Below are positions 1-64,000 of a stretch of DNA of 64,000 nt, piece by piece. Made by a program: the position numbers and the translations under genes. Source of the DNA: Mitsuaria sp. PDC51 (GTDB lineage Bacteria > Pseudomonadota > Gammaproteobacteria > Burkholderiales > Burkholderiaceae_C). Every line of letters begins with the position of its first letter. Position 1 is the first letter of the stretch. The stretch covers positions 1,426,001 through 1,490,000 of the forward strand of contig NZ_FOZE01000001.1 in the NCBI RefSeq assembly GCF_900113225.1. The letters run 5' to 3'. The notes under the pieces are model-generated. The model did no database searches. It was given only the letters and a program-made list of their open reading frames with translations, and was not told where the DNA came from.

Positions 1-142
1 CGCTGTTCGCGACCTTCGCCGGCGCCGCGGTCTCGGTCGCGGCCACGGCCCGCGGCAGGGGCAGCCACGCCGAGATCAACAGCGCGAGGACGAAGCCGCG
101 GAGACGCCGAAGGCTCCGGAGCGGGCGAGGGGACGGGTACAT
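1..142 (-). CDS. N-terminus of an exported protein, cut by the window edge
   Basis: Only the first 47 codons are present, reading leftward off the window. They form a clear Sec signal peptide: an arginine-rich n-region, a hydrophobic stretch containing FVLALLISAWLPL, and a likely cleavage after AVAA. The mature part begins TETAAPAKV. The ATG at 142 is chosen because it opens this signal-peptide frame; another ATG at 155 is in a different frame. The gene is divergent from dusA. Nothing seen identifies the function of the mature protein. Confidence 0.6.
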   Translation of the reverse strand, partial: MYPSPRPLRSLRRLRGFVLALLISAWLPLPRAVAATETAAPAKVANS

Positions 143-225
143 GAGCGGTCGGCATGGTACGACGGCGGTGTGCTTCCTTGGCAAGGCGGGCGCAGCGCCC
201 GGGCGTGTGGGGATTCGCGCTCCGG

Positions 226-231
226 GATAAT
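226..231 (+). promoter_or_regulatory. Candidate -10 box of dusA, almost at the start codon
   Basis: GATAAT lies only 8 bases before the dusA ATG at 240, so a transcript starting about 7 bases downstream of the box would have almost no leader. No Shine-Dalgarno sequence is visible before the ATG, and the -35 region is weak. This is a sequence match only. Confidence 0.35.
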
Positions 232-239
232 CCGCGCCC

Positions 240-1286
240 ATGTCCCCGACGTTTTCCCCCTGGCGCCTGTCCGTCGCTCCCATGCTGGACTGGACGACCG
301 CCGATTGCCGTTTCCTGCATCGGCTGCTGACGCGCCACACGCTGCTCTACACCGAGATGGTGACCACCGGCGCCATCCTGCACGGCGACCAGCCGCGCCA
401 CCTCGACTTCAATCCGGAGGAGCATCCGGTCGCGCTGCAGCTGGGTGGCTCCGAGCCGGCCGACCTGGCCGCCTGCGCCCGGCTGGCCGAGCAGTGGGGC
501 TATGACGAGGTCAACCTGAATTGCGGCTGCCCCAGCGAGCGCGTGCAGCGCGGCGCGTTCGGCGCCTGCCTGATGGCCGAGCCGGCGCTGGTCGCCGATG
601 GCGTCAAGGCGATGCGCGATGCCGTCTCCATCCCGGTCACCGTCAAGCACCGCATCGGCATCGACCGGATCGAGAGCTACGACTTCGTGCGGGACTTCGT
701 CGGCCAGGTCGCCGAGGCCGGCTGCGAGGTCTTCATCGTCCATGCGCGCAATGCCTGGCTGCAGGGGCTGTCGCCGAAGGAGAACCGCGACATCCCGCCG
801 CTGCGCTACGAGCTGGTCCATCGCCTCAAGCGCGAATTCCCGCGGCTGACGATCGCGATCAACGGCGGCTTGAAGTCGGACGACGAGATCGCCGAGCAGC
901 TGAACCACGTCGACGGCGTGATGATCGGCCGGCAGGCGTATCACGAGCCCTGGCAGATGGCGCACTGGGACCAGCGCTTCTTCGGCGAGGCGCAGCCGCG
1001 GGTCACGCGCCGCGAGGAGGTCGAGGAGCAGTGGCTGGCCTACCTGGACCGCCAGGTCGCGCTGGGCCGGCCGTGGTCGCAGGCGATGCGCCACGCGCTG
1101 GGACTGTGGAACGGCCTGCCCGGCGCGCGCCGCTGGCGCCAGGTGTGGTCCGACCACAAGCTCAAGGCGATGGCGCCGCGCGAGGTGGCCCGCCTCGCCA
1201 CCGAGGCCCGACTGCAAGCGGCAGAGATCGCCAGCCAGCATCCGGCGTTCAAGCCGCCCGTCGAGTCCGCTCCTGCCACGGGCTGA
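240..1286 (+). CDS. dusA: tRNA-dihydrouridine synthase A
   Basis: This FMN-dependent enzyme reduces uridines in the D-loop of tRNA (U20/U20a for the DusA type). The 348-residue protein begins with a typical DusA N-terminus (VAPMLDWT at residues 12-19) and carries the Dus signature VNLNCGCPSERV around residues 91-102; Cys97 is the expected catalytic acid. The FMN-barrel motifs VKHRIGID and INGG follow, then a helical C-terminal domain. Length matches the family. The next gene starts 25 bp downstream on the same strand, so the two may be cotranscribed. No Shine-Dalgarno sequence precedes the start. Confidence 0.95.
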   Translation: MSPTFSPWRLSVAPMLDWTTADCRFLHRLLTRHTLLYTEMVTTGAILHGDQPRHLDFNPEEHPVALQLGGSEPADLAACARLAEQWGYDEVNLNCGCPSERVQRGAFGACLMAEPALVADGVKAMRDAVSIPVTVKHRIGIDRIESYDFVRDFVGQVAEAGCEVFIVHARNAWLQGLSPKENRDIPPLRYELVHRLKREFPRLTIAINGGLKSDDEIAEQLNHVDGVMIGRQAYHEPWQMAHWDQRFFGEAQPRVTRREEVEEQWLAYLDRQVALGRPWSQAMRHALGLWNGLPGARRWRQVWSDHKLKAMAPREVARLATEARLQAAEIASQHPAFKPPVESAPATG

Positions 1287-1311
1287 CCGCGACGCGGATC
1301 AGGATCGCGCC

Positions 1312-1893
1312 ATGGCTCCGCAGGTGTTCTTCCATTGCTATCCGACGGTGCTCGGCCACTGCGGCATCGCGTGGACCGAGCGCGGCGTCGTCGGATCGCA
1401 GCTGCCGGAGGAGACGCCGTCGCTGACCCGCGATCGCATGTGGGTGCGATTTCCGGCGGCGCGCGAGGTGGCGGCGTTCGGGGAGTTGCCTGCGGCGGTG
1501 CAGGCGGCCTGCGAGGGCGTGCGGGCGCTGCTCGCGGGCGAGGCGCGCGACCTGCTCGAGGTCGAGCTCGACGACAGCGCGGTACCGGCCTTCGATCGCG
1601 AGGTGCTGGCGCTGACGCGCCGCATTCCGGTCGGGCAGACGCTGACCTACGGCGAGGTCGCGATGCGGCTGGGCCAGCCCGGCGCGGCGCGCGCCGTCGG
1701 CCGCGCGGAGGGGCACAACCCGTTCGCGCCGATCGTGCCCTGCCATCGCGTGATGGGCGCCCCCTCGGCGGGCAAGGCGGCGAACCTCACGGGGTTCTCC
1801 GCGGCAGGCGGCGTGGCGACCAAGCTGAAGATCCTGGCGATCGAGGCCCGGGCCACCGGTCAGCAGGCGGGCGAACAGCAGGACCTGTTCTGA
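1312..1893 (+). CDS. ogt: Methylated-DNA-protein cysteine methyltransferase
   Basis: This suicide DNA-repair protein takes alkyl groups from O6-alkylguanine onto its own cysteine. The C-terminal half of the 193-residue protein has the MGMT helix-turn-helix region (TYGEVAMRLGQPGAARAVG) and the active-site motif IVPCHRVMG with Cys144, followed by LTGF and GGVATKLKIL. The N-terminal half is the short Ogt-type domain; there is no Ada AraC domain. It follows dusA closely. Ogt and a stand-alone Ada C-domain paralogue cannot be separated by eye, so the symbol is tentative. Confidence 0.88.
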   Translation: MAPQVFFHCYPTVLGHCGIAWTERGVVGSQLPEETPSLTRDRMWVRFPAAREVAAFGELPAAVQAACEGVRALLAGEARDLLEVELDDSAVPAFDREVLALTRRIPVGQTLTYGEVAMRLGQPGAARAVGRAEGHNPFAPIVPCHRVMGAPSAGKAANLTGFSAAGGVATKLKILAIEARATGQQAGEQQDLF

Positions 1894-1935
1894 GCGGCGT
1901 TTCCCTGCGGACCACCGTTCCCGCTTGAGGGAGAG

Positions 1936-1978
1936 CCCCCTCACCCTAACCCTCTCCCCCTCTGGGGGCGAGGGGATG
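1936..1978. repeat. Palindromic intergenic repeat, type II copy 1
   Basis: This 43-base CT-rich/GA-rich element has an internal hairpin (CCCCTC against GAGGGG around a TCTGGGGGC core). Its exact reverse complement occurs at 39333-39375, 43 of 43 bases identical. It lies between the convergent genes ogt and rdgC, next to a type I copy. Confidence 0.85.
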
Positions 1979-2059
1979 GCTCGCTGACGAGCGGAAATCT
2001 GGTTGAGGGCTGCTCCCTGAGAGTTAACTTGGGAGCGGGCGGCGGACTGCGCGCTGAAC

Positions 2060-2099
2060 ACTCCCTCTCCCGCTTGCGGGAGAGGGCAGGGGTGAGGGT
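2060..2099. repeat. Palindromic intergenic repeat, type I copy 1
   Basis: An 11-bp perfect stem, CCCTCTCCCGC (2063-2073) and GCGGGAGAGGG (2076-2086), has a two-base TT loop and is followed by CAGGGGTGAGGG. The 39 bases 2060-2098 are identical to those at 60433-60471. There is no run of T after the stem, so it is not a classical terminator, although it sits at the ogt/rdgC convergence. Confidence 0.85.
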
Positions 2100-2118
2100 C
2101 GTCGCAGCGCGCGGTGCC

Positions 2119-3135
2119 TCAATCCCAGGGCGCCGCTTCGGTGGCCAGGTCCTCATCCTTGGCCGGCGAGGCCGCCGCAGGCGCGGGCGCCTTCGCGCCG
2201 CCCGGCGCGTGCTCGGCCGCGATCTTGGCCGACTGGCCGATGAAGTCCAGCTCGCCGCCCAGGCCCTCGATCATGTCGGGGATCAGCTGCGCGAGCTCAC
2301 CGGTCGCCAGCGCCGCGTCCACGTCGAAGGCCTCGTCCTTGGCCGGCTTGTCCCGCCCGTCGAAGACCACGTCCAGGAACTTGATGCCCTTGATCTGCAT
2401 CGTGTCCGTCAGGGTGAAGGACACGCGCTCCTTCCAGGTCATCGCCAGGCGCGTCGGCATCTTGCCGCTGGTCAGGTGCGCCTTGACCTCGTCGGTGTCC
2501 AGGTTGTGGCGGGCGTAGCGCACCGCCGCCTTCATCTCGTCGGCGGCCTTGAGCTCGCAATCGCGGTCGATCACGAAGTCCTTGGGCGGCACGCCGTCCA
2601 TCAGCCATGCCGCCATGCAGGCGGCCGGCGATTCGGCGCTCTGCAGCAGGTGCAGGTTGATCGACGAATCGGCCTTCACCAGCAGCGTGATCAGTTCGTC
2701 GGCCTTGCCGATCGAGCCCGCATCCACCATCAGCAGGCCCTGCTTGGGCGAGATCCACACCCGCAGGTGCGATTGCAGCGTGAACGCGCGCGGCAGCAGC
2801 TCCAGCGTGGCCTGCTCCTTCATGTCGCGCTGCTGCTTCTTGCCGGGCCGGCGGCCGGTCTCGAGCTCGATCCGCTCGACCATCTCCTCGACCTTCTCCC
2901 GCACCACCGAGCCGGGCAGCACCCGCTTCTCCATGCGCAGGCTCAGTAGCCAGTGGCCGTCGATCTCCTCCAGCAGCCGGGCGCCGGGCTCGCCGCGCGG
3001 CGGCACCCAGCCGGCCGACAGGGCTTCCGTGGCGCCGCAGGGCGCGAAACGCTCGTTCTCGAGGGCGTCCTCGAGCTTCTCGGCATTGGGCTGCCAGTCG
3101 TTGGACAGGCGGTAAACGATCAGGTTCTTGAACAT
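2119..3135 (-). CDS. rdgC: Recombination-associated protein RdgC
   Basis: RdgC is a ring-shaped, sequence-independent DNA-binding protein of the nucleoid that restrains RecA. The N-terminus MFKNLIVYRL and the internal LLPRAFTLQSHLRVWI segment are typical. At 338 residues it is slightly longer than the E. coli protein because of an Ala/Pro-rich C-terminal tail (KAPAPAAASPAKDED). The gene stands alone, converging on ogt with two palindromic repeats between them. The 187 bp upstream (3136-3322) show no feature I can name. Confidence 0.95.
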   Translation of the reverse strand: MFKNLIVYRLSNDWQPNAEKLEDALENERFAPCGATEALSAGWVPPRGEPGARLLEEIDGHWLLSLRMEKRVLPGSVVREKVEEMVERIELETGRRPGKKQQRDMKEQATLELLPRAFTLQSHLRVWISPKQGLLMVDAGSIGKADELITLLVKADSSINLHLLQSAESPAACMAAWLMDGVPPKDFVIDRDCELKAADEMKAAVRYARHNLDTDEVKAHLTSGKMPTRLAMTWKERVSFTLTDTMQIKGIKFLDVVFDGRDKPAKDEAFDVDAALATGELAQLIPDMIEGLGGELDFIGQSAKIAAEHAPGGAKAPAPAAASPAKDEDLATEAAPWD

Positions 3136-3322
3136 CTGGAAACTGCGTCAGGCGGTGACGGCGCGCGCACGCGCCAGGAATGACAACGGGGCCAAGCGGA
3201 CGACGCGTGGCCCCGTTCAAACGATGGGCGGATTGTCTCAAATCCGGCGGCCGGTCCGGACGCGGATCAACCCCCTTGCGTGACGACCCGTGCGCGTGCT
3301 CCAGGACGCCGGGGCTTGCCGG

Positions 3323-4012
3323 TCAGGCCTGCCCCGCTTCGGCGGCGATCTGGCGCAGCGCCTGTTCGAAGGCCTCCGGCGGCTGGCCGCCCTGGATCAG
3401 GTACTTCTCGTTGATCACGACCGCCGGCACCGAGCTGATGCCGCGGCCCAGCCACAGCGATTCCGTCTGGCGCACGTCCTCGGCGAACTCGCCGCTGTCG
3501 AGGACGCGGGCGGCCTCGGCGGCGTCCAGGCCGATCTCGCGGACCGCCGCCAGCAGCGTCTCGCGGTCACCCGGATTGCGGCCATGGGTGTGATATGCGG
3601 TCAGCAGCGCCAGCTTCAGGTCGCGCTGCGCCTGCGCGGACTGCAGGCCCGCCCAGTGCAGCAGCCGGTGCGCGTCGAAGGTGTTCCAGATGCGGCTGCG
3701 CGCGCCCTCGGTGAAGGTGAATCCCACGTCGGCGCCGCGCTGGCGCAGGTGCGCCCGGATCTGCTGGCGCTGCTCGCTGGTCGAGCCGTACTTGCGGGTG
3801 AGGTGCTCCTCGATGTCCTCCCCCTCCGGGGCCATCTGGGGGTTGAGCTCGAAGGGCTGGAAGTGCAGGTCGACGGCCACGTCCGGCAGGCGGGCGAGGG
3901 CGGTCTCCAGCGACTTCAATCCCACCGCGCACCAGGGGCAGGCGACGTCGGAGACGAAGTCGATGCGCAGCGGGGGGAGGGTGGCGGCGGTGGCGGCGGG
4001 GGTATCGTTCAT
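3323..4012 (-). CDS. DsbA-family (FrnE-like) thiol oxidoreductase
   Basis: A cytoplasmic thioredoxin-fold protein of 229 residues with the redox motif CPWC at residues 25-28 after a first beta-strand (LRIDFVSDVACPWC). The helical insertion and the C-terminal SSVPAVVINEKYLIQGGQ segment with its cis-proline are typical of the FrnE/DsbA-like group. No signal peptide is seen, so it is not the periplasmic DsbA. It lies 22 bp downstream of the deacylase at 4035-5030 and is probably cotranscribed with it. The physiological substrate is unknown. Confidence 0.88.
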   Translation of the reverse strand: MNDTPAATAATLPPLRIDFVSDVACPWCAVGLKSLETALARLPDVAVDLHFQPFELNPQMAPEGEDIEEHLTRKYGSTSEQRQQIRAHLRQRGADVGFTFTEGARSRIWNTFDAHRLLHWAGLQSAQAQRDLKLALLTAYHTHGRNPGDRETLLAAVREIGLDAAEAARVLDSGEFAEDVRQTESLWLGRGISSVPAVVINEKYLIQGGQPPEAFEQALRQIAAEAGQA

Positions 4013-4034
4013 GCCGGCGACTCTAGCCAGAAGC

Positions 4035-5030
4035 TCAAGTCAACACGCGGTCGCTGGGCTTTGCCAGGTAGAACCACTCATGGCCGGGCTCGGCGTTGTT
4101 GTTGGGGAACACGATGCGGCCGCCGAAGGGCGCCAGCACCGGCGTGCCGTCGGCGCGCGTGCCGATGCGCTCGCCTTCCGCGATCGGGTCGAAGCTGGCC
4201 CACTGGCGCTCGAAGCGGTCGTCGACGCTTTCGCGGTCGATGACCTCGTAGAGTTGCAGCAGCTCGACCGGCCGCTTCGGATCGGCCGGCTCCACCGCCT
4301 CCGGCGCGACCATGCCCAGCAGCGCCAGCGTGCGCAGGATCGCCTTGAAGGCGACCTCGGGCCCCTGGGGATCGGCGTGCTGGCCGCACTCCAGCGTGAT
4401 GCAGTAGCCGCCGGTGCTGCGCATGTACTCGGTGGTGCCGACGCCGTAATGCGGATCCTGCTGCAGCGCCATGCGGCGCGAGCCGTCGGCGGCCTTCTCG
4501 GCGCGGCGCTTCAGGCCGAGCGCATACGTCGAGAGCCAGCCCTCGACGATGCGCGACGTGCCCACCGCCAGCGCCAGCGCGCTCTCGGCGGCCTGGTGGC
4601 GGAAGGGCTCGAGCTCGCCGTCGTTGTCGCGCGGGCCGAGCATCGCGAAGGCCGGCCCGGGATTGTTGAAGCTGTGCAGGTCCAGCATCACGTCGCTGGC
4701 GGCGATCCAGGGGCACAGGCGATTGGCGATGCGGTCCTCGAAGTCCTGCGGGATCGGGTTCACGCGCAGGTTGCGGTTGAGGTTGCGCTCGCCCTCGCGG
4801 CGCTGCAGCCGGTGCGCCAGCGGATTGACGATGGGGATCATCGTCAGCGTGCCCTTGAGCAGCGTGAGCCGGCCCTCGTCGAACATCCGCATCACGCGCT
4901 CGATCGCGCCGACGCCGGCGACCTCGTTGCCGTGCACGGCGGCCGTCACCAGCAGCTTCGGACCGGGTTTCAGGCCGGCGAACTGGTGGACGCGGAGGTG
5001 GGTCGGGTGGTCGGTGCGGGCGTCGCTCAT
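4035..5030 (-). CDS. Succinylglutamate desuccinylase/aspartoacylase-family zinc hydrolase
   Basis: A 331-residue zinc carboxypeptidase-fold deacylase. The zinc motif is VTAAVHGNE (His33, Glu36), and a third ligand is expected in MLDLHSF. NPLAHRL and the arginine cluster RNLNRNLR match the substrate-carboxylate-binding region of the AstE/AspA family. No other arginine-succinyltransferase (ast) genes are nearby, so AstE itself is unlikely; an N-acyl amino-acid deacylase is the safer call. The gene leads a probable two-gene unit with the FrnE-like oxidoreductase. Confidence 0.85.
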   Translation of the reverse strand: MSDARTDHPTHLRVHQFAGLKPGPKLLVTAAVHGNEVAGVGAIERVMRMFDEGRLTLLKGTLTMIPIVNPLAHRLQRREGERNLNRNLRVNPIPQDFEDRIANRLCPWIAASDVMLDLHSFNNPGPAFAMLGPRDNDGELEPFRHQAAESALALAVGTSRIVEGWLSTYALGLKRRAEKAADGSRRMALQQDPHYGVGTTEYMRSTGGYCITLECGQHADPQGPEVAFKAILRTLALLGMVAPEAVEPADPKRPVELLQLYEVIDRESVDDRFERQWASFDPIAEGERIGTRADGTPVLAPFGGRIVFPNNNAEPGHEWFYLAKPSDRVLT

Positions 5031-5155
5031 GGGGTGAGGGAGGGAGCTCGAAAGAGGGAAGCGCCGAGCATAGGCCCGCCGCGCGGACGCGCGTGCGCGC
5101 CGCGTATGCCGAAAGCGCGACCGGCGATGAGTTCAGGTTGGGGCGCGGACGGCGC

Positions 5156-6094
5156 TCAACCGCCGAGCAGCGCCTTCGCGTCGAGCGGCGTGTCGCAGGA
5201 CCAGTGCGTGCTGGGCAGGTCGCTGGCGGGCGCGCCGTCGACCCAGCGCGTCAGCCGGTACAGCGTGCCGAAGGCGAAGTCCGGCGGCGCCTCGCCCGCG
5301 CCGGCGAGCAGCTCGCCGCCGCGACGCACGTTGTCGGCCATCCAGGCGGGCAGGCGCAGGTGATACGGATTGCGCGCGATCTCGCCGTGGTGGCAGGCCA
5401 GCGCGCGCACCAGCCGGGCGGTGTCGCGCTGGCCGGTCTCGATCAGCGTGGTCGGCGCCGGCTGTGTCGCCCAGAACTCGGTGTGGGCGAAGACGGTGGA
5501 GATCCGCGCCTGGGTCAGCGCCTCGGTGACCAGCAGGTGGACGCCGATGTGGGTCGGAATGCCGTCGCCCGCATGCGGCACGAGGATCAGCGCCGGCTGC
5601 TCCGCCGCCAGCAACTCGGCGACCAGCCTGACCTGTTCCTGCCACAGCGCCGTGCGCGCGGCCGCCGCTTCGGGCTTGACCTGCTCGAAGCCGTCGGCGG
5701 CCAGCAGGCGCAGGTCGAAGCCCAGCACGTCGCAGGCGGCGCCCAGTTCGGCCCAGCGCTCGGCACGGCGTTGCTGCTTGCTGCCCAGGGTCACCGCGAC
5801 GTTGGTCACCCGCCAGCCGGCTTCCTGGCGCAGGCGCAGCGGCAGCGCGCCGACGATGCATTCGTCGTCCGGATGCGGCGCGAAGACCAGGATTTGCGGG
5901 GACGGATGGGCCGAGGCATCGGCAGCGCCGCGGGCGCCCGAAGGCGTCAAAGGACTGACACCGGTACGCAGTGGCTGCCCCAGGAGGGCATACCAGCTGC
6001 TGATCCAGGACTCCCAGTCCGCCTGGCTGGCGGTGGCGGCGACGACGGTCGGAAGCGGAGGCGTGAGGGCCGGGGAAGGGGCGTTCGCGTTCAT
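5156..6094 (-). CDS. PIG-L (LmbE-like) zinc deacetylase
   Basis: A 312-residue protein whose Rossmann-like core begins near residue 68 with ILVFAPHPDDE, the zinc-binding motif of PIG-L N-deacetylases; HAGDGIPTHIGVH supplies the distal ligand region. These enzymes remove acetyl groups from GlcNAc-type sugars or small thiol glycosides. The first 65 residues are Ala/Pro-rich and poorly conserved. No glycosyltransferases flank it, so the substrate cannot be named. Its promoter should lie in the 103-bp gap below the EamA transporter, which holds a pair of direct repeats. Confidence 0.85.
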   Translation of the reverse strand: MNANAPSPALTPPLPTVVAATASQADWESWISSWYALLGQPLRTGVSPLTPSGARGAADASAHPSPQILVFAPHPDDECIVGALPLRLRQEAGWRVTNVAVTLGSKQQRRAERWAELGAACDVLGFDLRLLAADGFEQVKPEAAAARTALWQEQVRLVAELLAAEQPALILVPHAGDGIPTHIGVHLLVTEALTQARISTVFAHTEFWATQPAPTTLIETGQRDTARLVRALACHHGEIARNPYHLRLPAWMADNVRRGGELLAGAGEAPPDFAFGTLYRLTRWVDGAPASDLPSTHWSCDTPLDAKALLGG

Positions 6095-6170
6095 CGGCGG
6101 GGATGGGCGGTTCGGAAGCGAGCGCTTCCGGCAAGTTCGATCAGCCCATCTTAGCGGGTGAATCCCTAAA

Positions 6171-6186
6171 TGGTATTACATTGGTA
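6171..6186. promoter_or_regulatory. Direct repeat TGGTA with 11-bp spacing upstream of the PIG-L gene
   Basis: TGGTA occurs at 6171-6175 and 6182-6186, one helical turn apart, in an AT-rich patch unlike its surroundings. It lies 77 bp before the PIG-L start and just past the EamA stop. The arrangement suits a tandem-binding regulator, but none is identified. Confidence 0.35.
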
Positions 6187-6197
6187 GTAAAACTGGA

Positions 6198-7238
6198 CTA
6201 AGACCGGTGGAATCCCTGGGTTCGACTGGTCTGGCGCGCCGGCCAGGTGGCGAGCATCACGCCGCCAAGCGCCAGCGCATAGGCCACCAGCTGGATGGCG
6301 TTCATGCGTTCGCCGAGGAAGACCAGTCCCACCAGCGCCGTCGACACCGGCAGGAACACCATGAAGACGCCGGCCTTGGCCGCGCTGACGTGCTGCAGGC
6401 CCTTCATCCAGAGCCAGACCGTGATGGTGCTGGCGGCGATCGCGTAGAAGAGCAGCAGGCCCCAGTCCTTCACCGCGACGGCGCCGAAGTCGAAGTCCAT
6501 CGCCTGCCACAGGCCCAGCGGCGTGACCAGCACCAGGCCCCAGAGGTTGATCAGCGCGCTGATGCGGCGCGGCGGCAGGTCCGCGGTCAGGCGCTTGCCG
6601 ATGACGACGTAGCTGGCCTCGCAGCACATCGCGCCGACCAGCAGCAGCGCGCCCCAGCCCGAGGTCGGCGCGCCGGCGCCGTCGCCGTGCTTGCTGAGCG
6701 CCACCAGCGCGATGCCGCCGACCGCCATCGCGATGCCGGCCAGCGTGCGCGGGGCGATGCGCTCGCGCAGGAAGAGCCAGCTCATCAGCGCGACCGTCGC
6801 CGGGATGCCGGCCATGATCACGCCGGCCACGACCGCCGAGCTGTGCTTCATCCCGAACAGCAGGCAGATCGAGAACAGGAAGTTGCCGAAGAAGGATTCG
6901 AGGAAGAGCAGCCATCGGGTGCGGCGGGAGAGCGGTGCCTCGGCCGGCCCGCGACGCAGCCACGGCAGCATGAACACCGCGGCCATGCCAAAGCGCAGGA
7001 AGGCCAGCAGGAAGACCGGAAAGACCAGCACCAGCAGCTTGGACAGCCCGACGTAGCTGCCGATCACGCTGGTGCTGGCGGCCAGGCTCAGGTAGGAGAG
7101 CCAGGGGACGTGATGGCCTGGATGGCCGGGAAGGCCGTGAGGGTCGTGTGGGCCGTGCCGGCCGTGCGGCGCGGGGCTGTCGGGCGGTGTGAGCGCCGCG
7201 GCGGGCGCGGCAGGCGTATCGGTCGTGACGCTGGACAT
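6198..7238 (-). CDS. EamA-family (DMT) inner-membrane transporter
   Basis: A 346-residue drug/metabolite-transporter protein with about ten membrane segments in two EamA repeats (for example LVLVFPVFLLAFLRFGMAAVFMLPW and IALVALSKHG). The N-terminus carries a His/Gly/Pro-rich cytoplasmic stretch (HGRHGPHDPHGLPGHPGHH) that could bind metal, which is unusual for the family. DMT exporters move amino acids or small metabolites; the substrate is not predictable. It stands upstream of the PIG-L gene on the same strand. Confidence 0.88.
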   Translation of the reverse strand: MSSVTTDTPAAPAAALTPPDSPAPHGRHGPHDPHGLPGHPGHHVPWLSYLSLAASTSVIGSYVGLSKLLVLVFPVFLLAFLRFGMAAVFMLPWLRRGPAEAPLSRRTRWLLFLESFFGNFLFSICLLFGMKHSSAVVAGVIMAGIPATVALMSWLFLRERIAPRTLAGIAMAVGGIALVALSKHGDGAGAPTSGWGALLLVGAMCCEASYVVIGKRLTADLPPRRISALINLWGLVLVTPLGLWQAMDFDFGAVAVKDWGLLLFYAIAASTITVWLWMKGLQHVSAAKAGVFMVFLPVSTALVGLVFLGERMNAIQLVAYALALGGVMLATWPARQTSRTQGFHRS

Positions 7239-7291
7239 GGGGCGGGATGATGCCCGAGGCCGCGGCGGGCGCGCCCGGCCTCGGGGCGGGG

Positions 7292-8611
7292 TTACTTCAG
7301 GCGTCGCAAGGCCACGCGGATCGCGTCGATCATGCGGTCCAGGTGCTCGCGCTCCGCGATCAGCGGGGGCGACAGCGCCAGGATGTCGCCCGTGGTGCGG
7401 ATCAGCACGCCTTGCTGCCAGCAGTCGAGGAAGGTCTCGAAGGCGCGGCGGGTCGGCTCCCCGGCGCGCGGCGACAGCTCGACGCCGCCCACCAGCCCGA
7501 GGTTGCGCACGTCGATCACATGCGGCTCGCCGCGCAGCGCATGCAGCTGCTCGGCGAAGTAGCCCTGGAGCTCCGCGGCCCGCGTCAGCAGGCCGTCCTC
7601 GGCATAGGTGTCCAGCGTCGCCAGTCCCGCCGCGCAGGCCAGCGGATGCGCCGAGTAGGTGTAGCCGTGGAAGAACTCGATCAGGTGGTCCGGCCCGGTC
7701 ATGAAGGCGTCGTGGATGCGCTGCTGCGCCAGCACCGCGCCCATCGGCACGCAGCCGTTGGTCAGGCCCTTGGCGACCGTCATCAGGTCCGGCGTCACGC
7801 CGAAGGTCTGCGCCGCGAAGGCCTGGCCGGTGCGGCCGAAGCCGGTGATGACCTCGTCGAAGATCAGCAGGATGCCGTGCCGGTCGCAGATCTCGCGCAG
7901 GCGCTGCAGGTAGCCCTGCGGCGGGATCAGCACGCCCGCCGAGCCGGCCACCGGCTCGACGATCACCGCCGCGATCGTCGACGCGTCATGCAGCGCGACC
8001 AGGCGCTCCAGGTCGTCGGCCAGTTCCGCGCCATGCGCCGGCAGGCCGACGCTGAAGGCATTGCGGACGATGTCGTGGGTATGGCGCAGGTGGTCGACGC
8101 CCGCCAGCAGCGTCCCGAACATCTTGCGGTTGGCGACCATGCCGCCCACCGACATGCCGCCGAAGTTGACGCCGTGATAACCGCGCTCGCGGCCGATCAG
8201 GCGGGTGCGCTGGCCTTCGCCGCGGGCGCGGTGGTAGGCGAGCGCGATCTTCAGCGCCGTCTCCACCGACTCCGAGCCGGAGTTGGTGAAGAACACCTTG
8301 TTCATGCCCTCGGGCGCGATGCCGGCCAGCCGCGACGCCAGCTCGAAGGCCTTGGGATGGCCCATCTGGAAGGGCGGCGCGAAGTCCAGCTCCGCCGCCT
8401 GTTCCTGGATCGCCCGCACGATGCGCGGCCGGTTGTGGCCCGCGTTCACGCACCACAGGCCGGCGACGCCGTCCAGGATCTGGCGCCCCTGGTCGTCGGT
8501 GAAGTACATGCCGTCCGCACGCGTCAGCAGGCGCGGCGACTGCTTGAACTGCCGGTTGGCGGTGAACGGCATCCAATAGGCGTCGAGGTCGGGACGGGTG
8601 GGGGTGGACAT
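7292..8611 (-). CDS. Class III omega-aminotransferase (beta-alanine:pyruvate type)
   Basis: A PLP-dependent fold-type I aminotransferase of 439 residues. The start WMPFTANRQFK is diagnostic of the beta-alanine/omega-amino acid:pyruvate subgroup. FDEVITGFGRTG contains the PLP-ring aspartate (Asp252), and MTVAKGLTNG contains the Schiff-base lysine (Lys281). The reaction moves an omega-amino group to pyruvate, giving alanine and an aldehyde or keto acid. It is divergent from an Lrp-type regulator across 148 bp, the usual arrangement for local control. Confidence 0.92.
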   Translation of the reverse strand: MSTPTRPDLDAYWMPFTANRQFKQSPRLLTRADGMYFTDDQGRQILDGVAGLWCVNAGHNRPRIVRAIQEQAAELDFAPPFQMGHPKAFELASRLAGIAPEGMNKVFFTNSGSESVETALKIALAYHRARGEGQRTRLIGRERGYHGVNFGGMSVGGMVANRKMFGTLLAGVDHLRHTHDIVRNAFSVGLPAHGAELADDLERLVALHDASTIAAVIVEPVAGSAGVLIPPQGYLQRLREICDRHGILLIFDEVITGFGRTGQAFAAQTFGVTPDLMTVAKGLTNGCVPMGAVLAQQRIHDAFMTGPDHLIEFFHGYTYSAHPLACAAGLATLDTYAEDGLLTRAAELQGYFAEQLHALRGEPHVIDVRNLGLVGGVELSPRAGEPTRRAFETFLDCWQQGVLIRTTGDILALSPPLIAEREHLDRMIDAIRVALRRLK

Positions 8612-8759
8612 GGCGGGGCTCCCGGGGCGGCGCGTTCGGCGCGGGTGATCGATCAGGGCAGTCTAGGCAAGCCGGCGCGCAATCGGTGAGCGTTCCGGCA
8701 GCGGGTAAACCCGCGACGGCGCAATCCCATGCGGCTGCGAACGCATTTCGTCGAACACA

Positions 8760-9242
8760 ATGCCGCCCATGCTCAAGGAAGTGCAATTGGATGCGATCGA
8801 CCGCGCGATCCTCGCGGTCTTGCAGCGCGACGCGCGGATCTCCAACCAGGACCTCGCCCAGCAGGTCCACCTGTCGCCGTCGGCCTGCCTGCGGCGCGTG
8901 AAGCGGCTGGAGGACAGCGGCGTCGTCGACCGCGTCGTCGCGCTGCTCAATCCGAAGGCGATCGGCAAGCCCGGCACCAGCTGGACCATCGTCAACCTGG
9001 AGCGCATGACCCCGGCGGCGCTGGCCGAGTTCGAGCAGGCGGTGAAGGACGCGCCGGAGCTGCTCGACTGCTTCTACGTCGCCGGCACCAACGACTACCT
9101 GCTGCGCTTCGCCTACAAGGACGCCGAGGACCTGGAGCGCCTGCACACCCACGTGCTCATGCAGCTGCCGGGCGTGGCCAAGGCCAATTCGATGCTGGTG
9201 CTGCGCACGGTGAAGAAGACCAGCGCCTTTCCGCTGGACTGA
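8760..9242 (+). CDS. Lrp/AsnC-family transcriptional regulator
   Basis: 160 residues: a winged helix-turn-helix (IDRAILAVLQRDARISNQDLAQQVHLSPSACLRRVKRLE, about residues 12-47) followed by an AsnC/RAM ligand-binding domain (YVAGTNDYLLRFAYKD). Such regulators sense amino acids and often control a divergent catabolic gene, here the omega-aminotransferase. The ATG at 8760 is used; an in-frame ATG at 8769 is an equally possible start. It converges on the next EamA gene with only 16 bp between. Confidence 0.92.
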   Translation: MPPMLKEVQLDAIDRAILAVLQRDARISNQDLAQQVHLSPSACLRRVKRLEDSGVVDRVVALLNPKAIGKPGTSWTIVNLERMTPAALAEFEQAVKDAPELLDCFYVAGTNDYLLRFAYKDAEDLERLHTHVLMQLPGVAKANSMLVLRTVKKTSAFPLD

Positions 9243-9258
9243 GCGCGACGTCGGGCGC

Positions 9259-10152
9259 TCAGGCCGCGCGCGGCCGCAGCACGCGCAGCATCGGCAGCAG
9301 CTGGATCAGCAGCATCGCGCCCAGGATCAGCGCGCAGCCCAGCAGGCCGGCGGCATTGAGCCGGTCGCCCATCATCAGGTAGCCGAAGACGGCGGCGAAC
9401 AGCGTCTCGGACGACAGGATGATCGCGGCGTCCGCCGCGTGGGCATAGCGCTGCGCCACCACCTGCCCGGTGAAGGCGATGCCCACCGACAGCACGCCGG
9501 TGTAGAGGATGGGCCCGGCGGCGGCCTGGATGCCGGCCCAGTTCCATGACTCGAAGGCGAGGGCCCAGGCCAGCGCCACCACGCCGCAGAACAGGAACTG
9601 GCCGCCAGCGACGGTGAACGGCGCGTTCATCCGGTCCGCGACCATGCCCACCAGCAGCACGTGCACCGCCCAGGGCAGCGCGGAGGCGATCACCCAGGCG
9701 TCGCCCAGGCCGATGTCCAGTTCATGCGCGCCCGACAGCAGGAAGGCGCCGACCAGGCAGGCCAGCGCGCCCGGCCACACCGACCAGTGCGGCAGGTGGC
9801 GCAGCAGCAGCCAGCCCAGCAGCGGCACCAGCGGCACGTACAGCGCGGTCAGGAAGCCGGCGTTGGTGACGGTCGTGTACTGGATGCCGATCTGCTGCAG
9901 CGCCGCGCCGGTGGTCAGCAGCGCGCCCAGGCCCATGATCTTCAGCGCGTCGCCGCCGCGCAGCACCGTCGCGCCGGGCGCGCGGCGTTCCCGCACGATC
10001 AGCGGCAGCACCACCAGCGCGCCGATCAGGAAGCGGATGCCGGTGAACATCATCGGCCCGATGCTCTCCATCCCGTGGGCCTGGGCGACGAAGGCCGAGC
10101 CCCAGATCATCGCGATGAGGGTCAGCAGCAGGTTGGCTTGGATGCGGGTCAT
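9259..10152 (-). CDS. EamA-family (DMT) inner-membrane transporter
   Basis: A 297-residue protein with ten predicted membrane helices in two EamA repeats. The N-terminus NLLLTLIAMIWGSAFVAQAHGM is typical of YdcZ/RhaT-like exporters, and a second repeat follows DAWVIASALPWAVHVLLVG. It has no obvious relation to the first DMT gene in the window. The substrate is unknown. It lies downstream of the ferritin-like gene (57 bp gap). Confidence 0.88.
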   Translation of the reverse strand: MTRIQANLLLTLIAMIWGSAFVAQAHGMESIGPMMFTGIRFLIGALVVLPLIVRERRAPGATVLRGGDALKIMGLGALLTTGAALQQIGIQYTTVTNAGFLTALYVPLVPLLGWLLLRHLPHWSVWPGALACLVGAFLLSGAHELDIGLGDAWVIASALPWAVHVLLVGMVADRMNAPFTVAGGQFLFCGVVALAWALAFESWNWAGIQAAAGPILYTGVLSVGIAFTGQVVAQRYAHAADAAIILSSETLFAAVFGYLMMGDRLNAAGLLGCALILGAMLLIQLLPMLRVLRPRAA

Positions 10153-10209
10153 GGGGCGGAGTGTCGACGATGGCGGAGGACGGGCCGGGGCGCAGCTTCG
10201 CGCCAGCCT

Positions 10210-11088
10210 TCATGAGCGGAGATAGGCCAGTTCTTCGTCGCTGAAGCCGGCGGCGCCGCGGGCCTCGAGGTTGAAGGGCGGGCGCAGCTTCGGGGCCTCG
10301 TGGCGCTCGACCAGCTCGGGGTAGAGCGCGACCGGATCCAGGCCGCGCTCGCGGCACAGGTGGCGGTACCAGTGGTTGCCGATGCGCACATGGCCGACCT
10401 CGTCGCGCAGGATCACGCCGAGGATCTCCACCGCGCGCGCGTCGCCGGCCTTGGCGAACTTGGCCTGCAGCGGCGGCGTCGCGTCCAGCCCGCGCGCTTC
10501 CAGCGTGCGCGGCACCAGCGCCATGCGGGCGAGCACGTCGCCGGCGGTGCGCATCGCCATCGTCCACAGGCCGTCGTGCGCGTCGAAGTCGCCATAGGCG
10601 CGGCCCAGGCCGCGCAGGTGCTCGTCGAGCAGCGTGAAGTGCAGCGCCTCCTCGGCCGCGACCCGCAGCCAGTCGAGGTAGTAGGCGCGCGGCATGTCGG
10701 GGAAGCGCCAGACGGCGTCCAGCGCCAGGTTGATCGCGTTGAACTCGATGTGCGCGATCGCGTGCAGCAGCGCCGCGCGACCTTCAGGCGTGTAGGGCGA
10801 CCGCGAGGCCACCTGCAGCGCGGCCACCAGCCGGGGCCGGGCGGGACGGCCGGGGGGCTCGGTCTCCGGGACCAGGATGGCGCTGGTGTCGAGCCAGACC
10901 TCGGGCGCGAGGGCGGGGCTGGTGCCGCAGTCGGGGCTGGGGGTGATGGGCGCGCCGTCGGCGGCGGGCGAGGCGGACGGTGTGCCTGTCATGGCCGTCG
11001 CGGCGGCGTGCAGTTCGCGAGCCGCGGCCGCCTTGGCCTGCGGGTCCGCGATCAGAAGGACCTGCAGCGCGCGGGTTCGAAGTTCCAT
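10210..11088 (-). CDS. DUF455 ferritin-like di-iron protein
   Basis: A 292-residue protein of the DUF455 family. Its four-helix bundle shows the expected carboxylate/histidine pairs: [34 protein letters not shown] and [17 protein letters not shown] (ExxH-type motifs). The fold is related to MiaE tRNA hydroxylase and rubrerythrins, so an oxygen- or peroxide-handling role is likely, but the reaction is unproven. The first 90 residues are variable. Only 29 bp separate its start from the divergent carbonic-anhydrase-like gene, so both promoters must overlap the neighbouring coding regions. Confidence 0.85.
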
Positions 11089-11117
11089 TCGTAGAATTAT
11101 CCCTTTTGGAGAAACGC

Positions 11118-11687
11118 ATGGCCGTCTACCGCCTCGGCGAGCACACGCCGGAACTCGGCGCCGGCGTCTGGGTCGCCGAGAGCGCGCAGGTCATCGGCCG
11201 CGTCACGCTCGAGGACGAGGTCAGCATCTGGTTCAACGCGGTGCTGCGCGGCGACAGCGACCACCTCACCATCGGCGCCGGCAGCAACATCCAGGACGGC
11301 AGCGTGCTGCACGCCGATGCCGGCATGCCGCTCACGCTCGGGCGCAACGTCACGGTGGGCCACCAGGTGATGCTGCATGGGTGCACCGTCGGCGACAACG
11401 CGCTGATCGGCATCGGCGCCGTGGTGCTCAACGGCGCGCGCATCGGCGCGAACTGCCTGGTGGGCGCCGGCTCGCTGGTCACCGAGGGCAAGACGTTCCC
11501 CGACGGCAGCCTGATCATGGGCTCGCCGGCCAAGGTCGTGCGCGCGCTCACCCCGCAGCAGATCCAGGGCCTGGCCATGAGCGCGGCCCATTACGTGCGC
11601 AACGGGCGGCGCTACGCCGAAGAGCTGGTTCGCATTGACGATCCGCGTTCCGCCCCCAGATCACCCGAATTCAAAGGAGTCCCATGA
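11118..11687 (+). CDS. Gamma-carbonic anhydrase family protein (YrdA-like)
   Basis: A left-handed beta-helix of hexapeptide repeats (189 residues). Zinc ligands are expected in [19 protein letters not shown] and VMLHGCT. Homologues are trimeric; some hydrate CO2, while many bacterial YrdA proteins are inactive. The ATG at 11118 is chosen for the GGAG eight bases upstream. The stop overlaps the hslO start by four bases (ATGA), so translation is probably coupled. Confidence 0.9.
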
Positions 11688-12664
11688 CCACGTCGACCAA
11701 GCCCGCGCCCAGCGAGCTCCACAAGTTCCTCTTCGAAGGCCTGCCGGTGCGCGGCATGCTGGTCCGCCTGGACGAGAGCTGGAAGGAGCTGCTGGGCCGG
11801 CGCAAGGAGCCGCTGACGCCGGCGGTGCGCGACCTGCTGGGCCAGATGACGGCGGCGGGCGTGCTGATGCAGGCCAACATCAAGTTCAACGGCGCGCTGG
11901 TCTTCCAGGTGATGGGGGACGGGCCGTTGAAGCTGGCGGTGGTTGAGGTCCAGCCGGACATGAGCTTCCGCTCGACGGCCAAGACGCGCGAGGCCGTGCC
12001 GGACGACGCCACGCTGCAGCAGATGCTCAACGTCCACGGCCAGGGGCGCTGCGCGATCACGCTCGATCCCAAGGACCGCCTGCCGGGCCAGCAGCCTTAC
12101 CAGGGCGTGGTGCCGCTGAGCGGGCCGGACGGCCAGCCGCTGGAAAAGCTGAGCGACGTGCTCCAGCACTACATGCGCCAGTCGGAGCAGCTCGAGAGCA
12201 CGCTGGTGCTGGCGGCCAACGACCAGCTCGCGGCGGGCCTGCTGATCCAGCGCCTGCCCATCGAAGGCGAGGGCAACCTCGAGGCGGGCGCTAGTTCCGG
12301 CGTCGTGCGCGAGGAGATGGAAGAGGCCTACAACCGCATCAGCATGCTGGCCGCCACCTTGACGGCCGAGGAGCTGCTGACGCTGGACAGCGACACCATC
12401 CTGCGCCGGCTGTTCTGGGAGGAGACGGTGCGCCGCTTCGACCCGCAGTACCCGCGCTTCGCCTGCACCTGCTCGCGCGAGCGCGTCGGCCGCATGCTGC
12501 TGGGGCTGGGTCGCCAGGAAGTGGACGAGGTGCTGGCGGAGCTGGGCGGCGTCGAGATCGGCTGCGAGTTCTGCGGCAACCACTACGTCTTCGACGCGGT
12601 CGATGTCGGCGAGCTCTTCACCGACCCGCAGAACCAGGCTCCGGGCTCCAGACAGGTCCAGTGA
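11684..12664 (+). CDS. hslO: Redox-regulated chaperone Hsp33
   Basis: Hsp33 is a cytoplasmic holdase activated when oxidation releases zinc from four cysteines. The C-terminus carries [10 protein letters not shown] and [12 protein letters not shown], the CxC and CxxC pairs of the redox switch. The N-terminal substrate-binding domain spans about residues 1-230. The protein is 326 residues, somewhat longer than E. coli Hsp33. A good AAGGAG precedes the start. It overlaps the upstream gene and converges on the nucleotidase with a three-base gap. Confidence 0.95.
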
Positions 12665-12667
12665 GCT

Positions 12668-14437
12668 TCAGCGCGGATCCTGGTCCACGCGGATCACGCG
12701 ATCCAGCGCGGTGGCCTTCACCCGCCCATTGCCCTGCGCCTTGAAGTAGGCCTCCAGGGCCTCGACGTCCATCGGCCCGGTCTGCAGGAAGCGGGCTTCG
12801 GTGAAGGTCTTGAAGCTGTCCCCACCGACCTGCAGGAAGTTGTTGATGGCGACGCGGACCTTCTGCTCGGGCGCGATCACGCGGCCGTCCAGCGTCATGC
12901 TGCCGGGCACCACGCGCGACCCGACCGGGCGGCGCTTGTCCCAGCGGTAGCTGAAGCCCTGCGAGGTCTGCAGCGGCAGCCACTTGGCGTCGCCGGCCCA
13001 CCACTGTTCCTCGAGCGCCCGCTGCAGCTGGGCGCCCGACATCTCCACGACCACCAGCGCGTTCGAGAACGGCAGCGCCGCGAACAGGTCGCCGAAGGTG
13101 ACGCTGTCGTCCGGACGATGGATCAGGCCGGTGCGCACGCCGCCGACGTTCTGGAAGGCGACCTGCGCGCCGCCGTTCTCCGGCGCGCGCGTCGCGGCCA
13201 GCATCGCATCGGCCACGAGCTGGCCCATCGTCGTGCCGCCGCCGTCGCCGCGGTCATCGCCTTCCTTGCTCAGCGCCTGCGCGAGGAAGCCGACCCGGCG
13301 CTCGATCAGCGGCTGCGCCACCTGCTGGTAGCTGCTGATCAGCAGGGTCTGGCGCGGGTCCCTGGCGGTCTCCGGACGCACGACCACGTTGTTGGCGCGG
13401 GCCTCCGTCAGGGTGCCGGTGGCGCGGTCCAGCGTCAGGTCGATCTCGGTGACCAGGGTGCCGTACTTGTCGCCGCTGGTGACCAGGCGGCCGTCGATGC
13501 GGCAGTTGTAGGCGCGGTGCGTGTGGCCCGACACGATCAGCCCGACGCGCTTGTCCAGCTTCTTGACGATGTCCACGATCGGCCCGGAGATCTCGGGGCA
13601 GTCGTTGATGCCGCCGCTCGGGTAACCGCCCTCGTGGATCAGCACGACGATCGCATGCACGCCCTGGCGCTCGAGTTCGGGCACCAGGCGGTTGATGGTC
13701 TCGGCTTCGTCGTCGAAACGCAGCCCGCGGATGCCGGTGGGGCTCACCAGCTCCGGCGTGCCCTTCAGCGACAGCCCGATGAAGCCCACCGGCACGCCGT
13801 CGAAGCGCTTGATCGCATAGGCGGGCAGCACCGGCTGGCCGGTCTTCTCGTCGATGGTGCTGGCGGCCAGGTACTGGTACTTCGCGCCCTTGAACTCGGT
13901 CGGGCCCTTGCAGCCGTCCTTCGGGTGGCAGCCGCCGCGCTGCTTGCGCAGCAGTTCGGTGATGCCCTGGTCGAACTCGTGGTTGCCGACCGAGGAGATG
14001 TCCAGCCCCATCAGGCCCAGCGACTCGATCGTCGATTCGTCATGGAACAGCGCCGACAGCAAGGGGCTGGCGCCGACCAGGTCACCGGCGGCCACGAACA
14101 CGTGATTGGGATTCTTCGCCTTGAGTTGCGCGACCAGCGTCGCCATGCGTTCGGCGCCGCCGGCCTGCAGGGTGACCGTCTTGGCCGGATCCTGCGGGTC
14201 CGGCAGCTTGATGCCACCGGCCGGGGGCAGCAGGTTGCCGTGGAAATCGTTGATCGCCAGCACCTTGACGGCGACCGTCCCGGTGGCGGCCTTGGCCGGC
14301 GTCACCGGCGCGTCCAACGTGGGCGGCAGCGGCGCCTGGGGGGCGGTGGAACTCAGCGAGCCGCAGGCGGCGAGCAGCGCCGCGCTCAGCAGCATCGACA
14401 GCGCGCCCAGCGGGCGGCGCACGGAAGGACGGGTCAT
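12668..14437 (-). CDS. 5'-nucleotidase/metallophosphatase lipoprotein (UshA-like)
   Basis: A 589-residue exported enzyme with a lipobox LLAAC (Cys25), so it is probably an outer-membrane or periplasmic lipoprotein. The calcineurin-like metallophosphatase domain has AINDFHGN (Asp64, His66), GDLVGASPLL, SVGNHEFDQG and SGHTHRAYNC. The C-terminal 5'-nucleotidase substrate domain includes NVGGVRTG and INNFLQVGGDSF. It should dephosphorylate nucleotides for salvage. A LacI-type palindrome lies 34 bp before the start, and the NadR-like/pnuC salvage genes are immediately upstream on the same strand. Confidence 0.9.
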   Translation of the reverse strand: MTRPSVRRPLGALSMLLSAALLAACGSLSSTAPQAPLPPTLDAPVTPAKAATGTVAVKVLAINDFHGNLLPPAGGIKLPDPQDPAKTVTLQAGGAERMATLVAQLKAKNPNHVFVAAGDLVGASPLLSALFHDESTIESLGLMGLDISSVGNHEFDQGITELLRKQRGGCHPKDGCKGPTEFKGAKYQYLAASTIDEKTGQPVLPAYAIKRFDGVPVGFIGLSLKGTPELVSPTGIRGLRFDDEAETINRLVPELERQGVHAIVVLIHEGGYPSGGINDCPEISGPIVDIVKKLDKRVGLIVSGHTHRAYNCRIDGRLVTSGDKYGTLVTEIDLTLDRATGTLTEARANNVVVRPETARDPRQTLLISSYQQVAQPLIERRVGFLAQALSKEGDDRGDGGGTTMGQLVADAMLAATRAPENGGAQVAFQNVGGVRTGLIHRPDDSVTFGDLFAALPFSNALVVVEMSGAQLQRALEEQWWAGDAKWLPLQTSQGFSYRWDKRRPVGSRVVPGSMTLDGRVIAPEQKVRVAINNFLQVGGDSFKTFTEARFLQTGPMDVEALEAYFKAQGNGRVKATALDRVIRVDQDPR

Positions 14438-14470
14438 CGGGAAGGCTCCTGGGGCGCCGGATCAGAGGAT

Positions 14471-14484
14471 CGCAAATGTTTGCG
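14471..14484. promoter_or_regulatory. LacI/PurR-type operator-like palindrome
   Basis: CGCAAA-TG-TTTGCG is a perfect 6+6 inverted repeat located 34 bp upstream of the 5'-nucleotidase ATG. It resembles the GCAAACG-centred operators of LacI-family regulators such as PurR (family knowledge). No such regulator is in the window. Confidence 0.45.
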
Positions 14485-14540
14485 GTCCGGAACGCGGCGG
14501 ATTGTGCCTCGCCGGCATGGCCCGATCGTGAGGGCCGCGT

Positions 14541-15212
14541 TCAGGCGCGCGGCTGGCGTTCCAGAAGGCGGGCGGCGTGCTCGCAGGCCGGGTCGTCGCA
14601 GCGTTCGCAGCGCCAGTCGCCGCCGAGCTGTTCGCCGCGCTGCAGCAGCCGGCCGAAGAGACCGTCCTCGCGACCGAGGTGCGGACGCAGCAGCGGCCCC
14701 AGCGCGTTGAGCGCCTGCCGCAGCCGCTCCGGACCGGCGCCCGACACCAGGCTGTAGCCCAGCCCCGCGTCGCGCAGCGCCCGCCGCAGCAGGCGATCGG
14801 TGGGCTGCTGCGCATGGGGGCCGTCGCGCATGCCATCGCCGACCCACGGCAGGTCCAGCGCCATCAGCAGGGTCGCATCCATGCGGGCCTGGACGCGCAG
14901 CGCGAAGGGATGGAGCGAGGTGTCGCCGAAGAGCTGCTCGCTGTAGACCGCGGTCATCAGCGGCGTGGTGTCGTGCAGGACCAGGTCGTGGTCGGCGGCG
15001 ACGGCCTCGGCGCGGCGCCACTGTTCCTCGGCGATCGAGCGCTGCTCGTCAGGGCGCGGCGTGCGGCCTTCGCGCTCGCACCACTCGCGCAGGAATTCGC
15101 CCACCAGCGCGCAGCGCAGCCGTGTCTGCGACCGCAGGTGATCGAGCAGGTCCACGCCGAGCTGGCTCTTGCCGGTGCTCTCGGCGCCGACCAGGGCGAT
15201 GTGCAGCGTCAT
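14541..15212 (-). CDS. NadR-like ATPase (probable nicotinamide riboside kinase)
   Basis: A 223-residue P-loop protein of the NadR kinase-domain type. Walker A is GAESTGKS (residues 8-15), and LVGEFLREW and LVLHDTTPLMTAVYSEQLFG match the NadR RNK domain. It has neither the nicotinamide-mononucleotide adenylyltransferase domain nor the DNA-binding domain of enterobacterial NadR. The C-terminus adds a cysteine-containing tail (GGDWRCERCDDPACEHAARLL) that could bind zinc. It lies 40 bp downstream of pnuC, which fits import followed by phosphorylation of nicotinamide riboside. Confidence 0.8.
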   Translation of the reverse strand: MTLHIALVGAESTGKSQLGVDLLDHLRSQTRLRCALVGEFLREWCEREGRTPRPDEQRSIAEEQWRRAEAVAADHDLVLHDTTPLMTAVYSEQLFGDTSLHPFALRVQARMDATLLMALDLPWVGDGMRDGPHAQQPTDRLLRRALRDAGLGYSLVSGAGPERLRQALNALGPLLRPHLGREDGLFGRLLQRGEQLGGDWRCERCDDPACEHAARLLERQPRA

Positions 15213-15252
15213 GGGGGAGGGTCTGCGAGGACGGCGGCGGTCGGCCGCGGGA

Positions 15253-15930
15253 TCAGGCGGCGACCGTCGCCGGCCGCAGCTGTCGCTGCCACGCGCGCCA
15301 GCCGGCCACCGACATCGGCACGAACACCGCGTACAGCACCACCGTCAGCCAGTAGCCCTTCAGCGCGAAGAGCCCGATGCTGACCAGATTGACCATCACC
15401 CAGACGGGCCAGTTCTCCTGGTACTTCCGGCCCAGCAGCCACTGGCCGGTGATGCTGGCCACCGTGGGGAGGGCATCCCAATAGGGGAGGGGGGAATCGG
15501 TGCGGTGCTGCAGGAACAGCCCCAGTAGCGGCCAGGCGGCCAGCGTGACCAGCAGCGCGGCGAGGCGGCCCTTGGGGCCGAGCGTGCGCACATGCAGCGT
15601 GTCGCCCTCGGCGGTGCGGCCGCGCAGCCATTGCCACCAGCCCCACAGCGCCAGCGCGGCGAAGAGCAGCTGCAGCGAGGCCTCGCCGTAGAGCTTGCCG
15701 CTCCAGAACAGCAGGAAGTAGAGCAGCGAGCTGGTCAGCGCCAGCGGCCAGGCCAGCACCTGCACCCGCATGTTGCACACGACCATCCAGATCGCGAGCA
15801 CGAAGGCGACCAGCTCCAGCCAGCTGATAGGGCTGCCCAGCGCGGTGAACGCCGGCGCGAGGGCCAGGTTGAGCGATTGATCGAGGGCGGCCGACAACGG
15901 CCCGAGCAGCGCATCCATCCGCGAGAGCAT
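15253..15930 (-). CDS. pnuC: Nicotinamide riboside transporter PnuC
   Basis: A 225-residue inner-membrane protein with about seven helices. WLELVAFVLAIWMVVCNMR and WPLALTSSLLYFLLFWSGKLYGE match the PnuC family, including the conserved Trp/Asn positions. PnuC proteins passively import the vitamin, which is trapped by phosphorylation; the NadR-like kinase follows directly. It starts 17 bp after ftsB ends. No riboswitch can fit in that gap. Confidence 0.92.
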   Translation of the reverse strand: MLSRMDALLGPLSAALDQSLNLALAPAFTALGSPISWLELVAFVLAIWMVVCNMRVQVLAWPLALTSSLLYFLLFWSGKLYGEASLQLLFAALALWGWWQWLRGRTAEGDTLHVRTLGPKGRLAALLVTLAAWPLLGLFLQHRTDSPLPYWDALPTVASITGQWLLGRKYQENWPVWVMVNLVSIGLFALKGYWLTVVLYAVFVPMSVAGWRAWQRQLRPATVAA

Positions 15931-15947
15931 GCAGGAAGTGGGGAAGT

Positions 15948-16217
15948 TCAGCGGCGCAGCGGGACGAAGACCTCGTCCGGCTTGACCATGCCCAGCTCCA
16001 TGCGGGCCTTTTCCTCGACCATCTCGAGGCCTTCGCGCAGGTCGAGCAGTTCGGCCTGCAGCTGCGCGTTGCGGGCACGGGCCTTCTCGTTGGCCTCGGC
16101 CTGCTCGCGCAGTTCCGCGCGCAGCTGGACACCACGGGCCAGACCGCCCTTGCCGAACCAGAGCTGGGCCTGGATGGCGACAAGGAAGGCGGTGAGGACG
16201 ATGGCCAGGGCTTTCAC
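15948..16217 (-). CDS. ftsB: Cell division protein FtsB
   Basis: An 89-residue bitopic membrane protein: one N-terminal helix (ALAIVLTAFLVAIQAQLWFG) and a periplasmic coiled coil (ELREQAEANEKARARNAQLQ, continuing to ELLDLREGLE). FtsB joins FtsQ and FtsL in the divisome subcomplex that regulates septal synthesis. Its place after eno is conserved in proteobacteria. Here a stem-loop separates it from eno, and pnuC and the NadR-like gene follow as a likely operon. Confidence 0.93.
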   Translation of the reverse strand: MKALAIVLTAFLVAIQAQLWFGKGGLARGVQLRAELREQAEANEKARARNAQLQAELLDLREGLEMVEEKARMELGMVKPDEVFVPLRR

Positions 16218-16323
16218 AGGCCGCGAGTGTAGCCGCCTCGCGTGGCAGCCCGTGCCCAGGCCGCCCGCGCGAGCCCCGGATTCACGGGGATCCGTGGCGT
16301 TCGCGACGCATCCGGCAATGCAA

Positions 16324-16350
16324 AAGGGCGAGCCCGATGGACTCGCCCTT
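16324..16350 (-). terminator. Rho-independent terminator after eno
   Basis: A 9-bp stem AAGGGCGAG/CTCGCCCTT with a nine-base loop is followed on the minus strand by TTTT. It lies about 50 bp after the eno stop and before ftsB, so it probably attenuates read-through into ftsB. Confidence 0.65.
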
Positions 16351-16399
16351 CTTCGTCGCCAGGCGGCCGGACCCCGATGGGGTCAGGCCGCGCGCAGGC

Positions 16400-17743
<1,344 letters not shown>

Positions 17744-17785
17744 TTACCTGTGCTGAACAACCGGTGGCCTGAAAGGGGGACGGAA

Positions 17786-17825
17786 GACCCTCACCCCCGC
17801 CCTCTCCCGCAAGCGGGCGAGGGAG
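17786..17825. repeat. Palindromic intergenic repeat, type I copy 2
   Basis: CCCTCTCCCGC (17800-17810) pairs with GCGGGCGAGGG (17813-17823) with one mismatch across an AA loop, preceded by GACCCTCACCCCCG. It belongs to the same family as the copies at 2060, 39255 and 60433. It sits between DUF1330 and eno, the only copy between co-oriented genes. Confidence 0.8.
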
Positions 17826-17865
17826 TCCTGCCGCGCGATGGCTGGTGCGGGGGCATGGCGAAGGG

Positions 17866-18153
17866 TCAGACGCCGTCGACGACGACCATGCGCATCACGC
17901 CGGCCTGCTGGCGCAGCGACTTCGCATGCTGGTAGGTCTCGGATTCGTAGAAGCGCCGGGCCGCCGTGCGGTCCGGGAACTTCAGCACGACCAGCCGGCT
18001 CGGCGTCCAGTCGCCTTCCAGCACTTCGATCGTGCCGCCGCGCACCAGGACCTCCGCGCCATGCTCCTGCATCGCCTTCGTGCTCCATTCGCGGTACTTC
18101 GCCATCTGGTCGGCGTCGGTCACGGTCACGTCGGCAATGATGAAGGCGGGCAT
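17866..18153 (-). CDS. DUF1330 family protein
   Basis: A 95-residue ferredoxin-like (dimeric alpha-beta barrel) protein: MPAFIIADVTVTD, REWSTKAM, GTIEVLEGDWTPSRLVVLKFPD and ARRFYES are the family's conserved segments. Function is unknown. Genes of this family commonly sit between pyrG/kdsA and eno in Burkholderiales. The start at 18153 is chosen by homology. Confidence 0.9.
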   Translation of the reverse strand: MPAFIIADVTVTDADQMAKYREWSTKAMQEHGAEVLVRGGTIEVLEGDWTPSRLVVLKFPDRTAARRFYESETYQHAKSLRQQAGVMRMVVVDGV

Positions 18154-18224
18154 GGGCGGTGTCTCTTTCGTCGTGGATCGGGAAGTCGCCGGAGGCGTGG
18201 CCTCAGGCCACGCGGGCGTCAGGC

Positions 18225-23445
<5,221 letters not shown>

Positions 23446-23464
23446 CGGAGGAGGGAAATGGACA

Positions 23465-23485
23465 ACGCCCTCGGTGGGAGGGCGT
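23465..23485. other. Hairpin in the mutS leader
   Basis: ACGCCCTC (23465-23472) and GAGGGCGT (23478-23485) form a perfect 8-bp stem with a five-base loop, 20 bp upstream of the mutS start. No T-run follows on the mutS strand. Confidence 0.55.
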
Positions 23486-23603
23486 CGCGTTGGGTGGCTG
23501 GGAAGGGAGTGTAGGGCATGGCCGCACGCGGCGAGAGAGGCAGGAGGCCATGCTAGGTCCGATGCGGCGCGGGCGGCTCGATGCACTTGCGCCAAAAGCG
23601 ACA

Positions 23604-23624
23604 AAGCCCTCCAAGGGAGGGCTT
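23604..23624 (-). terminator. Terminator-like hairpin after suhB
   Basis: AAGCCCTCC/GGAGGGCTT is a perfect 9-bp stem with a three-base loop. It is followed on the minus strand by TTTGTCGCTTTT. It lies 60 bp after the suhB stop and upstream of mutS. Confidence 0.6.
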
Positions 23625-23685
23625 CGCGATACTGGCGTCAGGAACGCCGCGGCGGCTGTTCAGGCCGATGGCATCGGGGATGGCG

Positions 23686-24645
23686 TCAGGCCTCGGCGCC
23701 GTCGTCCGACTTCTTGATCCGGACCGGGCCCCGCTTCTTGGGGGCGTCGCCTTCCGCGGCGGCCTTCTTTTTGGGGGCGGGTTTGTCGGCCGGCGTCTCG
23801 GTGGCCGCCGCGTCGGCGTCCAGGTCGTCCTGCGAGATCACGCGGGAGTAGGGCGCCAGGATCTGCACCAGCGGGCCGTAGATGCGCGGCGTGCCGGCGA
23901 CGATCTCGCGCTGGTGCAGGAAGTCCGGCTCACCGGTGAAGTTGCCCACCAGGCCGCCGGCCTCGGTGATGATCAGCGAGCCCGCGGCCACGTCCCACGG
24001 GTTCAGGCCGGTCTCGAAGAAGCCGTCGTAGTGACCGGCCGCCACGTAGCAGAGGTCCAGCGCCGCGGCGCCGGGGCGGCGCACGCCGGCGACCTGCTGC
24101 GAGATCTCCTCGAACATCTTCAGGTAGCGCTTGAAGTTGTCGCCGCGGCGGAACGGGAAGCCGGTGCCGATCAGCGCATCGCTCATGCGGGTGCGCTTGG
24201 ACACGCGGATGCGCTTGTCGTTGAGGAAGGCGCCGCGGCCGCGCGTCGCGTAGAACAGGTCGTTGCGGGTCGGGTCGTACACGACGGCCTGCTGCACGAC
24301 GCCACGGTGCGCCAGCGCGACCGACACGCAATAGAAGGGCAGGCCGTGAATGAAGTTGGTGGTGCCGTCCAGCGGGTCGATGATCCACTGGAACTCCGAG
24401 TGCTTGGCGCCGTGTTCGCGGCCGGACTCTTCGGCCAGGATGCCGTGGTCGGGGTAGGCCTGCAGCAGCGTCTCGATGATCGCCTGCTCGGCGGCCTGGT
24501 CCACTTCGGTCACGAAGTCATTGGGCGACTTGGTGTTGATCTTCAGGATGTCCAGGTCCAGCGACGCGCGGTTGATGATCGCGCCGGCGGTACGCGCCGC
24601 CTTGATGGCGACGTTGAGCATGGGATGGAGGGCGGCTTGCGTCAT
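23686..24645 (-). CDS. suhB: Inositol monophosphatase family protein (SuhB)
   Basis: A Li-sensitive, Mg-dependent phosphatase fold; SuhB also acts in rRNA antitermination in E. coli. Motifs: [21 protein letters not shown] (metal-binding) and [19 protein letters not shown]. The catalytic core ends near residue 265. It is followed by an unusual tail of about 50 residues, acidic then Ala/Pro/Lys-rich ([20 protein letters not shown]), absent from E. coli SuhB. It is divergent from trmJ, as is common in proteobacteria. The start at 24645 ([11 protein letters not shown]) is set by homology. Confidence 0.93.
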
Positions 24646-24767
24646 GCGGGACGATTCCTGTGGAAGAAGTGGACTGGCGAAGGGAAAGAGCAAGCGCCGG
24701 ACGTCGATGTCGACCAACGTCCGGCGCGGATAATGCGCGATTTTGGCACAGACTCGTGGTTTCCCCT

Positions 24768-25589
24768 ATGCCCCCGGCTGACTCCGGCCTGAACGCAACC
24801 CCCCTGGCGTCCGATCCGACACGCTTCGTGCTGATCGAGACCAGCCATCCCGGCAACGTCGGCTCGACCGCCCGGGCGATGAAGGTGATGGGCTTCCGCG
24901 ACCTGGTCCTGGTGCGTCCGCGCTTCGCGGACGTGCTCAGCCAGGAGGAGACCGTCGCGATGGCCAGCGGCGCGGCCGACATCCTCGCCCGCGCCCGCAT
25001 CGTCGACCGGCTGGAGGACGCGCTGGACGGCTGCACCTTCGTCTGCGCCACCGCGATGACGCCGCGCGATTTCGGTCCGCCGACCCACCAGCCGCGCGAG
25101 CTCTTCGCGCGACTCGCCAATCCCGCCGACCCCGCCGACCCCGCCGGCCACCCCCATCGGGTGGCCTTCCTCTTCGGTTCCGAGCGCTACGGCATGAGCA
25201 ACGAGGATGTCTATCGCGCGCATGCGGTGCTGTCGATCCCGACGCATCCCGACTACGGCTCGCTGAACCTGGCCCAGGCGGTGCAGCTGCTGGCCTACGA
25301 CTGGCGCCAGGCGCTGGGCGGCTACGAGGTCGCGGCGCGCACCGCCGATCCGCAGCTGGCCGACGCGCGGGCGGTGCAGGGCCTGCTCACCCATCTGGAG
25401 GGCAGCCTGGTTCACCTGGGCTACCTGGATCCCGCCGCGCCGAAGAAGCTGATGCCGCGGTTGAACCAGCTCTTCAACCGCGCCGGGCTGACGCAGGAAG
25501 AGGTCCACATCCTGCGCGGCATCGCCCGTGCGATCGAGAAGACCCGCCCGGCGGCGGACACGCCCCCCGCACTCGGGGGAGACGAGTAG
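24768..25589 (+). CDS. trmJ: tRNA (cytidine/uridine-2'-O-)-methyltransferase TrmJ
   Basis: A SPOUT-fold methyltransferase acting at position 32 of tRNA. The 273-residue protein has VLIETSHPGNVGSTARAMKVMGF, LFGSERYGMSNEDVYRAHAVLSIPTHPDYGSLNLAQAV, the knot that binds S-adenosylmethionine, and a C-terminal helical extension. A nine-base repeat (coding for PADPADPAG) enlarges one loop. The ATG at 24768 lies 33 bases after a GATAAT box at 24729. It is followed by cysE after 109 bp. Confidence 0.93.
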   Translation: MPPADSGLNATPLASDPTRFVLIETSHPGNVGSTARAMKVMGFRDLVLVRPRFADVLSQEETVAMASGAADILARARIVDRLEDALDGCTFVCATAMTPRDFGPPTHQPRELFARLANPADPADPAGHPHRVAFLFGSERYGMSNEDVYRAHAVLSIPTHPDYGSLNLAQAVQLLAYDWRQALGGYEVAARTADPQLADARAVQGLLTHLEGSLVHLGYLDPAAPKKLMPRLNQLFNRAGLTQEEVHILRGIARAIEKTRPAADTPPALGGDE

Positions 25590-25698
25590 CCGGACGTGCT
25601 CCCCATAAGGCCTGAGGCGGGCAAGGTTGAGGCCCGCCGCTAAACTGGCCGACCCTCATCACCGAGCCCCACGCGGGCTTGCATCGGGTTCCCCCACC

Positions 25699-26466
25699 AT
25701 GTTCCAGCGTCTTCGCGAAGACATCGCCTGCATCCTCGAACGCGACCCCGCCGCCCGCTCGGCCTGGGAGGTGCTGACCTGTTATCCGGGTCTGCATGCG
25801 CTGATGGTGCATCGCTGCGCGCACTGGTTCTGGACCCGTGGTTTCCGGTGGCTGGGGCGCTTCACCTCGCACATCGGCCGCTTCCTGACCGGCATCGAGA
25901 TCCACCCCGGCGCGACCATCGGCCGGCGGGTCTTCATCGATCACGGGATGGGCATCGTCATCGGCGAGATGACCGAGATCCACGACGAGGTCACGATCTA
26001 CCAGGGCGTGACCCTGGGCGGGACCTCGCTGGTGAAGGGCGCCAAGCGGCATCCGACGCTGGAGCGCGGCGTGATCGTCGGCGCCAACGCCTGCATCCTC
26101 GGCGGCTTCACGGTCGGCGAGGGCGCGCGGGTGGGTTCCGGCGCGGTCGTGACCAAGCCGGTGCCGCCGGGCGCGACGGCGGTCGGCAACCCGGCCCGGA
26201 TCATCGAAGCCAAGGTCGAGGCGCAGCGCGAGGAGGCCGCGGCCCGCATGGGATTCTCGGCCTACGGCGTGACGCAGGGCGACGACCCGGTCGCGCAGGC
26301 CATGAAGGGCCTGATCGACAACGCGGCGGGGCACGAGCACCAGATCGCGCTGCTGTGGCAGGCGATCGCGAAGCTGTCGGAGGCGGAGCGCAAGGACTGC
26401 GTGCCGCAAGAGGCCCAGCAGGCCGAGAACTTCGACGCCGCCGAGCTGTCGAGATTGGTGAAGTGA
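25699..26466 (+). CDS. cysE: Serine O-acetyltransferase
   Basis: Makes O-acetylserine, the first step of cysteine synthesis. The 255-residue protein begins [19 protein letters not shown], has an N-terminal helical domain, then the hexapeptide beta-helix ([20 protein letters not shown], containing the catalytic Asp-His) and GGTS. The C-terminal tail past residue 180 is longer than in short (EpsC-like) forms. The trmJ-cysE order is conserved in Burkholderiales. It converges on slyD with a palindromic repeat between. Confidence 0.94.
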
Positions 26467-26489
26467 GTCGCTGACGCGGCGCTCTCCAA

Positions 26490-26519
26490 CTCCCTCTCCC
26501 CCTCGCGGGGGAGAGGGAA
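26490..26519. repeat. Palindromic intergenic repeat, type I-like copy 3
   Basis: A perfect 12-bp stem, TCCCTCTCCCCC (26491-26502) and GGGGGAGAGGGA (26507-26518), with a TCGC loop. It fills the 60-bp gap between the convergent genes cysE and slyD and may act as a two-way transcription barrier, though no T-run is present. Confidence 0.8.
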
Positions 26520-26526
26520 TGAGAGA

Positions 26527-27030
26527 TCAGTGATGGTGGCCGTGATCGCCGTGGGCGTGGCCGTGCTCGATCTCTTCCTGCGTGGCGGCGCGCACGTCCT
26601 TGACCTTGACGCTGATCTTCAGGTGCTGGCCCGCCAGCGGATGGTTGCCGTCCAGGTGCACGGTGTCGCCCTTGATCTTCACGACGGTGAAGACGTGGAA
26701 TCCGTCATCCGCGGCCGGTTCCTCCTCGCCCTCCTTGGCCTGGCGGATCTGCAGCTGGCCGCCGACCTTCACGCCGGGCGGGAAGTCCTTCTTGGGGATG
26801 GTGATCAGCAGGCTTTCGTCGCGCTCGCCGAAGCCGGTCTCCGGCGTCAGTTCGATGGTGGTGGCGAAGCCCTTTTCCTGACCTTCCAGCGCGGTCTCGA
26901 TGGCCGGCAGCGTGTTGCCGTAGCCGCCGATCAGCAGCGCCATCGGCTCGTCGGTCTTCTCGATGACCTGGCCGAGCTTGTTGGCGACCTTCAGCTCGAC
27001 GGTGGCGATGGTGTCCTTGGTGATCTTCAT
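26527..27030 (-). CDS. slyD: FKBP-type peptidyl-prolyl isomerase SlyD
   Basis: A cytoplasmic prolyl isomerase and chaperone that also binds nickel. The 167-residue protein has the FKBP core (VELKVANKLGQVIEKTDEP, LPAIETALEGQEKG), the inserted-in-flap domain and DGNHPLAGQHL. It ends in a histidine-rich metal-binding tail, HGHAHGDHGHHH. The start at 27030 (MKITKDTIAT) is set by homology. Confidence 0.95.
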   Translation of the reverse strand: MKITKDTIATVELKVANKLGQVIEKTDEPMALLIGGYGNTLPAIETALEGQEKGFATTIELTPETGFGERDESLLITIPKKDFPPGVKVGGQLQIRQAKEGEEEPAADDGFHVFTVVKIKGDTVHLDGNHPLAGQHLKISVKVKDVRAATQEEIEHGHAHGDHGHHH

Positions 27031-27116
27031 GGGGTGTCGTTTCTCGTTGGGGCTTCTCGTGGAAGCGGTTGAAGCGTCGGCGGGGCAGGGGCCTGCGGCG
27101 GCCGCCGTCGTCGCGG

Positions 27117-27731
27117 TCACGCCGGACGCGGTGGGCGCTGCGCGGTCTTGGGACGGAACGCGGCGCAGACCGCGTCGCGGGTTTCCAGATAGGGGCCGCC
27201 GAGCAGATCGATGCAGTAGGGCACCGCGGCAAAGATGCCGCTGGCCGCGGCGTGGCCGGCCAGCGTCTCGGCGATTGCCTTGGGCTGGCCGGGCAGGTTG
27301 ATGATCAGCGCGCGGCCGCGGATCACCGCGACCTGCCGGGAGAGGATGGCCGTGGGCACGAAGTGCAGCGAGATCTGCCGCATCTGCTCGCCGAAGCCCG
27401 GCATCACCCGGTCGGCGACGTCCATCGTCGCCTCGGGCGTGACGTCGCGGATCGCGGGACCGGTGCCGCCGGTGGTCAGCACCAGGTCGCAGGCGGCCTC
27501 GTCGACCAGGTCCCGCAGCGTGGCGGCGATCTGCTCGCGCTCGTCGGGGATCAGCCGCGGCTGGAACTCGATCGGATTGATCAGCGCGGAGCGCAGCCAG
27601 TCCTGCAGCGCGGGCAGGCCCTTGTCCTCGTAGACGCCGCTGGAGGCGCGGTCGCTGATCGAGACGATGCCGATCCGTACCGGCTCTGGCGGGGGCAGCG
27701 CGGCGGCGTCGACCGGGGCGGCGTCACTCAT
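27117..27731 (-). CDS. mog: Molybdopterin adenylyltransferase
   Basis: Adenylylates molybdopterin before molybdate insertion. Motifs: VRIGIVSISDRASSGVYEDKG at the start of the MoeA/Mog fold, LTTGGTGPAIRDVTPEAT and INLPGQPKAI. About 204 residues. The start at 27731 (MSDAAP) overlaps the darP stop by eight bases; an in-frame ATG at 27752 is possible but would overlap more. The protein has an Ala/Pro-rich N-terminal lead and a Pro-rich tail. Confidence 0.92.
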   Translation of the reverse strand: MSDAAPVDAAALPPPEPVRIGIVSISDRASSGVYEDKGLPALQDWLRSALINPIEFQPRLIPDEREQIAATLRDLVDEAACDLVLTTGGTGPAIRDVTPEATMDVADRVMPGFGEQMRQISLHFVPTAILSRQVAVIRGRALIINLPGQPKAIAETLAGHAAASGIFAAVPYCIDLLGGPYLETRDAVCAAFRPKTAQRPPRPA

Positions 27732-28335
27732 CGTCGCCCTCGTCGTCACCATCGTCCGCGGTGTCTTCGTCGCGCGACCCGCCCTTGGCGGCCAGCAGGT
27801 GCGCCTTGATGAACTGGAACAGCTCGCGCCAGGCGCGGCCGTTGCGCTGCTCGACCGCCTGCGCTCGGTCCTTGCGGGCGGCGCGGATCAGGCTGCGCAG
27901 TTGCTGCACGTCGACCTCTTCGAAGCTGTCGATGAAGCCCTGCAGCGCGTTGTCGTCCTCGACGAGGCGGTCGCGCCAGCGCTCGGCCTGGTGCAGTTCG
28001 AGCGAGTCCTGCGCGCGACCGAGCTTGAACTCGGCCACGGCCTCCCTGATCGGCGCCGGATCGACCTGGCGCATCAGCTTGCCGATCAGTTGCAGATGGC
28101 GCTTCTTGCCGCTGCGGGCGGTGCCGGCCACGATGCGGCGGCCTTCCTTGATCGCGTCCATCAGCGCCTCGGGCAGGTCGAGCGCGGCCACGCGCTTCTC
28201 GGGCAGCGTCAGCAGTTCGGCGCCCAGCGCCTGCAGCGCGTCCATGTCGCGCTTGAGCTGGCTCTTGCTGGGGCGGTCGTCTTCGAAGTCGTCGAAGTCC
28301 GCGCGGTCGTCGTGGTCGTCGTGATCGGGGTGCAT
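27724..28335 (-). CDS. darP: Ribosome biogenesis factor DarP (YjgA)
   Basis: A small helical protein that associates with late 50S assembly intermediates. The 203-residue protein shows KSQLKRDMDALQALGAELLTL, ALMDAIKEGRRI, RHLQLIGKLMRQVDP and DVQQLRSLIRAARKDRA. Both ends are extremely acidic (HPDHDDHDD at the start, DGDDEGDDE at the end). The start at 28335 is taken as the ATG opening the acidic head. It is divergent from pmbA, as usual in beta- and gammaproteobacteria, and overlaps mog. Confidence 0.93.
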   Translation of the reverse strand: MHPDHDDHDDRADFDDFEDDRPSKSQLKRDMDALQALGAELLTLPEKRVAALDLPEALMDAIKEGRRIVAGTARSGKKRHLQLIGKLMRQVDPAPIREAVAEFKLGRAQDSLELHQAERWRDRLVEDDNALQGFIDSFEEVDVQQLRSLIRAARKDRAQAVEQRNGRAWRELFQFIKAHLLAAKGGSRDEDTADDGDDEGDDE

Positions 28336-28456
28336 GGGGGAAGAAAGCGAGAAGCCCCGACCGGAAGGGGCGGGGCACAGCGCCCGTATGATAGTCGCCA
28401 CCCCGCCGCGGCCTCGGATCTCCCCAGGCCGCGCTGCTTTCACAGAGACCGCATTC

Positions 28457-29824
28457 ATGAGTCAAGCCGAGCAAGGATTCGCCTACAGCCAGGACCATTT
28501 CCGCCAGTTGATCGAGGACGTCCTGGCCGAGGCCAAGCGCCTGGGCGCCAGCGACGCCGGCGCGGAAGTGTCCGAGGGCAGCGGCATGTCGGTGTCCGTG
28601 CGGCGCGGCGCGCTCGAGAACGTCGAGCGCAACCGCGACAAGTCGCTGGGCATCTCGGTCTACCTGGGCCAGCGCAGAGGGAACGCCAGCACCTCGGACT
28701 TCTCGCCGCAGGCGCTGCGCGACACCGTGCGCGCCGCCTACGACATCGCCCGCTTCACCGCCGAGGACGAGTTCGCCGGCCTGCCCGACGAGCAGGACCT
28801 GTCGCTGGACGAAGCCGCGCGGCCGTCGCTGGACCTGTTCCATCCCTGGGCGATCACCGCCGAGCAGGCGGCCGAGCTGGCGCTGCGCTGCGAGGACGCG
28901 GCGCTGAAGACCGACCCGCGCATCACCAATTCGGAAGGCGCGGCGGTGTCGGCGCAGCAGTCGCACTTCTTCTCGGGCAACTCGCGCGGCTTCCGCGGCG
29001 GTTATGCGAGCTCGCGGCATTCGGTGTCGGTGGCGCCGATCGCCGGCCGCGGCGCCGGCATGGAGCGCGACGCCTGGTACAGCTCGATGCGCGACGCGGC
29101 CGAGCTGTCGTCGCCTGAATCGATCGGCCGCTATGCCGCCGAGCGCGCGCTGGCCCGCCTCAAGGGCCGCAAGGTCAGAACGGCGAGCGTGCCGGTGCTG
29201 TTCGAGGCGCCGGTCGCCGCCGGCCTGCTGGGCGCGCTGGTGCAGGCCACCAGCGGCGGCGCGCTGTACCGCCGTGCGAGCTTCCTGCTCGACAGCCTGG
29301 ACCAGCAAGTCCTGGCACCGCATGTGGAGGTGGTCGAGGACCCGCATGTGCTCAAGGGCAAGGGCAGCTCGCCATTCGACGACGAGGGCGTGACGACCAA
29401 GGCCCGCACCGTGGTCGAGGCGGGCGTGCTCAAGGGCTACTTCCTGTCGACCTACTCGGCGCGCAAGCTGGGCATGCGCACGACCGGGCATGCGGGCGGT
29501 TCCCACAACCTGACGATGCGCAGCAAGGCCACCGCGCCCGGCGACGACCTGCCGACGATGCTGCGCCGGCTGGGCACCGGCCTGTTCGTGACCGAGCTGA
29601 TGGGGCAGGGCGTCAACTACGTGACTGGCGACTACTCGCGTGGCGCGAGCGGCTACTGGGTCGAGAACGGCGTGATCGCGCATCCGGTTCACGAGATCAC
29701 CATCGCCGGCAACGTCAAGGAGATGTTCCAGCAGATCGTCGGCATCGGCGCCGACACCTACACGCTGGGCAGCAAGACGGTGGGATCGATCCTGATCGAG
29801 CGCATGAAGCTGGCCGGCGCCTGA
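28457..29824 (+). CDS. pmbA: Metalloprotease PmbA (TldE)
   Basis: Partner of TldD in a zinc protease that matures small peptides and degrades CcdA. The 455-residue protein has the N-terminal DAGAEVSEGSGMSVSVRRG and the C-terminal YFLSTYSARKLGMRTTGHAGG and GDYSRGASGYWVENGVI segments. The PmbA/TldE subunit lacks the HExxxH of TldD, as here. tldD is not in the window. A strong terminator follows. Confidence 0.95.
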   Translation: MSQAEQGFAYSQDHFRQLIEDVLAEAKRLGASDAGAEVSEGSGMSVSVRRGALENVERNRDKSLGISVYLGQRRGNASTSDFSPQALRDTVRAAYDIARFTAEDEFAGLPDEQDLSLDEAARPSLDLFHPWAITAEQAAELALRCEDAALKTDPRITNSEGAAVSAQQSHFFSGNSRGFRGGYASSRHSVSVAPIAGRGAGMERDAWYSSMRDAAELSSPESIGRYAAERALARLKGRKVRTASVPVLFEAPVAAGLLGALVQATSGGALYRRASFLLDSLDQQVLAPHVEVVEDPHVLKGKGSSPFDDEGVTTKARTVVEAGVLKGYFLSTYSARKLGMRTTGHAGGSHNLTMRSKATAPGDDLPTMLRRLGTGLFVTELMGQGVNYVTGDYSRGASGYWVENGVIAHPVHEITIAGNVKEMFQQIVGIGADTYTLGSKTVGSILIERMKLAGA

Positions 29825-29851
29825 GCGGCCCGGGCTTCCCCGTTCTCCGAC

Positions 29852-29883
29852 GAAGCGGCGCCCCGGCGCCGCTTCTGTTTTTT
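29852..29883 (+). terminator. Strong Rho-independent terminator after pmbA
   Basis: An 11-bp perfect stem GAAGCGGCGCC/GGCGCCGCTTC with a two-base loop is followed directly by TGTTTTTT, 28 bases after the pmbA stop. Confidence 0.92.
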
Positions 29884-29920
29884 CGTGCTGCGGTCCTGGG
29901 CGCCCCCCGGGCTTGTCAGG

Positions 29921-29948
29921 TTGACGCCAGCCCGGCGGTGGTTAATCC
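29921..29948 (+). promoter_or_regulatory. Candidate sigma-70 promoter of the TRAP binding protein
   Basis: TTGACG (29921-29926) and TAATCC (29943-29948) are separated by 16 bp, after the pmbA terminator and 67 bp before the gene. GGAG lies ahead of the ATG at 30016. Confidence 0.5.
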
Positions 29949-30015
29949 TGCGTGCGCCCAAGGCCGCCCCGGGAGGGTGGTCCATACCAACGAAAGCAGC
30001 GAAACAGGAGACTTC

Positions 30016-31098
30016 ATGGAGCGTCGTTCCTTCGTCAAGAATGCCGGCCTGGCCGGCGTGCTGGCCGCCGGTGCGGCCCCGGCCATCGTGCATGCGCAGG
30101 CCAACATCCGCTGGCGCATGGCTTCGAGCTTCCCCAAGCAGCTCGACACGATCTACGGCGGCGGCGAGGTCTTCGCCAAGAAGGTCAGCGAGCTCAGCGG
30201 TGGCAAGTTCCAGATCAGCGTGCATGCGGGCGGCGAGCTGATGCCGGCCTTCGGCGTCGTCGACGGCGTGCAGAACGCGACGGTGGAGATCGCGCACACG
30301 GTGCCGTACTACTTCTTCGGCAAGGACGAGACCTTCGCGATCGGCGCGTCGATCCCGTTCGGGCTGAACTCGCGGCAGATGACCGCGTGGACCTTCCACG
30401 GCAACGGCCTGAAGCTGATGCGCGAGTTCTACCGGAACTACAACATCATCAACTTCCCCGGCGGCAACACCGGCGCGCAGATGGCGGGCTGGTATCGCAA
30501 GGAGATCAAGTCGGCGGCCGACTTCAAGGGCCTCAAGTTCCGCATCGGTGGCTTCGCCGGCCGGGTGATCGAGCGCATGGGCGGCGTGCCGCAGAACCTG
30601 CCGGGCGGCGAACTCTATTCGGCGCTGGAGAAGGGCACGATCGATGCGGCCGAGTGGGTGGGACCGTATGACGACCTGAAGCTGGGCTTCAACAAGGTCG
30701 CGCCGTTCTACTACTACCCCGGTTGGTGGGAAGGCGGCCCGCAGGTCGACTTCTACATCAACACCAAGGCCTACGAGGGCCTGTCGGCGGAGTACAAGGC
30801 GATCGTCGAGGCAGCGTCGGCCTACACCCATGTGGACATGCAGGCCAAGTACGACGTGCTGAACCCGCAGGCGCTCAAGCAGCTGGTGGCGGCCAAGACC
30901 AAGCTGATGCGCTTCCCGAAGGATGCGATGGACCTGGCGTTCAAGGAGTCGATGGCGCTGTACAGCGAGCTGTCGGCGAAGAACCCGAACTGGAAGAAGG
31001 TGTACGAGGATTACGCCAACTTCCGGCGCGACCAGAACCTGTGGTTCCGCTTCGCGGAAGCGGGCTTCGACGACTTCATGCAGTCGCAGCGGTTCTGA
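30016..31098 (+). CDS. TRAP-type solute-binding protein (DctP family), Tat-exported
   Basis: A 360-residue periplasmic binding protein. The N-terminus ERRSFVKNAGLAGVLAAGAAPAIVHAQ has a twin-arginine motif (RRSFVK) and AxA cleavage. The DctP fold follows: WRMASSFPKQLDTIYGGGEVFAKKV, MAGWYRKEIKSAADFKGLKFRIGGFAGRV and AEWVGPYDDLKLGF with the conserved carboxylate-binding Arg. It resembles the keto-acid-binding TakP type. No TRAP membrane subunits (dctQ/dctM) are nearby, so it must use distant permeases or act as a sensor. AGGAG precedes the start. Confidence 0.9.
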   Translation: MERRSFVKNAGLAGVLAAGAAPAIVHAQANIRWRMASSFPKQLDTIYGGGEVFAKKVSELSGGKFQISVHAGGELMPAFGVVDGVQNATVEIAHTVPYYFFGKDETFAIGASIPFGLNSRQMTAWTFHGNGLKLMREFYRNYNIINFPGGNTGAQMAGWYRKEIKSAADFKGLKFRIGGFAGRVIERMGGVPQNLPGGELYSALEKGTIDAAEWVGPYDDLKLGFNKVAPFYYYPGWWEGGPQVDFYINTKAYEGLSAEYKAIVEAASAYTHVDMQAKYDVLNPQALKQLVAAKTKLMRFPKDAMDLAFKESMALYSELSAKNPNWKKVYEDYANFRRDQNLWFRFAEAGFDDFMQSQRF

Positions 31099-31122
31099 GC
31101 GAGCTCAGGCCTGATTGAAGCG

Positions 31123-31150
31123 AGCCGTGTCCGGGAGGGCACGGCTTGTT
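31123..31150 (+). terminator. Terminator-like hairpin after the TRAP binding protein
   Basis: AGCCGTG/CACGGCT (31123-31129, 31140-31146) with a ten-base loop is followed by TGTTGGCTTTT, 25 bases after the stop. Confidence 0.6.
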
Positions 31151-31216
31151 GGCTTTTGGAGGGGCGTGTTGCTGACCAGCCGGAAGCGAGGCATCGCGGG
31201 TGGCCGGATCTAGTCG

Positions 31217-31441
31217 TCAGCTTCGTCCCGAATCCGCGTTTTGCTTGGCCGCGCGCACCATCGCGCGATAGTCCATCAGTCTTCGAACTAGATCCTCGTC
31301 CCGAGCGTAAAAGACTTCAGGGCAGGGGTTGGTGGGACGAACGGCGTTGACGATCAACTGCCCAAGGCGTAGGTCGGGTGACTCTTCCCAGGCGGCTCGC
31401 AACGCTGACAGGATCTCGTCGATTCGGGCGGGATTTCGCAT
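31217..31441 (-). CDS. Small conserved protein with DLRLGQLI motif
   Basis: A 74-residue protein starting MRNPARIDEILSALRAAWEE, followed by SPDLRLGQLIVNAVRPTNP and ending with a basic helix. The pattern (Arg-Ile-Asp-x-Ile-Leu, Pro-Asp-Leu-Arg-Leu-Gly-Gln-Leu) recurs in small bacterial proteins of unknown function, from memory. The start at 31441 is preferred over an ATG ten codons upstream because homologues begin there. It lies downstream of the RES toxin in the same direction (105-bp gap) and in the same less GC-rich island. Confidence 0.65.
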   Translation of the reverse strand: MRNPARIDEILSALRAAWEESPDLRLGQLIVNAVRPTNPCPEVFYARDEDLVRRLMDYRAMVRAAKQNADSGRS

Positions 31442-31546
31442 GGGGCAAAGCCTACTCCAAGCTGGCCCCAAGTCGATTCATTGAAATGAGAGACAGCCTC
31501 GGCCGCGGCGCTCAACTGCGGCCACCGGCCACGCCCATCAGCCCGT

Positions 31547-32023
31547 TCATTTGATGCGGCGGTCGTAGTGCCACGCTCGCAGCTTGGTGGCCGTGATGTC
31601 CTTGATCGCTGGATGGATCGGGTTGATGAGCACGTTCGATTCTTCGGGAACGATCACCGACGGCACCACCAGGAGCGGTGATTCGCCTTGCGTGAGCCAT
31701 GCGTCACCGATGTCCAACGAAACCCGTCCCTCGGGAATAGCGCTCCAACCCGGGTTCAGGTCTTCCGCCCGAAGAACGGACTTGCAGGCCCACACCTCCT
31801 CCGGCACGTCGATCCGAATGAGATAGCGATTGAGCGGGAGCGAGCCATCTTGCAGATGCACGACAGTTTCCAGGCAGGACAGGGAGGCGGTGACCGATGT
31901 GTAGACAACCGGACGCCCAGCACGATTCCAACGGCCGCCCGAGATTTCCGCGCCCTTGCCGCTGAGGTCCTCGGCCAGGTACTCGCGGGTGTCCGTCGCG
32001 ATCCGCCAGAGCTGGATGCTCAC
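31547..32023 (-). CDS. RES-domain toxin (NAD+ phosphorylase/hydrolase type)
   Basis: A 158-residue RES-family protein. Members (for example MbcT, Res) deplete NAD+. The family's conserved Arg, Tyr and Glu positions are visible: LWRIATDTREY, GGRWNRAGRPVVYTS and SLSCLETVVH, with R-x-R-Y-like substrate contacts inferred from the family. The start overlaps the antitoxin stop by four bases (ATGA), so the antitoxin is translated first and the toxin is coupled to it. Confidence 0.9.
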   Translation of the reverse strand: MSIQLWRIATDTREYLAEDLSGKGAEISGGRWNRAGRPVVYTSVTASLSCLETVVHLQDGSLPLNRYLIRIDVPEEVWACKSVLRAEDLNPGWSAIPEGRVSLDIGDAWLTQGESPLLVVPSVIVPEESNVLINPIHPAIKDITATKLRAWHYDRRIK

Positions 32024-32571
32024 GCGTAGGCTCCGCTCTGCATGCGCGCGATCAGGTTGGACACCAACTGCTGACCTTCCGCGGTATCCATGAAATCAGC
32101 GGGCTTCCTGCCGCCCAACGCCGGCAGCGGACGATCCAGCCACGTCGCGGTCCAGGCGGGTGCATCGAAGTCCGTCGGGTCGCCGGACTCCTCGACCATC
32201 GCCTGCACTTGGCCGACGAGGCGCGCCATGCCGATGACCTTCGAGCTTTCGTCCGGCGAGAGCAGCTTGTTCTCGCGGGCCTTGCGCTCAACGGTCGCAC
32301 GCGCCAGTCCGAGCGTGCCCAGAAACTTCTCCTTCGGCATCGCCATCTGCTTCGCGAGGTCTTCTACGACGCAGGGATGGATGCCCTGCTTGACGATGAC
32401 GACCCGTTCCATGGGCTCGGCGTAGAACAGGATCCGGTAGGTCTCGGCGTTCAGATGTTCCGTGCAGGCGAACGCCAATACCTTCCTGGTCGATGTGAGC
32501 CGTCCGCTCTGGGTGAGCGCCTTGGATGAGGTCTTCATTGCTTGGCGTGCTGCTGAAATCGACTTGGCCAT
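32020..32571 (-). CDS. Xre/MbcA/ParS-type antitoxin
   Basis: A 183-residue antitoxin. The central part is a helix-turn-helix-like region (LAKQMAMPKEKFLGTLGLARATVERKAREN), and the C-terminus is the MbcA/ParS toxin-binding domain (LLSPDESSKVIGMARLVGQVQAMV, then ALGGRKPADFMDTAEGQQLV). The start at 32571 has AAGGAG seven bases upstream; an ATG 11 codons earlier (32604) is less likely. Two inverted repeats before the start suit autoregulation. The first 40 residues are basic and variable. Confidence 0.9.
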   Translation of the reverse strand: MAKSISAARQAMKTSSKALTQSGRLTSTRKVLAFACTEHLNAETYRILFYAEPMERVVIVKQGIHPCVVEDLAKQMAMPKEKFLGTLGLARATVERKARENKLLSPDESSKVIGMARLVGQVQAMVEESGDPTDFDAPAWTATWLDRPLPALGGRKPADFMDTAEGQQLVSNLIARMQSGAYA

Positions 32572-32574
32572 GAT

Positions 32575-32610
32575 GCGCTCCTTCGAGCGCTCAGTATTGC
32601 TCATTTGAGC
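32575..32610. promoter_or_regulatory. Operator-like inverted repeats before the antitoxin
   Basis: Two inverted repeats: GCGCTC-N4-GAGCGC at 32575-32590, overlapping the antitoxin ribosome-binding site, and GCTCA-TT-TGAGC at 32599-32610. They share the GCTC/GAGC half-site. Such sites fit autorepression by the antitoxin. Confidence 0.6.
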
Positions 32611-32835
32611 GGGTAATGCATCCATGGCGGAGCCCGGTGGGAATGGCCAGCTAATTCCAGGGGGCGCGGAGCGGGGTAGGGAAGGGCTTGCTCGCATGAA
32701 GCAAGTGTTCTCCCTTCACCGATGGCGAGCCATCCGTCAAAGCTGCGCTGATGACGTCATGGGCGACGTGAGCGAGTGGGGCCGCCGACTGGAATCAGTG
32801 GGGATATGTCCACAGCACTTGCCGCGCGCGTCCCC

Positions 32836-34872
32836 TCAATCCGCCCCAATCCTTCGCCCCAACACCTCCTGGATCGTCCGCGTCAGCGCCCCCAGTTCGA
32901 TCGGCTTGGCGACATACCCCTGGAACCCCGCCGCCAGCCCCTCCTGCCGGTCCGCGACCATCGCGAAGGCCGTCAGCGCCAGCGCCGGCAACTCCTCCGC
33001 GCTGCCGCCCGGCAGCTGCCTCACCGCCCGGATCAGCGAGCGGCCATCCATCTCCGGCATGCCGATGTCGGACACCAGCAGGTCGAAGCGCTCGCCGTCC
33101 GTCAGGCGCGACAGCACCTCCGCCGCGCTGCCCGCGACGCTGACCTTCGCGCCCAGCCGGCTCAGCGCCACCTGGCCCACTTCGCGCGCGTCCTCCTCGT
33201 CGTCGACCAGCAGCACCCGCACGCCCGACAGCGTCTCCTCCGAGAGCTCCACCGGCGCCGCGCTCGGCGGCGGCGGCAGGGCCTGGTCGGCCAGCATCGG
33301 CAGGCGCAGCTCGAAGCAGGCGCCGCCGCCCGGGCCGGGACTGGCGGCGCTGATGCGGCCCTTGTGCAACTGCGCGATCGCGCGCGCGATCGCCAGGCCC
33401 AGGCCGAGGCCGCCGACCTTGCGCGTGGACGAGCCGTCCTCCTGCCGCAGCCGGTCGAAGACGTAGGGCAGGAATTCCGGCGAGATGCCGCGCCCGGTGT
33501 CCTGCACGCGCAGCAGCGCCTCGCCGTCCGCGACCTCGACCTGCACGTCCACGCGTCCGCCGCCGTCGGTGAACTTGATCGCGTTGCCGATCAGGTTGGT
33601 CAGCACCTGCGCCAGCCGCTGCGCGTCGCCGGCGATCCACACCGGCTCGGGCGCGGCGCAGTTCAGCGCGACGCCCTTGCCCTGCGCCTCGTGCAGCGCG
33701 CCCAGCACCGACTCCGAGGCCAGCGCCGACAGGTCCAGCGGCGCCGTCTGCAGCACCAGCTTGCCGGCGGCCACCGCGCTCATGTCGAGCAGGTCGTTGA
33801 TCATCCGGCCCTGCAGCTGCGCATTGCGCCGGATCACCGCCGCGGCCTTGCCCAGCATCGGATGCGCGTCCGAGAAATTAGACAGGATGTCCGCCCAGCC
33901 GGTGATCGCGCTCAGCGGCGAGCGCAGCTCGTGCGACAGCACCGCCAGGAACTGGTCCTTCAGCTCGTTGGCCCGCTCCGCCTCCTCCTTGCCCTGGCGC
34001 AGCGCCTGCTGCGCCTCGTAGGCCGGCGTGGAGTCGCGGATGATCTTCGAGAACCCGGTCAGCGCGCCCGACGCGCTGAACAGCGGCGTCACCACGCCCT
34101 CGGCGCGCAGCCGCGTGCCGTCCTGGCGCATCAGCCAGCGGTCATCCCGGGCCGAGCCCTGCGTCAGCGCGAGCGCCAGCTCGTTCTCGAGCACGTCCGC
34201 GGCGCGGTCCTCCGGCGTCAGCAGGATTTCCGCCGACATGCCCCGCACCGCCTCCAGCGCATGGCCGAAGATCGTGCCGGCGGCGCGGTTCCAGTCGCGG
34301 ATCCGGCCCTCGGCGTCGAGCAGGATGACCGCATGGTCCTGCAGCGAATCCACCACCCGCGCATACAGCGCGTCGGCCTCGCGCAGCTGCGCCTCGACCT
34401 GCCGCTGCGCGTCGCGCTGGCGCACCTCGCGCAGCGCGCGGTCGATGGCCACCGGCAGCCGCGCCAGGCGGCCCTTCATGACGTAGTCGGTGGCGCCGCG
34501 CTTGAGCAGCTCCACCGTGTTCTCCTCGCCGATCACGCCCGACACGAAGATGAAGGGCGTGCCCGGCACCAGCCGCTGCGCCAGCGCCAGCGCCTCCGCG
34601 CCGGTGAAGCCCGGCAGCTGGTAGTCCGACAGGATCAGGTCGAAGCGCTGCGTCTCCAGCGCGCCCAGCAGTCCCGGCTCGTCCTTCACCCAGGTCACGC
34701 GCGCCCGCGGATGCGTGGTCTCCAGCGAGGCCAGCAGCAGCTCCGCGTCGAAAGTGGAATCCTCCAGCAGCAGGATCTCCAGCGGCGGCGCGCCAGCCGC
34801 GATGGCGGATGCGGCGCTCGTCGGCGCACCGGACGGGGGAAGGGGCGCGGAATCGGCCATCGCGTCATTCAT
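32836..34872 (-). CDS. Hybrid sensor kinase: REC-PAS-HisKA-HATPase-REC
   Basis: A 678-residue soluble hybrid histidine kinase. An N-terminal receiver (residues 31-145; Asp83, Lys133) precedes a PAS domain (about 170-285, VVDSLQDHAVILLDAEGRIRDWN). Then come HisKA with LSHELRSPL (His314), the HATPase (about 420-535; NLIGNAIKF, VGGLGLGLAI) and a C-terminal receiver (VLLVDDEEDAR, LLVSDIGMPEMDG, Asp near 606). No membrane segment is seen. It is the last gene of the phytochrome operon, overlapping the response regulator by eight bases. No HPt or DNA-binding partner is in the window. Confidence 0.93.
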   Translation of the reverse strand: MNDAMADSAPLPPSGAPTSAASAIAAGAPPLEILLLEDSTFDAELLLASLETTHPRARVTWVKDEPGLLGALETQRFDLILSDYQLPGFTGAEALALAQRLVPGTPFIFVSGVIGEENTVELLKRGATDYVMKGRLARLPVAIDRALREVRQRDAQRQVEAQLREADALYARVVDSLQDHAVILLDAEGRIRDWNRAAGTIFGHALEAVRGMSAEILLTPEDRAADVLENELALALTQGSARDDRWLMRQDGTRLRAEGVVTPLFSASGALTGFSKIIRDSTPAYEAQQALRQGKEEAERANELKDQFLAVLSHELRSPLSAITGWADILSNFSDAHPMLGKAAAVIRRNAQLQGRMINDLLDMSAVAAGKLVLQTAPLDLSALASESVLGALHEAQGKGVALNCAAPEPVWIAGDAQRLAQVLTNLIGNAIKFTDGGGRVDVQVEVADGEALLRVQDTGRGISPEFLPYVFDRLRQEDGSSTRKVGGLGLGLAIARAIAQLHKGRISAASPGPGGGACFELRLPMLADQALPPPPSAAPVELSEETLSGVRVLLVDDEEDAREVGQVALSRLGAKVSVAGSAAEVLSRLTDGERFDLLVSDIGMPEMDGRSLIRAVRQLPGGSAEELPALALTAFAMVADRQEGLAAGFQGYVAKPIELGALTRTIQEVLGRRIGAD

Positions 34873-35323
34873 AGCGCCGCGCGGCGCGCAGCGAGCCCGG
34901 TGGCGGCTCGTTCAGCACCGCCCAGAACACGCCCAGGTCGGCGATCGCGGCGACGAACTGCTTGAAGTCCACCGGCTTGACCACGTAGGCATTCACCCCC
35001 AGCGCATAGCTCTGCACCACGTCCGACTCCGTCTGCGACGAGGTCAGCATCACCACCGGGATGCTCTTGAGCGCCTCGGTGGCGCGCACCGCCTTGAGCA
35101 CTTCCAGCCCGTTGACCTTGGGCAGTTTCAGGTCGAGCAGGATGACCGCCGGATTGCCCTCGGCGCGGTCGGCATGGGCGCCTTCGCGGTTGAGGTAGTC
35201 CAGCGCCTCGGCGCCGTCGCGCACGATGATCACCTCGTTGGCGAGCTGGCTGCGTTCGAGCGCGACCAGCGTCAGCTCGAGGTCGCGGGCGTCGTCTTCG
35301 ACAAGCAGGATGGGCTTGAGCAT
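34865..35323 (-). CDS. Single-domain response regulator (Rcp1-like)
   Basis: A 152-residue stand-alone receiver with an acidic pocket (VEDDARD), Asp64 in ILLDLKLPKVNG and Lys116 in YVVKPVDFKQF. Its long beta4-alpha4 region and C-terminal extension match Rcp1/BphR regulators paired with bacteriophytochromes. It lies 11 bp after bphP and overlaps the hybrid kinase by eight bases, so all are probably cotranscribed. It likely takes phosphate from BphP; the output is unknown. Confidence 0.93.
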   Translation of the reverse strand: MLKPILLVEDDARDLELTLVALERSQLANEVIIVRDGAEALDYLNREGAHADRAEGNPAVILLDLKLPKVNGLEVLKAVRATEALKSIPVVMLTSSQTESDVVQSYALGVNAYVVKPVDFKQFVAAIADLGVFWAVLNEPPPGSLRAARRYE

Positions 35324-35334
35324 GGCGTTCGGCT

Positions 35335-37704
35335 TCAGGAATCAGGAGAGAGGGAATCGGCGGCGCGAGGCGCCCCTGCGCCGCCGGGGGACAGTGATCG
35401 GTGGGTGTCGGTGTCGATGTTGGCCTCGGCCGCCGCGTCGCCCTCGGGCGCCTGGGCCTCCTGCATCGCGCGCGTGGGCAGGGTGAAGCTGAAGCGGGCG
35501 CCGCGCTCGGGCTCGCCCCAGGCGTCGACCTGGCCGCCATGGCGCTCGACGATGCGCCGCACGCTGGCCAGGCCGATGCCGGTGCCCTCGAAGCTCTCGC
35601 TCTGGTGCAGTCGCTGGAACACGCCGAACAGCTTGCCCACGTACTTCATCTGGAAGCCCACGCCGTTGTCGGCGATGCTCAGGCCCACGCCGGTCTCGTC
35701 CTCGACGGCGCTGATCTCGATGCGCGCGACCTCGCGCGGACGCGTGTACTTCACCGCGTTGGCCACCAGGTTGCGCACGGCCACCTGCAGCAGCACCGGG
35801 TCGCCCCACAGCCGCGGCAGCGGCCGCTGGATCACCCAGTCGATGCGGCGGTCCTTGTTCATCGCGTTCTGCTCGGCCACCAGGTCGTCGATCATGGGGC
35901 CGGTGTGGATGGACGCGTGCTTGATCGCCGAGCGTCCCATCCGCGAGAAGTCCAGCAGCGCGTCCACCAACTGCCCGGCATGGGCGGAGGCCTCCTTCAC
36001 ATGCGCGAGGTAGCGCTGCGAGCGGGCCGACAGCCCCTGGCCCTCCATCTCCAGCACCAGGTCGACGAAGCCCGCGATGTGGCGCATCGGCGCGCGCAGG
36101 TCATGCGACACGGTGTAGGAAAAGGCTTCCAGCTCCTTGTTCACGCGGCCGAGCTCCATGGCCACCTCGGCCATCTCCTCGGCGCGGCGCAGCACCACGC
36201 CGATCAGCGCCTGCCGCAGCTCCTGCACCGCATGGACCTCGCCCGAGGTCCAGGGCAGCGAGCGGCCGCCGACCTGCTCCTTCCAGCTCGAGAAGCTGCG
36301 GCGCGGATGCAGCCGCGTGTCGCGCTCCGTCGTGGGCGTCTTGTGCGGATTGCCGGCCCACACCACGGTCTGCACGATCTCGGGACGGAACCACACGATG
36401 TGATGGCGATGCAGCCGGGAGATCGAGATCGCCAGCACGCCCGCGGTGCCGGCCAGCGCCGTCGCCAGCGACGGCGGCACGTCCAGCGCCAGGCGGTCGC
36501 TGTGCCAGACCGGGTCGGCGCGATTGGCCAGCCACTGGCCCAGCGTCAGCAGCGTCTCGCGGTCCGGCGTCTCGCCCACCGACCAGCAGCTGTCGTTCAG
36601 GATCACCGCCGCGCCGCAGGCCCGGCCCAGTCGCAGCAGCGGCCCCGGTTCCTCCACCAGGCGCTGCAGCGTCGCGTCGCTGTCCGCCAGGTGCGCGACG
36701 ATCGCCAGTGTCAGCTGGCGCAGGCGCAGCTGCTCGGTGACCTGCTCGTTCTCTTCCTTCGCCTCGATCTGCAGCGACAGCAGCTGCCCCAGGTGCTCGC
36801 AGGCCATGCGCGTCTGCCAGGACAGCTGGCGCGGCGCGTGGTCGTGGCAGGACACCAGCCCCCACAGCTGTCCGCGCACGATGATGGACACCGACATCGA
36901 CGCCAGCGTCCGCATGTTGCGCATGTATTCGAGGTGGACCGGCGACACGCTGCGCAGCGCGGCCTGGGACAAGTCCAGCGCCGTCCCGTCGCGGCCGTCG
37001 ACGAAGCGCACCGGCACCGGCTCGTAATGGGCGTCGGCGATCAGGCGGATGTGATTGAGGCGGTACAGCTCGCGCGCCTGCGGCGGGATGTCCGAGGCCG
37101 GAAAGCGGTGGCCGGCATAGGCGTCGTAGCCGCCGTCGAGCGCCTCGGCGAGCACCTCGCCATGGCCCTCGGCATCGAAGCGGTAGGCCAGGCAGCGGCC
37201 GAAGCCGGTCAGGCGCTTCATCTCCGCGACCACCACCCGGCACAGCTCGTCCACCGCGGCGGTGCGCTGCATCATCGGCACCAGGTGCCGGGCCAGGCTG
37301 TAGATCGGCGCGCGGTTGCCGCTCTCCTCGACGTCGGCCTCCAGCTCGAAATAACCGCGCTCGCCGAGCCGATGGCCCGACACATGCAGGCGACGCCCCC
37401 CGATCACCAACGTGCCGCAGGACACCGGGCCCTCGCCGTCGATCCACGCATGGCGGGCCGCGCGTACCGGATCGAGCACGCCCTCGATGCGCGCCGGCAG
37501 CAGGTCGCCCGACTCCGGCAGCAGCGTGCGCCAGTTCTCGCTGTAGGCGACCAGCGCGCCATCGCGCCAGTCCACCGCGACCAGCCAGCCGTGTGGCTGG
37601 ATCGCGCCGGGGATGCGGATCGGCTCATTGGCGCACTGCGCCATCTGGCGGTCCATCGACGTCGGCGACGGCCCCTGGCCCAAGGTGGCGACGTCCCCGT
37701 TCAT
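35335..37704 (-). CDS. bphP: Bacteriophytochrome histidine kinase
   Basis: A 789-residue red/far-red photoreceptor kinase. Cys24 in MAQCANEPIRIPGAIQPHG is at the place where biliverdin is attached in bacteriophytochromes. Domains follow in order: PAS (to about 125), GAF with HRFPASDIPPQARELY, PHY with the tongue motif HPRRSFSSWKEQV, HisKA with TVSHDLRAPMRH, and HATPase. All key chromophore residues expected by eye are present. The start overlaps the heme oxygenase stop by four bases, coupling apoprotein to biliverdin synthesis. Confidence 0.96.
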   Translation of the reverse strand: MNGDVATLGQGPSPTSMDRQMAQCANEPIRIPGAIQPHGWLVAVDWRDGALVAYSENWRTLLPESGDLLPARIEGVLDPVRAARHAWIDGEGPVSCGTLVIGGRRLHVSGHRLGERGYFELEADVEESGNRAPIYSLARHLVPMMQRTAAVDELCRVVVAEMKRLTGFGRCLAYRFDAEGHGEVLAEALDGGYDAYAGHRFPASDIPPQARELYRLNHIRLIADAHYEPVPVRFVDGRDGTALDLSQAALRSVSPVHLEYMRNMRTLASMSVSIIVRGQLWGLVSCHDHAPRQLSWQTRMACEHLGQLLSLQIEAKEENEQVTEQLRLRQLTLAIVAHLADSDATLQRLVEEPGPLLRLGRACGAAVILNDSCWSVGETPDRETLLTLGQWLANRADPVWHSDRLALDVPPSLATALAGTAGVLAISISRLHRHHIVWFRPEIVQTVVWAGNPHKTPTTERDTRLHPRRSFSSWKEQVGGRSLPWTSGEVHAVQELRQALIGVVLRRAEEMAEVAMELGRVNKELEAFSYTVSHDLRAPMRHIAGFVDLVLEMEGQGLSARSQRYLAHVKEASAHAGQLVDALLDFSRMGRSAIKHASIHTGPMIDDLVAEQNAMNKDRRIDWVIQRPLPRLWGDPVLLQVAVRNLVANAVKYTRPREVARIEISAVEDETGVGLSIADNGVGFQMKYVGKLFGVFQRLHQSESFEGTGIGLASVRRIVERHGGQVDAWGEPERGARFSFTLPTRAMQEAQAPEGDAAAEANIDTDTHRSLSPGGAGAPRAADSLSPDS

Positions 37705-38408
37705 TGCGGGGTTGCGACCGACGTGGCCGCGGCGGTCGAAACGAATGACATCGACGGAGCGGTCGGAGCGGTCGCTGCGACCGGCAGGTCCGGCGCCGCG
37801 GCGCCCACGGACTCGAAGGTCTCGATCAGCGCCTGGAAGGTCTGGACGGCCGCGCGGCAGGCGGCGTTGCGATCTGTCTCCTCGGCGCCGGCCTGCGCAT
37901 CGGCGAGCTGTCGGAACTCGCGCCACATCGCGCCGGTGCGCTCGCCGAAGCCGTGGAAATAGGCGGCGCCGCGCTCCGGGGTCAGGCCGTGCCGCGCGAG
38001 CAGCATCGGCGTCAGCACCTGGCCGCCCAGCGCCGAGCCCTCCAGCACGTACAGCGAGCCGAAGGCGGCGGCCGGGCTGTCCAGTCGCAGCCGGTGCTGC
38101 GAGGCCCGGGCCGCGGCGCGCATCGTGTCGTCGTGGGGGAGCGCGAGCACGGCCAGGTCGTGCGCGGCGAACGGGGCGCGCCGGCGCGCGTCGAACCACG
38201 GCCGCAGCGACTCGGGCAGCGCGTGGCGCACGCGCTGTTCCCAGAGCTGAAGGAATTCATGGAAGCCGCGCAGGATCCGACCGTAGCGTGCGAGCGGCAT
38301 CGGCGCCCCGAGCCGGAGCAGCGCCTCGATCTCGTCGTGCAGGGGGGCGGTGCAGCGGCGCAGGCGGGGCAGCAACTCGGTGGAAATGGGAGCGTCGGTC
38401 GTCGTCAT
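37701..38408 (-). CDS. bphO: Biliverdin-producing heme oxygenase
   Basis: Cleaves heme to biliverdin IX-alpha, iron and CO, supplying the phytochrome chromophore. The 235-residue protein has the proximal histidine in CTAPLHDEIEAL (His24) and the distal-helix region LYVLEGSALGGQVL. The last 30 residues are an Ala/Thr-rich tail. It leads the bphO-bphP-regulator-kinase operon. A possible promoter lies upstream: CATAAT at 38482-38487 with TTTGCC 15 bp further out on the minus strand. Confidence 0.92.
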   Translation of the reverse strand: MTTTDAPISTELLPRLRRCTAPLHDEIEALLRLGAPMPLARYGRILRGFHEFLQLWEQRVRHALPESLRPWFDARRRAPFAAHDLAVLALPHDDTMRAAARASQHRLRLDSPAAAFGSLYVLEGSALGGQVLTPMLLARHGLTPERGAAYFHGFGERTGAMWREFRQLADAQAGAEETDRNAACRAAVQTFQALIETFESVGAAAPDLPVAATAPTAPSMSFVSTAAATSVATPQ

Positions 38409-38700
38409 GGAACTCGGCGGGCGGTCGGGCGCGCGGACGGCGGGGGCGGCGCGAGGGCCGGACCCGGTCGCCAAGGCGCGGATTATGGTCAGAAAGGCGC
38501 AGGGCAAAGATCCGTCCCGACCCGGGGTGGAATCGCCGTCCCCCCATTCCGGTGGCAGCCTGAAGCGTCGTTCGTTCCTCGGCGCGCCGAAGATGGCGAG
38601 GGCACGGGAATTGCCAACAGAGGGCCATGCCTGCCCGTCGAGCGCCGCTGGCGCGCATGTACGGGAACTTCTCCATGGACCTCTTGCCGCAGGGTTTGCC

Positions 38701-39075
38701 ATGCAACCGTACGCCGTCATCGTCGACGACAACCTCGAATCCAGCGAGACGCTGGCCATCCTTCTGGAGCTGGAGGGCTACACCGCCGCCACCGCCGCGA
38801 CCCTGGCCGAGGCGCGCGCCCGCATTGCCGCGCGGCGGCCGGACGCGCTGATCCTGGACCGGGCACTGCCGGACGGGCAGGGCATGGACTTCGTCAGCGA
38901 GGCGCTCAGCGGTGGTCCGATGACGATCGTCATGCTGACCGGTACCTCGGATCCGGGCGATGCCGCCGAGGCGATCCGGCGCGGCGCCAGCGCCTACCTG
39001 GTCAAGCCCGCCACCATCCAGCAGCTCAAGGCGGTGCTGGACGAGGCGCAGCAGGGCGTGCGTCAGGCTGCCTGA
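38701..39075 (+). CDS. Single-domain response regulator, divergent from bphO
   Basis: A 124-residue receiver: VIVDDNLESSE (acidic pair), Asp53 in LILDRALPDGQG and Lys102 in AYLVKPATIQQL. There is no output domain. It is divergent from the phytochrome operon across 292 bp and may be another target of its kinases. The start at 38701 opens the first beta-strand; the frame is open upstream but unlike any receiver. The 292-bp gap 38409-38700 holds only the possible bphO promoter. Confidence 0.87.
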   Translation: MQPYAVIVDDNLESSETLAILLELEGYTAATAATLAEARARIAARRPDALILDRALPDGQGMDFVSEALSGGPMTIVMLTGTSDPGDAAEAIRRGASAYLVKPATIQQLKAVLDEAQQGVRQAA

Positions 39076-39254
39076 ACCTGGCGCGACGCCGTCTGGGAAG
39101 GCCTCGGTGCGGGGCCGTCGCAGGACGGTGACGTGTCGGGGTATGGGGGAGGGGTTTTCGCGGCCTGCCGGGAAAATCTCTCCCCCATGCTGGCGCAGAG
39201 AGATGGCAGGAAGGTAGCGCTTCAACAAGCACCGAGCGCCGTGGGGAGTGAGAA

Positions 39255-39293
39255 GACCCTCACCCCTCCCTCTCCCGCAAGCGGGAGAGGGTG
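39255..39293. repeat. Palindromic intergenic repeat, type I copy 4
   Basis: CCCTCTCCCGC (39268-39278) and GCGGGAGAGGG (39281-39291) with an AA loop, preceded by GACCCTCACCCCT. In reverse complement it matches the copy at 2060-2099 apart from one inserted base. It lies in the 319-bp gap between convergent genes (39076-39394), which otherwise holds the type II copy and a weak ATCTCTC/GAGAGAT hairpin at 39176-39204. Confidence 0.85.
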
Positions 39294-39332
39294 AAACTCC
39301 CCCCGTCCTCTCGCACGCACAAGGGGCACATT

Positions 39333-39375
39333 CATCCCCTCGCCCCCAGAGGGGGAGAGGGTTAGGGTGAGGGGG
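39333..39375. repeat. Palindromic intergenic repeat, type II copy 2
   Basis: The exact reverse complement of the 43 bases at 1936-1978. It is paired with a type I copy 40 bp away, as at the first locus, but the whole pair is inverted. It lies 19 bp from the dctD stop. Confidence 0.87.
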
Positions 39376-39394
39376 TTCCCCCTCGTTCGACGTG

Positions 39395-40727
<1,333 letters not shown>

Positions 40728-40735
<8 letters not shown>

Positions 40736-42620
40736 ACTGACCCTCCTCGGCCTGCCAGGTGTCGACCTCCAGGTCGAATTCGAAAATCATGCCCTGGTCC
40801 AGCCGGTGCGCCCGCAGCGCGCCGCCGAACTCGTGGACGATCTTGGACGAGATCACCAGTCCCAGCCCCAGGCCTTCGCCGGCGGGCTTGGTGGTGAAGA
40901 ACGGCTCGAACAGCCGCGGCAGCAGCGCCTCGCTCAAGCCCGGCCCGCTGTCCTGCACCTGCACGAGCACGCGCCGGCCTTCGTCCGCCGGCACCGCCGC
41001 CACGCGCAGCCGGCGCGGGTCCTCGGGGCCGTCGGGCGGCGGCTCCGACGCGATCGCGTCGATGCCGTTGCCCAGCAGATTCACCAGCACCTGCTCGAGC
41101 CGGTTGGACTCGGCGCTGACGCGCAGCCCCGGCGGCACGTCGACCTCCACCGCCAGGTCCAGCGCGCGGGTGCGGTGTTCCAGCAGCAGCCGCGCGTTGT
41201 TCACGCAGGCCAGCAGCGACACGGCCGTGCGCGCCGGCTCCGCCTTGCGGGCGAAGCTCTTGAGCTGGCGGGTGATTTGTCCCATGCGCTCGACCATGTC
41301 GTCCATCGTCTGCAGGTTGTCCGCGACCGCTTGCAGGCGGCCGGCCTCCAGCAGCCGTTGCGAATTCCGTGCCAGCGCGCGCAAGGCCGTCAGCGGCTGG
41401 TTGACCTCATGCGACAAACCGGCCGACATCTGCCCCAGCACCGCGAGTTTGCTGGTCTGCAGCAGCTCGCCCTCGGCCTGTCTGCGCTGGGCGATCTGTT
41501 CGAGCAGCTCCTCGTTGATCTGGCGGAGTTCCGCCGTGCGTTCGTCGACGATTCTTTCCAGCTGCGCGTGCGCGTTCTGCAATTCGGTCTTGGCCTGGAA
41601 GAGTTGTCGCAGCGCGCGCCGGCGCGACGCGAGGTACAGCAGCAGCATCCCGATCGCCGCGCCGAAGGCCGCGCCGCTCCAGGCCGCCAGCCGCGCCTGG
41701 CGCCGCACCTCGGACAGGTCGGACAGCGCCAGCAGCCGCAGGCCCAGCGGCAACAGTTGGCGCTCCTGCGCCAGCAGCGTCGTGCTGGCCGGCGCCGGCG
41801 CGCGCACCAGCAGGCTGTTGTAGGCCTCCAGCGCGCCGGGCAGGCCCAGGTCCGGACCAACGCGCGGATAACGCGCGCTGGCCTGCAGCCGGTCGCGCTC
41901 GGACGCGTCGGCGCGGTTGAGCACGGCGTAGCGCCATTCCTCCACCGAGCTCATGATCACCACGCCCTGGTCGTCGGAGACCAGGATGCGCTCCCCCTGC
42001 GAGCGCAGGCCCAGGTCGACCCAGGTCGATTCCAGCGGCGCCAGGTTGAGCTTGACCACGATCACGCCCTGCAGCTGCTGGTGGCGGCGCAGCGGATGCA
42101 GCAGGAAGAAGTTGGTCGAGCCGCTCAGCCCCGCCTGGCCGGCGTCGGAGGCGAAGAAGTGATGGCGGTCCTGCTCGATGGCCTGCTGCAGGCGCAGCGG
42201 CGGGGTCAGCGGCTCGCTGGAGGCGAGCACGCGGCCCTCGGGATCGGCGACGAAGATCTGGGTCGTGCCCGCGCGCACGTTGACCCGCGCCAGCGCCAGG
42301 CTGGCCGATTTGCGCAGGGCCTCGTCGTCGGGATGCTCGACCAGCCGGGTGACGTCCCCGTCGATGGCCAGCAGGCTGGGCAGGTAGGCATGGCGGCCCA
42401 GCTCGGTCTGCAGGTTGGACGCGTAGAGCTCCAGCCGCTCGGTGGCCAGGGCGCTGAGCTGGTCGAGGCTGGCGCGCTCGCTGAGGCGGTGGCCCAGCAG
42501 CAGCCCCAGCAGCATCAGCACGCCGGTCAGGTAGAGGTAGAAGGTCGGCCGGCCCAGGAAGTACGCCAGCCGCTGGCGGGCGGAGGAGGTGGCGAAGGAG
42601 GAGGTGACGACCGGTTCCAT
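40728..42620 (-). CDS. dctB: DctB-type membrane sensor kinase
   Basis: A 630-residue sensor with one transmembrane helix near residues 28-44, a periplasmic double-PDC/Cache domain, a second helix (AAFGAAIGMLLLYLAS), a coiled coil, HisKA with GLSHEVNQPLTALRALARN, and HATPase (NLLGNGIDAIA, GLGLGLVISSKIV). DctB relatives sense C4-dicarboxylates or acidic amino acids. The start at 42620 (MEPVVTSSF) is chosen because the frame further upstream runs into regulatory DNA. It is cotranscribed with dctD and divergent from livHMGF. Confidence 0.92.
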
Positions 42621-42729
42621 GGGAGACGAAAAATCGCCGTCCAGTGTGCCCAAGTTGGCGCGCGCCTTGCACCCGGCGTACCGGCTTTTTTGCGACTGGC
42701 GAGGATTCGCCCGGCTGGCTAGGCGGTTT

Positions 42730-42745
42730 GTGCGGATTTCCGCAC
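42730..42745. promoter_or_regulatory. Putative activator (UAS) site for the DctD-like regulator
   Basis: GTGCGGA-TT-TCCGCAC is a perfect 7+7 inverted repeat about 95 bp upstream of the sigma-54 promoter at 42833. Its spacing and form suit a Fis-type enhancer-binding protein. Its resemblance to DctD sites is from memory of the family. Confidence 0.7.
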
Positions 42746-42832
42746 TTCGTTGCGTCGCCGAGACTGGGGAGACATGCCCGGCGGGTGCGCATGGTGGCGC
42801 CCGCGTCGGTGAATACCCTTGAAACGGACGGA

Positions 42833-42849
42833 TTGGCACGCGGGTTGCA
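42833..42849 (+). promoter_or_regulatory. Sigma-54 promoter of livHMGF
   Basis: TTGGCACG-N4-TTGCA matches the -24/-12 consensus YTGGCACGrNNNTTGCW at every fixed base, except that the purine position is C. GG (42835-42836) and GC (42847-42848) are 10 bp apart as required. Transcription would start near 42860, about 44 bp before livH. Confidence 0.85.
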
Positions 42850-42903
42850 CCCGCAAGCGCCGTCACGCGGCGCGAGCCGTGTCCAACAACATGCTGGGGC
42901 CTT

Positions 42904-43827
42904 ATGGAGATACTTTTTCAGCAGATCATCAACGGGCTGGTGCTCGGGAGCATGTATGCCCTCGTCGCGCTGGGCTACACGATGGTTTACGGGATCATCA
43001 ACCTCATCAACTTCGCGCACGGCGAGGTGCTGATGGCAGGCGCCCTGGTGAGCTGGACCGTCGTCACGGCGCTGGCTGGCCTGGGCCTGCCGGGCTGGCT
43101 GCTGATGATCATCGCGCTGGCCTGCGCGATCGTCGTCTGCACGCTGCTCAACTTCGCGATCGAGAAGATCGCCTACCGGCCGCTGCGCAACGCCCCCAGA
43201 CTCGCGCCGCTGATCACCGCCATGGGCATGTCGCTGCTGCTGCAGACGCTGGCCATGATCATCTGGAAGCCGAACCCCAAGCCCTTCCCGCAGCTGCTGC
43301 CCACCGACCCGATCCAGATCGGTGGCGCGGTGATCACGGTGACGCAGGTGCTGATCCTGGTCACCACGGTCGTGATCCTGGGCGGCCTGCTGTTCCTGGT
43401 GAACCACACCAAGATGGGCCGCGCGATGCGCGCCACCGCCGAGAACCCGCGCGTGGCCGCGCTGATGGGCGTCAAGCCTGACGCGGTCATCTCGCTGACC
43501 TTCATCATCGGCGCCGCGCTGGCCGCGGTGGCCGGCCTGATGTGGGCCGCCAACTACGGCACCGTGCAGCATTCGATGGGCTTCATGCCCGGCCTGAAGG
43601 CCTTCACCGCCGCGGTGCTGGGTGGCATCGGCAACCTCGCCGGCGCGATGGTCGGCGGCGTGCTGCTGGGCCTGATCGAGGCCATCGGCGCCGGTTACCT
43701 CGGCGACCTGACCGGCGGCGTGCTGGGCAGCCATTACGCCGACATCTTCGCCTTCATCGCGCTGATCCTGGTGCTGACGCTGCGTCCGTCGGGCCTGCTG
43801 GGCGAACGCGTCGCCGATCGCGCCTGA
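42904..43827 (+). CDS. livH: Branched-chain amino-acid ABC transporter permease LivH
   Basis: A 307-residue inner-membrane permease with about eight helices. The N-terminus QQIINGLVLGSMYALVALGYTMVYGIINLINFAHGEVLM is the LivH signature. AENPRVAALMGVKPDAVI is the cytoplasmic loop that contacts the ATPases. It is the first gene of livHMGF and is preceded by a sigma-54 promoter. No substrate-binding protein (livJ/K) is in the window, so the true substrate is open: a branched-chain or other amino acid, or a related compound such as an amide. Confidence 0.95.
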   Translation: MEILFQQIINGLVLGSMYALVALGYTMVYGIINLINFAHGEVLMAGALVSWTVVTALAGLGLPGWLLMIIALACAIVVCTLLNFAIEKIAYRPLRNAPRLAPLITAMGMSLLLQTLAMIIWKPNPKPFPQLLPTDPIQIGGAVITVTQVLILVTTVVILGGLLFLVNHTKMGRAMRATAENPRVAALMGVKPDAVISLTFIIGAALAAVAGLMWAANYGTVQHSMGFMPGLKAFTAAVLGGIGNLAGAMVGGVLLGLIEAIGAGYLGDLTGGVLGSHYADIFAFIALILVLTLRPSGLLGERVADRA

Positions 43828-43837
43828 GGAGCCTCAC

Positions 43838-44962
43838 ATGCACAACAAATCCAAGCTGATCACCTTCCTGATCGCCGGCGTGCTGCTGCTGGTGCTGCCG
43901 CTGTTCGCGCAGTCCTTCGGCAACGGCCCGGTGCGCATCATCGACCTGGCGCTGCTGTACGTGCTGCTGGCGCTGGGCCTGAACATCGTCGTGGGCTACG
44001 CCGGCCTGCTGGACCTGGGCTACGTCGCGTTCTACGCGGTGGGCGCGTATCTCTTCGCGCTGCTCAACAGCCCGCACCTGGCGGAGAACTTCGAGCACAT
44101 CGCCGCCGCCTTCCCCAACGGGCTGCACCTGCCGCTGCTGCTGGCCATCGCGCTGGCGGCGCTGCTGGCGGGGCTGTTCGGCGTGCTGCTGGGCGCGCCG
44201 ACGCTGAAGCTGCGCGGCGACTACCTGGCCATCGTGACGCTGGGCTTCGGCGAGATCATCCGCGTGTTCCTGAACAACATGGAATACCCGCTGAACATCA
44301 CCAACGGCCCGCGCGGCATCGGCCAGATCGACGGCGTCCACTTCCTGGGCTTCGAGTTCAGCCAGAACCACACCTTCTTCGGGATCGAGATCAACTCGGT
44401 GTCGATGTACTACTACCTGTTCCTGGCGCTGGTGATCGCGTCGGTGGTGATCTGCTACCGGCTCGAGAACTCCCGCATCGGCCGCGCCTGGATGGCCATC
44501 CGCGAGGACGAGATCGCCGCCAAGGCCATGGGCATCAACACCCGCAACATGAAGCTGCTGGCCTTCGGCATGGGCGCGACCTTCGGCGGCGTGGCCGGCT
44601 CGATGTTCGGCGCCTTCCAGGGCTTCGTCTCGCCGGAGTCGTTCAGCCTGCAGGAGTCGGTGATGATCGTGGCCATGGTCGTGCTGGGCGGCATCGGCCA
44701 CATCCCGGGCGTGATCCTGGGCGCGCTGCTGCTGGCGGCGCTGCCGGAAGTGCTGCGCTACGTCGCCGGTCCGCTGCAGGAGATGACCGACGGCCGCCTG
44801 GACGCGGCCATCCTGCGCCAGTTGCTGATCGCGCTGGCGATGATCGTGATCATGCTCATGCGTCCGCGCGGCCTGTGGCCGTCGCCCGAGCACGGCAAGT
44901 CGCGGCCGCTGCCGCCCGGGGCGCAGCCGCCCGCGAACGCCGGCAGCGCCATCAACGCCTGA
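43838..44962 (+). CDS. livM: Branched-chain amino-acid ABC transporter permease LivM
   Basis: A 374-residue permease with about ten helices, including LYVLLALGLNIVVGYAGLLDLGYVAFYAVGAY and GDYLAIVTLGFGEIIRVFLNN, typical of LivM. The EAA-like coupling loop is IREDEIAAKAMGINTRNMKL. The last 25 residues are Pro/Gly-rich and variable. GAGGAG precedes the start, ten bases after livH. Confidence 0.95.
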   Translation: MHNKSKLITFLIAGVLLLVLPLFAQSFGNGPVRIIDLALLYVLLALGLNIVVGYAGLLDLGYVAFYAVGAYLFALLNSPHLAENFEHIAAAFPNGLHLPLLLAIALAALLAGLFGVLLGAPTLKLRGDYLAIVTLGFGEIIRVFLNNMEYPLNITNGPRGIGQIDGVHFLGFEFSQNHTFFGIEINSVSMYYYLFLALVIASVVICYRLENSRIGRAWMAIREDEIAAKAMGINTRNMKLLAFGMGATFGGVAGSMFGAFQGFVSPESFSLQESVMIVAMVVLGGIGHIPGVILGALLLAALPEVLRYVAGPLQEMTDGRLDAAILRQLLIALAMIVIMLMRPRGLWPSPEHGKSRPLPPGAQPPANAGSAINA

Positions 44963-44984
44963 TCCGTGCCAGGAGCCAGAAAGA

Positions 44985-45776
44985 ATGACTGAAACCGTAC
45001 TGAAAGTGGCCGGCGCGTCCAAGCGCTTCGGCGGCCTGCAGGCGCTGTCGGATGTGGGCATCGAGATCAAGAAGGGCCAGGTCTATGGCCTGATCGGTCC
45101 CAACGGCGCCGGCAAGACGACCTTCTTCAATGTGATCACCGGCCTGTACGTGCCCGATGGCGGCACCTTCGAGCTGGGCGGCCAGGCCTACAAGCCGCAG
45201 GCCGTGCACCAGGTGGCCAAGACCGGCATCGCGCGCACCTTCCAGAACATCCGGCTGTTCGCCGAGATGACCGCGCTGGAGAACGTGATGGTGGGCCGCC
45301 ATGTGCGCACCCATTCGGGCCTGATGGGCGCCGTGTTCCGCACACCCGGCTTCAAGAAGGAAGAGGCCGAGATCACCGCCCGCGCCCGCGAACTGCTGGC
45401 CTATGTCGGCATCGAGCGGCATGCCGACTTCAAGGCCCGCACGCTGTCCTACGGCGACCAGCGCCGGCTCGAGATCGCGCGCGCGCTGGCGACCGATCCC
45501 AAGCTGATCGCGCTGGACGAGCCCGCCGCCGGCATGAACGCGACCGAGAAGGTGGTGCTGCGCGAGCTGATCGACCGCATCCGCAACGACGGCCGCACGA
45601 TCCTGCTGATCGAGCACGACGTGAAGCTGGTGATGGGCCTGTGCGACCACGTGTCGGTGCTGGACTACGGCAAGCTCATCGCCTCCGGCACGCCGGCGGA
45701 AGTGCAGCGCAACCCCAAGGTGATCGAGGCCTACCTCGGCGCCCACGCGGCGCAGGAAGCGCACGCGGCCCCCTGA
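44985..45776 (+). CDS. livG: Branched-chain amino-acid ABC transporter ATPase LivG
   Basis: A 263-residue ATPase: Walker A GPNGAGKTT, the Q-loop in the FQNIRLF region, ABC signature as LSYGDQRRLEIARAL, Walker B KLIALDEPAAGMN and the switch His in LIEHDVKLVMGLCD. The C-terminal extension (GTPAEVQRNPKVIEAYLG) is typical of LivG. AGGAG precedes the start. Confidence 0.96.
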   Translation: MTETVLKVAGASKRFGGLQALSDVGIEIKKGQVYGLIGPNGAGKTTFFNVITGLYVPDGGTFELGGQAYKPQAVHQVAKTGIARTFQNIRLFAEMTALENVMVGRHVRTHSGLMGAVFRTPGFKKEEAEITARARELLAYVGIERHADFKARTLSYGDQRRLEIARALATDPKLIALDEPAAGMNATEKVVLRELIDRIRNDGRTILLIEHDVKLVMGLCDHVSVLDYGKLIASGTPAEVQRNPKVIEAYLGAHAAQEAHAAP

Positions 45777-45800
45777 TCCCGACCTACGGAAATCGAAAAG

Positions 45801-46517
45801 ATGGCAGACAACATCCTCCTCCAGGTCGAGGGCCTCAAGGTGGCCTACGGCGGCATCCAGGCAGTCAAGGGCGTGGACTTCGACGTGCGCGAGGGCGAGC
45901 TCGTCTCGCTGATCGGCGCCAACGGCGCAGGCAAGACGACGACGCTCAAGGCGGTCACCGGGCTGCAGCCGGTGGCCGTGGGCGACATCAAGTTCCTGGG
46001 CCGCTCGATCAAGGGCCAGGGCGCCTGGAACCTGGCCAAGCAGGGCCTGGTGATGGTGCCGGAAGGCCGTGGCACGTTCACGCGCATGACCATCACCGAG
46101 AACCTGCAGATGGGTGCGTTCATCCGCAAGGACAACGAGATCGCCGACGACATCGAGAAAGTGTTCGGCCTGTTCCCTCGCTTGAAGGAGCGCCGCGCGC
46201 AGCTTGCCGGCACGATGTCCGGCGGCGAGCAGCAGATGCTGGCGATGGGCCGCGCGCTGATGGCGCGCCCCAAGCTGCTGCTGCTGGACGAGCCGTCGAT
46301 GGGCCTGTCGCCGATCATGGTCGACAAGATCTTCGAGGTCGTGAACGACATCCACCAGCAGGGCGTGACGGTGCTGCTGGTCGAGCAGAACGCCAGCCGC
46401 GCGCTGGAACTGGCCACCCGTGGCTACGTGATGGAGTCGGGCGCGATCACGATGAAGGGCGACGGCAAGGCGCTGTTGAACGATCCGAAGGTGCGCGCGG
46501 CCTACCTCGGCGAGTGA
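45801..46517 (+). CDS. livF: Branched-chain amino-acid ABC transporter ATPase LivF
   Basis: A 238-residue ATPase: Walker A GANGAGKTTT, VPEGRGTFTRMT, signature MSGGEQQMLAMGRALM, Walker B LLLLDEPSMGLSP and switch region LLVEQNASRALELA. It completes livHMGF with LivG and is followed by two hairpins that probably end the operon. Confidence 0.96.
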   Translation: MADNILLQVEGLKVAYGGIQAVKGVDFDVREGELVSLIGANGAGKTTTLKAVTGLQPVAVGDIKFLGRSIKGQGAWNLAKQGLVMVPEGRGTFTRMTITENLQMGAFIRKDNEIADDIEKVFGLFPRLKERRAQLAGTMSGGEQQMLAMGRALMARPKLLLLDEPSMGLSPIMVDKIFEVVNDIHQQGVTVLLVEQNASRALELATRGYVMESGAITMKGDGKALLNDPKVRAAYLGE

Positions 46518-46525
46518 GCGACCTC

Positions 46526-46578
46526 GCGACGGGACCTTCCCGTCGCCGCCAACGACACAGGGCCCCACTGGGGCCCTG
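46526..46578 (+). terminator. Two hairpins ending the liv operon
   Basis: GCGACGGG/CCCGTCGC (46526-46533, 46539-46546) is followed by CAGGGCCCC/GGGGCCCTG (46558-46566, 46570-46578). Both are perfect. The second is followed by ATTCATT. They lie between livF and the convergent acetyltransferase gene, so they may act in both directions. Confidence 0.65.
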
Positions 46579-46629
46579 ATTCATTGGTGGTCAGCGCGCC
46601 GCTGTCAGCGCCGTCGGCGGCGCCGCACC

Positions 46630-47223
46630 TCAGGCCTCGCCCGGGCGGTCGCGCGGCACCATCTCGAGGTAGTCGGCGATGCGGCCGCCATCCAGCGGCT
46701 TGACCATCACCCGCAGCGAGTTGACGCGCTGGCCCATGCTGATGCCATCGCGCCGGCGCACCTCGGCAAAACCCTGGCGCTCCCAGAAACGTTCCGCGCG
46801 GTCGTTGCCGACGACCACCCCCAGCCGCACCCACGCGGCGCCGCGGCGCCGCATCCAGCGTTCGAGTTCGGCGTAGATCTCGCGCGCGGCCGGCGAGCCA
46901 TGCAATTCGGTGGCGACGATGAACAGTCCCACCAGCCAGACCCGCGGCGCCATCAGGTCGGACACCAGCGAGGCCATCGCGACCAGTTCGCCCTGGTCGT
47001 CCGCATAACCCAGCAAGCGCTTGGCACTGAAGCTCCATCCTTCGGGGGGAAGGTCGCGGATTTCCTCGCGGGCCTCGTCCGGACGGGGTGGGGCGCCGTT
47101 GACCTGCTCGAAGTAGAGGGGGTTCCGTTCATAGAACCGCTGCAGCAGGTCCTCGTCGCTGGCCTGGAGTTCGAGCACGTGAACGCGGGGCAGCGACAAG
47201 GAGGGGGGAAGGGGGATCGGCAT
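46630..47223 (-). CDS. GNAT-family N-acetyltransferase
   Basis: A 197-residue acetyltransferase fold. The central strands are VWLVGLFIVATELHG and WVRLGVVVGNDRAERFWERQGF, where the Asn-x-x-Ala-x-x-Phe-Trp-x-x-x-Gly-Phe pattern binds acetyl-CoA. The N-terminus carries FYERNPLYFEQVNGAPPRPDEA, common in a GNAT subgroup annotated as aminoglycoside-type or protein acetyltransferases. The substrate is unknown. Confidence 0.85.
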   Translation of the reverse strand: MPIPLPPSLSLPRVHVLELQASDEDLLQRFYERNPLYFEQVNGAPPRPDEAREEIRDLPPEGWSFSAKRLLGYADDQGELVAMASLVSDLMAPRVWLVGLFIVATELHGSPAAREIYAELERWMRRRGAAWVRLGVVVGNDRAERFWERQGFAEVRRRDGISMGQRVNSLRVMVKPLDGGRIADYLEMVPRDRPGEA

Positions 47224-47315
47224 CGGCGAGGTCCACGAGCCGGCGCCTCGCGGCGCCGTCCATCGGAAAGATCACCGAGCGTACCAAACGTCACGCCAGC
47301 CGAAATCCCGCGTGG

Positions 47316-47341
47316 CCCTTCCCCCGAAGGTGGGGGAAGGG
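47316..47341. repeat. Hairpin of the CCCTTCCCCC type
   Basis: CCCTTCCCCC (47316-47325) and GGGGGAAGGG (47332-47341) form a perfect 10-bp stem with a six-base loop, between the acetyltransferase start and the hydrolase stop. It resembles the palindromic repeat family in composition but not in sequence. No T-run follows. Confidence 0.65.
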
Positions 47342-47368
47342 CAGCGGCGGGTCACGCCGCGTCGAGGA

Positions 47369-48352
47369 TCACTGGCGGATGAAGGCCAGCAGGTCGGCGT
47401 TGACGCGCTCCTTGTGCGTGTCGGTCAGGCCATGCGGCGCGCCGGGGTAGACGATCAGCTTCGCGCCCTTGATCAGCTTGGCCGACGCGCGGCCGGAGAT
47501 GTCGATCGGCACGATCTGGTCGTCGTCGCCATGGATGACCAGCGTGGGCTTGTCGAACTTCTTCAGGTCCTCGGTGAAGTCGGTCTCGGAGAACGCCTTG
47601 ATCGAGTCATAGGTGTTCTTGTGGCCGCCTTGCATGCCCTGGAACCACCAGTTGTCGATCAGGCCCTGCGAGACCTTGGCGCCGGGGCGGTTGAAGCCGT
47701 AGAACGGACCGCTGGGGATGTCCTTGTAGAGCTGCGAGCGGTTGCCCAGCTGCGCGGCGCGGATGCCGTCGAAGACCTCCTTGGGCACGCCGTTGGGGTT
47801 CTTGTCGGACTTGACCATGATCGGCGGCACGGCCGAGACCAGCACCGCCTTGGCCACGCGCGCGGTACCGTGGCGGCCGATGTAGCGCGCGACCTCGCCA
47901 CCGCCGGTGGAGAAGCCGACCAGCACCGCGTTCTTCAGGTCGAGCGTCTCGATCACAGTGGCCAGGTCGTCGGCGTAGTGGTCCATGTCGTTGCCGTCCC
48001 AGGGCTGGCTGGAGCGGCCGTGGCCACGGCGGTCATGGGCGATCACGCGATAGCCCTGGTCGGCCAGGAAGATCATCTGCGACTCCCAGCTGTCCGAGTT
48101 CAGCGGCCAGCCGTGGCTGAAGACGACGGGCTGGCCGTTCTTCGGGCCCCAGTCCTTGTAATAGAGCTGCACGCCGTCCTTGGTCGTGATGAAACTGCCG
48201 GACGGCTGCGCGCTGGCCACCGGCGCGGGCGCGGCCTTGGCGCGGGCGGCCAGCGCGGGCGTGGCGACCGCGCCGGCGGCGGCGATGGCCAGGGTCGAGA
48301 GCGCCAGCAACTGGCGGCGCGATTGACGGGCGAGGGTGGAGAGGGCGTTCAT
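47369..48352 (-). CDS. Tat-exported alpha/beta hydrolase (non-heme chloroperoxidase-like)
   Basis: A 327-residue protein. The signal [20 protein letters not shown], with AxA cleavage near ALAARA, is twin-arginine-like. The hydrolase core has [15 protein letters not shown] (oxyanion hole HGWP), [15 protein letters not shown], the nucleophile in [10 protein letters not shown], the acid in [12 protein letters not shown] and the histidine in [10 protein letters not shown]. This subgroup is often called non-heme haloperoxidase; esterase or perhydrolase activity is more likely. AAGGAG precedes the start at 48352. Its promoter copies that of the adjacent regulator. Confidence 0.9.
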
Positions 48353-48435
48353 GGTGGTGGCTCCTTCAGGGGATCGCGACAAGGCGCGGTGGTGGGATGC
48401 GGAGGCAAGCGGACGAATGTCGGATTGCTTGCTAA

Positions 48436-48461
48436 TAGTTAGTGTGCGAATTAAATGGCAG
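48436..48461 (-). promoter_or_regulatory. Promoter/operator of the hydrolase, shared with the regulator
   Basis: Read on the minus strand: CTGCCA, then a spacer containing ATTCGCACACTAA, then TATTAG. TGCCATT, ATTCGCA, AC, AA and TA all recur in the regulator promoter at 49021-49046. The shared core lies between the -35- and -10-like hexamers, where a repressor would act. Confidence 0.6.
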
Positions 48462-48521
48462 TCATACGAACGGTTGTTGGCGATGAGAGGAGAGTGAGGA
48501 GGGGGTGAGAGGAGGGCGGCT

Positions 48522-49010
48522 TCAGCCGGATTTGCGGGCCATGCGCTCGCGCAGGGCGAGCAGGCGGTCGCGCAGGTCGATGAGCTCGGCCAGTTCGGTG
48601 TCCGAGGCATCGACGATGCATTGGGGCAGGTGGCTCGCGCGCTGGCGCAGGCCGCGGCCGGCAGGGGTCAGCGTGATCAGCACCTGGCGCTCGTCCTGCG
48701 GCGAACGATCGCGGCTGACCAGGCCGGCGGCCTCCAGGCGCTTGAGGAGTGGCGTCACCGTCGGGGAGTCGAGGAAGACCCGCTCCGCGATCTCGCCGAC
48801 GGTCAGGCCGTCGCGCTCCCACAGCACCAGCATGACGAGGTATTGCGGGTAGGTGATCTCGAGGTCCTTCAGCAGCTCGCGGTAGACCTTGTTCAGTCCC
48901 AGCATCGTCGAGTAGATCGCGAAGCAGAGCTGTTCATCGATCTGCTGCGGGACACAGACGGCGGACGTGCCGGTCGTGGTCTGCTGCTTGGTGGAGGTGG
49001 TGCGTGCCAT
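48522..49010 (-). CDS. MarR-family regulator, two-cysteine OhrR type
   Basis: A 162-residue winged-helix repressor. [25 protein letters not shown] matches the OhrR N-terminus with the peroxidatic Cys29; a second cysteine at 131 fits the two-Cys OhrR subclass that forms an intersubunit disulfide. The wing and recognition helix are in [29 protein letters not shown]. OhrR proteins sense organic hydroperoxides, but no ohr gene is adjacent; the nearest likely target is the hydrolase with the same promoter. The start is at 49010. Confidence 0.88.
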
Positions 49011-49020
49011 GGAGACGAAA

Positions 49021-49046
49021 TTTACTTTGTATGCGAATGAATGGCA
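49021..49046 (-). promoter_or_regulatory. Promoter/operator of the OhrR-like regulator
   Basis: Read on the minus strand: TTGCCA, 17 bp containing ATTCGCATACAAAG, then TAAATT. The imperfect palindrome TTCGCATACAAA sits between the hexamers. The same core occurs before the hydrolase, suggesting autoregulation and joint control. Confidence 0.6.
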
Positions 49047-49118
49047 AGCGAAAAGATTTGCCGGGGTTAGAGGGAGGGGCTTCGGCTGGGCAGAATGCGC
49101 CGCGGGAGGAAATGAACG

Positions 49119-50168
49119 ATGCAGGACCAACAGAATGAGCCGGCGCCCGGCGCCGGCGCGACAGCACTGGATGCGATCACGCGTCATCCTCACACCTGGG
49201 GGCGCCGTGGCTGGGTGGCGGTGGTGGTGGGGGCGCTGTACGGGCTGCTGATGCGCGTGGTGTTCGGGAAGGTCCAGGTCTGGGCGCCATGGCTGGGGCT
49301 TTCCCGGGACGACGGCTTCGTGATGAGCCTGGGCTTCGTGCACCTGACGCCGATGGTGGTGGGCGCGATCACGATCTACGGCATGCGCGCGTCGCGGCCC
49401 ACCTGGACACAGGCGGCCTTCGCGCCCTGGGCGGCCACGGCGCTGATGATGATCGGCGCGATGGTGACGCTGCTGGAGGGCGCGATCTGCGTGGTGCTGA
49501 TGACGCCGCTCTTTCTCGCGATGGCGTCGATCGGTGGCGTGGTGATGAACCTGGTCCTGCGCAACACGCGCCTGGGGACACTGCAACTGGGCGTGCTGGC
49601 GGTCCTGCCCTTGCTGGTCGCCGCGTTCGACGGCCCCTTGACCGCGGAGCGCTGGCAGCGCATCGACCGGTCGGTGGTCGTCGAGGCGCCGCCGGAGCGT
49701 CTCTGGGCGGAGATCGTCGCCGCGCGGGACATCCGGCGCGATGAGTTTCCCCGCACCTGGATCCATCTGATCGGTGTGCCGCGGCCCGTCGAGGGCATCC
49801 AGCAGATGACCCCGCACGGCGAGGTCCGCGTGTCGCGCTGGGAGCGCGGCGTGCATTTCCTCGGCCATGTGACCGAGCGCGTCGAGGGACGGCGGCTGGC
49901 GTGGCGCTACGAGTTCTCACCGGACTCGTTCCCGCCGGGCACGATGGACGAGCATGTCGTCATCGGCGGACGTTACTTCGACCTCGGCGAGACACGCTTC
50001 ACCCTGACGCCGCTGCCGGCCGGCCGCACGCGGCTGGACATCGAGTCCCACTTCCGCGTCACCTCCAGCTTCAACGGTTATGCGGTGGCCGTGGCGGAGT
50101 TCCTCGGGCGGGACTTCGTGGACGGCTTGCTCGCGCTCTACAAGCGCCGCGCCGAGACCCCGGCCTGA
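49119..50168 (+). CDS. Membrane protein with C-terminal SRPBCC-like domain
   Basis: A 349-residue protein of unknown function. The N-terminal half has about five membrane helices ([86 protein letters not shown]). The C-terminal half, from about residue 185, begins [18 protein letters not shown] and ends [20 protein letters not shown], the pattern of START/SRPBCC (polyketide cyclase-like) ligand-binding domains. The domain would face the cytoplasm or periplasm depending on helix count. GGGAGG precedes the start. Confidence 0.75.
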
Positions 50169-50308
50169 GCGCGGTCGGGAGGGGCAGCCCGAGGTGCGGT
50201 CCGGGCGTGGCGGGCGGGCCTTGCTTGAACCGCGCTCAGCCCCCCTCGCTTGCCCGATGGCGCGACGGTCCCGACGGGAGCAAGATCGCGCCCCGAGGAG
50301 ACCTATCG

Positions 50309-51388
50309 ATGAACGTCCGCCGCCCTGCCGGGTTGCGCCGCCGCACCCTGTCGGTCGCGGTGGTGGCCGGTCTCGCACTGGCCGCCGCGGCGCAGGCCTC
50401 GTCCGGCCCGACCGCCTCGCCGGGCGCGAGCAAGGAAGCGCCGCGCCGGGTGACCTTCATCGCGCAGGATTTCCGCAACGGCGGCATCGCCGCCGTCTTC
50501 CGTGGTTTCGAGGAGGCCTGCCGGGAACTGGGCTGGACGCTCACCGTCAGCAACGGCAACGGTGAACGCGCCAAGGTGCGCGCGCATTTCGAGCGCGCGG
50601 TCGCCAGCAGCGCCGAGGGCATCGTGCTGGGCGGCTTCAACGAGACCGACATCGCCGACCTGATGCCGACCGAGGCCGGCGCCGCCAAGCCCCTGCTGGT
50701 GGGCTGGCACGCAGCCGCCCGCCCGGGCGCCACGCCGCTGCTGCAGGCCAACGTGACGACGGAACCGGCCGCCGTCGCCGAGAAGGCGGTGGAACTGGTG
50801 GTGCAGTCCGAGCGGGCGCGCGTGGGGGTGGTGATCTTCAGCGACAGCCGCTTCGAGATCGCCAACGTCAAGACGCGGCGCATGGTCGAGGTGCTGCAGC
50901 GCTGCGCGCGCTGCGAGGTGCTTGGCGTCGAGGACATGCCGATCTCCGACGCCTCGCGCGCGATGCCGGCGGCGCTGACGCGGCTGCAGCAGCGCCACGG
51001 CGCGCGCTGGACCCATGTGCTGGCGATCAACGACGTCTACATGGATTCGCTGAGTTTTCCGCTGCGCGCGATGGGGCGGTCGGACATCGTCGGCATCGCG
51101 GCCGGGGACGGCTCGCGCACCGCGCTCAGCCGCATCCGGTCGGGCCGCTCGATGCAGTTCGCCACGATCGCCGAACCGACCGGGTTGCAAGGCTGGCAGC
51201 TGGCGGACGAGCTGCGGCGGGGCTTCGCCGGTCAGCCGCCGAGCGGTCGCGTCGCGCAGCCGGTCGCGGTGACGACCGCGCTGCTGCAGGGGCTGTCGGC
51301 GACGGCCGGCATCGACGACGCGTTGTCGTACCGCGAAACCTATCGGCTGGAGTGGTTCGGCGCGCCGGGGGGCTCACCGCGTCCCTGA
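50309..51388 (+). CDS. Orphan periplasmic sugar-type binding protein
   Basis: A 359-residue exported protein with signal RRRTLSVAVVAGLALAAAAQA. The mature part follows the type I periplasmic-binding fold (RbsB/LacI-like): VTFIAQDFRNGGIAAVFRGFEEACRELGWTLTV, AVASSAEGIVLGGF and HVLAINDVYMDSLSFPL. Two cysteines (QRCARCE) lie in the second lobe. No ABC permease or ATPase is adjacent, so it may serve a distant transporter or sensor. GAGGAG lies eight bases before the ATG. Confidence 0.82.
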   Translation: MNVRRPAGLRRRTLSVAVVAGLALAAAAQASSGPTASPGASKEAPRRVTFIAQDFRNGGIAAVFRGFEEACRELGWTLTVSNGNGERAKVRAHFERAVASSAEGIVLGGFNETDIADLMPTEAGAAKPLLVGWHAAARPGATPLLQANVTTEPAAVAEKAVELVVQSERARVGVVIFSDSRFEIANVKTRRMVEVLQRCARCEVLGVEDMPISDASRAMPAALTRLQQRHGARWTHVLAINDVYMDSLSFPLRAMGRSDIVGIAAGDGSRTALSRIRSGRSMQFATIAEPTGLQGWQLADELRRGFAGQPPSGRVAQPVAVTTALLQGLSATAGIDDALSYRETYRLEWFGAPGGSPRP

Positions 51389-51400
51389 GCGGCCACGCGC

Positions 51401-52300
51401 TCATGCATCGAGCGCGGGCGAGGGCAGCGCATCCATCTCGCCGTGATCACGCTTGCGGCGGCAGAAGAACTCCCACACCGACTTCGGCCTGCCGTAGCGG
51501 CTCAGCGTGCGCTTGTCCAGGTGCTCGATCTCAAAGCAGGCCGTGAGCACCTCCTCGAGTTTCGCGCGAGTGAAGAACTGCTTGGCGACACCATCGACCG
51601 GCGTCAGCGCCCAGCTCGAGGCGTCGTCCGGCGCGCCGTAGTGCCAGTCATCCTCCGCGTTCACGCAGCCGATGAGCTTGCCCTCCGGCGCCAGCACGCG
51701 CGCAATCTCGCACAGCGCGCGGCGGGTGTCCTCGCGGTCGAAGTAATGCAGCGACAGCTGCGCGACGGCCAGGTCAAACTCACCGTCACGCAGCATCGGC
51801 ATCGCCCGCACATCCGCCAGCAGGTGGCGCGCCCGCGGCGAATGCCGCCGGCAGCGCGCCAGCGCCTCGGCGGAAATGTCGATGCCAGTGACGTCGACGC
51901 CCAGCTCCAACAAGGCAGCCGTCTCCCAACCATCGCCACAGCCGATGTCCAGCGCGCGTCGCACGCCCGGCAATCGATGCTGCCAGCCAGTGAGCCACGC
52001 ATCCTGATGGCTCAGCGGGTGGGCGGCGTAGCGGCGGTCCCAGACGGCGGAAGGAGGCTCGTCGCTTGGCGGCTCGTCGGCTTCGGTTGGGGGCGGCTCC
52101 AAGGCCTCCTGCGGCGACCGAGCACCAGCGGGAGGCGCCGGGGCCCCTTTCCGCTCAATCGCCTCCTCACGCTCGGCATTCGCTTCAAGGGGCCCCGGCG
52201 CCTCCCGCTTCGAGGCAGTCAGCGGTTCGTCGTGAGCGCGCGCGGAGGGCGCGGTGGCTGTCGCGCTGGCGGCGGTGCGGTCGGGCGGCGGTGCAGTCAT
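51401..52300 (-). CDS. Class I SAM-dependent methyltransferase
   Basis: A 299-residue protein. From about residue 88 it is a Rossmann methyltransferase: ALDIGCGDGWETAALL (motif I), VTGIDISAEAL, FDLAVAQLSLHYFDREDTRRALCEIARVL. The first 85 residues are Ala/Pro/Glu-rich, apparently disordered, and coded by DNA containing a 23-bp perfect inverted repeat. The substrate is unknown. GGAG is close to the ATG. The real N-terminus could be shorter, but no later in-frame ATG precedes motif I. Confidence 0.85.
   Translation of the reverse strand: MTAPPPDRTAASATATAPSARAHDEPLTASKREAPGPLEANAEREEAIERKGAPAPPAGARSPQEALEPPPTEADEPPSDEPPSAVWDRRYAAHPLSHQDAWLTGWQHRLPGVRRALDIGCGDGWETAALLELGVDVTGIDISAEALARCRRHSPRARHLLADVRAMPMLRDGEFDLAVAQLSLHYFDREDTRRALCEIARVLAPEGKLIGCVNAEDDWHYGAPDDASSWALTPVDGVAKQFFTRAKLEEVLTACFEIEHLDKRTLSRYGRPKSVWEFFCRRKRDHGEMDALPSPALDA
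52127..52209. repeat. 23-bp perfect inverted repeat inside a coding region
   Basis: The arms 52127-52149 and 52187-52209 are exact reverse complements (A-GCGGGAGGCGCC onward, paired to the segment ending GGCGCCTCCCGC-T). They flank a 37-base loop. The whole 83 bases code for part of the low-complexity N-terminal region of the methyltransferase. Confidence 0.9.
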
Positions 52301-52408
52301 GCTCCGCAGCCTACCAAGACCACGACCGCTTCGCCGTGCGCCACACCACCTTCGCCCGATCCAGGCGACAGGGGCCCGCGCCCGGCGGCGCGGGCGCGGC
52401 CCGTGGGC

Positions 52409-54595
52409 TCAGAACTCCTTTGTCAGGCTCACGTAGACGGTGCGGCGCTGGCCGTACTGCGGCGCGCCGACGCCGATGCCGGAGCCATCACGCAACTGGT
52501 AGACCTTGTCGAACAGGTTCACCACCGACAGCCGCGCCTCCACCGGACCGCCACCGCCCAGGTCCAGGCGCTTGCTGAGGTCGGCATTGACCGTGGTGTA
52601 GGACGGCAGGTGCGTGGTGTTGGCGAAACCGTTGCGCAGGCCCGACCCGAACAACGCGCTCGCGCCGACCGCATAACCGTCGCCGACCCGCACATTGACC
52701 CCGGCCGAAGCGCTCAGCTTCTGCTCGTGGTCCAGGTGCACCCAGTTGCTGGCGATGAAGTCGAGCTCGTCCTGCTCGAAGTTGAACTGGCCCGTCTCGA
52801 CCTGCTTCGCCCGCGCGTGCGTGGTGCCCAGGTTGGCGTAGGCGGACCAGTCCTTCTCCTTGTAGTTCGCCGTCAGGTCCACGCCGTAGATGCGGCCATG
52901 CGCGTAGTTGAAGGCGGAATAGATCAACGCGTTGCCGAACTGGCCCTCGTCCTGCAGGTGCTGCACCGCGCGGTAGTAGCCGTCCACGCCGAGGGTGAGC
53001 TTGGGCGTGACCTGCCAGACCGCGCCGGCATCGTAGTAGTTCGAGCGCTCGGAGCGCACCGCGGTGTTGGCGTCCGACGGCAGCGCGTTGGTCGTGCCGG
53101 CGAAGGCGCTGACCGAGGTGGTGTCGATCTTCTCCGTCGGCGGCGGCGTGAAGTAGCGCGCGTAGCCGGCATGCAGGCGCAGCGCGGGCGTGGCGTCCCA
53201 GACCAGGCCCACGCGCGGGCTCAACTGGTGTTCCTTGGTGAGGGTATCGACCTGGTCGTAGCGCGCGCCGTAGTTCAGCGTCAGCGTGCGGTCCAGCTTC
53301 CATTCGTCCTGCAGGTAGGCGCCCCAGAGGTGGCCGCCCAGGCGGCCGCTGTCGGCGATGCTGATCGGCGTGGCGCTGGTGGCGTTGCCGTCGTCGTCGG
53401 CGGGGAAGACCAGCGCGTCGTTGCGCGTGCTGGCGTGCTCGCGCTGGGCGAAGAGGCCGCTGCGCAGCGTGTGCGCGCTGTCCAGGCGCCAGCTCATGTC
53501 GGCCTGCACGCCGTTGGCCTCGTTGCGGCGAAGGATGTCGGCCGCGACGCCCAGGTACTGCAGGTCGCCGACGGCGTCGGGCGAGTAATGCACGTCGGTG
53601 TAGCGGTGGAAGAGCGAGACCTGGTAGTCGACCGTGTCGCCGATCGCGGCCTGGTAGCTCACGACGGCGAAGCGGTTGCGCTCGCGCTGGTGCGCGTCGA
53701 GCGTGCTCGAGTCCTTGTCCGGCGTGCCGTCCAGCGCGAACGCGGTCGACTGCCCCGGGGAGTTGGGGATCTGGAACCGGTTGTTGGTGACGCCGGCCAT
53801 GGCGGTGATGCGGCTGTCGTCGCCCAGCAGGTAGGACACGAGGCCGAAGGCCTTGCCCTGGTGCGTGCGGTCGTGGAGCGCGTCGCGCGAGGCCGTCGGG
53901 TTCTCGATGCCCAGGTCGTTGCCGAGGAAGGAGCCGCTGAACTCGTAGCTGAGGCGGCCCTGCGTGCCGTGGACCGAGAGGTCGAGCTCGCGCGAGCGCT
54001 GCGTGCCCAGCGTGATGCCGGCGCTGCCGGCGAAGGGCTTGTCGTCGTCGCCGACGCCCTGGGTGGTGATGTCGACGATGCCGGCGGTCCGGTAGCCGTA
54101 TTGCGCCGGCAAGGCGCCGGTGAGCAGGCTGATGCGGTCGGCGAAGCGGGTCTCCAGCGTCTGGCCGAAACCGCTGATCGCCTCCGGAATGACGACGCCG
54201 TTGATGCGGTACTGCAGGTTGGCATGGTCGCCGCGCACGTGCAGGCCGCCATAGGAGTCCTGCACCACGCCGGGGGCCTGCAGCAGGACCTGGTTCAGCG
54301 GCGTGTCGTCGCCTTGCGGGAGGCGGCCGATGTCGGCCTTGTTGAACTTGTAGATCGTGCTGCCGGTGTCGGGCGACAGGCCGTTGCGCGCGGCATCCAG
54401 GCGACTGCGCGCGCCCTGGACCTGGACCGTGGGCAGCGCCTGGCCGGCGGCGGGCGTCGCGTCGGCGCTGGCGGGCGAGGAGGAGGGCGAGGGCGAGGCG
54501 GGGACCGCGTCGTCGGCGCGCGCGGGCAGGGCGAGCAGCAGCGGATAGGCGAGCGACAGGGACAGCGCGAGGACGCGCAGCGGAGGTTGAGTCAT
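52409..54595 (-). CDS. TonB-dependent outer-membrane receptor
   Basis: A 728-residue outer-membrane receptor. It has a signal peptide (ALSLSLAYPLLLALPARA), a Ser/Ala-rich linker and a TonB-box-like LPTVQVQGA. The plug (about residues 75-180) includes LNQVLLQAPGVVQDSYGGLHVRGDHANLQYRINGV. A 22-strand barrel follows, ending in the outer-membrane targeting VYVSLTKEF with a terminal Phe. The plug type resembles receptors for metals or small organic ligands. It lies 108 bp downstream of a small Cys/His protein and is probably cotranscribed. The ligand is unknown. Confidence 0.92.
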   Translation of the reverse strand: MTQPPLRVLALSLSLAYPLLLALPARADDAVPASPSPSSSPASADATPAAGQALPTVQVQGARSRLDAARNGLSPDTGSTIYKFNKADIGRLPQGDDTPLNQVLLQAPGVVQDSYGGLHVRGDHANLQYRINGVVIPEAISGFGQTLETRFADRISLLTGALPAQYGYRTAGIVDITTQGVGDDDKPFAGSAGITLGTQRSRELDLSVHGTQGRLSYEFSGSFLGNDLGIENPTASRDALHDRTHQGKAFGLVSYLLGDDSRITAMAGVTNNRFQIPNSPGQSTAFALDGTPDKDSSTLDAHQRERNRFAVVSYQAAIGDTVDYQVSLFHRYTDVHYSPDAVGDLQYLGVAADILRRNEANGVQADMSWRLDSAHTLRSGLFAQREHASTRNDALVFPADDDGNATSATPISIADSGRLGGHLWGAYLQDEWKLDRTLTLNYGARYDQVDTLTKEHQLSPRVGLVWDATPALRLHAGYARYFTPPPTEKIDTTSVSAFAGTTNALPSDANTAVRSERSNYYDAGAVWQVTPKLTLGVDGYYRAVQHLQDEGQFGNALIYSAFNYAHGRIYGVDLTANYKEKDWSAYANLGTTHARAKQVETGQFNFEQDELDFIASNWVHLDHEQKLSASAGVNVRVGDGYAVGASALFGSGLRNGFANTTHLPSYTTVNADLSKRLDLGGGGPVEARLSVVNLFDKVYQLRDGSGIGVGAPQYGQRRTVYVSLTKEF

Positions 54596-54703
54596 GGTGT
54601 TTCTCTGGAAATCTGGAATCGGTCGAGCGCGCGCCGGGCGCCCCGCCTGCGCTTCAAGAAAGCGTTCAGGCGCGGGCGGCAGGCGTCGCGGTCAGGCGGG
54701 GAT

Positions 54704-55066
54704 TCAGATCGCCAGGGGCGGGCCGCGGCTGCGCGGCGGCGGCGCGGGGAGCGCGCGCGGGGCGAGCTCGGCCGGCGCCGTCTGGACGTGGGCGGCCTCG
54801 GCGAGCACGAACACGGGCGCTTCGGCGCGCGCCGAGGCGGCCAGGTCGTCGAAGGCCAGGCAGGTTTCGCACAGCGGGTCGACGGGCAGCGGATCCGCGT
54901 CGGCATGGGGCTGGCCGTCCTGCGCGTCGGTCCCATGCGCGACGGTCGCGCCAGCCGGCGCATGCCCCCGCGCATCGGTCAGGTGACCGATGCCGTGCCA
55001 CACCGCGCCCTGCTGCGACAGCAGCATGAGCAGCGGGAGCAACCAGTGCAGGAGGTGCTTGCGCAT
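54704..55066 (-). CDS. Small exported Cys/His protein (DUF2946-like)
   Basis: A 120-residue protein: an N-terminal membrane or signal segment (LLHWLLPLLMLLSQQGAVWHG), then histidines (HGIGHL, AHGTDAQDGQPHADAD), a CETC motif near residue 67 and a Pro-rich tail. The GHL-H-CxxC-AF pattern resembles DUF2946, small proteins often next to TonB receptors and linked to copper; this link is from memory. A CATAAT box lies only nine bases before the ATG. Confidence 0.7.
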   Translation of the reverse strand: MRKHLLHWLLPLLMLLSQQGAVWHGIGHLTDARGHAPAGATVAHGTDAQDGQPHADADPLPVDPLCETCLAFDDLAASARAEAPVFVLAEAAHVQTAPAELAPRALPAPPPRSRGPPLAI

Positions 55067-55255
55067 GGGGCGCGATTATGGGGCCGCCGCGATCCGCGCA
55101 ATTCGTCACGCGCGCTGTCGCCTTGTCCCGTCAACCCCCCGCGAGGGCGATGGGGCATCGCCTGGCCGGTGGATAGTGTGGCGCGTCGCTCGCGGACCGC
55201 CGCGCGCACGGCGGCATGGCCCGCACCGATTTCCCCCTTGTCTCGTCCTCGATCC

Positions 55256-56998
55256 ATGACTGCCTCTGCGTTCGTCCCCGACCTCGTCGGCATTGACCTC
55301 GGTACCACCCACTCGCTGGTCGCCTACTGGCGCGACGGCGCCTCCCACCTGATCCCCAACGCGCTGGGCCAGACGCTCACGCCGTCGGTGGTGAGCCTGG
55401 ACGAGGACGGCAGCGTGCTGGTCGGCGTCGCGGCGCGCGAGCGGCTGCAATCGCATCCGGACCGCACGGTGGCGAGCTTCAAGCGAGGCATGGGCACGGC
55501 GACCAGCTACGCATTGGGCGACCGGAAGTTCCGCACCGAGGAGCTCTCGGCGATGGTGCTGCGCGCGTTGCGCGCCGACGTGCGGGCCTGCTTCGGACAG
55601 GACGTCGACCGCGCCGTGATCACCGTGCCGGCCTACTTCTCCGACGCGCAGCGGGCGGCGACGCGCAACGCCGGCCTGATCGCCGGCTTCGTCGAGGTCA
55701 GCCTGCTCAACGAGCCGACCGCCGCCGCGCTGGCCTACGGCCTCAACGAGCAGGAAGACAGCCAGTTCCTCGTGTTCGACTTCGGCGGCGGCACCTTCGA
55801 CGTGTCCATCCTCGAGCTGTTCTCCGGCGTGATGGAGGTGCGCGCCACGGCGGGCGACAACCAGCTCGGCGGCGACGACGTGGACGCCTGCCTCGAGCGC
55901 TGGGTGATGAGCGCGGCCGGCCTGCCCGATGCGCTGCTGCGCGATGAGCGCTTCGTCTCCAGGCTCAAGGCGCGCTGCGAAGCGGCCAAGCGCGCGCTGG
56001 GGCCGTCCGGCGCGGTGCCGATCGCGTTCCAGCACGAGTCGCACACCGTCGACCTGACGCTGCACGCCGAGGAGTTCGAGCGGCTGATCCAGCCCGTGCT
56101 GGAGCGCCTGCGCCAGCCGGTGGAGACCGCGATCCGCGACGCCCGCATCGGCACCGCCGACCTGTCGGCGATCGTGCTGGCCGGCGGCAGCTCGCGCCTG
56201 CACGCGGTGCGGCAGCTGGTGACGCGGATGTTCGGCAAGTTCCCGAACGCCAGCATCAACCCGGACGAGGTCGTCGCGCTGGGCGCGGCGGTGCAAGCCG
56301 GGCTGAAGGCCAATGCGGCGGAACTGGCCGAGCGGGTGATGACCGACGTCTGCCCGTATTCCCTGGGCATCGAGAGCGCCAGACAGGTGAGCGCCGACCG
56401 GCTGACGGCCGGCTTCATGTCGCCGATCCTGCCGCGCAACACCGTCGTGCCGGCCAGCCGCGTCGAGTCGTTCTCGCCCATCCATCCGCAGCAGAAGTCC
56501 ATCCAGGTCCGCGTGTACCAGGGCGAGGCGCGGCTGGTGAAGGACAACATCCTGCTCGGCCAGTTCGACGTGGACCTGCCGCGCTTCAGCGCCGAGCACC
56601 GGCCCCACATCGACGTGCGCTTCACCTACGACATCGACGGCCTGCTCGAGGTCGAGGCCACGCCGATGCTGGCCGATCGCTCCGCGGGCGAGCCGCAGCG
56701 CCTGGTGATCCAGAACTCCGACGAGCGGCTGTCGCCGCAGGAGGTGGCGCAGCGGCTGAAGGCGCTGTCCGAGCTGAAGCTGCATCCGCGCGAGCGCATG
56801 GAGGTGCGCGCGCTCGTCGCCCGCGCCGAGCGCCTGTTCATGCAGGTCGGCCGCGAGGACCGTGAGCAGCTGGGCACGGCGATCACGCGCTTCGAGCTCG
56901 ACCTCGACTCGCAGGAGCCGCGTCGCATCGAGCAGGGCGGCGAGATGCTGCAGCGCCTGGTGCGCGCGATCGAGGCGGACTCGCCGCTGGGGGTCTGA
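55256..56998 (+). CDS. hscC: Hsp70-family chaperone HscC
   Basis: A 580-residue short Hsp70. The nucleotide-binding domain has GIDLGTTHSLVAYW, DFGGGTFDVSIL and AIVLAGGSSRLHAV. The substrate-binding domain is truncated compared with DnaK, as in HscC, and lacks the long lid and EEVD-like tail. HscC in E. coli works with dedicated J proteins; here a J-like gene overlaps the stop codon (TGATG). An open frame extends far upstream but codes for nothing coherent, so the ATG at 55256 is used. A GGCGATG/CATCGCC hairpin lies at 55146-55162. Confidence 0.92.
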   Translation: MTASAFVPDLVGIDLGTTHSLVAYWRDGASHLIPNALGQTLTPSVVSLDEDGSVLVGVAARERLQSHPDRTVASFKRGMGTATSYALGDRKFRTEELSAMVLRALRADVRACFGQDVDRAVITVPAYFSDAQRAATRNAGLIAGFVEVSLLNEPTAAALAYGLNEQEDSQFLVFDFGGGTFDVSILELFSGVMEVRATAGDNQLGGDDVDACLERWVMSAAGLPDALLRDERFVSRLKARCEAAKRALGPSGAVPIAFQHESHTVDLTLHAEEFERLIQPVLERLRQPVETAIRDARIGTADLSAIVLAGGSSRLHAVRQLVTRMFGKFPNASINPDEVVALGAAVQAGLKANAAELAERVMTDVCPYSLGIESARQVSADRLTAGFMSPILPRNTVVPASRVESFSPIHPQQKSIQVRVYQGEARLVKDNILLGQFDVDLPRFSAEHRPHIDVRFTYDIDGLLEVEATPMLADRSAGEPQRLVIQNSDERLSPQEVAQRLKALSELKLHPRERMEVRALVARAERLFMQVGREDREQLGTAITRFELDLDSQEPRRIEQGGEMLQRLVRAIEADSPLGV

Positions 56999-58746
56999 TG
57001 CCAGTCGTCCTGCCCAGCTACTTCGTCGCGCTCGGCCTGGACGATCGGGCCACGGAGGGGGACGTCAAGGCCGCCTACGCCGCGCGGCTCAAGCGCCTGG
57101 ACCGCGCGCGCGACCCCCAGGGGTTCCAGGCCTTGCGGGGTCACTACGAGGCGGCCATCGCGCACCTGCGCGAAGGGCGCGGGTTCCACGAGATCGAGAT
57201 CCAGGACGGCGATCCCACCGACGACGACGCGCCGGAGGAAGCTCCAGACGAGGCTTCGGACGAAGCGCCGGGTCATGCGCCGAGCGACGTGCCCGACGAA
57301 GCGCCGGCCTCCGCGCCATCGCCATCGCCATCGCCTGCGCCATCGCCTGCGCCATCACCTGCGCCTGCGCCTGCGCCTGCGGCCCCGGCGGATCCCCGGC
57401 CACGACCGCCACCCCAACCCGACCTGGAGGTGGATCCGGAGCGGGTCGCCGGGGTCGCCTATGAGGACTTCCTTGCGGCGTTCTGGCGCGTCGACGCCCG
57501 CGCGCTGGCCGCCGCGGTCGGCTTGCTGCGGAATGCGCTGGCATCGCCGGCGCTGGCCTCGCTGGCGGTCCGCGAGGCGTTTGAACGCCGCGTCGTCGGC
57601 GCGCTGTTGAGCCGCAGCCTGCGCCGCCGCTCCGGCCTGCTGCTCTTCGCCGCCATCGAGGCCTTCCGCTGGTCGGAACGCCAGCCGCTGCTGCCGGCGG
57701 GCGGTGATGAAGCCGGCCTGCATCGATGGATCGACGCGGCCTTGCTGCTCGACGAGCGCACCCGCACGATCTGGCTGTGGCTGGCGGAGGAGCCGCGCCC
57801 GGCGCTGATCGACGCGGTGCCGCTGCATCGCGAGTTCGACTGGAACAGCGCCGTGCGCGAGATCTGCTGCCAGCCGGGCGAGCTCGGACGCTGGCACGCG
57901 CTGGCGGTCGGCGAGCCGGCCGCGCCGGCGCCGCGGGAAGCGCCGCCACCCCGGCTCGGCGATCCACCGCCGCCGTCGCGCACCACCTGGCGCGAGTGGC
58001 TGCAATGGTTGAGGTCGCCAGCCTTCCTGCTGCTGATCGCGCCGCTGCTGACGGCGGGCCTGGTCATGTCGCTGCTGTGGATGCGCGGCGAGGATCCCAA
58101 CGCGCCCAAGCCGCTGAGCTGCGCCGACCGTTTCGCCGCCGCGTCGCAGGCGCACTGGAAGGCGCTGAGCATCGGGCAGGTCGAGCTGCTGAACCGCTGC
58201 GCCCACGAGGCGCCGCCGCCGAAGTGCCAGGACCGCGAGCACCTGAAGCGCCTGACCCGACTTGCGGTCGTGATCGTCAGCTCGCGTGACGGCGGCTCCG
58301 CCGACATGACGTATTTCTTCGGCAAGGACGAGGTGGTGCTCGACCCGGAGGATGGGCTGCTGGTCGCGACGCGCGGGGAGCCCTGCGACCGGGCGGCCTG
58401 GGAGCTCTATCGACAGGGCGGCTGGCTGCGGATGGGGCATGGGCCGACGGCGGAGGCGATCGTGCGCCGGGCTGCCGTCTGCTCGCAGATGGCCGGGCCG
58501 ACGCGGGGCGATGCCGCGCCGTCGATGCTCAGCCTGGCGAGCGAGTGGTCGGCCGACGATTGGGCCTTCAAGCTGCTGAGCCGCACCGATGCCTGGCAGG
58601 TGGCCACGCACCCGAACGGCTTGGCGGGCCTCCCGCCGGCGCCGATCAAGCTGGATTCGCTGGTCACCACCGACCCCAAGCTCACCGAGGCGAGGGTCGA
58701 AAGCTGGGAAGACAAGGCACCGGCCTGCGTGGCCGGCGGCCGCTGA
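56998..58746 (+). CDS. Membrane-anchored degenerate J-like partner of HscC
   Basis: A 582-residue protein. Residues 6-58 fit a J-domain frame (YFVALGLDDRATEGDVKAAYAARLKR, then FQALRGHYEAAIAHL), but the expected H/R-P-D motif is replaced by LDRARDP. An acidic, then Ser/Pro/Ala-rich linker (about 80-145) is coded by tandem hexamers. A helical domain follows, then one membrane helix (FLLLIAPLLTAGLVMSLLW, about 343-361) and a C-terminal domain with paired cysteines. The one-base overlap with hscC points to a dedicated pair. Homology to DjlB/DjlC is plausible but unproven. Confidence 0.75.
   Translation: MPVVLPSYFVALGLDDRATEGDVKAAYAARLKRLDRARDPQGFQALRGHYEAAIAHLREGRGFHEIEIQDGDPTDDDAPEEAPDEASDEAPGHAPSDVPDEAPASAPSPSPSPAPSPAPSPAPAPAPAAPADPRPRPPPQPDLEVDPERVAGVAYEDFLAAFWRVDARALAAAVGLLRNALASPALASLAVREAFERRVVGALLSRSLRRRSGLLLFAAIEAFRWSERQPLLPAGGDEAGLHRWIDAALLLDERTRTIWLWLAEEPRPALIDAVPLHREFDWNSAVREICCQPGELGRWHALAVGEPAAPAPREAPPPRLGDPPPPSRTTWREWLQWLRSPAFLLLIAPLLTAGLVMSLLWMRGEDPNAPKPLSCADRFAAASQAHWKALSIGQVELLNRCAHEAPPPKCQDREHLKRLTRLAVVIVSSRDGGSADMTYFFGKDEVVLDPEDGLLVATRGEPCDRAAWELYRQGGWLRMGHGPTAEAIVRRAAVCSQMAGPTRGDAAPSMLSLASEWSADDWAFKLLSRTDAWQVATHPNGLAGLPPAPIKLDSLVTTDPKLTEARVESWEDKAPACVAGGR
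57313..57381. repeat. Tandem hexamer repeat coding a Ser/Pro/Ala linker
   Basis: Alternating CATCGC and CTGCGC hexamers, about eleven units, keep the frame and code for a linker of SPSPAPSP type. Copy number may vary between strains by slippage without breaking the frame. Confidence 0.85.
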
Positions 58747-58890
58747 CGCTGGCGGTCGAGCGTGTGCTGTCGATCGCGCGCTCACCGCCATCCGCCCGCG
58801 ATTTCCCGCCATCCACCGCAGCGCGGGCGATGGCGGCGATCGGCGCGACCCACACTGGGCGCTCATCCACCGAGACCCGGAGCGTGTCGC

Positions 58891-59592
58891 ATGTCGTCCC
58901 CGAAGCATCCCCCGATCGCCCGTCTGCGCGAGCTGCTGCGCGAGAACCGCGGCTTCCTGCTGTTCCTGGTCGGCTTCCTGTTCTTCCGCACCGCGATCGC
59001 GGACTGGAACCCGGTGCCCAGCGGCTCGATGCGGCCGACCATCCTCGAAGGCGACGTCGTCTTCGTCGAGCGCGTGGCCTACGACTGGAAGTTGCCGCTG
59101 ACCGACATCTCGCTGCGGCGCGCCGGCGAGCCGCGGCGCGGCGACGTGGTCACCTTCGGCTCGCCGCGCGACGGCACCCGGCTGATCAAGCGCATCGTCG
59201 CCGTGCCCGGCGACACGGTGGAGCTGCGCGGCGACCGGTTGATCCTCAACGGCCAGCCCGCGACCTACGCGCCGGTCGATGAAGTGGCCGAGACGCTGGT
59301 GCCCGGCGTCGCGGTGCGCGGCCTGCGCGAGATCGAGCAATGGGGCGACCAGCGCCGCGTCGTGCAGTTCCTGCCGGAGGTCCGTGCGCGGCGCGACTTC
59401 GGCCCGGTGGTCGTGCCCGCCGACCAGTTCTTCATGATGGGCGACAACCGCGACAACAGCGAGGACTCGCGCTTCATCGGCTTCGTGCCACGCCGGCTCA
59501 TCATCGGACAGGCGCATCGCGTGCTGGTCTCTGCCGACATCACCGGCCGCTGGGCGCCGCGCTGGGACCGGTTCGCCGCGCCGCTGCGCTGA
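58891..59592 (+). CDS. lepB: Signal peptidase I
   Basis: A 233-residue membrane serine/lysine protease that cleaves signal peptides. It has one N-terminal helix (GFLLFLVGFLFFRTAIADW), then PSGSMRPTI with the catalytic Ser, RLIKRIVAVPGD with the catalytic Lys, and the box GDNRDNSEDSRF. E. coli LepB is longer and has two helices. The usual lepA/rnc neighbours are absent, so this may be a second, specialised copy. It lies 144 bp after the J-like gene. Confidence 0.93.
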   Translation: MSSPKHPPIARLRELLRENRGFLLFLVGFLFFRTAIADWNPVPSGSMRPTILEGDVVFVERVAYDWKLPLTDISLRRAGEPRRGDVVTFGSPRDGTRLIKRIVAVPGDTVELRGDRLILNGQPATYAPVDEVAETLVPGVAVRGLREIEQWGDQRRVVQFLPEVRARRDFGPVVVPADQFFMMGDNRDNSEDSRFIGFVPRRLIIGQAHRVLVSADITGRWAPRWDRFAAPLR

Positions 59593-59709
59593 GGCGCGTC
59601 AACTACGTCGGCCCTGCAGCACGGTCCGCATTGACCTGTGTCGCGCAGGGTCTCTGAGGCCGCGCCGAGAATCGCCCGTCCCCTTCATCCAACGATCGAC
59701 GGAACCCTC

Positions 59710-60420
59710 ATGACGGACCTCTCCCGCTTTCCCATCACGAAGAAGTGGCCCGCGCAGCATCCCGAGCGGCTGCAGCTCTACTCGCTGCCCACGCCCAATG
59801 GCGTGAAGGTCTCGATCGCGCTCGAGGAACTGGGCCTGCCGTACGAGCCGCACCTGGTCAGCTTCCAGACCGACGACCAGCTCACGCCCGAGTTCCTGTC
59901 GCTCAACCCGAACAACAAGATCCCCGCGATCATCGATCCGGACGGCCCCGGCGGCGCGCCGCTGCCGCTGTTCGAGTCGGGCGCGATCCTGGTCTACCTG
60001 GCCGAGAAGACCGGCCGGCTGATCCCGCAAGACCCGGCACGCCGCTACGAGACGCTGCAGTGGGTGATGTTCCAGATGGGCGGAATCGGGCCGATGTTCG
60101 GCCAGGTCGGCTTCTTCCATAAATTCGCCGGCAAGGACTACGAGGACAAGCGCCCGCGCGATCGCTACCTCAACGAATCGAAGCGCCTGCTGGGCGTGCT
60201 CGAGCAGCGCGTGACCGGCCGCGGCTGGATCATGGGCGACGAGTACACGATCGCCGACATCGCGATCTGGCCCTGGGTCAACAACCTGGTGGGCTTCTAC
60301 GGCGCCGGCGAGCTGGTGGGCTTCAGCGAGTTCAAGGAAGTCCAGCGCGTGCTCGCGGCCTTCCTGGCGCGCGACGCGGTCAAGCGCGGGCTCAACATCC
60401 CCGCGCGCCCGACCGCCTGA
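59710..60420 (+). CDS. Glutathione S-transferase family protein (YghU/YfcG-like)
   Basis: A 236-residue protein. Its thioredoxin-like N-domain (LYSLPTPNGVKVSIALEELGLPYE, NPNNKIPAIIDPDGPGG, LFESGAILVYLAEKTG) has the TPNG motif typical of YghU/YfcG-type disulfide-bond oxidoreductases. The helical C-domain contains IADIAIWPWV. It probably reduces disulfides or peroxides with glutathione. It converges on slyX with a palindromic repeat between. Confidence 0.93.
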   Translation: MTDLSRFPITKKWPAQHPERLQLYSLPTPNGVKVSIALEELGLPYEPHLVSFQTDDQLTPEFLSLNPNNKIPAIIDPDGPGGAPLPLFESGAILVYLAEKTGRLIPQDPARRYETLQWVMFQMGGIGPMFGQVGFFHKFAGKDYEDKRPRDRYLNESKRLLGVLEQRVTGRGWIMGDEYTIADIAIWPWVNNLVGFYGAGELVGFSEFKEVQRVLAAFLARDAVKRGLNIPARPTA

Positions 60421-60432
60421 GCACGCTCTTCG

Positions 60433-60471
60433 ACTCCCTCTCCCGCTTGCGGGAGAGGGCAGGGGTGAGGG
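60433..60471. repeat. Palindromic intergenic repeat, type I copy 5
   Basis: CCCTCTCCCGC (60436-60446), a TT loop and GCGGGAGAGGG (60449-60459) are followed by CAGGGGTGAGGG. The 39 bases are identical to 2060-2098. It fills the 71-bp gap between the convergent GST and slyX genes. Confidence 0.87.
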
Positions 60472-60491
60472 CCAGCCGCCGTCGAAGGACC

Positions 60492-60734
60492 TCAGTAGTG
60501 CGGCGGCAGCTCATCGCGCAGCGAGCCCGCGCCGTCGCCTCGTCCCTCGGGCACCTGCTTGCGCAGCTGCGCGATCTCGCGCACCAGCGCGTCGATCTGC
60601 TCCTGCTGCCGCGCGACCTGCGCGTTCAGGTGGTCGACCAGGTCCTCGGCGAAGCTGGCCTTGATCTCGAGCTCGGTGACCCGGGCCTCCAGGACCCGGA
60701 CCTCCGCGGCCGCATCCGCTCCGCTCGCGCTCAT
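60492..60734 (-). CDS. slyX: SlyX family protein
   Basis: An 80-residue coiled-coil protein: LEARVTELEIKASFAEDLVDHLNAQV and ARQQEQIDALVREIAQLRKQV, ending SLRDELPPHY. The terminal PPHY is the SlyX hallmark. Function is unknown. The start overlaps the stop of the DUF885 gene by four bases (ATGA). Confidence 0.92.
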   Translation of the reverse strand: MSASGADAAAEVRVLEARVTELEIKASFAEDLVDHLNAQVARQQEQIDALVREIAQLRKQVPEGRGDGAGSLRDELPPHY

Positions 60735-62584
60735 GGCTGTGCCTTGGGCGCCGCGGCGGCCGGCTGCGACATCAGTTCCGCGATCACCGACACCGGCGCG
60801 CTGCCGTAGCTCAGGAACTGCTCGTTGAAGGCCTTGACGCTGAAGTCCTTGCCCAGCGCCTGCCGGCGCCGCTCGCGCAGTTCCATGATGTCGCTGTAGC
60901 CGCTGAAGTAGCTTGTCAGCTGCACCGAGCTCAGCTGCACGCGACGCCACTTCTCGCGCGCCTCGCGCTCGGTCTGGAAGGCCTGGCGCTGCAGCAGGTC
61001 CAGCGCCTGCGCCTCGCTCATGCCCAGCACGTGCACGCTGTAGTCCAGGATCGTGTTGGTGACGCTGCGCAAGTTCCACTTGCCCCACATCAGCCACATC
61101 TCCGGCGCGTTCCCGCCGTAGCCGGACTCCAGCATCATCCGCTCGCCGAAGACGGCCCAGCCCTCGACCATCGCGCCGTTGCCGAACAGGGTCTTGACCA
61201 GCGACGGCGACTTGTTGGCGTAGACCAACTGCGTGTAATGGCCGGGCACGGCCTCGTGGATGTTGAGGATCTGCAGGATCCAGTGGTTGTATTCCCGCAG
61301 CGAGCTCTCGGCCTGCTCGGGCGTGAGGTCGTCCAGCGGCGTGACGTTGTAGTAGGTGCGGTCCTGCGGGCGATAGGGCCCGGGCGCCTCGATGCCGGCG
61401 CCGGCGACGCCGCGCTGGTACACCGGCGTCTCGCGCACGATCAGCGGCTTGCTCGCGTCCTGCGTCAACAGGTCGTGGTCGTTGATCCAGCGCTCGAGCT
61501 GCGGGATCTGCGCGCGGATCTCCTTGACGAAGTCCTCGCGCTTGACGTGCCGCTCGCTGAGCTTGCCGATCACCGCGCCGATGCGCGCGAAGCGGTCCTC
61601 GGGCTTGGGCGCGTCGCCCATCGTCTGCGTCCAGAGCTGGTCCGACAGCTGCGCCATCTGCGTCAGCAGCGCCTCGCGCGCCTGCAGCGCCCGCTGGTAC
61701 ATCTGCTCGGCCGAATGCGTGGACTGGATGTCGTAGCCGAACTTCTTCTCGTACAGCGCCTGGCCGAGCCGGAAGCTGCGCGCTTTGCCGTTGGCCTTGC
61801 CCTCGGCCAGCCATTGCTTCAGCCGCGCGGTGTAGCCATTGACGGCCGCCTTCGCCGCGGCGATGCGGGCGGTGAGCTGCTGGCGCTCGGCCACGGTCAG
61901 CGACGCGGCGTCCGCGCCTTGCGCGGCCTTGGCCACTTCGTCGAGCACGCTCAGCACGCCCGGCGCCTGGTCGATCGCCAGCTGCGTGTGCTCCAGCGTC
62001 GGTTGCTTCAGCAGCGCCGCGCCGGCCCGGTAGTAGGCCGGCACCTGCGCCAGTCGCGCGGAGATCGTCTTCAGGCGTGCCGGCAACGGAGCGTAGTCGG
62101 TGGCGAGGATGTAGTCGATCGGCCCGGCGATGTTGAGGAAGGACGGGTTCCACTCGTACTCGCGCAGCTCGGTCAGCTGGAAGCGGTCGCTGCGCAGCTT
62201 GTTGAGCAGCTGGCCCAGGTCGGTGCGCGAGGCCGCGCTCAGCGTCGCCGCGTCGACGGCCTCGAAGCGCCGGAGCCAGTCCGACGCGAAGGCCAGCGTG
62301 CGCGCGCGCATCGCGCTGTCTGGCGCGGGCAGGCGGTCGGCGTATTCATAACGGCCCGCGGCGATGGCGGCGTCCGGATCCAGGCGCCACAGCGCCTCGA
62401 TGTAGTCGTTGGCCAGGCGCTGGAAGCGCGCGTCGGCGGTAGCCGACGCGTCGGGTTCGGGGCGCAGGACGTTGCGGGTCGGCTGGGCGGCGGGATCGGC
62501 CGCGAGCGCGGGCAGGGTGGTCCAGGCGCCGACGGTGGTCAGCGCGGCCACGGCCAGCGCGCGAAGGGTGGGGCGGTGCGTCAT
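60731..62584 (-). CDS. DUF885 family exported metallopeptidase-like protein
   Basis: A 617-residue protein with signal LRALAVAALTTVGAWTTLPALAA. DUF885 proteins are gluzincin-like peptidases; the zinc site is HEAVPGH in the segment QILNIHEAVPGHYTQLVY, with a glutamate-bearing helix expected in MVEGWAVFGERMM. LRSVTNTILDYSVHV is also typical. Peptidase activity is inferred from the family and has been shown for only a few members. It is coupled to slyX by a four-base overlap. Confidence 0.9.
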   Translation of the reverse strand: MTHRPTLRALAVAALTTVGAWTTLPALAADPAAQPTRNVLRPEPDASATADARFQRLANDYIEALWRLDPDAAIAAGRYEYADRLPAPDSAMRARTLAFASDWLRRFEAVDAATLSAASRTDLGQLLNKLRSDRFQLTELREYEWNPSFLNIAGPIDYILATDYAPLPARLKTISARLAQVPAYYRAGAALLKQPTLEHTQLAIDQAPGVLSVLDEVAKAAQGADAASLTVAERQQLTARIAAAKAAVNGYTARLKQWLAEGKANGKARSFRLGQALYEKKFGYDIQSTHSAEQMYQRALQAREALLTQMAQLSDQLWTQTMGDAPKPEDRFARIGAVIGKLSERHVKREDFVKEIRAQIPQLERWINDHDLLTQDASKPLIVRETPVYQRGVAGAGIEAPGPYRPQDRTYYNVTPLDDLTPEQAESSLREYNHWILQILNIHEAVPGHYTQLVYANKSPSLVKTLFGNGAMVEGWAVFGERMMLESGYGGNAPEMWLMWGKWNLRSVTNTILDYSVHVLGMSEAQALDLLQRQAFQTEREAREKWRRVQLSSVQLTSYFSGYSDIMELRERRRQALGKDFSVKAFNEQFLSYGSAPVSVIAELMSQPAAAAPKAQP

Positions 62585-62634
62585 GGGGCGCGAGCATAGC
62601 CCGCCCGGGCCCGCAGGGCGCGCGCCGGCCGCCC

Positions 62635-64000
62635 TCAGGCCAGCAGCCAGCGGCTGATGTGGAAGGTCAGCCAGGACGCCAGGTAGGCCAGGCCGAACAG
62701 GTAGGCCAGCATGACGGCCGGGATCTTGTAGCCGCCGGTCTCGCGCTTGACCGCGGCGAGCGTCGAGATGCACTGCGGCGCGAAGATGAACCAGGCCAGC
62801 AGCGAGAACGCGGTCGGCAGGCCCCAGGTCGACGAGATCAGCGGCGTCAGCGCCTGCGCGGTGGCGTCGTCACCGGTGGCCGACAGCGCGTACACCGTCC
62901 CCAGCGCGCTGACCGCGATCTCGCGCGCCGCCATGCCCGGCACCAGCGCCAGGCTGATCTGCCAGTTGAAGCCGATGGGCTCGAAGATCGTCGCCAGGCC
63001 GCGGCCCAGGTAGCCGGCGAAGCTGTACTCGATCGCCGGGCCGGTGGCGCCCTCGGGCGCGCCGGGGAAGGTCGACAGCACCCACAGCAGCAGCGTCAGC
63101 GCCAGGATGATGCCGCCCACGCGCTTGATGAAGATCTCCGCGCGCTGGAGCAGGCCGATGGCGATGTTGCGCGCATGCGGCCAGTGGTAGCTGGGCAGCT
63201 CCATCATCAGCGGCCGCACCTGACGGCCGGCGTCGGTGAAGCGCTTGAGCACCCAGGCCACCGCCATCGCCACCAGGATGCCGGCGAAGTACAGGACGAA
63301 GAGCACCAGCCCCTGCAGCTCGATGCCGCCCCACAGCTCGCGCTGCGGAATGAAGGCGCCGATCAGCAGCGCGTACACCGGCAACCGCGCCGAGCAGGTC
63401 ATCAGCGGCGCGATCAGGATCGTCACCAGGCGGTCGCGCGCGTTGGCGATCGAGCGCGTGGCCATGATGCCGGGGATCGCGCAGGCGAAGCTCGACAGCA
63501 GCGGGATGAAGCTGCGGCCCGACAACCCCACCGAGCCCATCAGCCGGTCCAGCAGGAACGCGGCGCGCGGCAGGTAGCCGGATTCCTCCAACAACAGGAT
63601 GAAGAAGAACAGGATCAGGATCTGCGGCAGGAACACCAGCACGCCGCCGACGCCCGCGATCAGGCCATCGACCACGAGGCTGCGCAGATGGCCCTCGGGC
63701 AGCAGCGCGCCGGCCTGCTCGCCGAGCCAGCCGGTGCCGGCCTCGATCCAGCCCTTGGGCACCTCGGCCCACGCGAACACCGCCTGGAACAGGAAGAACA
63801 GCAGCACCGCCAGCAGGATCGGGCCGATCACCGGGTGCAGCACGACGCGGTCCAGCTTGTCGCTGGGCAGCTCGCCCTGCAGCTGATCCAGGCCGAGCTC
63901 CTTGAGGATGTGATTGATGCGGGCCGTGTCCTCGCCCTCGGGCACCGTCGACGCGGTGGCCCAGCGCTCGGGCTGGTCCAGCAGCGCGCGCAGGTCGTCC
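62635..64000 (-). CDS. feoB: Ferrous iron transporter FeoB, C-terminal part
   Basis: The window holds the last 455 residues or so; the N-terminal G domain lies beyond the right edge. The visible part begins with the end of the helical GDI region (RWATASTVPEGEDTARINHIL), then the membrane domain. This includes LPQILILFFFILLLEESGYLPRAAFLLDRLM and SSFACAIPGIMATRSI with its conserved cysteine, and a second gate segment with PLMTCSARLPVYALL. It ends WLTFHISRWLLA. No feoC follows; the DUF885 gene starts 50 bp downstream. Confidence 0.95.
   Translation of the reverse strand, partial: DDLRALLDQPERWATASTVPEGEDTARINHILKELGLDQLQGELPSDKLDRVVLHPVIGPILLAVLLFFLFQAVFAWAEVPKGWIEAGTGWLGEQAGALLPEGHLRSLVVDGLIAGVGGVLVFLPQILILFFFILLLEESGYLPRAAFLLDRLMGSVGLSGRSFIPLLSSFACAIPGIMATRSIANARDRLVTILIAPLMTCSARLPVYALLIGAFIPQRELWGGIELQGLVLFVLYFAGILVAMAVAWVLKRFTDAGRQVRPLMMELPSYHWPHARNIAIGLLQRAEIFIKRVGGIILALTLLLWVLSTFPGAPEGATGPAIEYSFAGYLGRGLATIFEPIGFNWQISLALVPGMAAREIAVSALGTVYALSATGDDATAQALTPLISSTWGLPTAFSLLAWFIFAPQCISTLAAVKRETGGYKIPAVMLAYLFGLAYLASWLTFHISRWLLA

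Follow-up and report, generated by a model that had tools for sequence, protein, structure and literature searches.

The 64,000-nucleotide stretch of DNA analysed here (the window) contains a divergent gap at 42621-42903, flanked on one side by the genes of a kinase-regulator pair (minus strand) and on the other by livHMGF (42904-46517, plus strand). The question raised by this locus is whether the pair, which is of the DctB/DctD type, governs the importer genes through a promoter in the gap. Judging from sequence, it is highly probable that a DctBD-family two-component system is wired to this branched-chain-type ABC importer via a sigma-54 promoter. The features of the locus are as follows.

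39395..40735, minus strand: DctD-type response regulator, with a receiver, a sigma-54 AAA+ domain bearing a GAFTSA loop from residue 221, and a Fis-type HTH
40728..42620, minus strand: DctB-type membrane kinase, with a dCache sensor lacking the canonical pocket motif, plus HisKA and HATPase domains
42697..42712, plus strand: weaker operator, TGGCGAGGATTCGCCC, located 33 bp upstream of the strong operator
42730..42745, plus strand: strong DctD-type operator, GTGCGGATTTCCGCAC, equal to GTGCGGA-TT-TCCGCAC
42808..42818, plus strand: conserved GGT-N4-ACC(C) box, upstream of -24
42833..42849, plus strand: predicted sigma-54 (-24/-12) promoter of livH, TTGGCACG-N4-TTGCA
42904..43827, plus strand: livH, permease
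43838..44962, plus strand: livM, permease
44985..45776, plus strand: livG, ATPase
45801..46517, plus strand: livF, ATPase

Both elements named in the initial annotation, a sigma-54 consensus site at 42833-42849 and a perfect inverted repeat upstream of it, were confirmed in the sequence. The sigma-54 element consists of TTGGCACG (42833-42840), CGGG (42841-42844) and TTGCA (42845-42849), and 87 bp lie between it and the inverted repeat. The adjacent pair had been proposed as the type of activator that such a promoter needs, and its domains, receiver match (1qkk) and recognition helix fit DctD. The importer comprises two BPD_transp_2 permeases and two ATPases, all four of which fell short of the NCBIfam equivalog cut-offs for the named E. 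coli type, and its likely Peripla_BP_6 partner is unlinked in this genome. Two rpoN genes were found (C4:1798796-1799254 and C6:2599491-2599964). The nearest named relative among the scanned genomes was Roseateles chitinivorans, with 98% identity in the kinase and 100% in LivH.

In the proposed mechanism, the dCache kinase would sense a periplasmic signal and phosphorylate the DctD-type activator, which would bind the tandem operators at 42697-42712 and 42730-42745, three helical turns apart. The DNA would then loop, the AAA+ ring of the activator would open the promoter at 42833-42849, and livHMGF would be transcribed, with the likely binding protein of the importer supplied from C6:1640381-1641520. 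Sigma-54 wiring of a DctBD-type system to livHMGF, as first suggested, is supported as far as sequence can show, namely by the arrangement of genes and sites and its conservation, by an identical operator core, by the families of the two proteins and by gene order in the case of the binding protein. Four points come in addition to the initial annotation: a second operator in tandem, the likely partner that binds the substrate, the lack of the DctB pocket motif in the sensor and the altered GAFTGA loop.

Two minor elements of the gap were also observed. AGTGTGCCCAA, at 42643-42653 close to the kinase start, was kept in most of the gaps printed and may belong to the dctB promoter. At 42656-42671 there is another sigma-54-like site, which was similar in 5 of 15 genus gaps and degenerate in the others, and was rejected.

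Likeness to dctA-dctBD and the sensor kinase

In the accessible text of PMC11077940, the DctD-binding sequence of Rhizobium is given as TGTGCGgaaatCCGCACA, with two sites upstream of dctA. The region used for comparison was from S. meliloti pSymB, which is unannotated and in which the dctA ORF was recognised by DctA models. Its dctA-dctBD gap contains ATGTGCGGATTTCCGCACAG, with a 16-bp core identical to the window operator, and a sigma-54 site, CTGGCACGCATGTTGC, facing dctA; a scan of this gap for a second operator with up to 3 mismatches found none. Of 16 residues in the recognition helix of the window regulator, 13 agree with S. meliloti DctD and 6 with AauR; over the whole regulator, identity is higher to AauR (56.5%) than to S. 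meliloti DctD (about 49-50%). On these matches the inverted repeat at 42730-42745 is classed as a DctD-type operator and, because operator core, sigma-54 site and recognition helix agree, the window is read as the dctA-dctBD plan with livHMGF in place of dctA. The two systems share divergent transporter and dctBD genes, a transporter-facing sigma-54 site, a double-PAS sensor fold, the identical 16-bp operator core and a near-identical recognition helix, whereas the S. meliloti system has dctA as its target, an FRDYF pocket segment in the sensor and Gly in the GAFTGA loop.

The sensor domain was modelled as a double PAS (pLDDT 81.7), and the model was nearest to the DctB structures 3by9, 2zbb, 3e4o and 3e4p (TM 0.71-0.74). 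DctB structures were also nearest in a profile search (E 3e-22 and about 8e-16). The Pfam dCache_1 score was under the cut-off (41.5 vs 45 bits), as was that of S. meliloti DctB. The pocket motif [FY]RxY[FW] was present in 6/6 reference kinases (the pocket residues in S. meliloti being Y149, R152 and K197), whereas the segment is deleted or replaced in the window kinase and the motif was found in 0/59 relatives. In an alignment of the window kinase with 27 of the 59 relatives, other residues were conserved in its place: S135 and F156 (28/28 each), G167 (24/28), S/T168 (26/28), T/S169 (25/28), D/N170 (26/28) and K/R190 (26/28). This conservation speaks for a different ligand rather than for decay. 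By its pocket motif the kinase would not be a C4-dicarboxylate DctB and, as the motif is absent and other residues are conserved there, we do not think that a C4-dicarboxylate is the ligand, at least in the usual mode of binding; our guess is that the ligand is more likely an amino acid or a related carboxylate carried by the importer. Three sister kinases (L244-L246) are also without the motif and a fourth (L243) has KRPYF, indicating by sequence that its loss is not peculiar to livH-linked kinases.

The same residues bear on whether this is an ordinary DctBD system, with a kinase still sensing C4-dicarboxylates and livHMGF as one more member of a dicarboxylate regulon. Fold and operator are indeed those of DctBD, the genome holds dicarboxylate carriers, and DctD2 of Vibrio vulnificus drives non-transport genes with dicarboxylic acids as inducers, according to the part of PMC9040800 that was accessible. 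Such a reading is nevertheless unlikely, given a motif common to all reference kinases and lacking in every relative, the sensor's own set of conserved residues, and carrier genes whose flanks, as far as read, are without a convincing operator or sigma-54 site. The statement in the initial annotation that no dicarboxylate transporter is present was inexact, since the genome encodes an SDF carrier of the DctA type together with three DctP proteins, one of which lies in the window. No sigma-54 site was found in the flanks read for these four genes, and the best operator match there had 2 mismatches (at L263), the whole-genome operator list extending to 2 mismatches only. The DctP-family TRAP binding protein of the window (29938-31098) is encoded about 8.3 kb from the regulator gene, with no DctQ or DctM among the neighbouring ORFs given to Pfam.

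The receiver of the regulator had 1qkk, DctD, as its best PDB match (E 1.7e-33). In its GAFTSA loop, Ser takes the place of the second Gly of GAFTGA, a replacement common to 59/59 relatives (GAFTSA in 21, GSFTSA in 30, GAYTSA in 3 and GAFTSS in 5), and the six reference regulators keep this Gly. Four sister systems have GAFTSA or GAFTTA, and ten more distant family members have GAFTGA or GAYTGA. From the altered loop of the sister systems it follows that the change predates the link to livH. According to the text available from PMC2941729, NorR with Ser at the second Gly is active without signal and still partly controlled; since that protein stays active, the GAFTGA feature is by analogy probably altered, not lost, and Ser could weaken the sigma-54 contact. 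Among 35 kinase-regulator rows placed in a tree, those of the 19 livH-linked systems formed one clade (100/100) adjoined by the four sister systems; the tree held three reference systems only, the rows of S. meliloti, S. mexicanum and AauSR being absent as their kinase and regulator names differed. Three of the four sister loci (L243-L246), read in part, had mixed neighbours (SBP_bac_3, TctC and gamma-glutamyltranspeptidase).

A fuller reading of this clade is put forward tentatively, at somewhat less than an even chance. The output side would have been kept, with the rhizobial operator core letter for letter, the dicarboxylate pocket would have been lost, with a different conserved pocket in its place (S135, FFA[AS][DN] at 155-159, G[ST][TS][DN] at 167-170 and K/R190), and GAFTGA would have become GAFTSA; the system would read an amino acid or a liganded binding protein and act on livHMGF and, in one genus, on the unlinked binding-protein gene.

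Conservation of the gap

The genus set comprised 16 genomes, all with a kinase orthologue (16/16), and livH was divergent from the kinase gene in 15. In the remaining genome (G009, the record of L136), the contig stops within the first livH codons, and a sigma-54 site precedes livH. The exact palindrome was found in 8 of the 15 genus gaps, and the remainder drift to forms like GTGCGGATTTTCGCCC. Scanning named genomes yielded 60 loci, of which L170 was dropped as a non-orthologue. The 59 Burkholderiales loci that remained are from Roseateles, Pelomonas, Paucibacter, Ideonella, Inhella, Xylophilus and related genera; among the first eleven, many come from genomes that are also in the genus set. 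The regulator gene followed the kinase gene within 100 bp in 58 of the 59 loci, L146 being the exception. The livH start was on the contig in 47 loci; among the other 12, ten end in early livH, as judged by eye, and two (L123 and L164) stop earlier.

Absence of both sites from relatives with this gene order had been set beforehand as refuting the wiring; when the gap was compared across Burkholderiales, both kinds of site were present in 47/47 gaps, these loci being mutually related and hence not independent. In each gap a sigma-54 site with a score of 19 or more out of 23 was located 61-98 bp before the livH ATG, with the GG and GC of the -24/-12 elements at conserved spacing, and each had a DctD-type site with up to 2 mismatches to GKGYGGANNTCCGCMC. 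The L169 gap had only a 2-mismatch operator and a pair with 6 mismatches. When operator pairs were scanned at spacings of 20 to 59, the best pair was 32-33 bp apart in 33/33 non-redundant gaps (one tied with 34), compared with 5% of shuffled gaps; among all 47 gaps, one had its best pair at 55 bp. The distance from the end of the best operator to -24 ranged from 64 to 186 bp, consistent with a periodicity of about 10.9 bp; 14 distinct distances were compared with random sets (0/5000), a figure that overstates the case because neighbouring values are not independent.

This phasing bears on a second alternative, that the sigma-54 promoter is real and served mainly by another enhancer-binding protein (e.g. 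NtrC), the DctD-type sites controlling dctBD itself. Regulators of the same class, about 40-50% identical over parts, are encoded in the genome, and the gap is common to dctB and livH. The operators, however, stay in set phase to the sigma-54 site though the distances vary, gene order and both sites are retained together, and the plan is closely that of S. meliloti dctA-dctBD, which leaves this alternative very improbable.

Taken singly, the sites are only moderately rare, and neither is striking by motif counts. TGGCACGN4TTGCA occurs at 3 exact places in the 5.85-Mb genome. The genome scan called for in the initial annotation revealed no other exact copy of GTGCGGA-TT-TCCGCAC (1 place in the genome); a one-mismatch site was found before a binding-protein gene. 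With up to 2 mismatches, the repeat had 34 genome places vs 51 for a backward control, and was therefore not commoner than the control; as a degenerate operator, it was equalled in number of matches by 18 of 100 window shuffles. The sites stand above chance because they are conserved among relatives, not because the motifs are rare. Chance motifs in a GC-rich gap, for which the weak rarity of single motifs would speak, can be set aside as the site type, order and spacing are kept in 47/47 gaps while the remaining gap diverges.

The GGT-N4-ACC box (A or G first) was found before the sigma-54 site in 43 of the 47 gaps, at 15, 26 and 37 bp in 2, 35 and 6 loci, respectively; the steps are of 11 bp, or one helical turn. 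GTGAATACCCTTGAAAC occurs once in its own genome, even at 3 mismatches. IHF was considered as the binder of the box upstream of -24; its consensus fits poorly, and the TTGAAAC part is absent in many relatives.

In a family survey, 30 of 150 genomes matched the kinase with an E-value of 1e-60 or lower, and 28 loci were read with flanks of about 1.5 kb (two already known were omitted). Within these flanks, livH adjoined the kinase gene in 12 of the 14 loci with kinase identity of at least 46% (the other two, L233 and L240, having short contigs) and in 0 of the 14 with identity below 44%. It was also observed that the contig ends at or in the liv genes, within 3 kb past the kinase start, in 24 of the 59 loci (L123, L134-L136, L139, L143-L149, L151-L159, L162, L164 and L165). 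In several genomes the binding protein is present in at least 2 close copies, some of which follow livF, and near-identical liv copies may break assemblies.

The unlinked binding protein

The importer had been described as an ABC transporter without its own binding protein. This holds at the locus, the window having none of the 16 Peripla_BP_6 proteins of the genome, but not for the genome, in which C6:1640381-1641520 encodes the likely partner. In L163 and L166 a homologue (79-80%) lies directly behind livF in the kinase-linked locus, and on this gene order the product is likely the LivK of this importer. A DctD-type site with one mismatch lies 217 bp upstream of the ATG of this gene. The protein was present in 16/16 genus genomes, and 15 of the 16 upstream regions had a DctD-type site with 0-2 mismatches at -216 to -259 (L095 being without); those of L093 and L094 had a second such site 33 bp away. 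DctD-type control possibly reaches the unlinked gene in this one genus, as its upstream sites suggest. In 24 of 25 genomes picked from the 59, the protein was found at 79% or more, with fragments only in G026. Two results complicate the picture. A search for DctD-type sites with up to 3 mismatches in 28 upstream regions outside the genus gave a single match (L220), and this fell within the coding sequence of a preceding copy. In the 16 genus regions, searched on both strands with GG and GC required, no sigma-54 site was found at a shared place before the gene.

Other elements were observed before this gene. In Ideonella L210 and L212, TGGCATGGGGATTGCG forms a strong sigma-54 site, located at -172 and -175, and an inverted repeat in the leader, CGTTGAG-AA-CTCAACG (L022:1670-1690), is genus-wide and similar in other genera. 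An importer of Acidovorax whose binding protein is encoded elsewhere is reportedly known from fitness data, and was not taken as evidence.

Known systems and neighbouring genes

DctBD-type control of a transporter is already known, and AauS/AauR-aatJQMP of Pseudomonas extends it to an amino-acid ABC importer, controlled via RpoN according to the accessible text of PMC7962211. That system resembles the present one in type of regulator (56.5% identical) and class of target; unlike it, AauSR, as far as described there, uses the operator TTCGG-N4-CCGAA, responds to acidic amino acids and serves a polar-type importer. It also differs in its recognition helix (6/16), in the FRAYW kept by the AauS sensor and in the HAFTGA loop of AauR. 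In Vibrio vulnificus, DctD2 likewise acts on targets other than dicarboxylate transport, the exopolysaccharide clusters, where sites were sought with the rhizobial sequence (PMC11077940, accessible text); the targets differ from those here and the signal includes dicarboxylic acids, as stated in the portion of PMC9040800 available. Known LivHMGF-LivK importers also have two permeases, two ATPases and a Peripla_BP_6 binding protein, whereas the present one scores below the E. coli-type equivalog cut-offs, has its binding protein unlinked and appears to be under DctD-type control.

In a literature search, with most subscription journals outside its reach, no report of a DctBD system controlling livHMGF and no mention of a 'gaftsa' loop were found among the matches listed. 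What appears new from the sequence is the branched-chain-type importer as the target, a sensor that has the DctB fold and lacks the DctB pocket motif, the altered GAFTGA loop and, possibly, an extension of control to the unlinked gene of the binding protein in one genus. If true, this would be a clean natural case of signal-to-transporter rewiring, with one regulator family and operator sequence common to alpha- and betaproteobacteria and another transporter and another sensor pocket. It would offer a testable handle on ligand change in DctB-type sensors, on the natural role of Ser in the GAFTGA loop and on regulation of an importer with an unlinked binding protein.

Elsewhere in the window, a RES-domain gene with an Xre/MbcA/ParS-type partner (31547-32697) is likely a toxin-antitoxin system. 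The minus-strand genes at 32836-38759, encoding a hybrid PAS kinase, a bacteriophytochrome kinase and a heme-oxygenase-like ORF, likely form a phytochrome unit.
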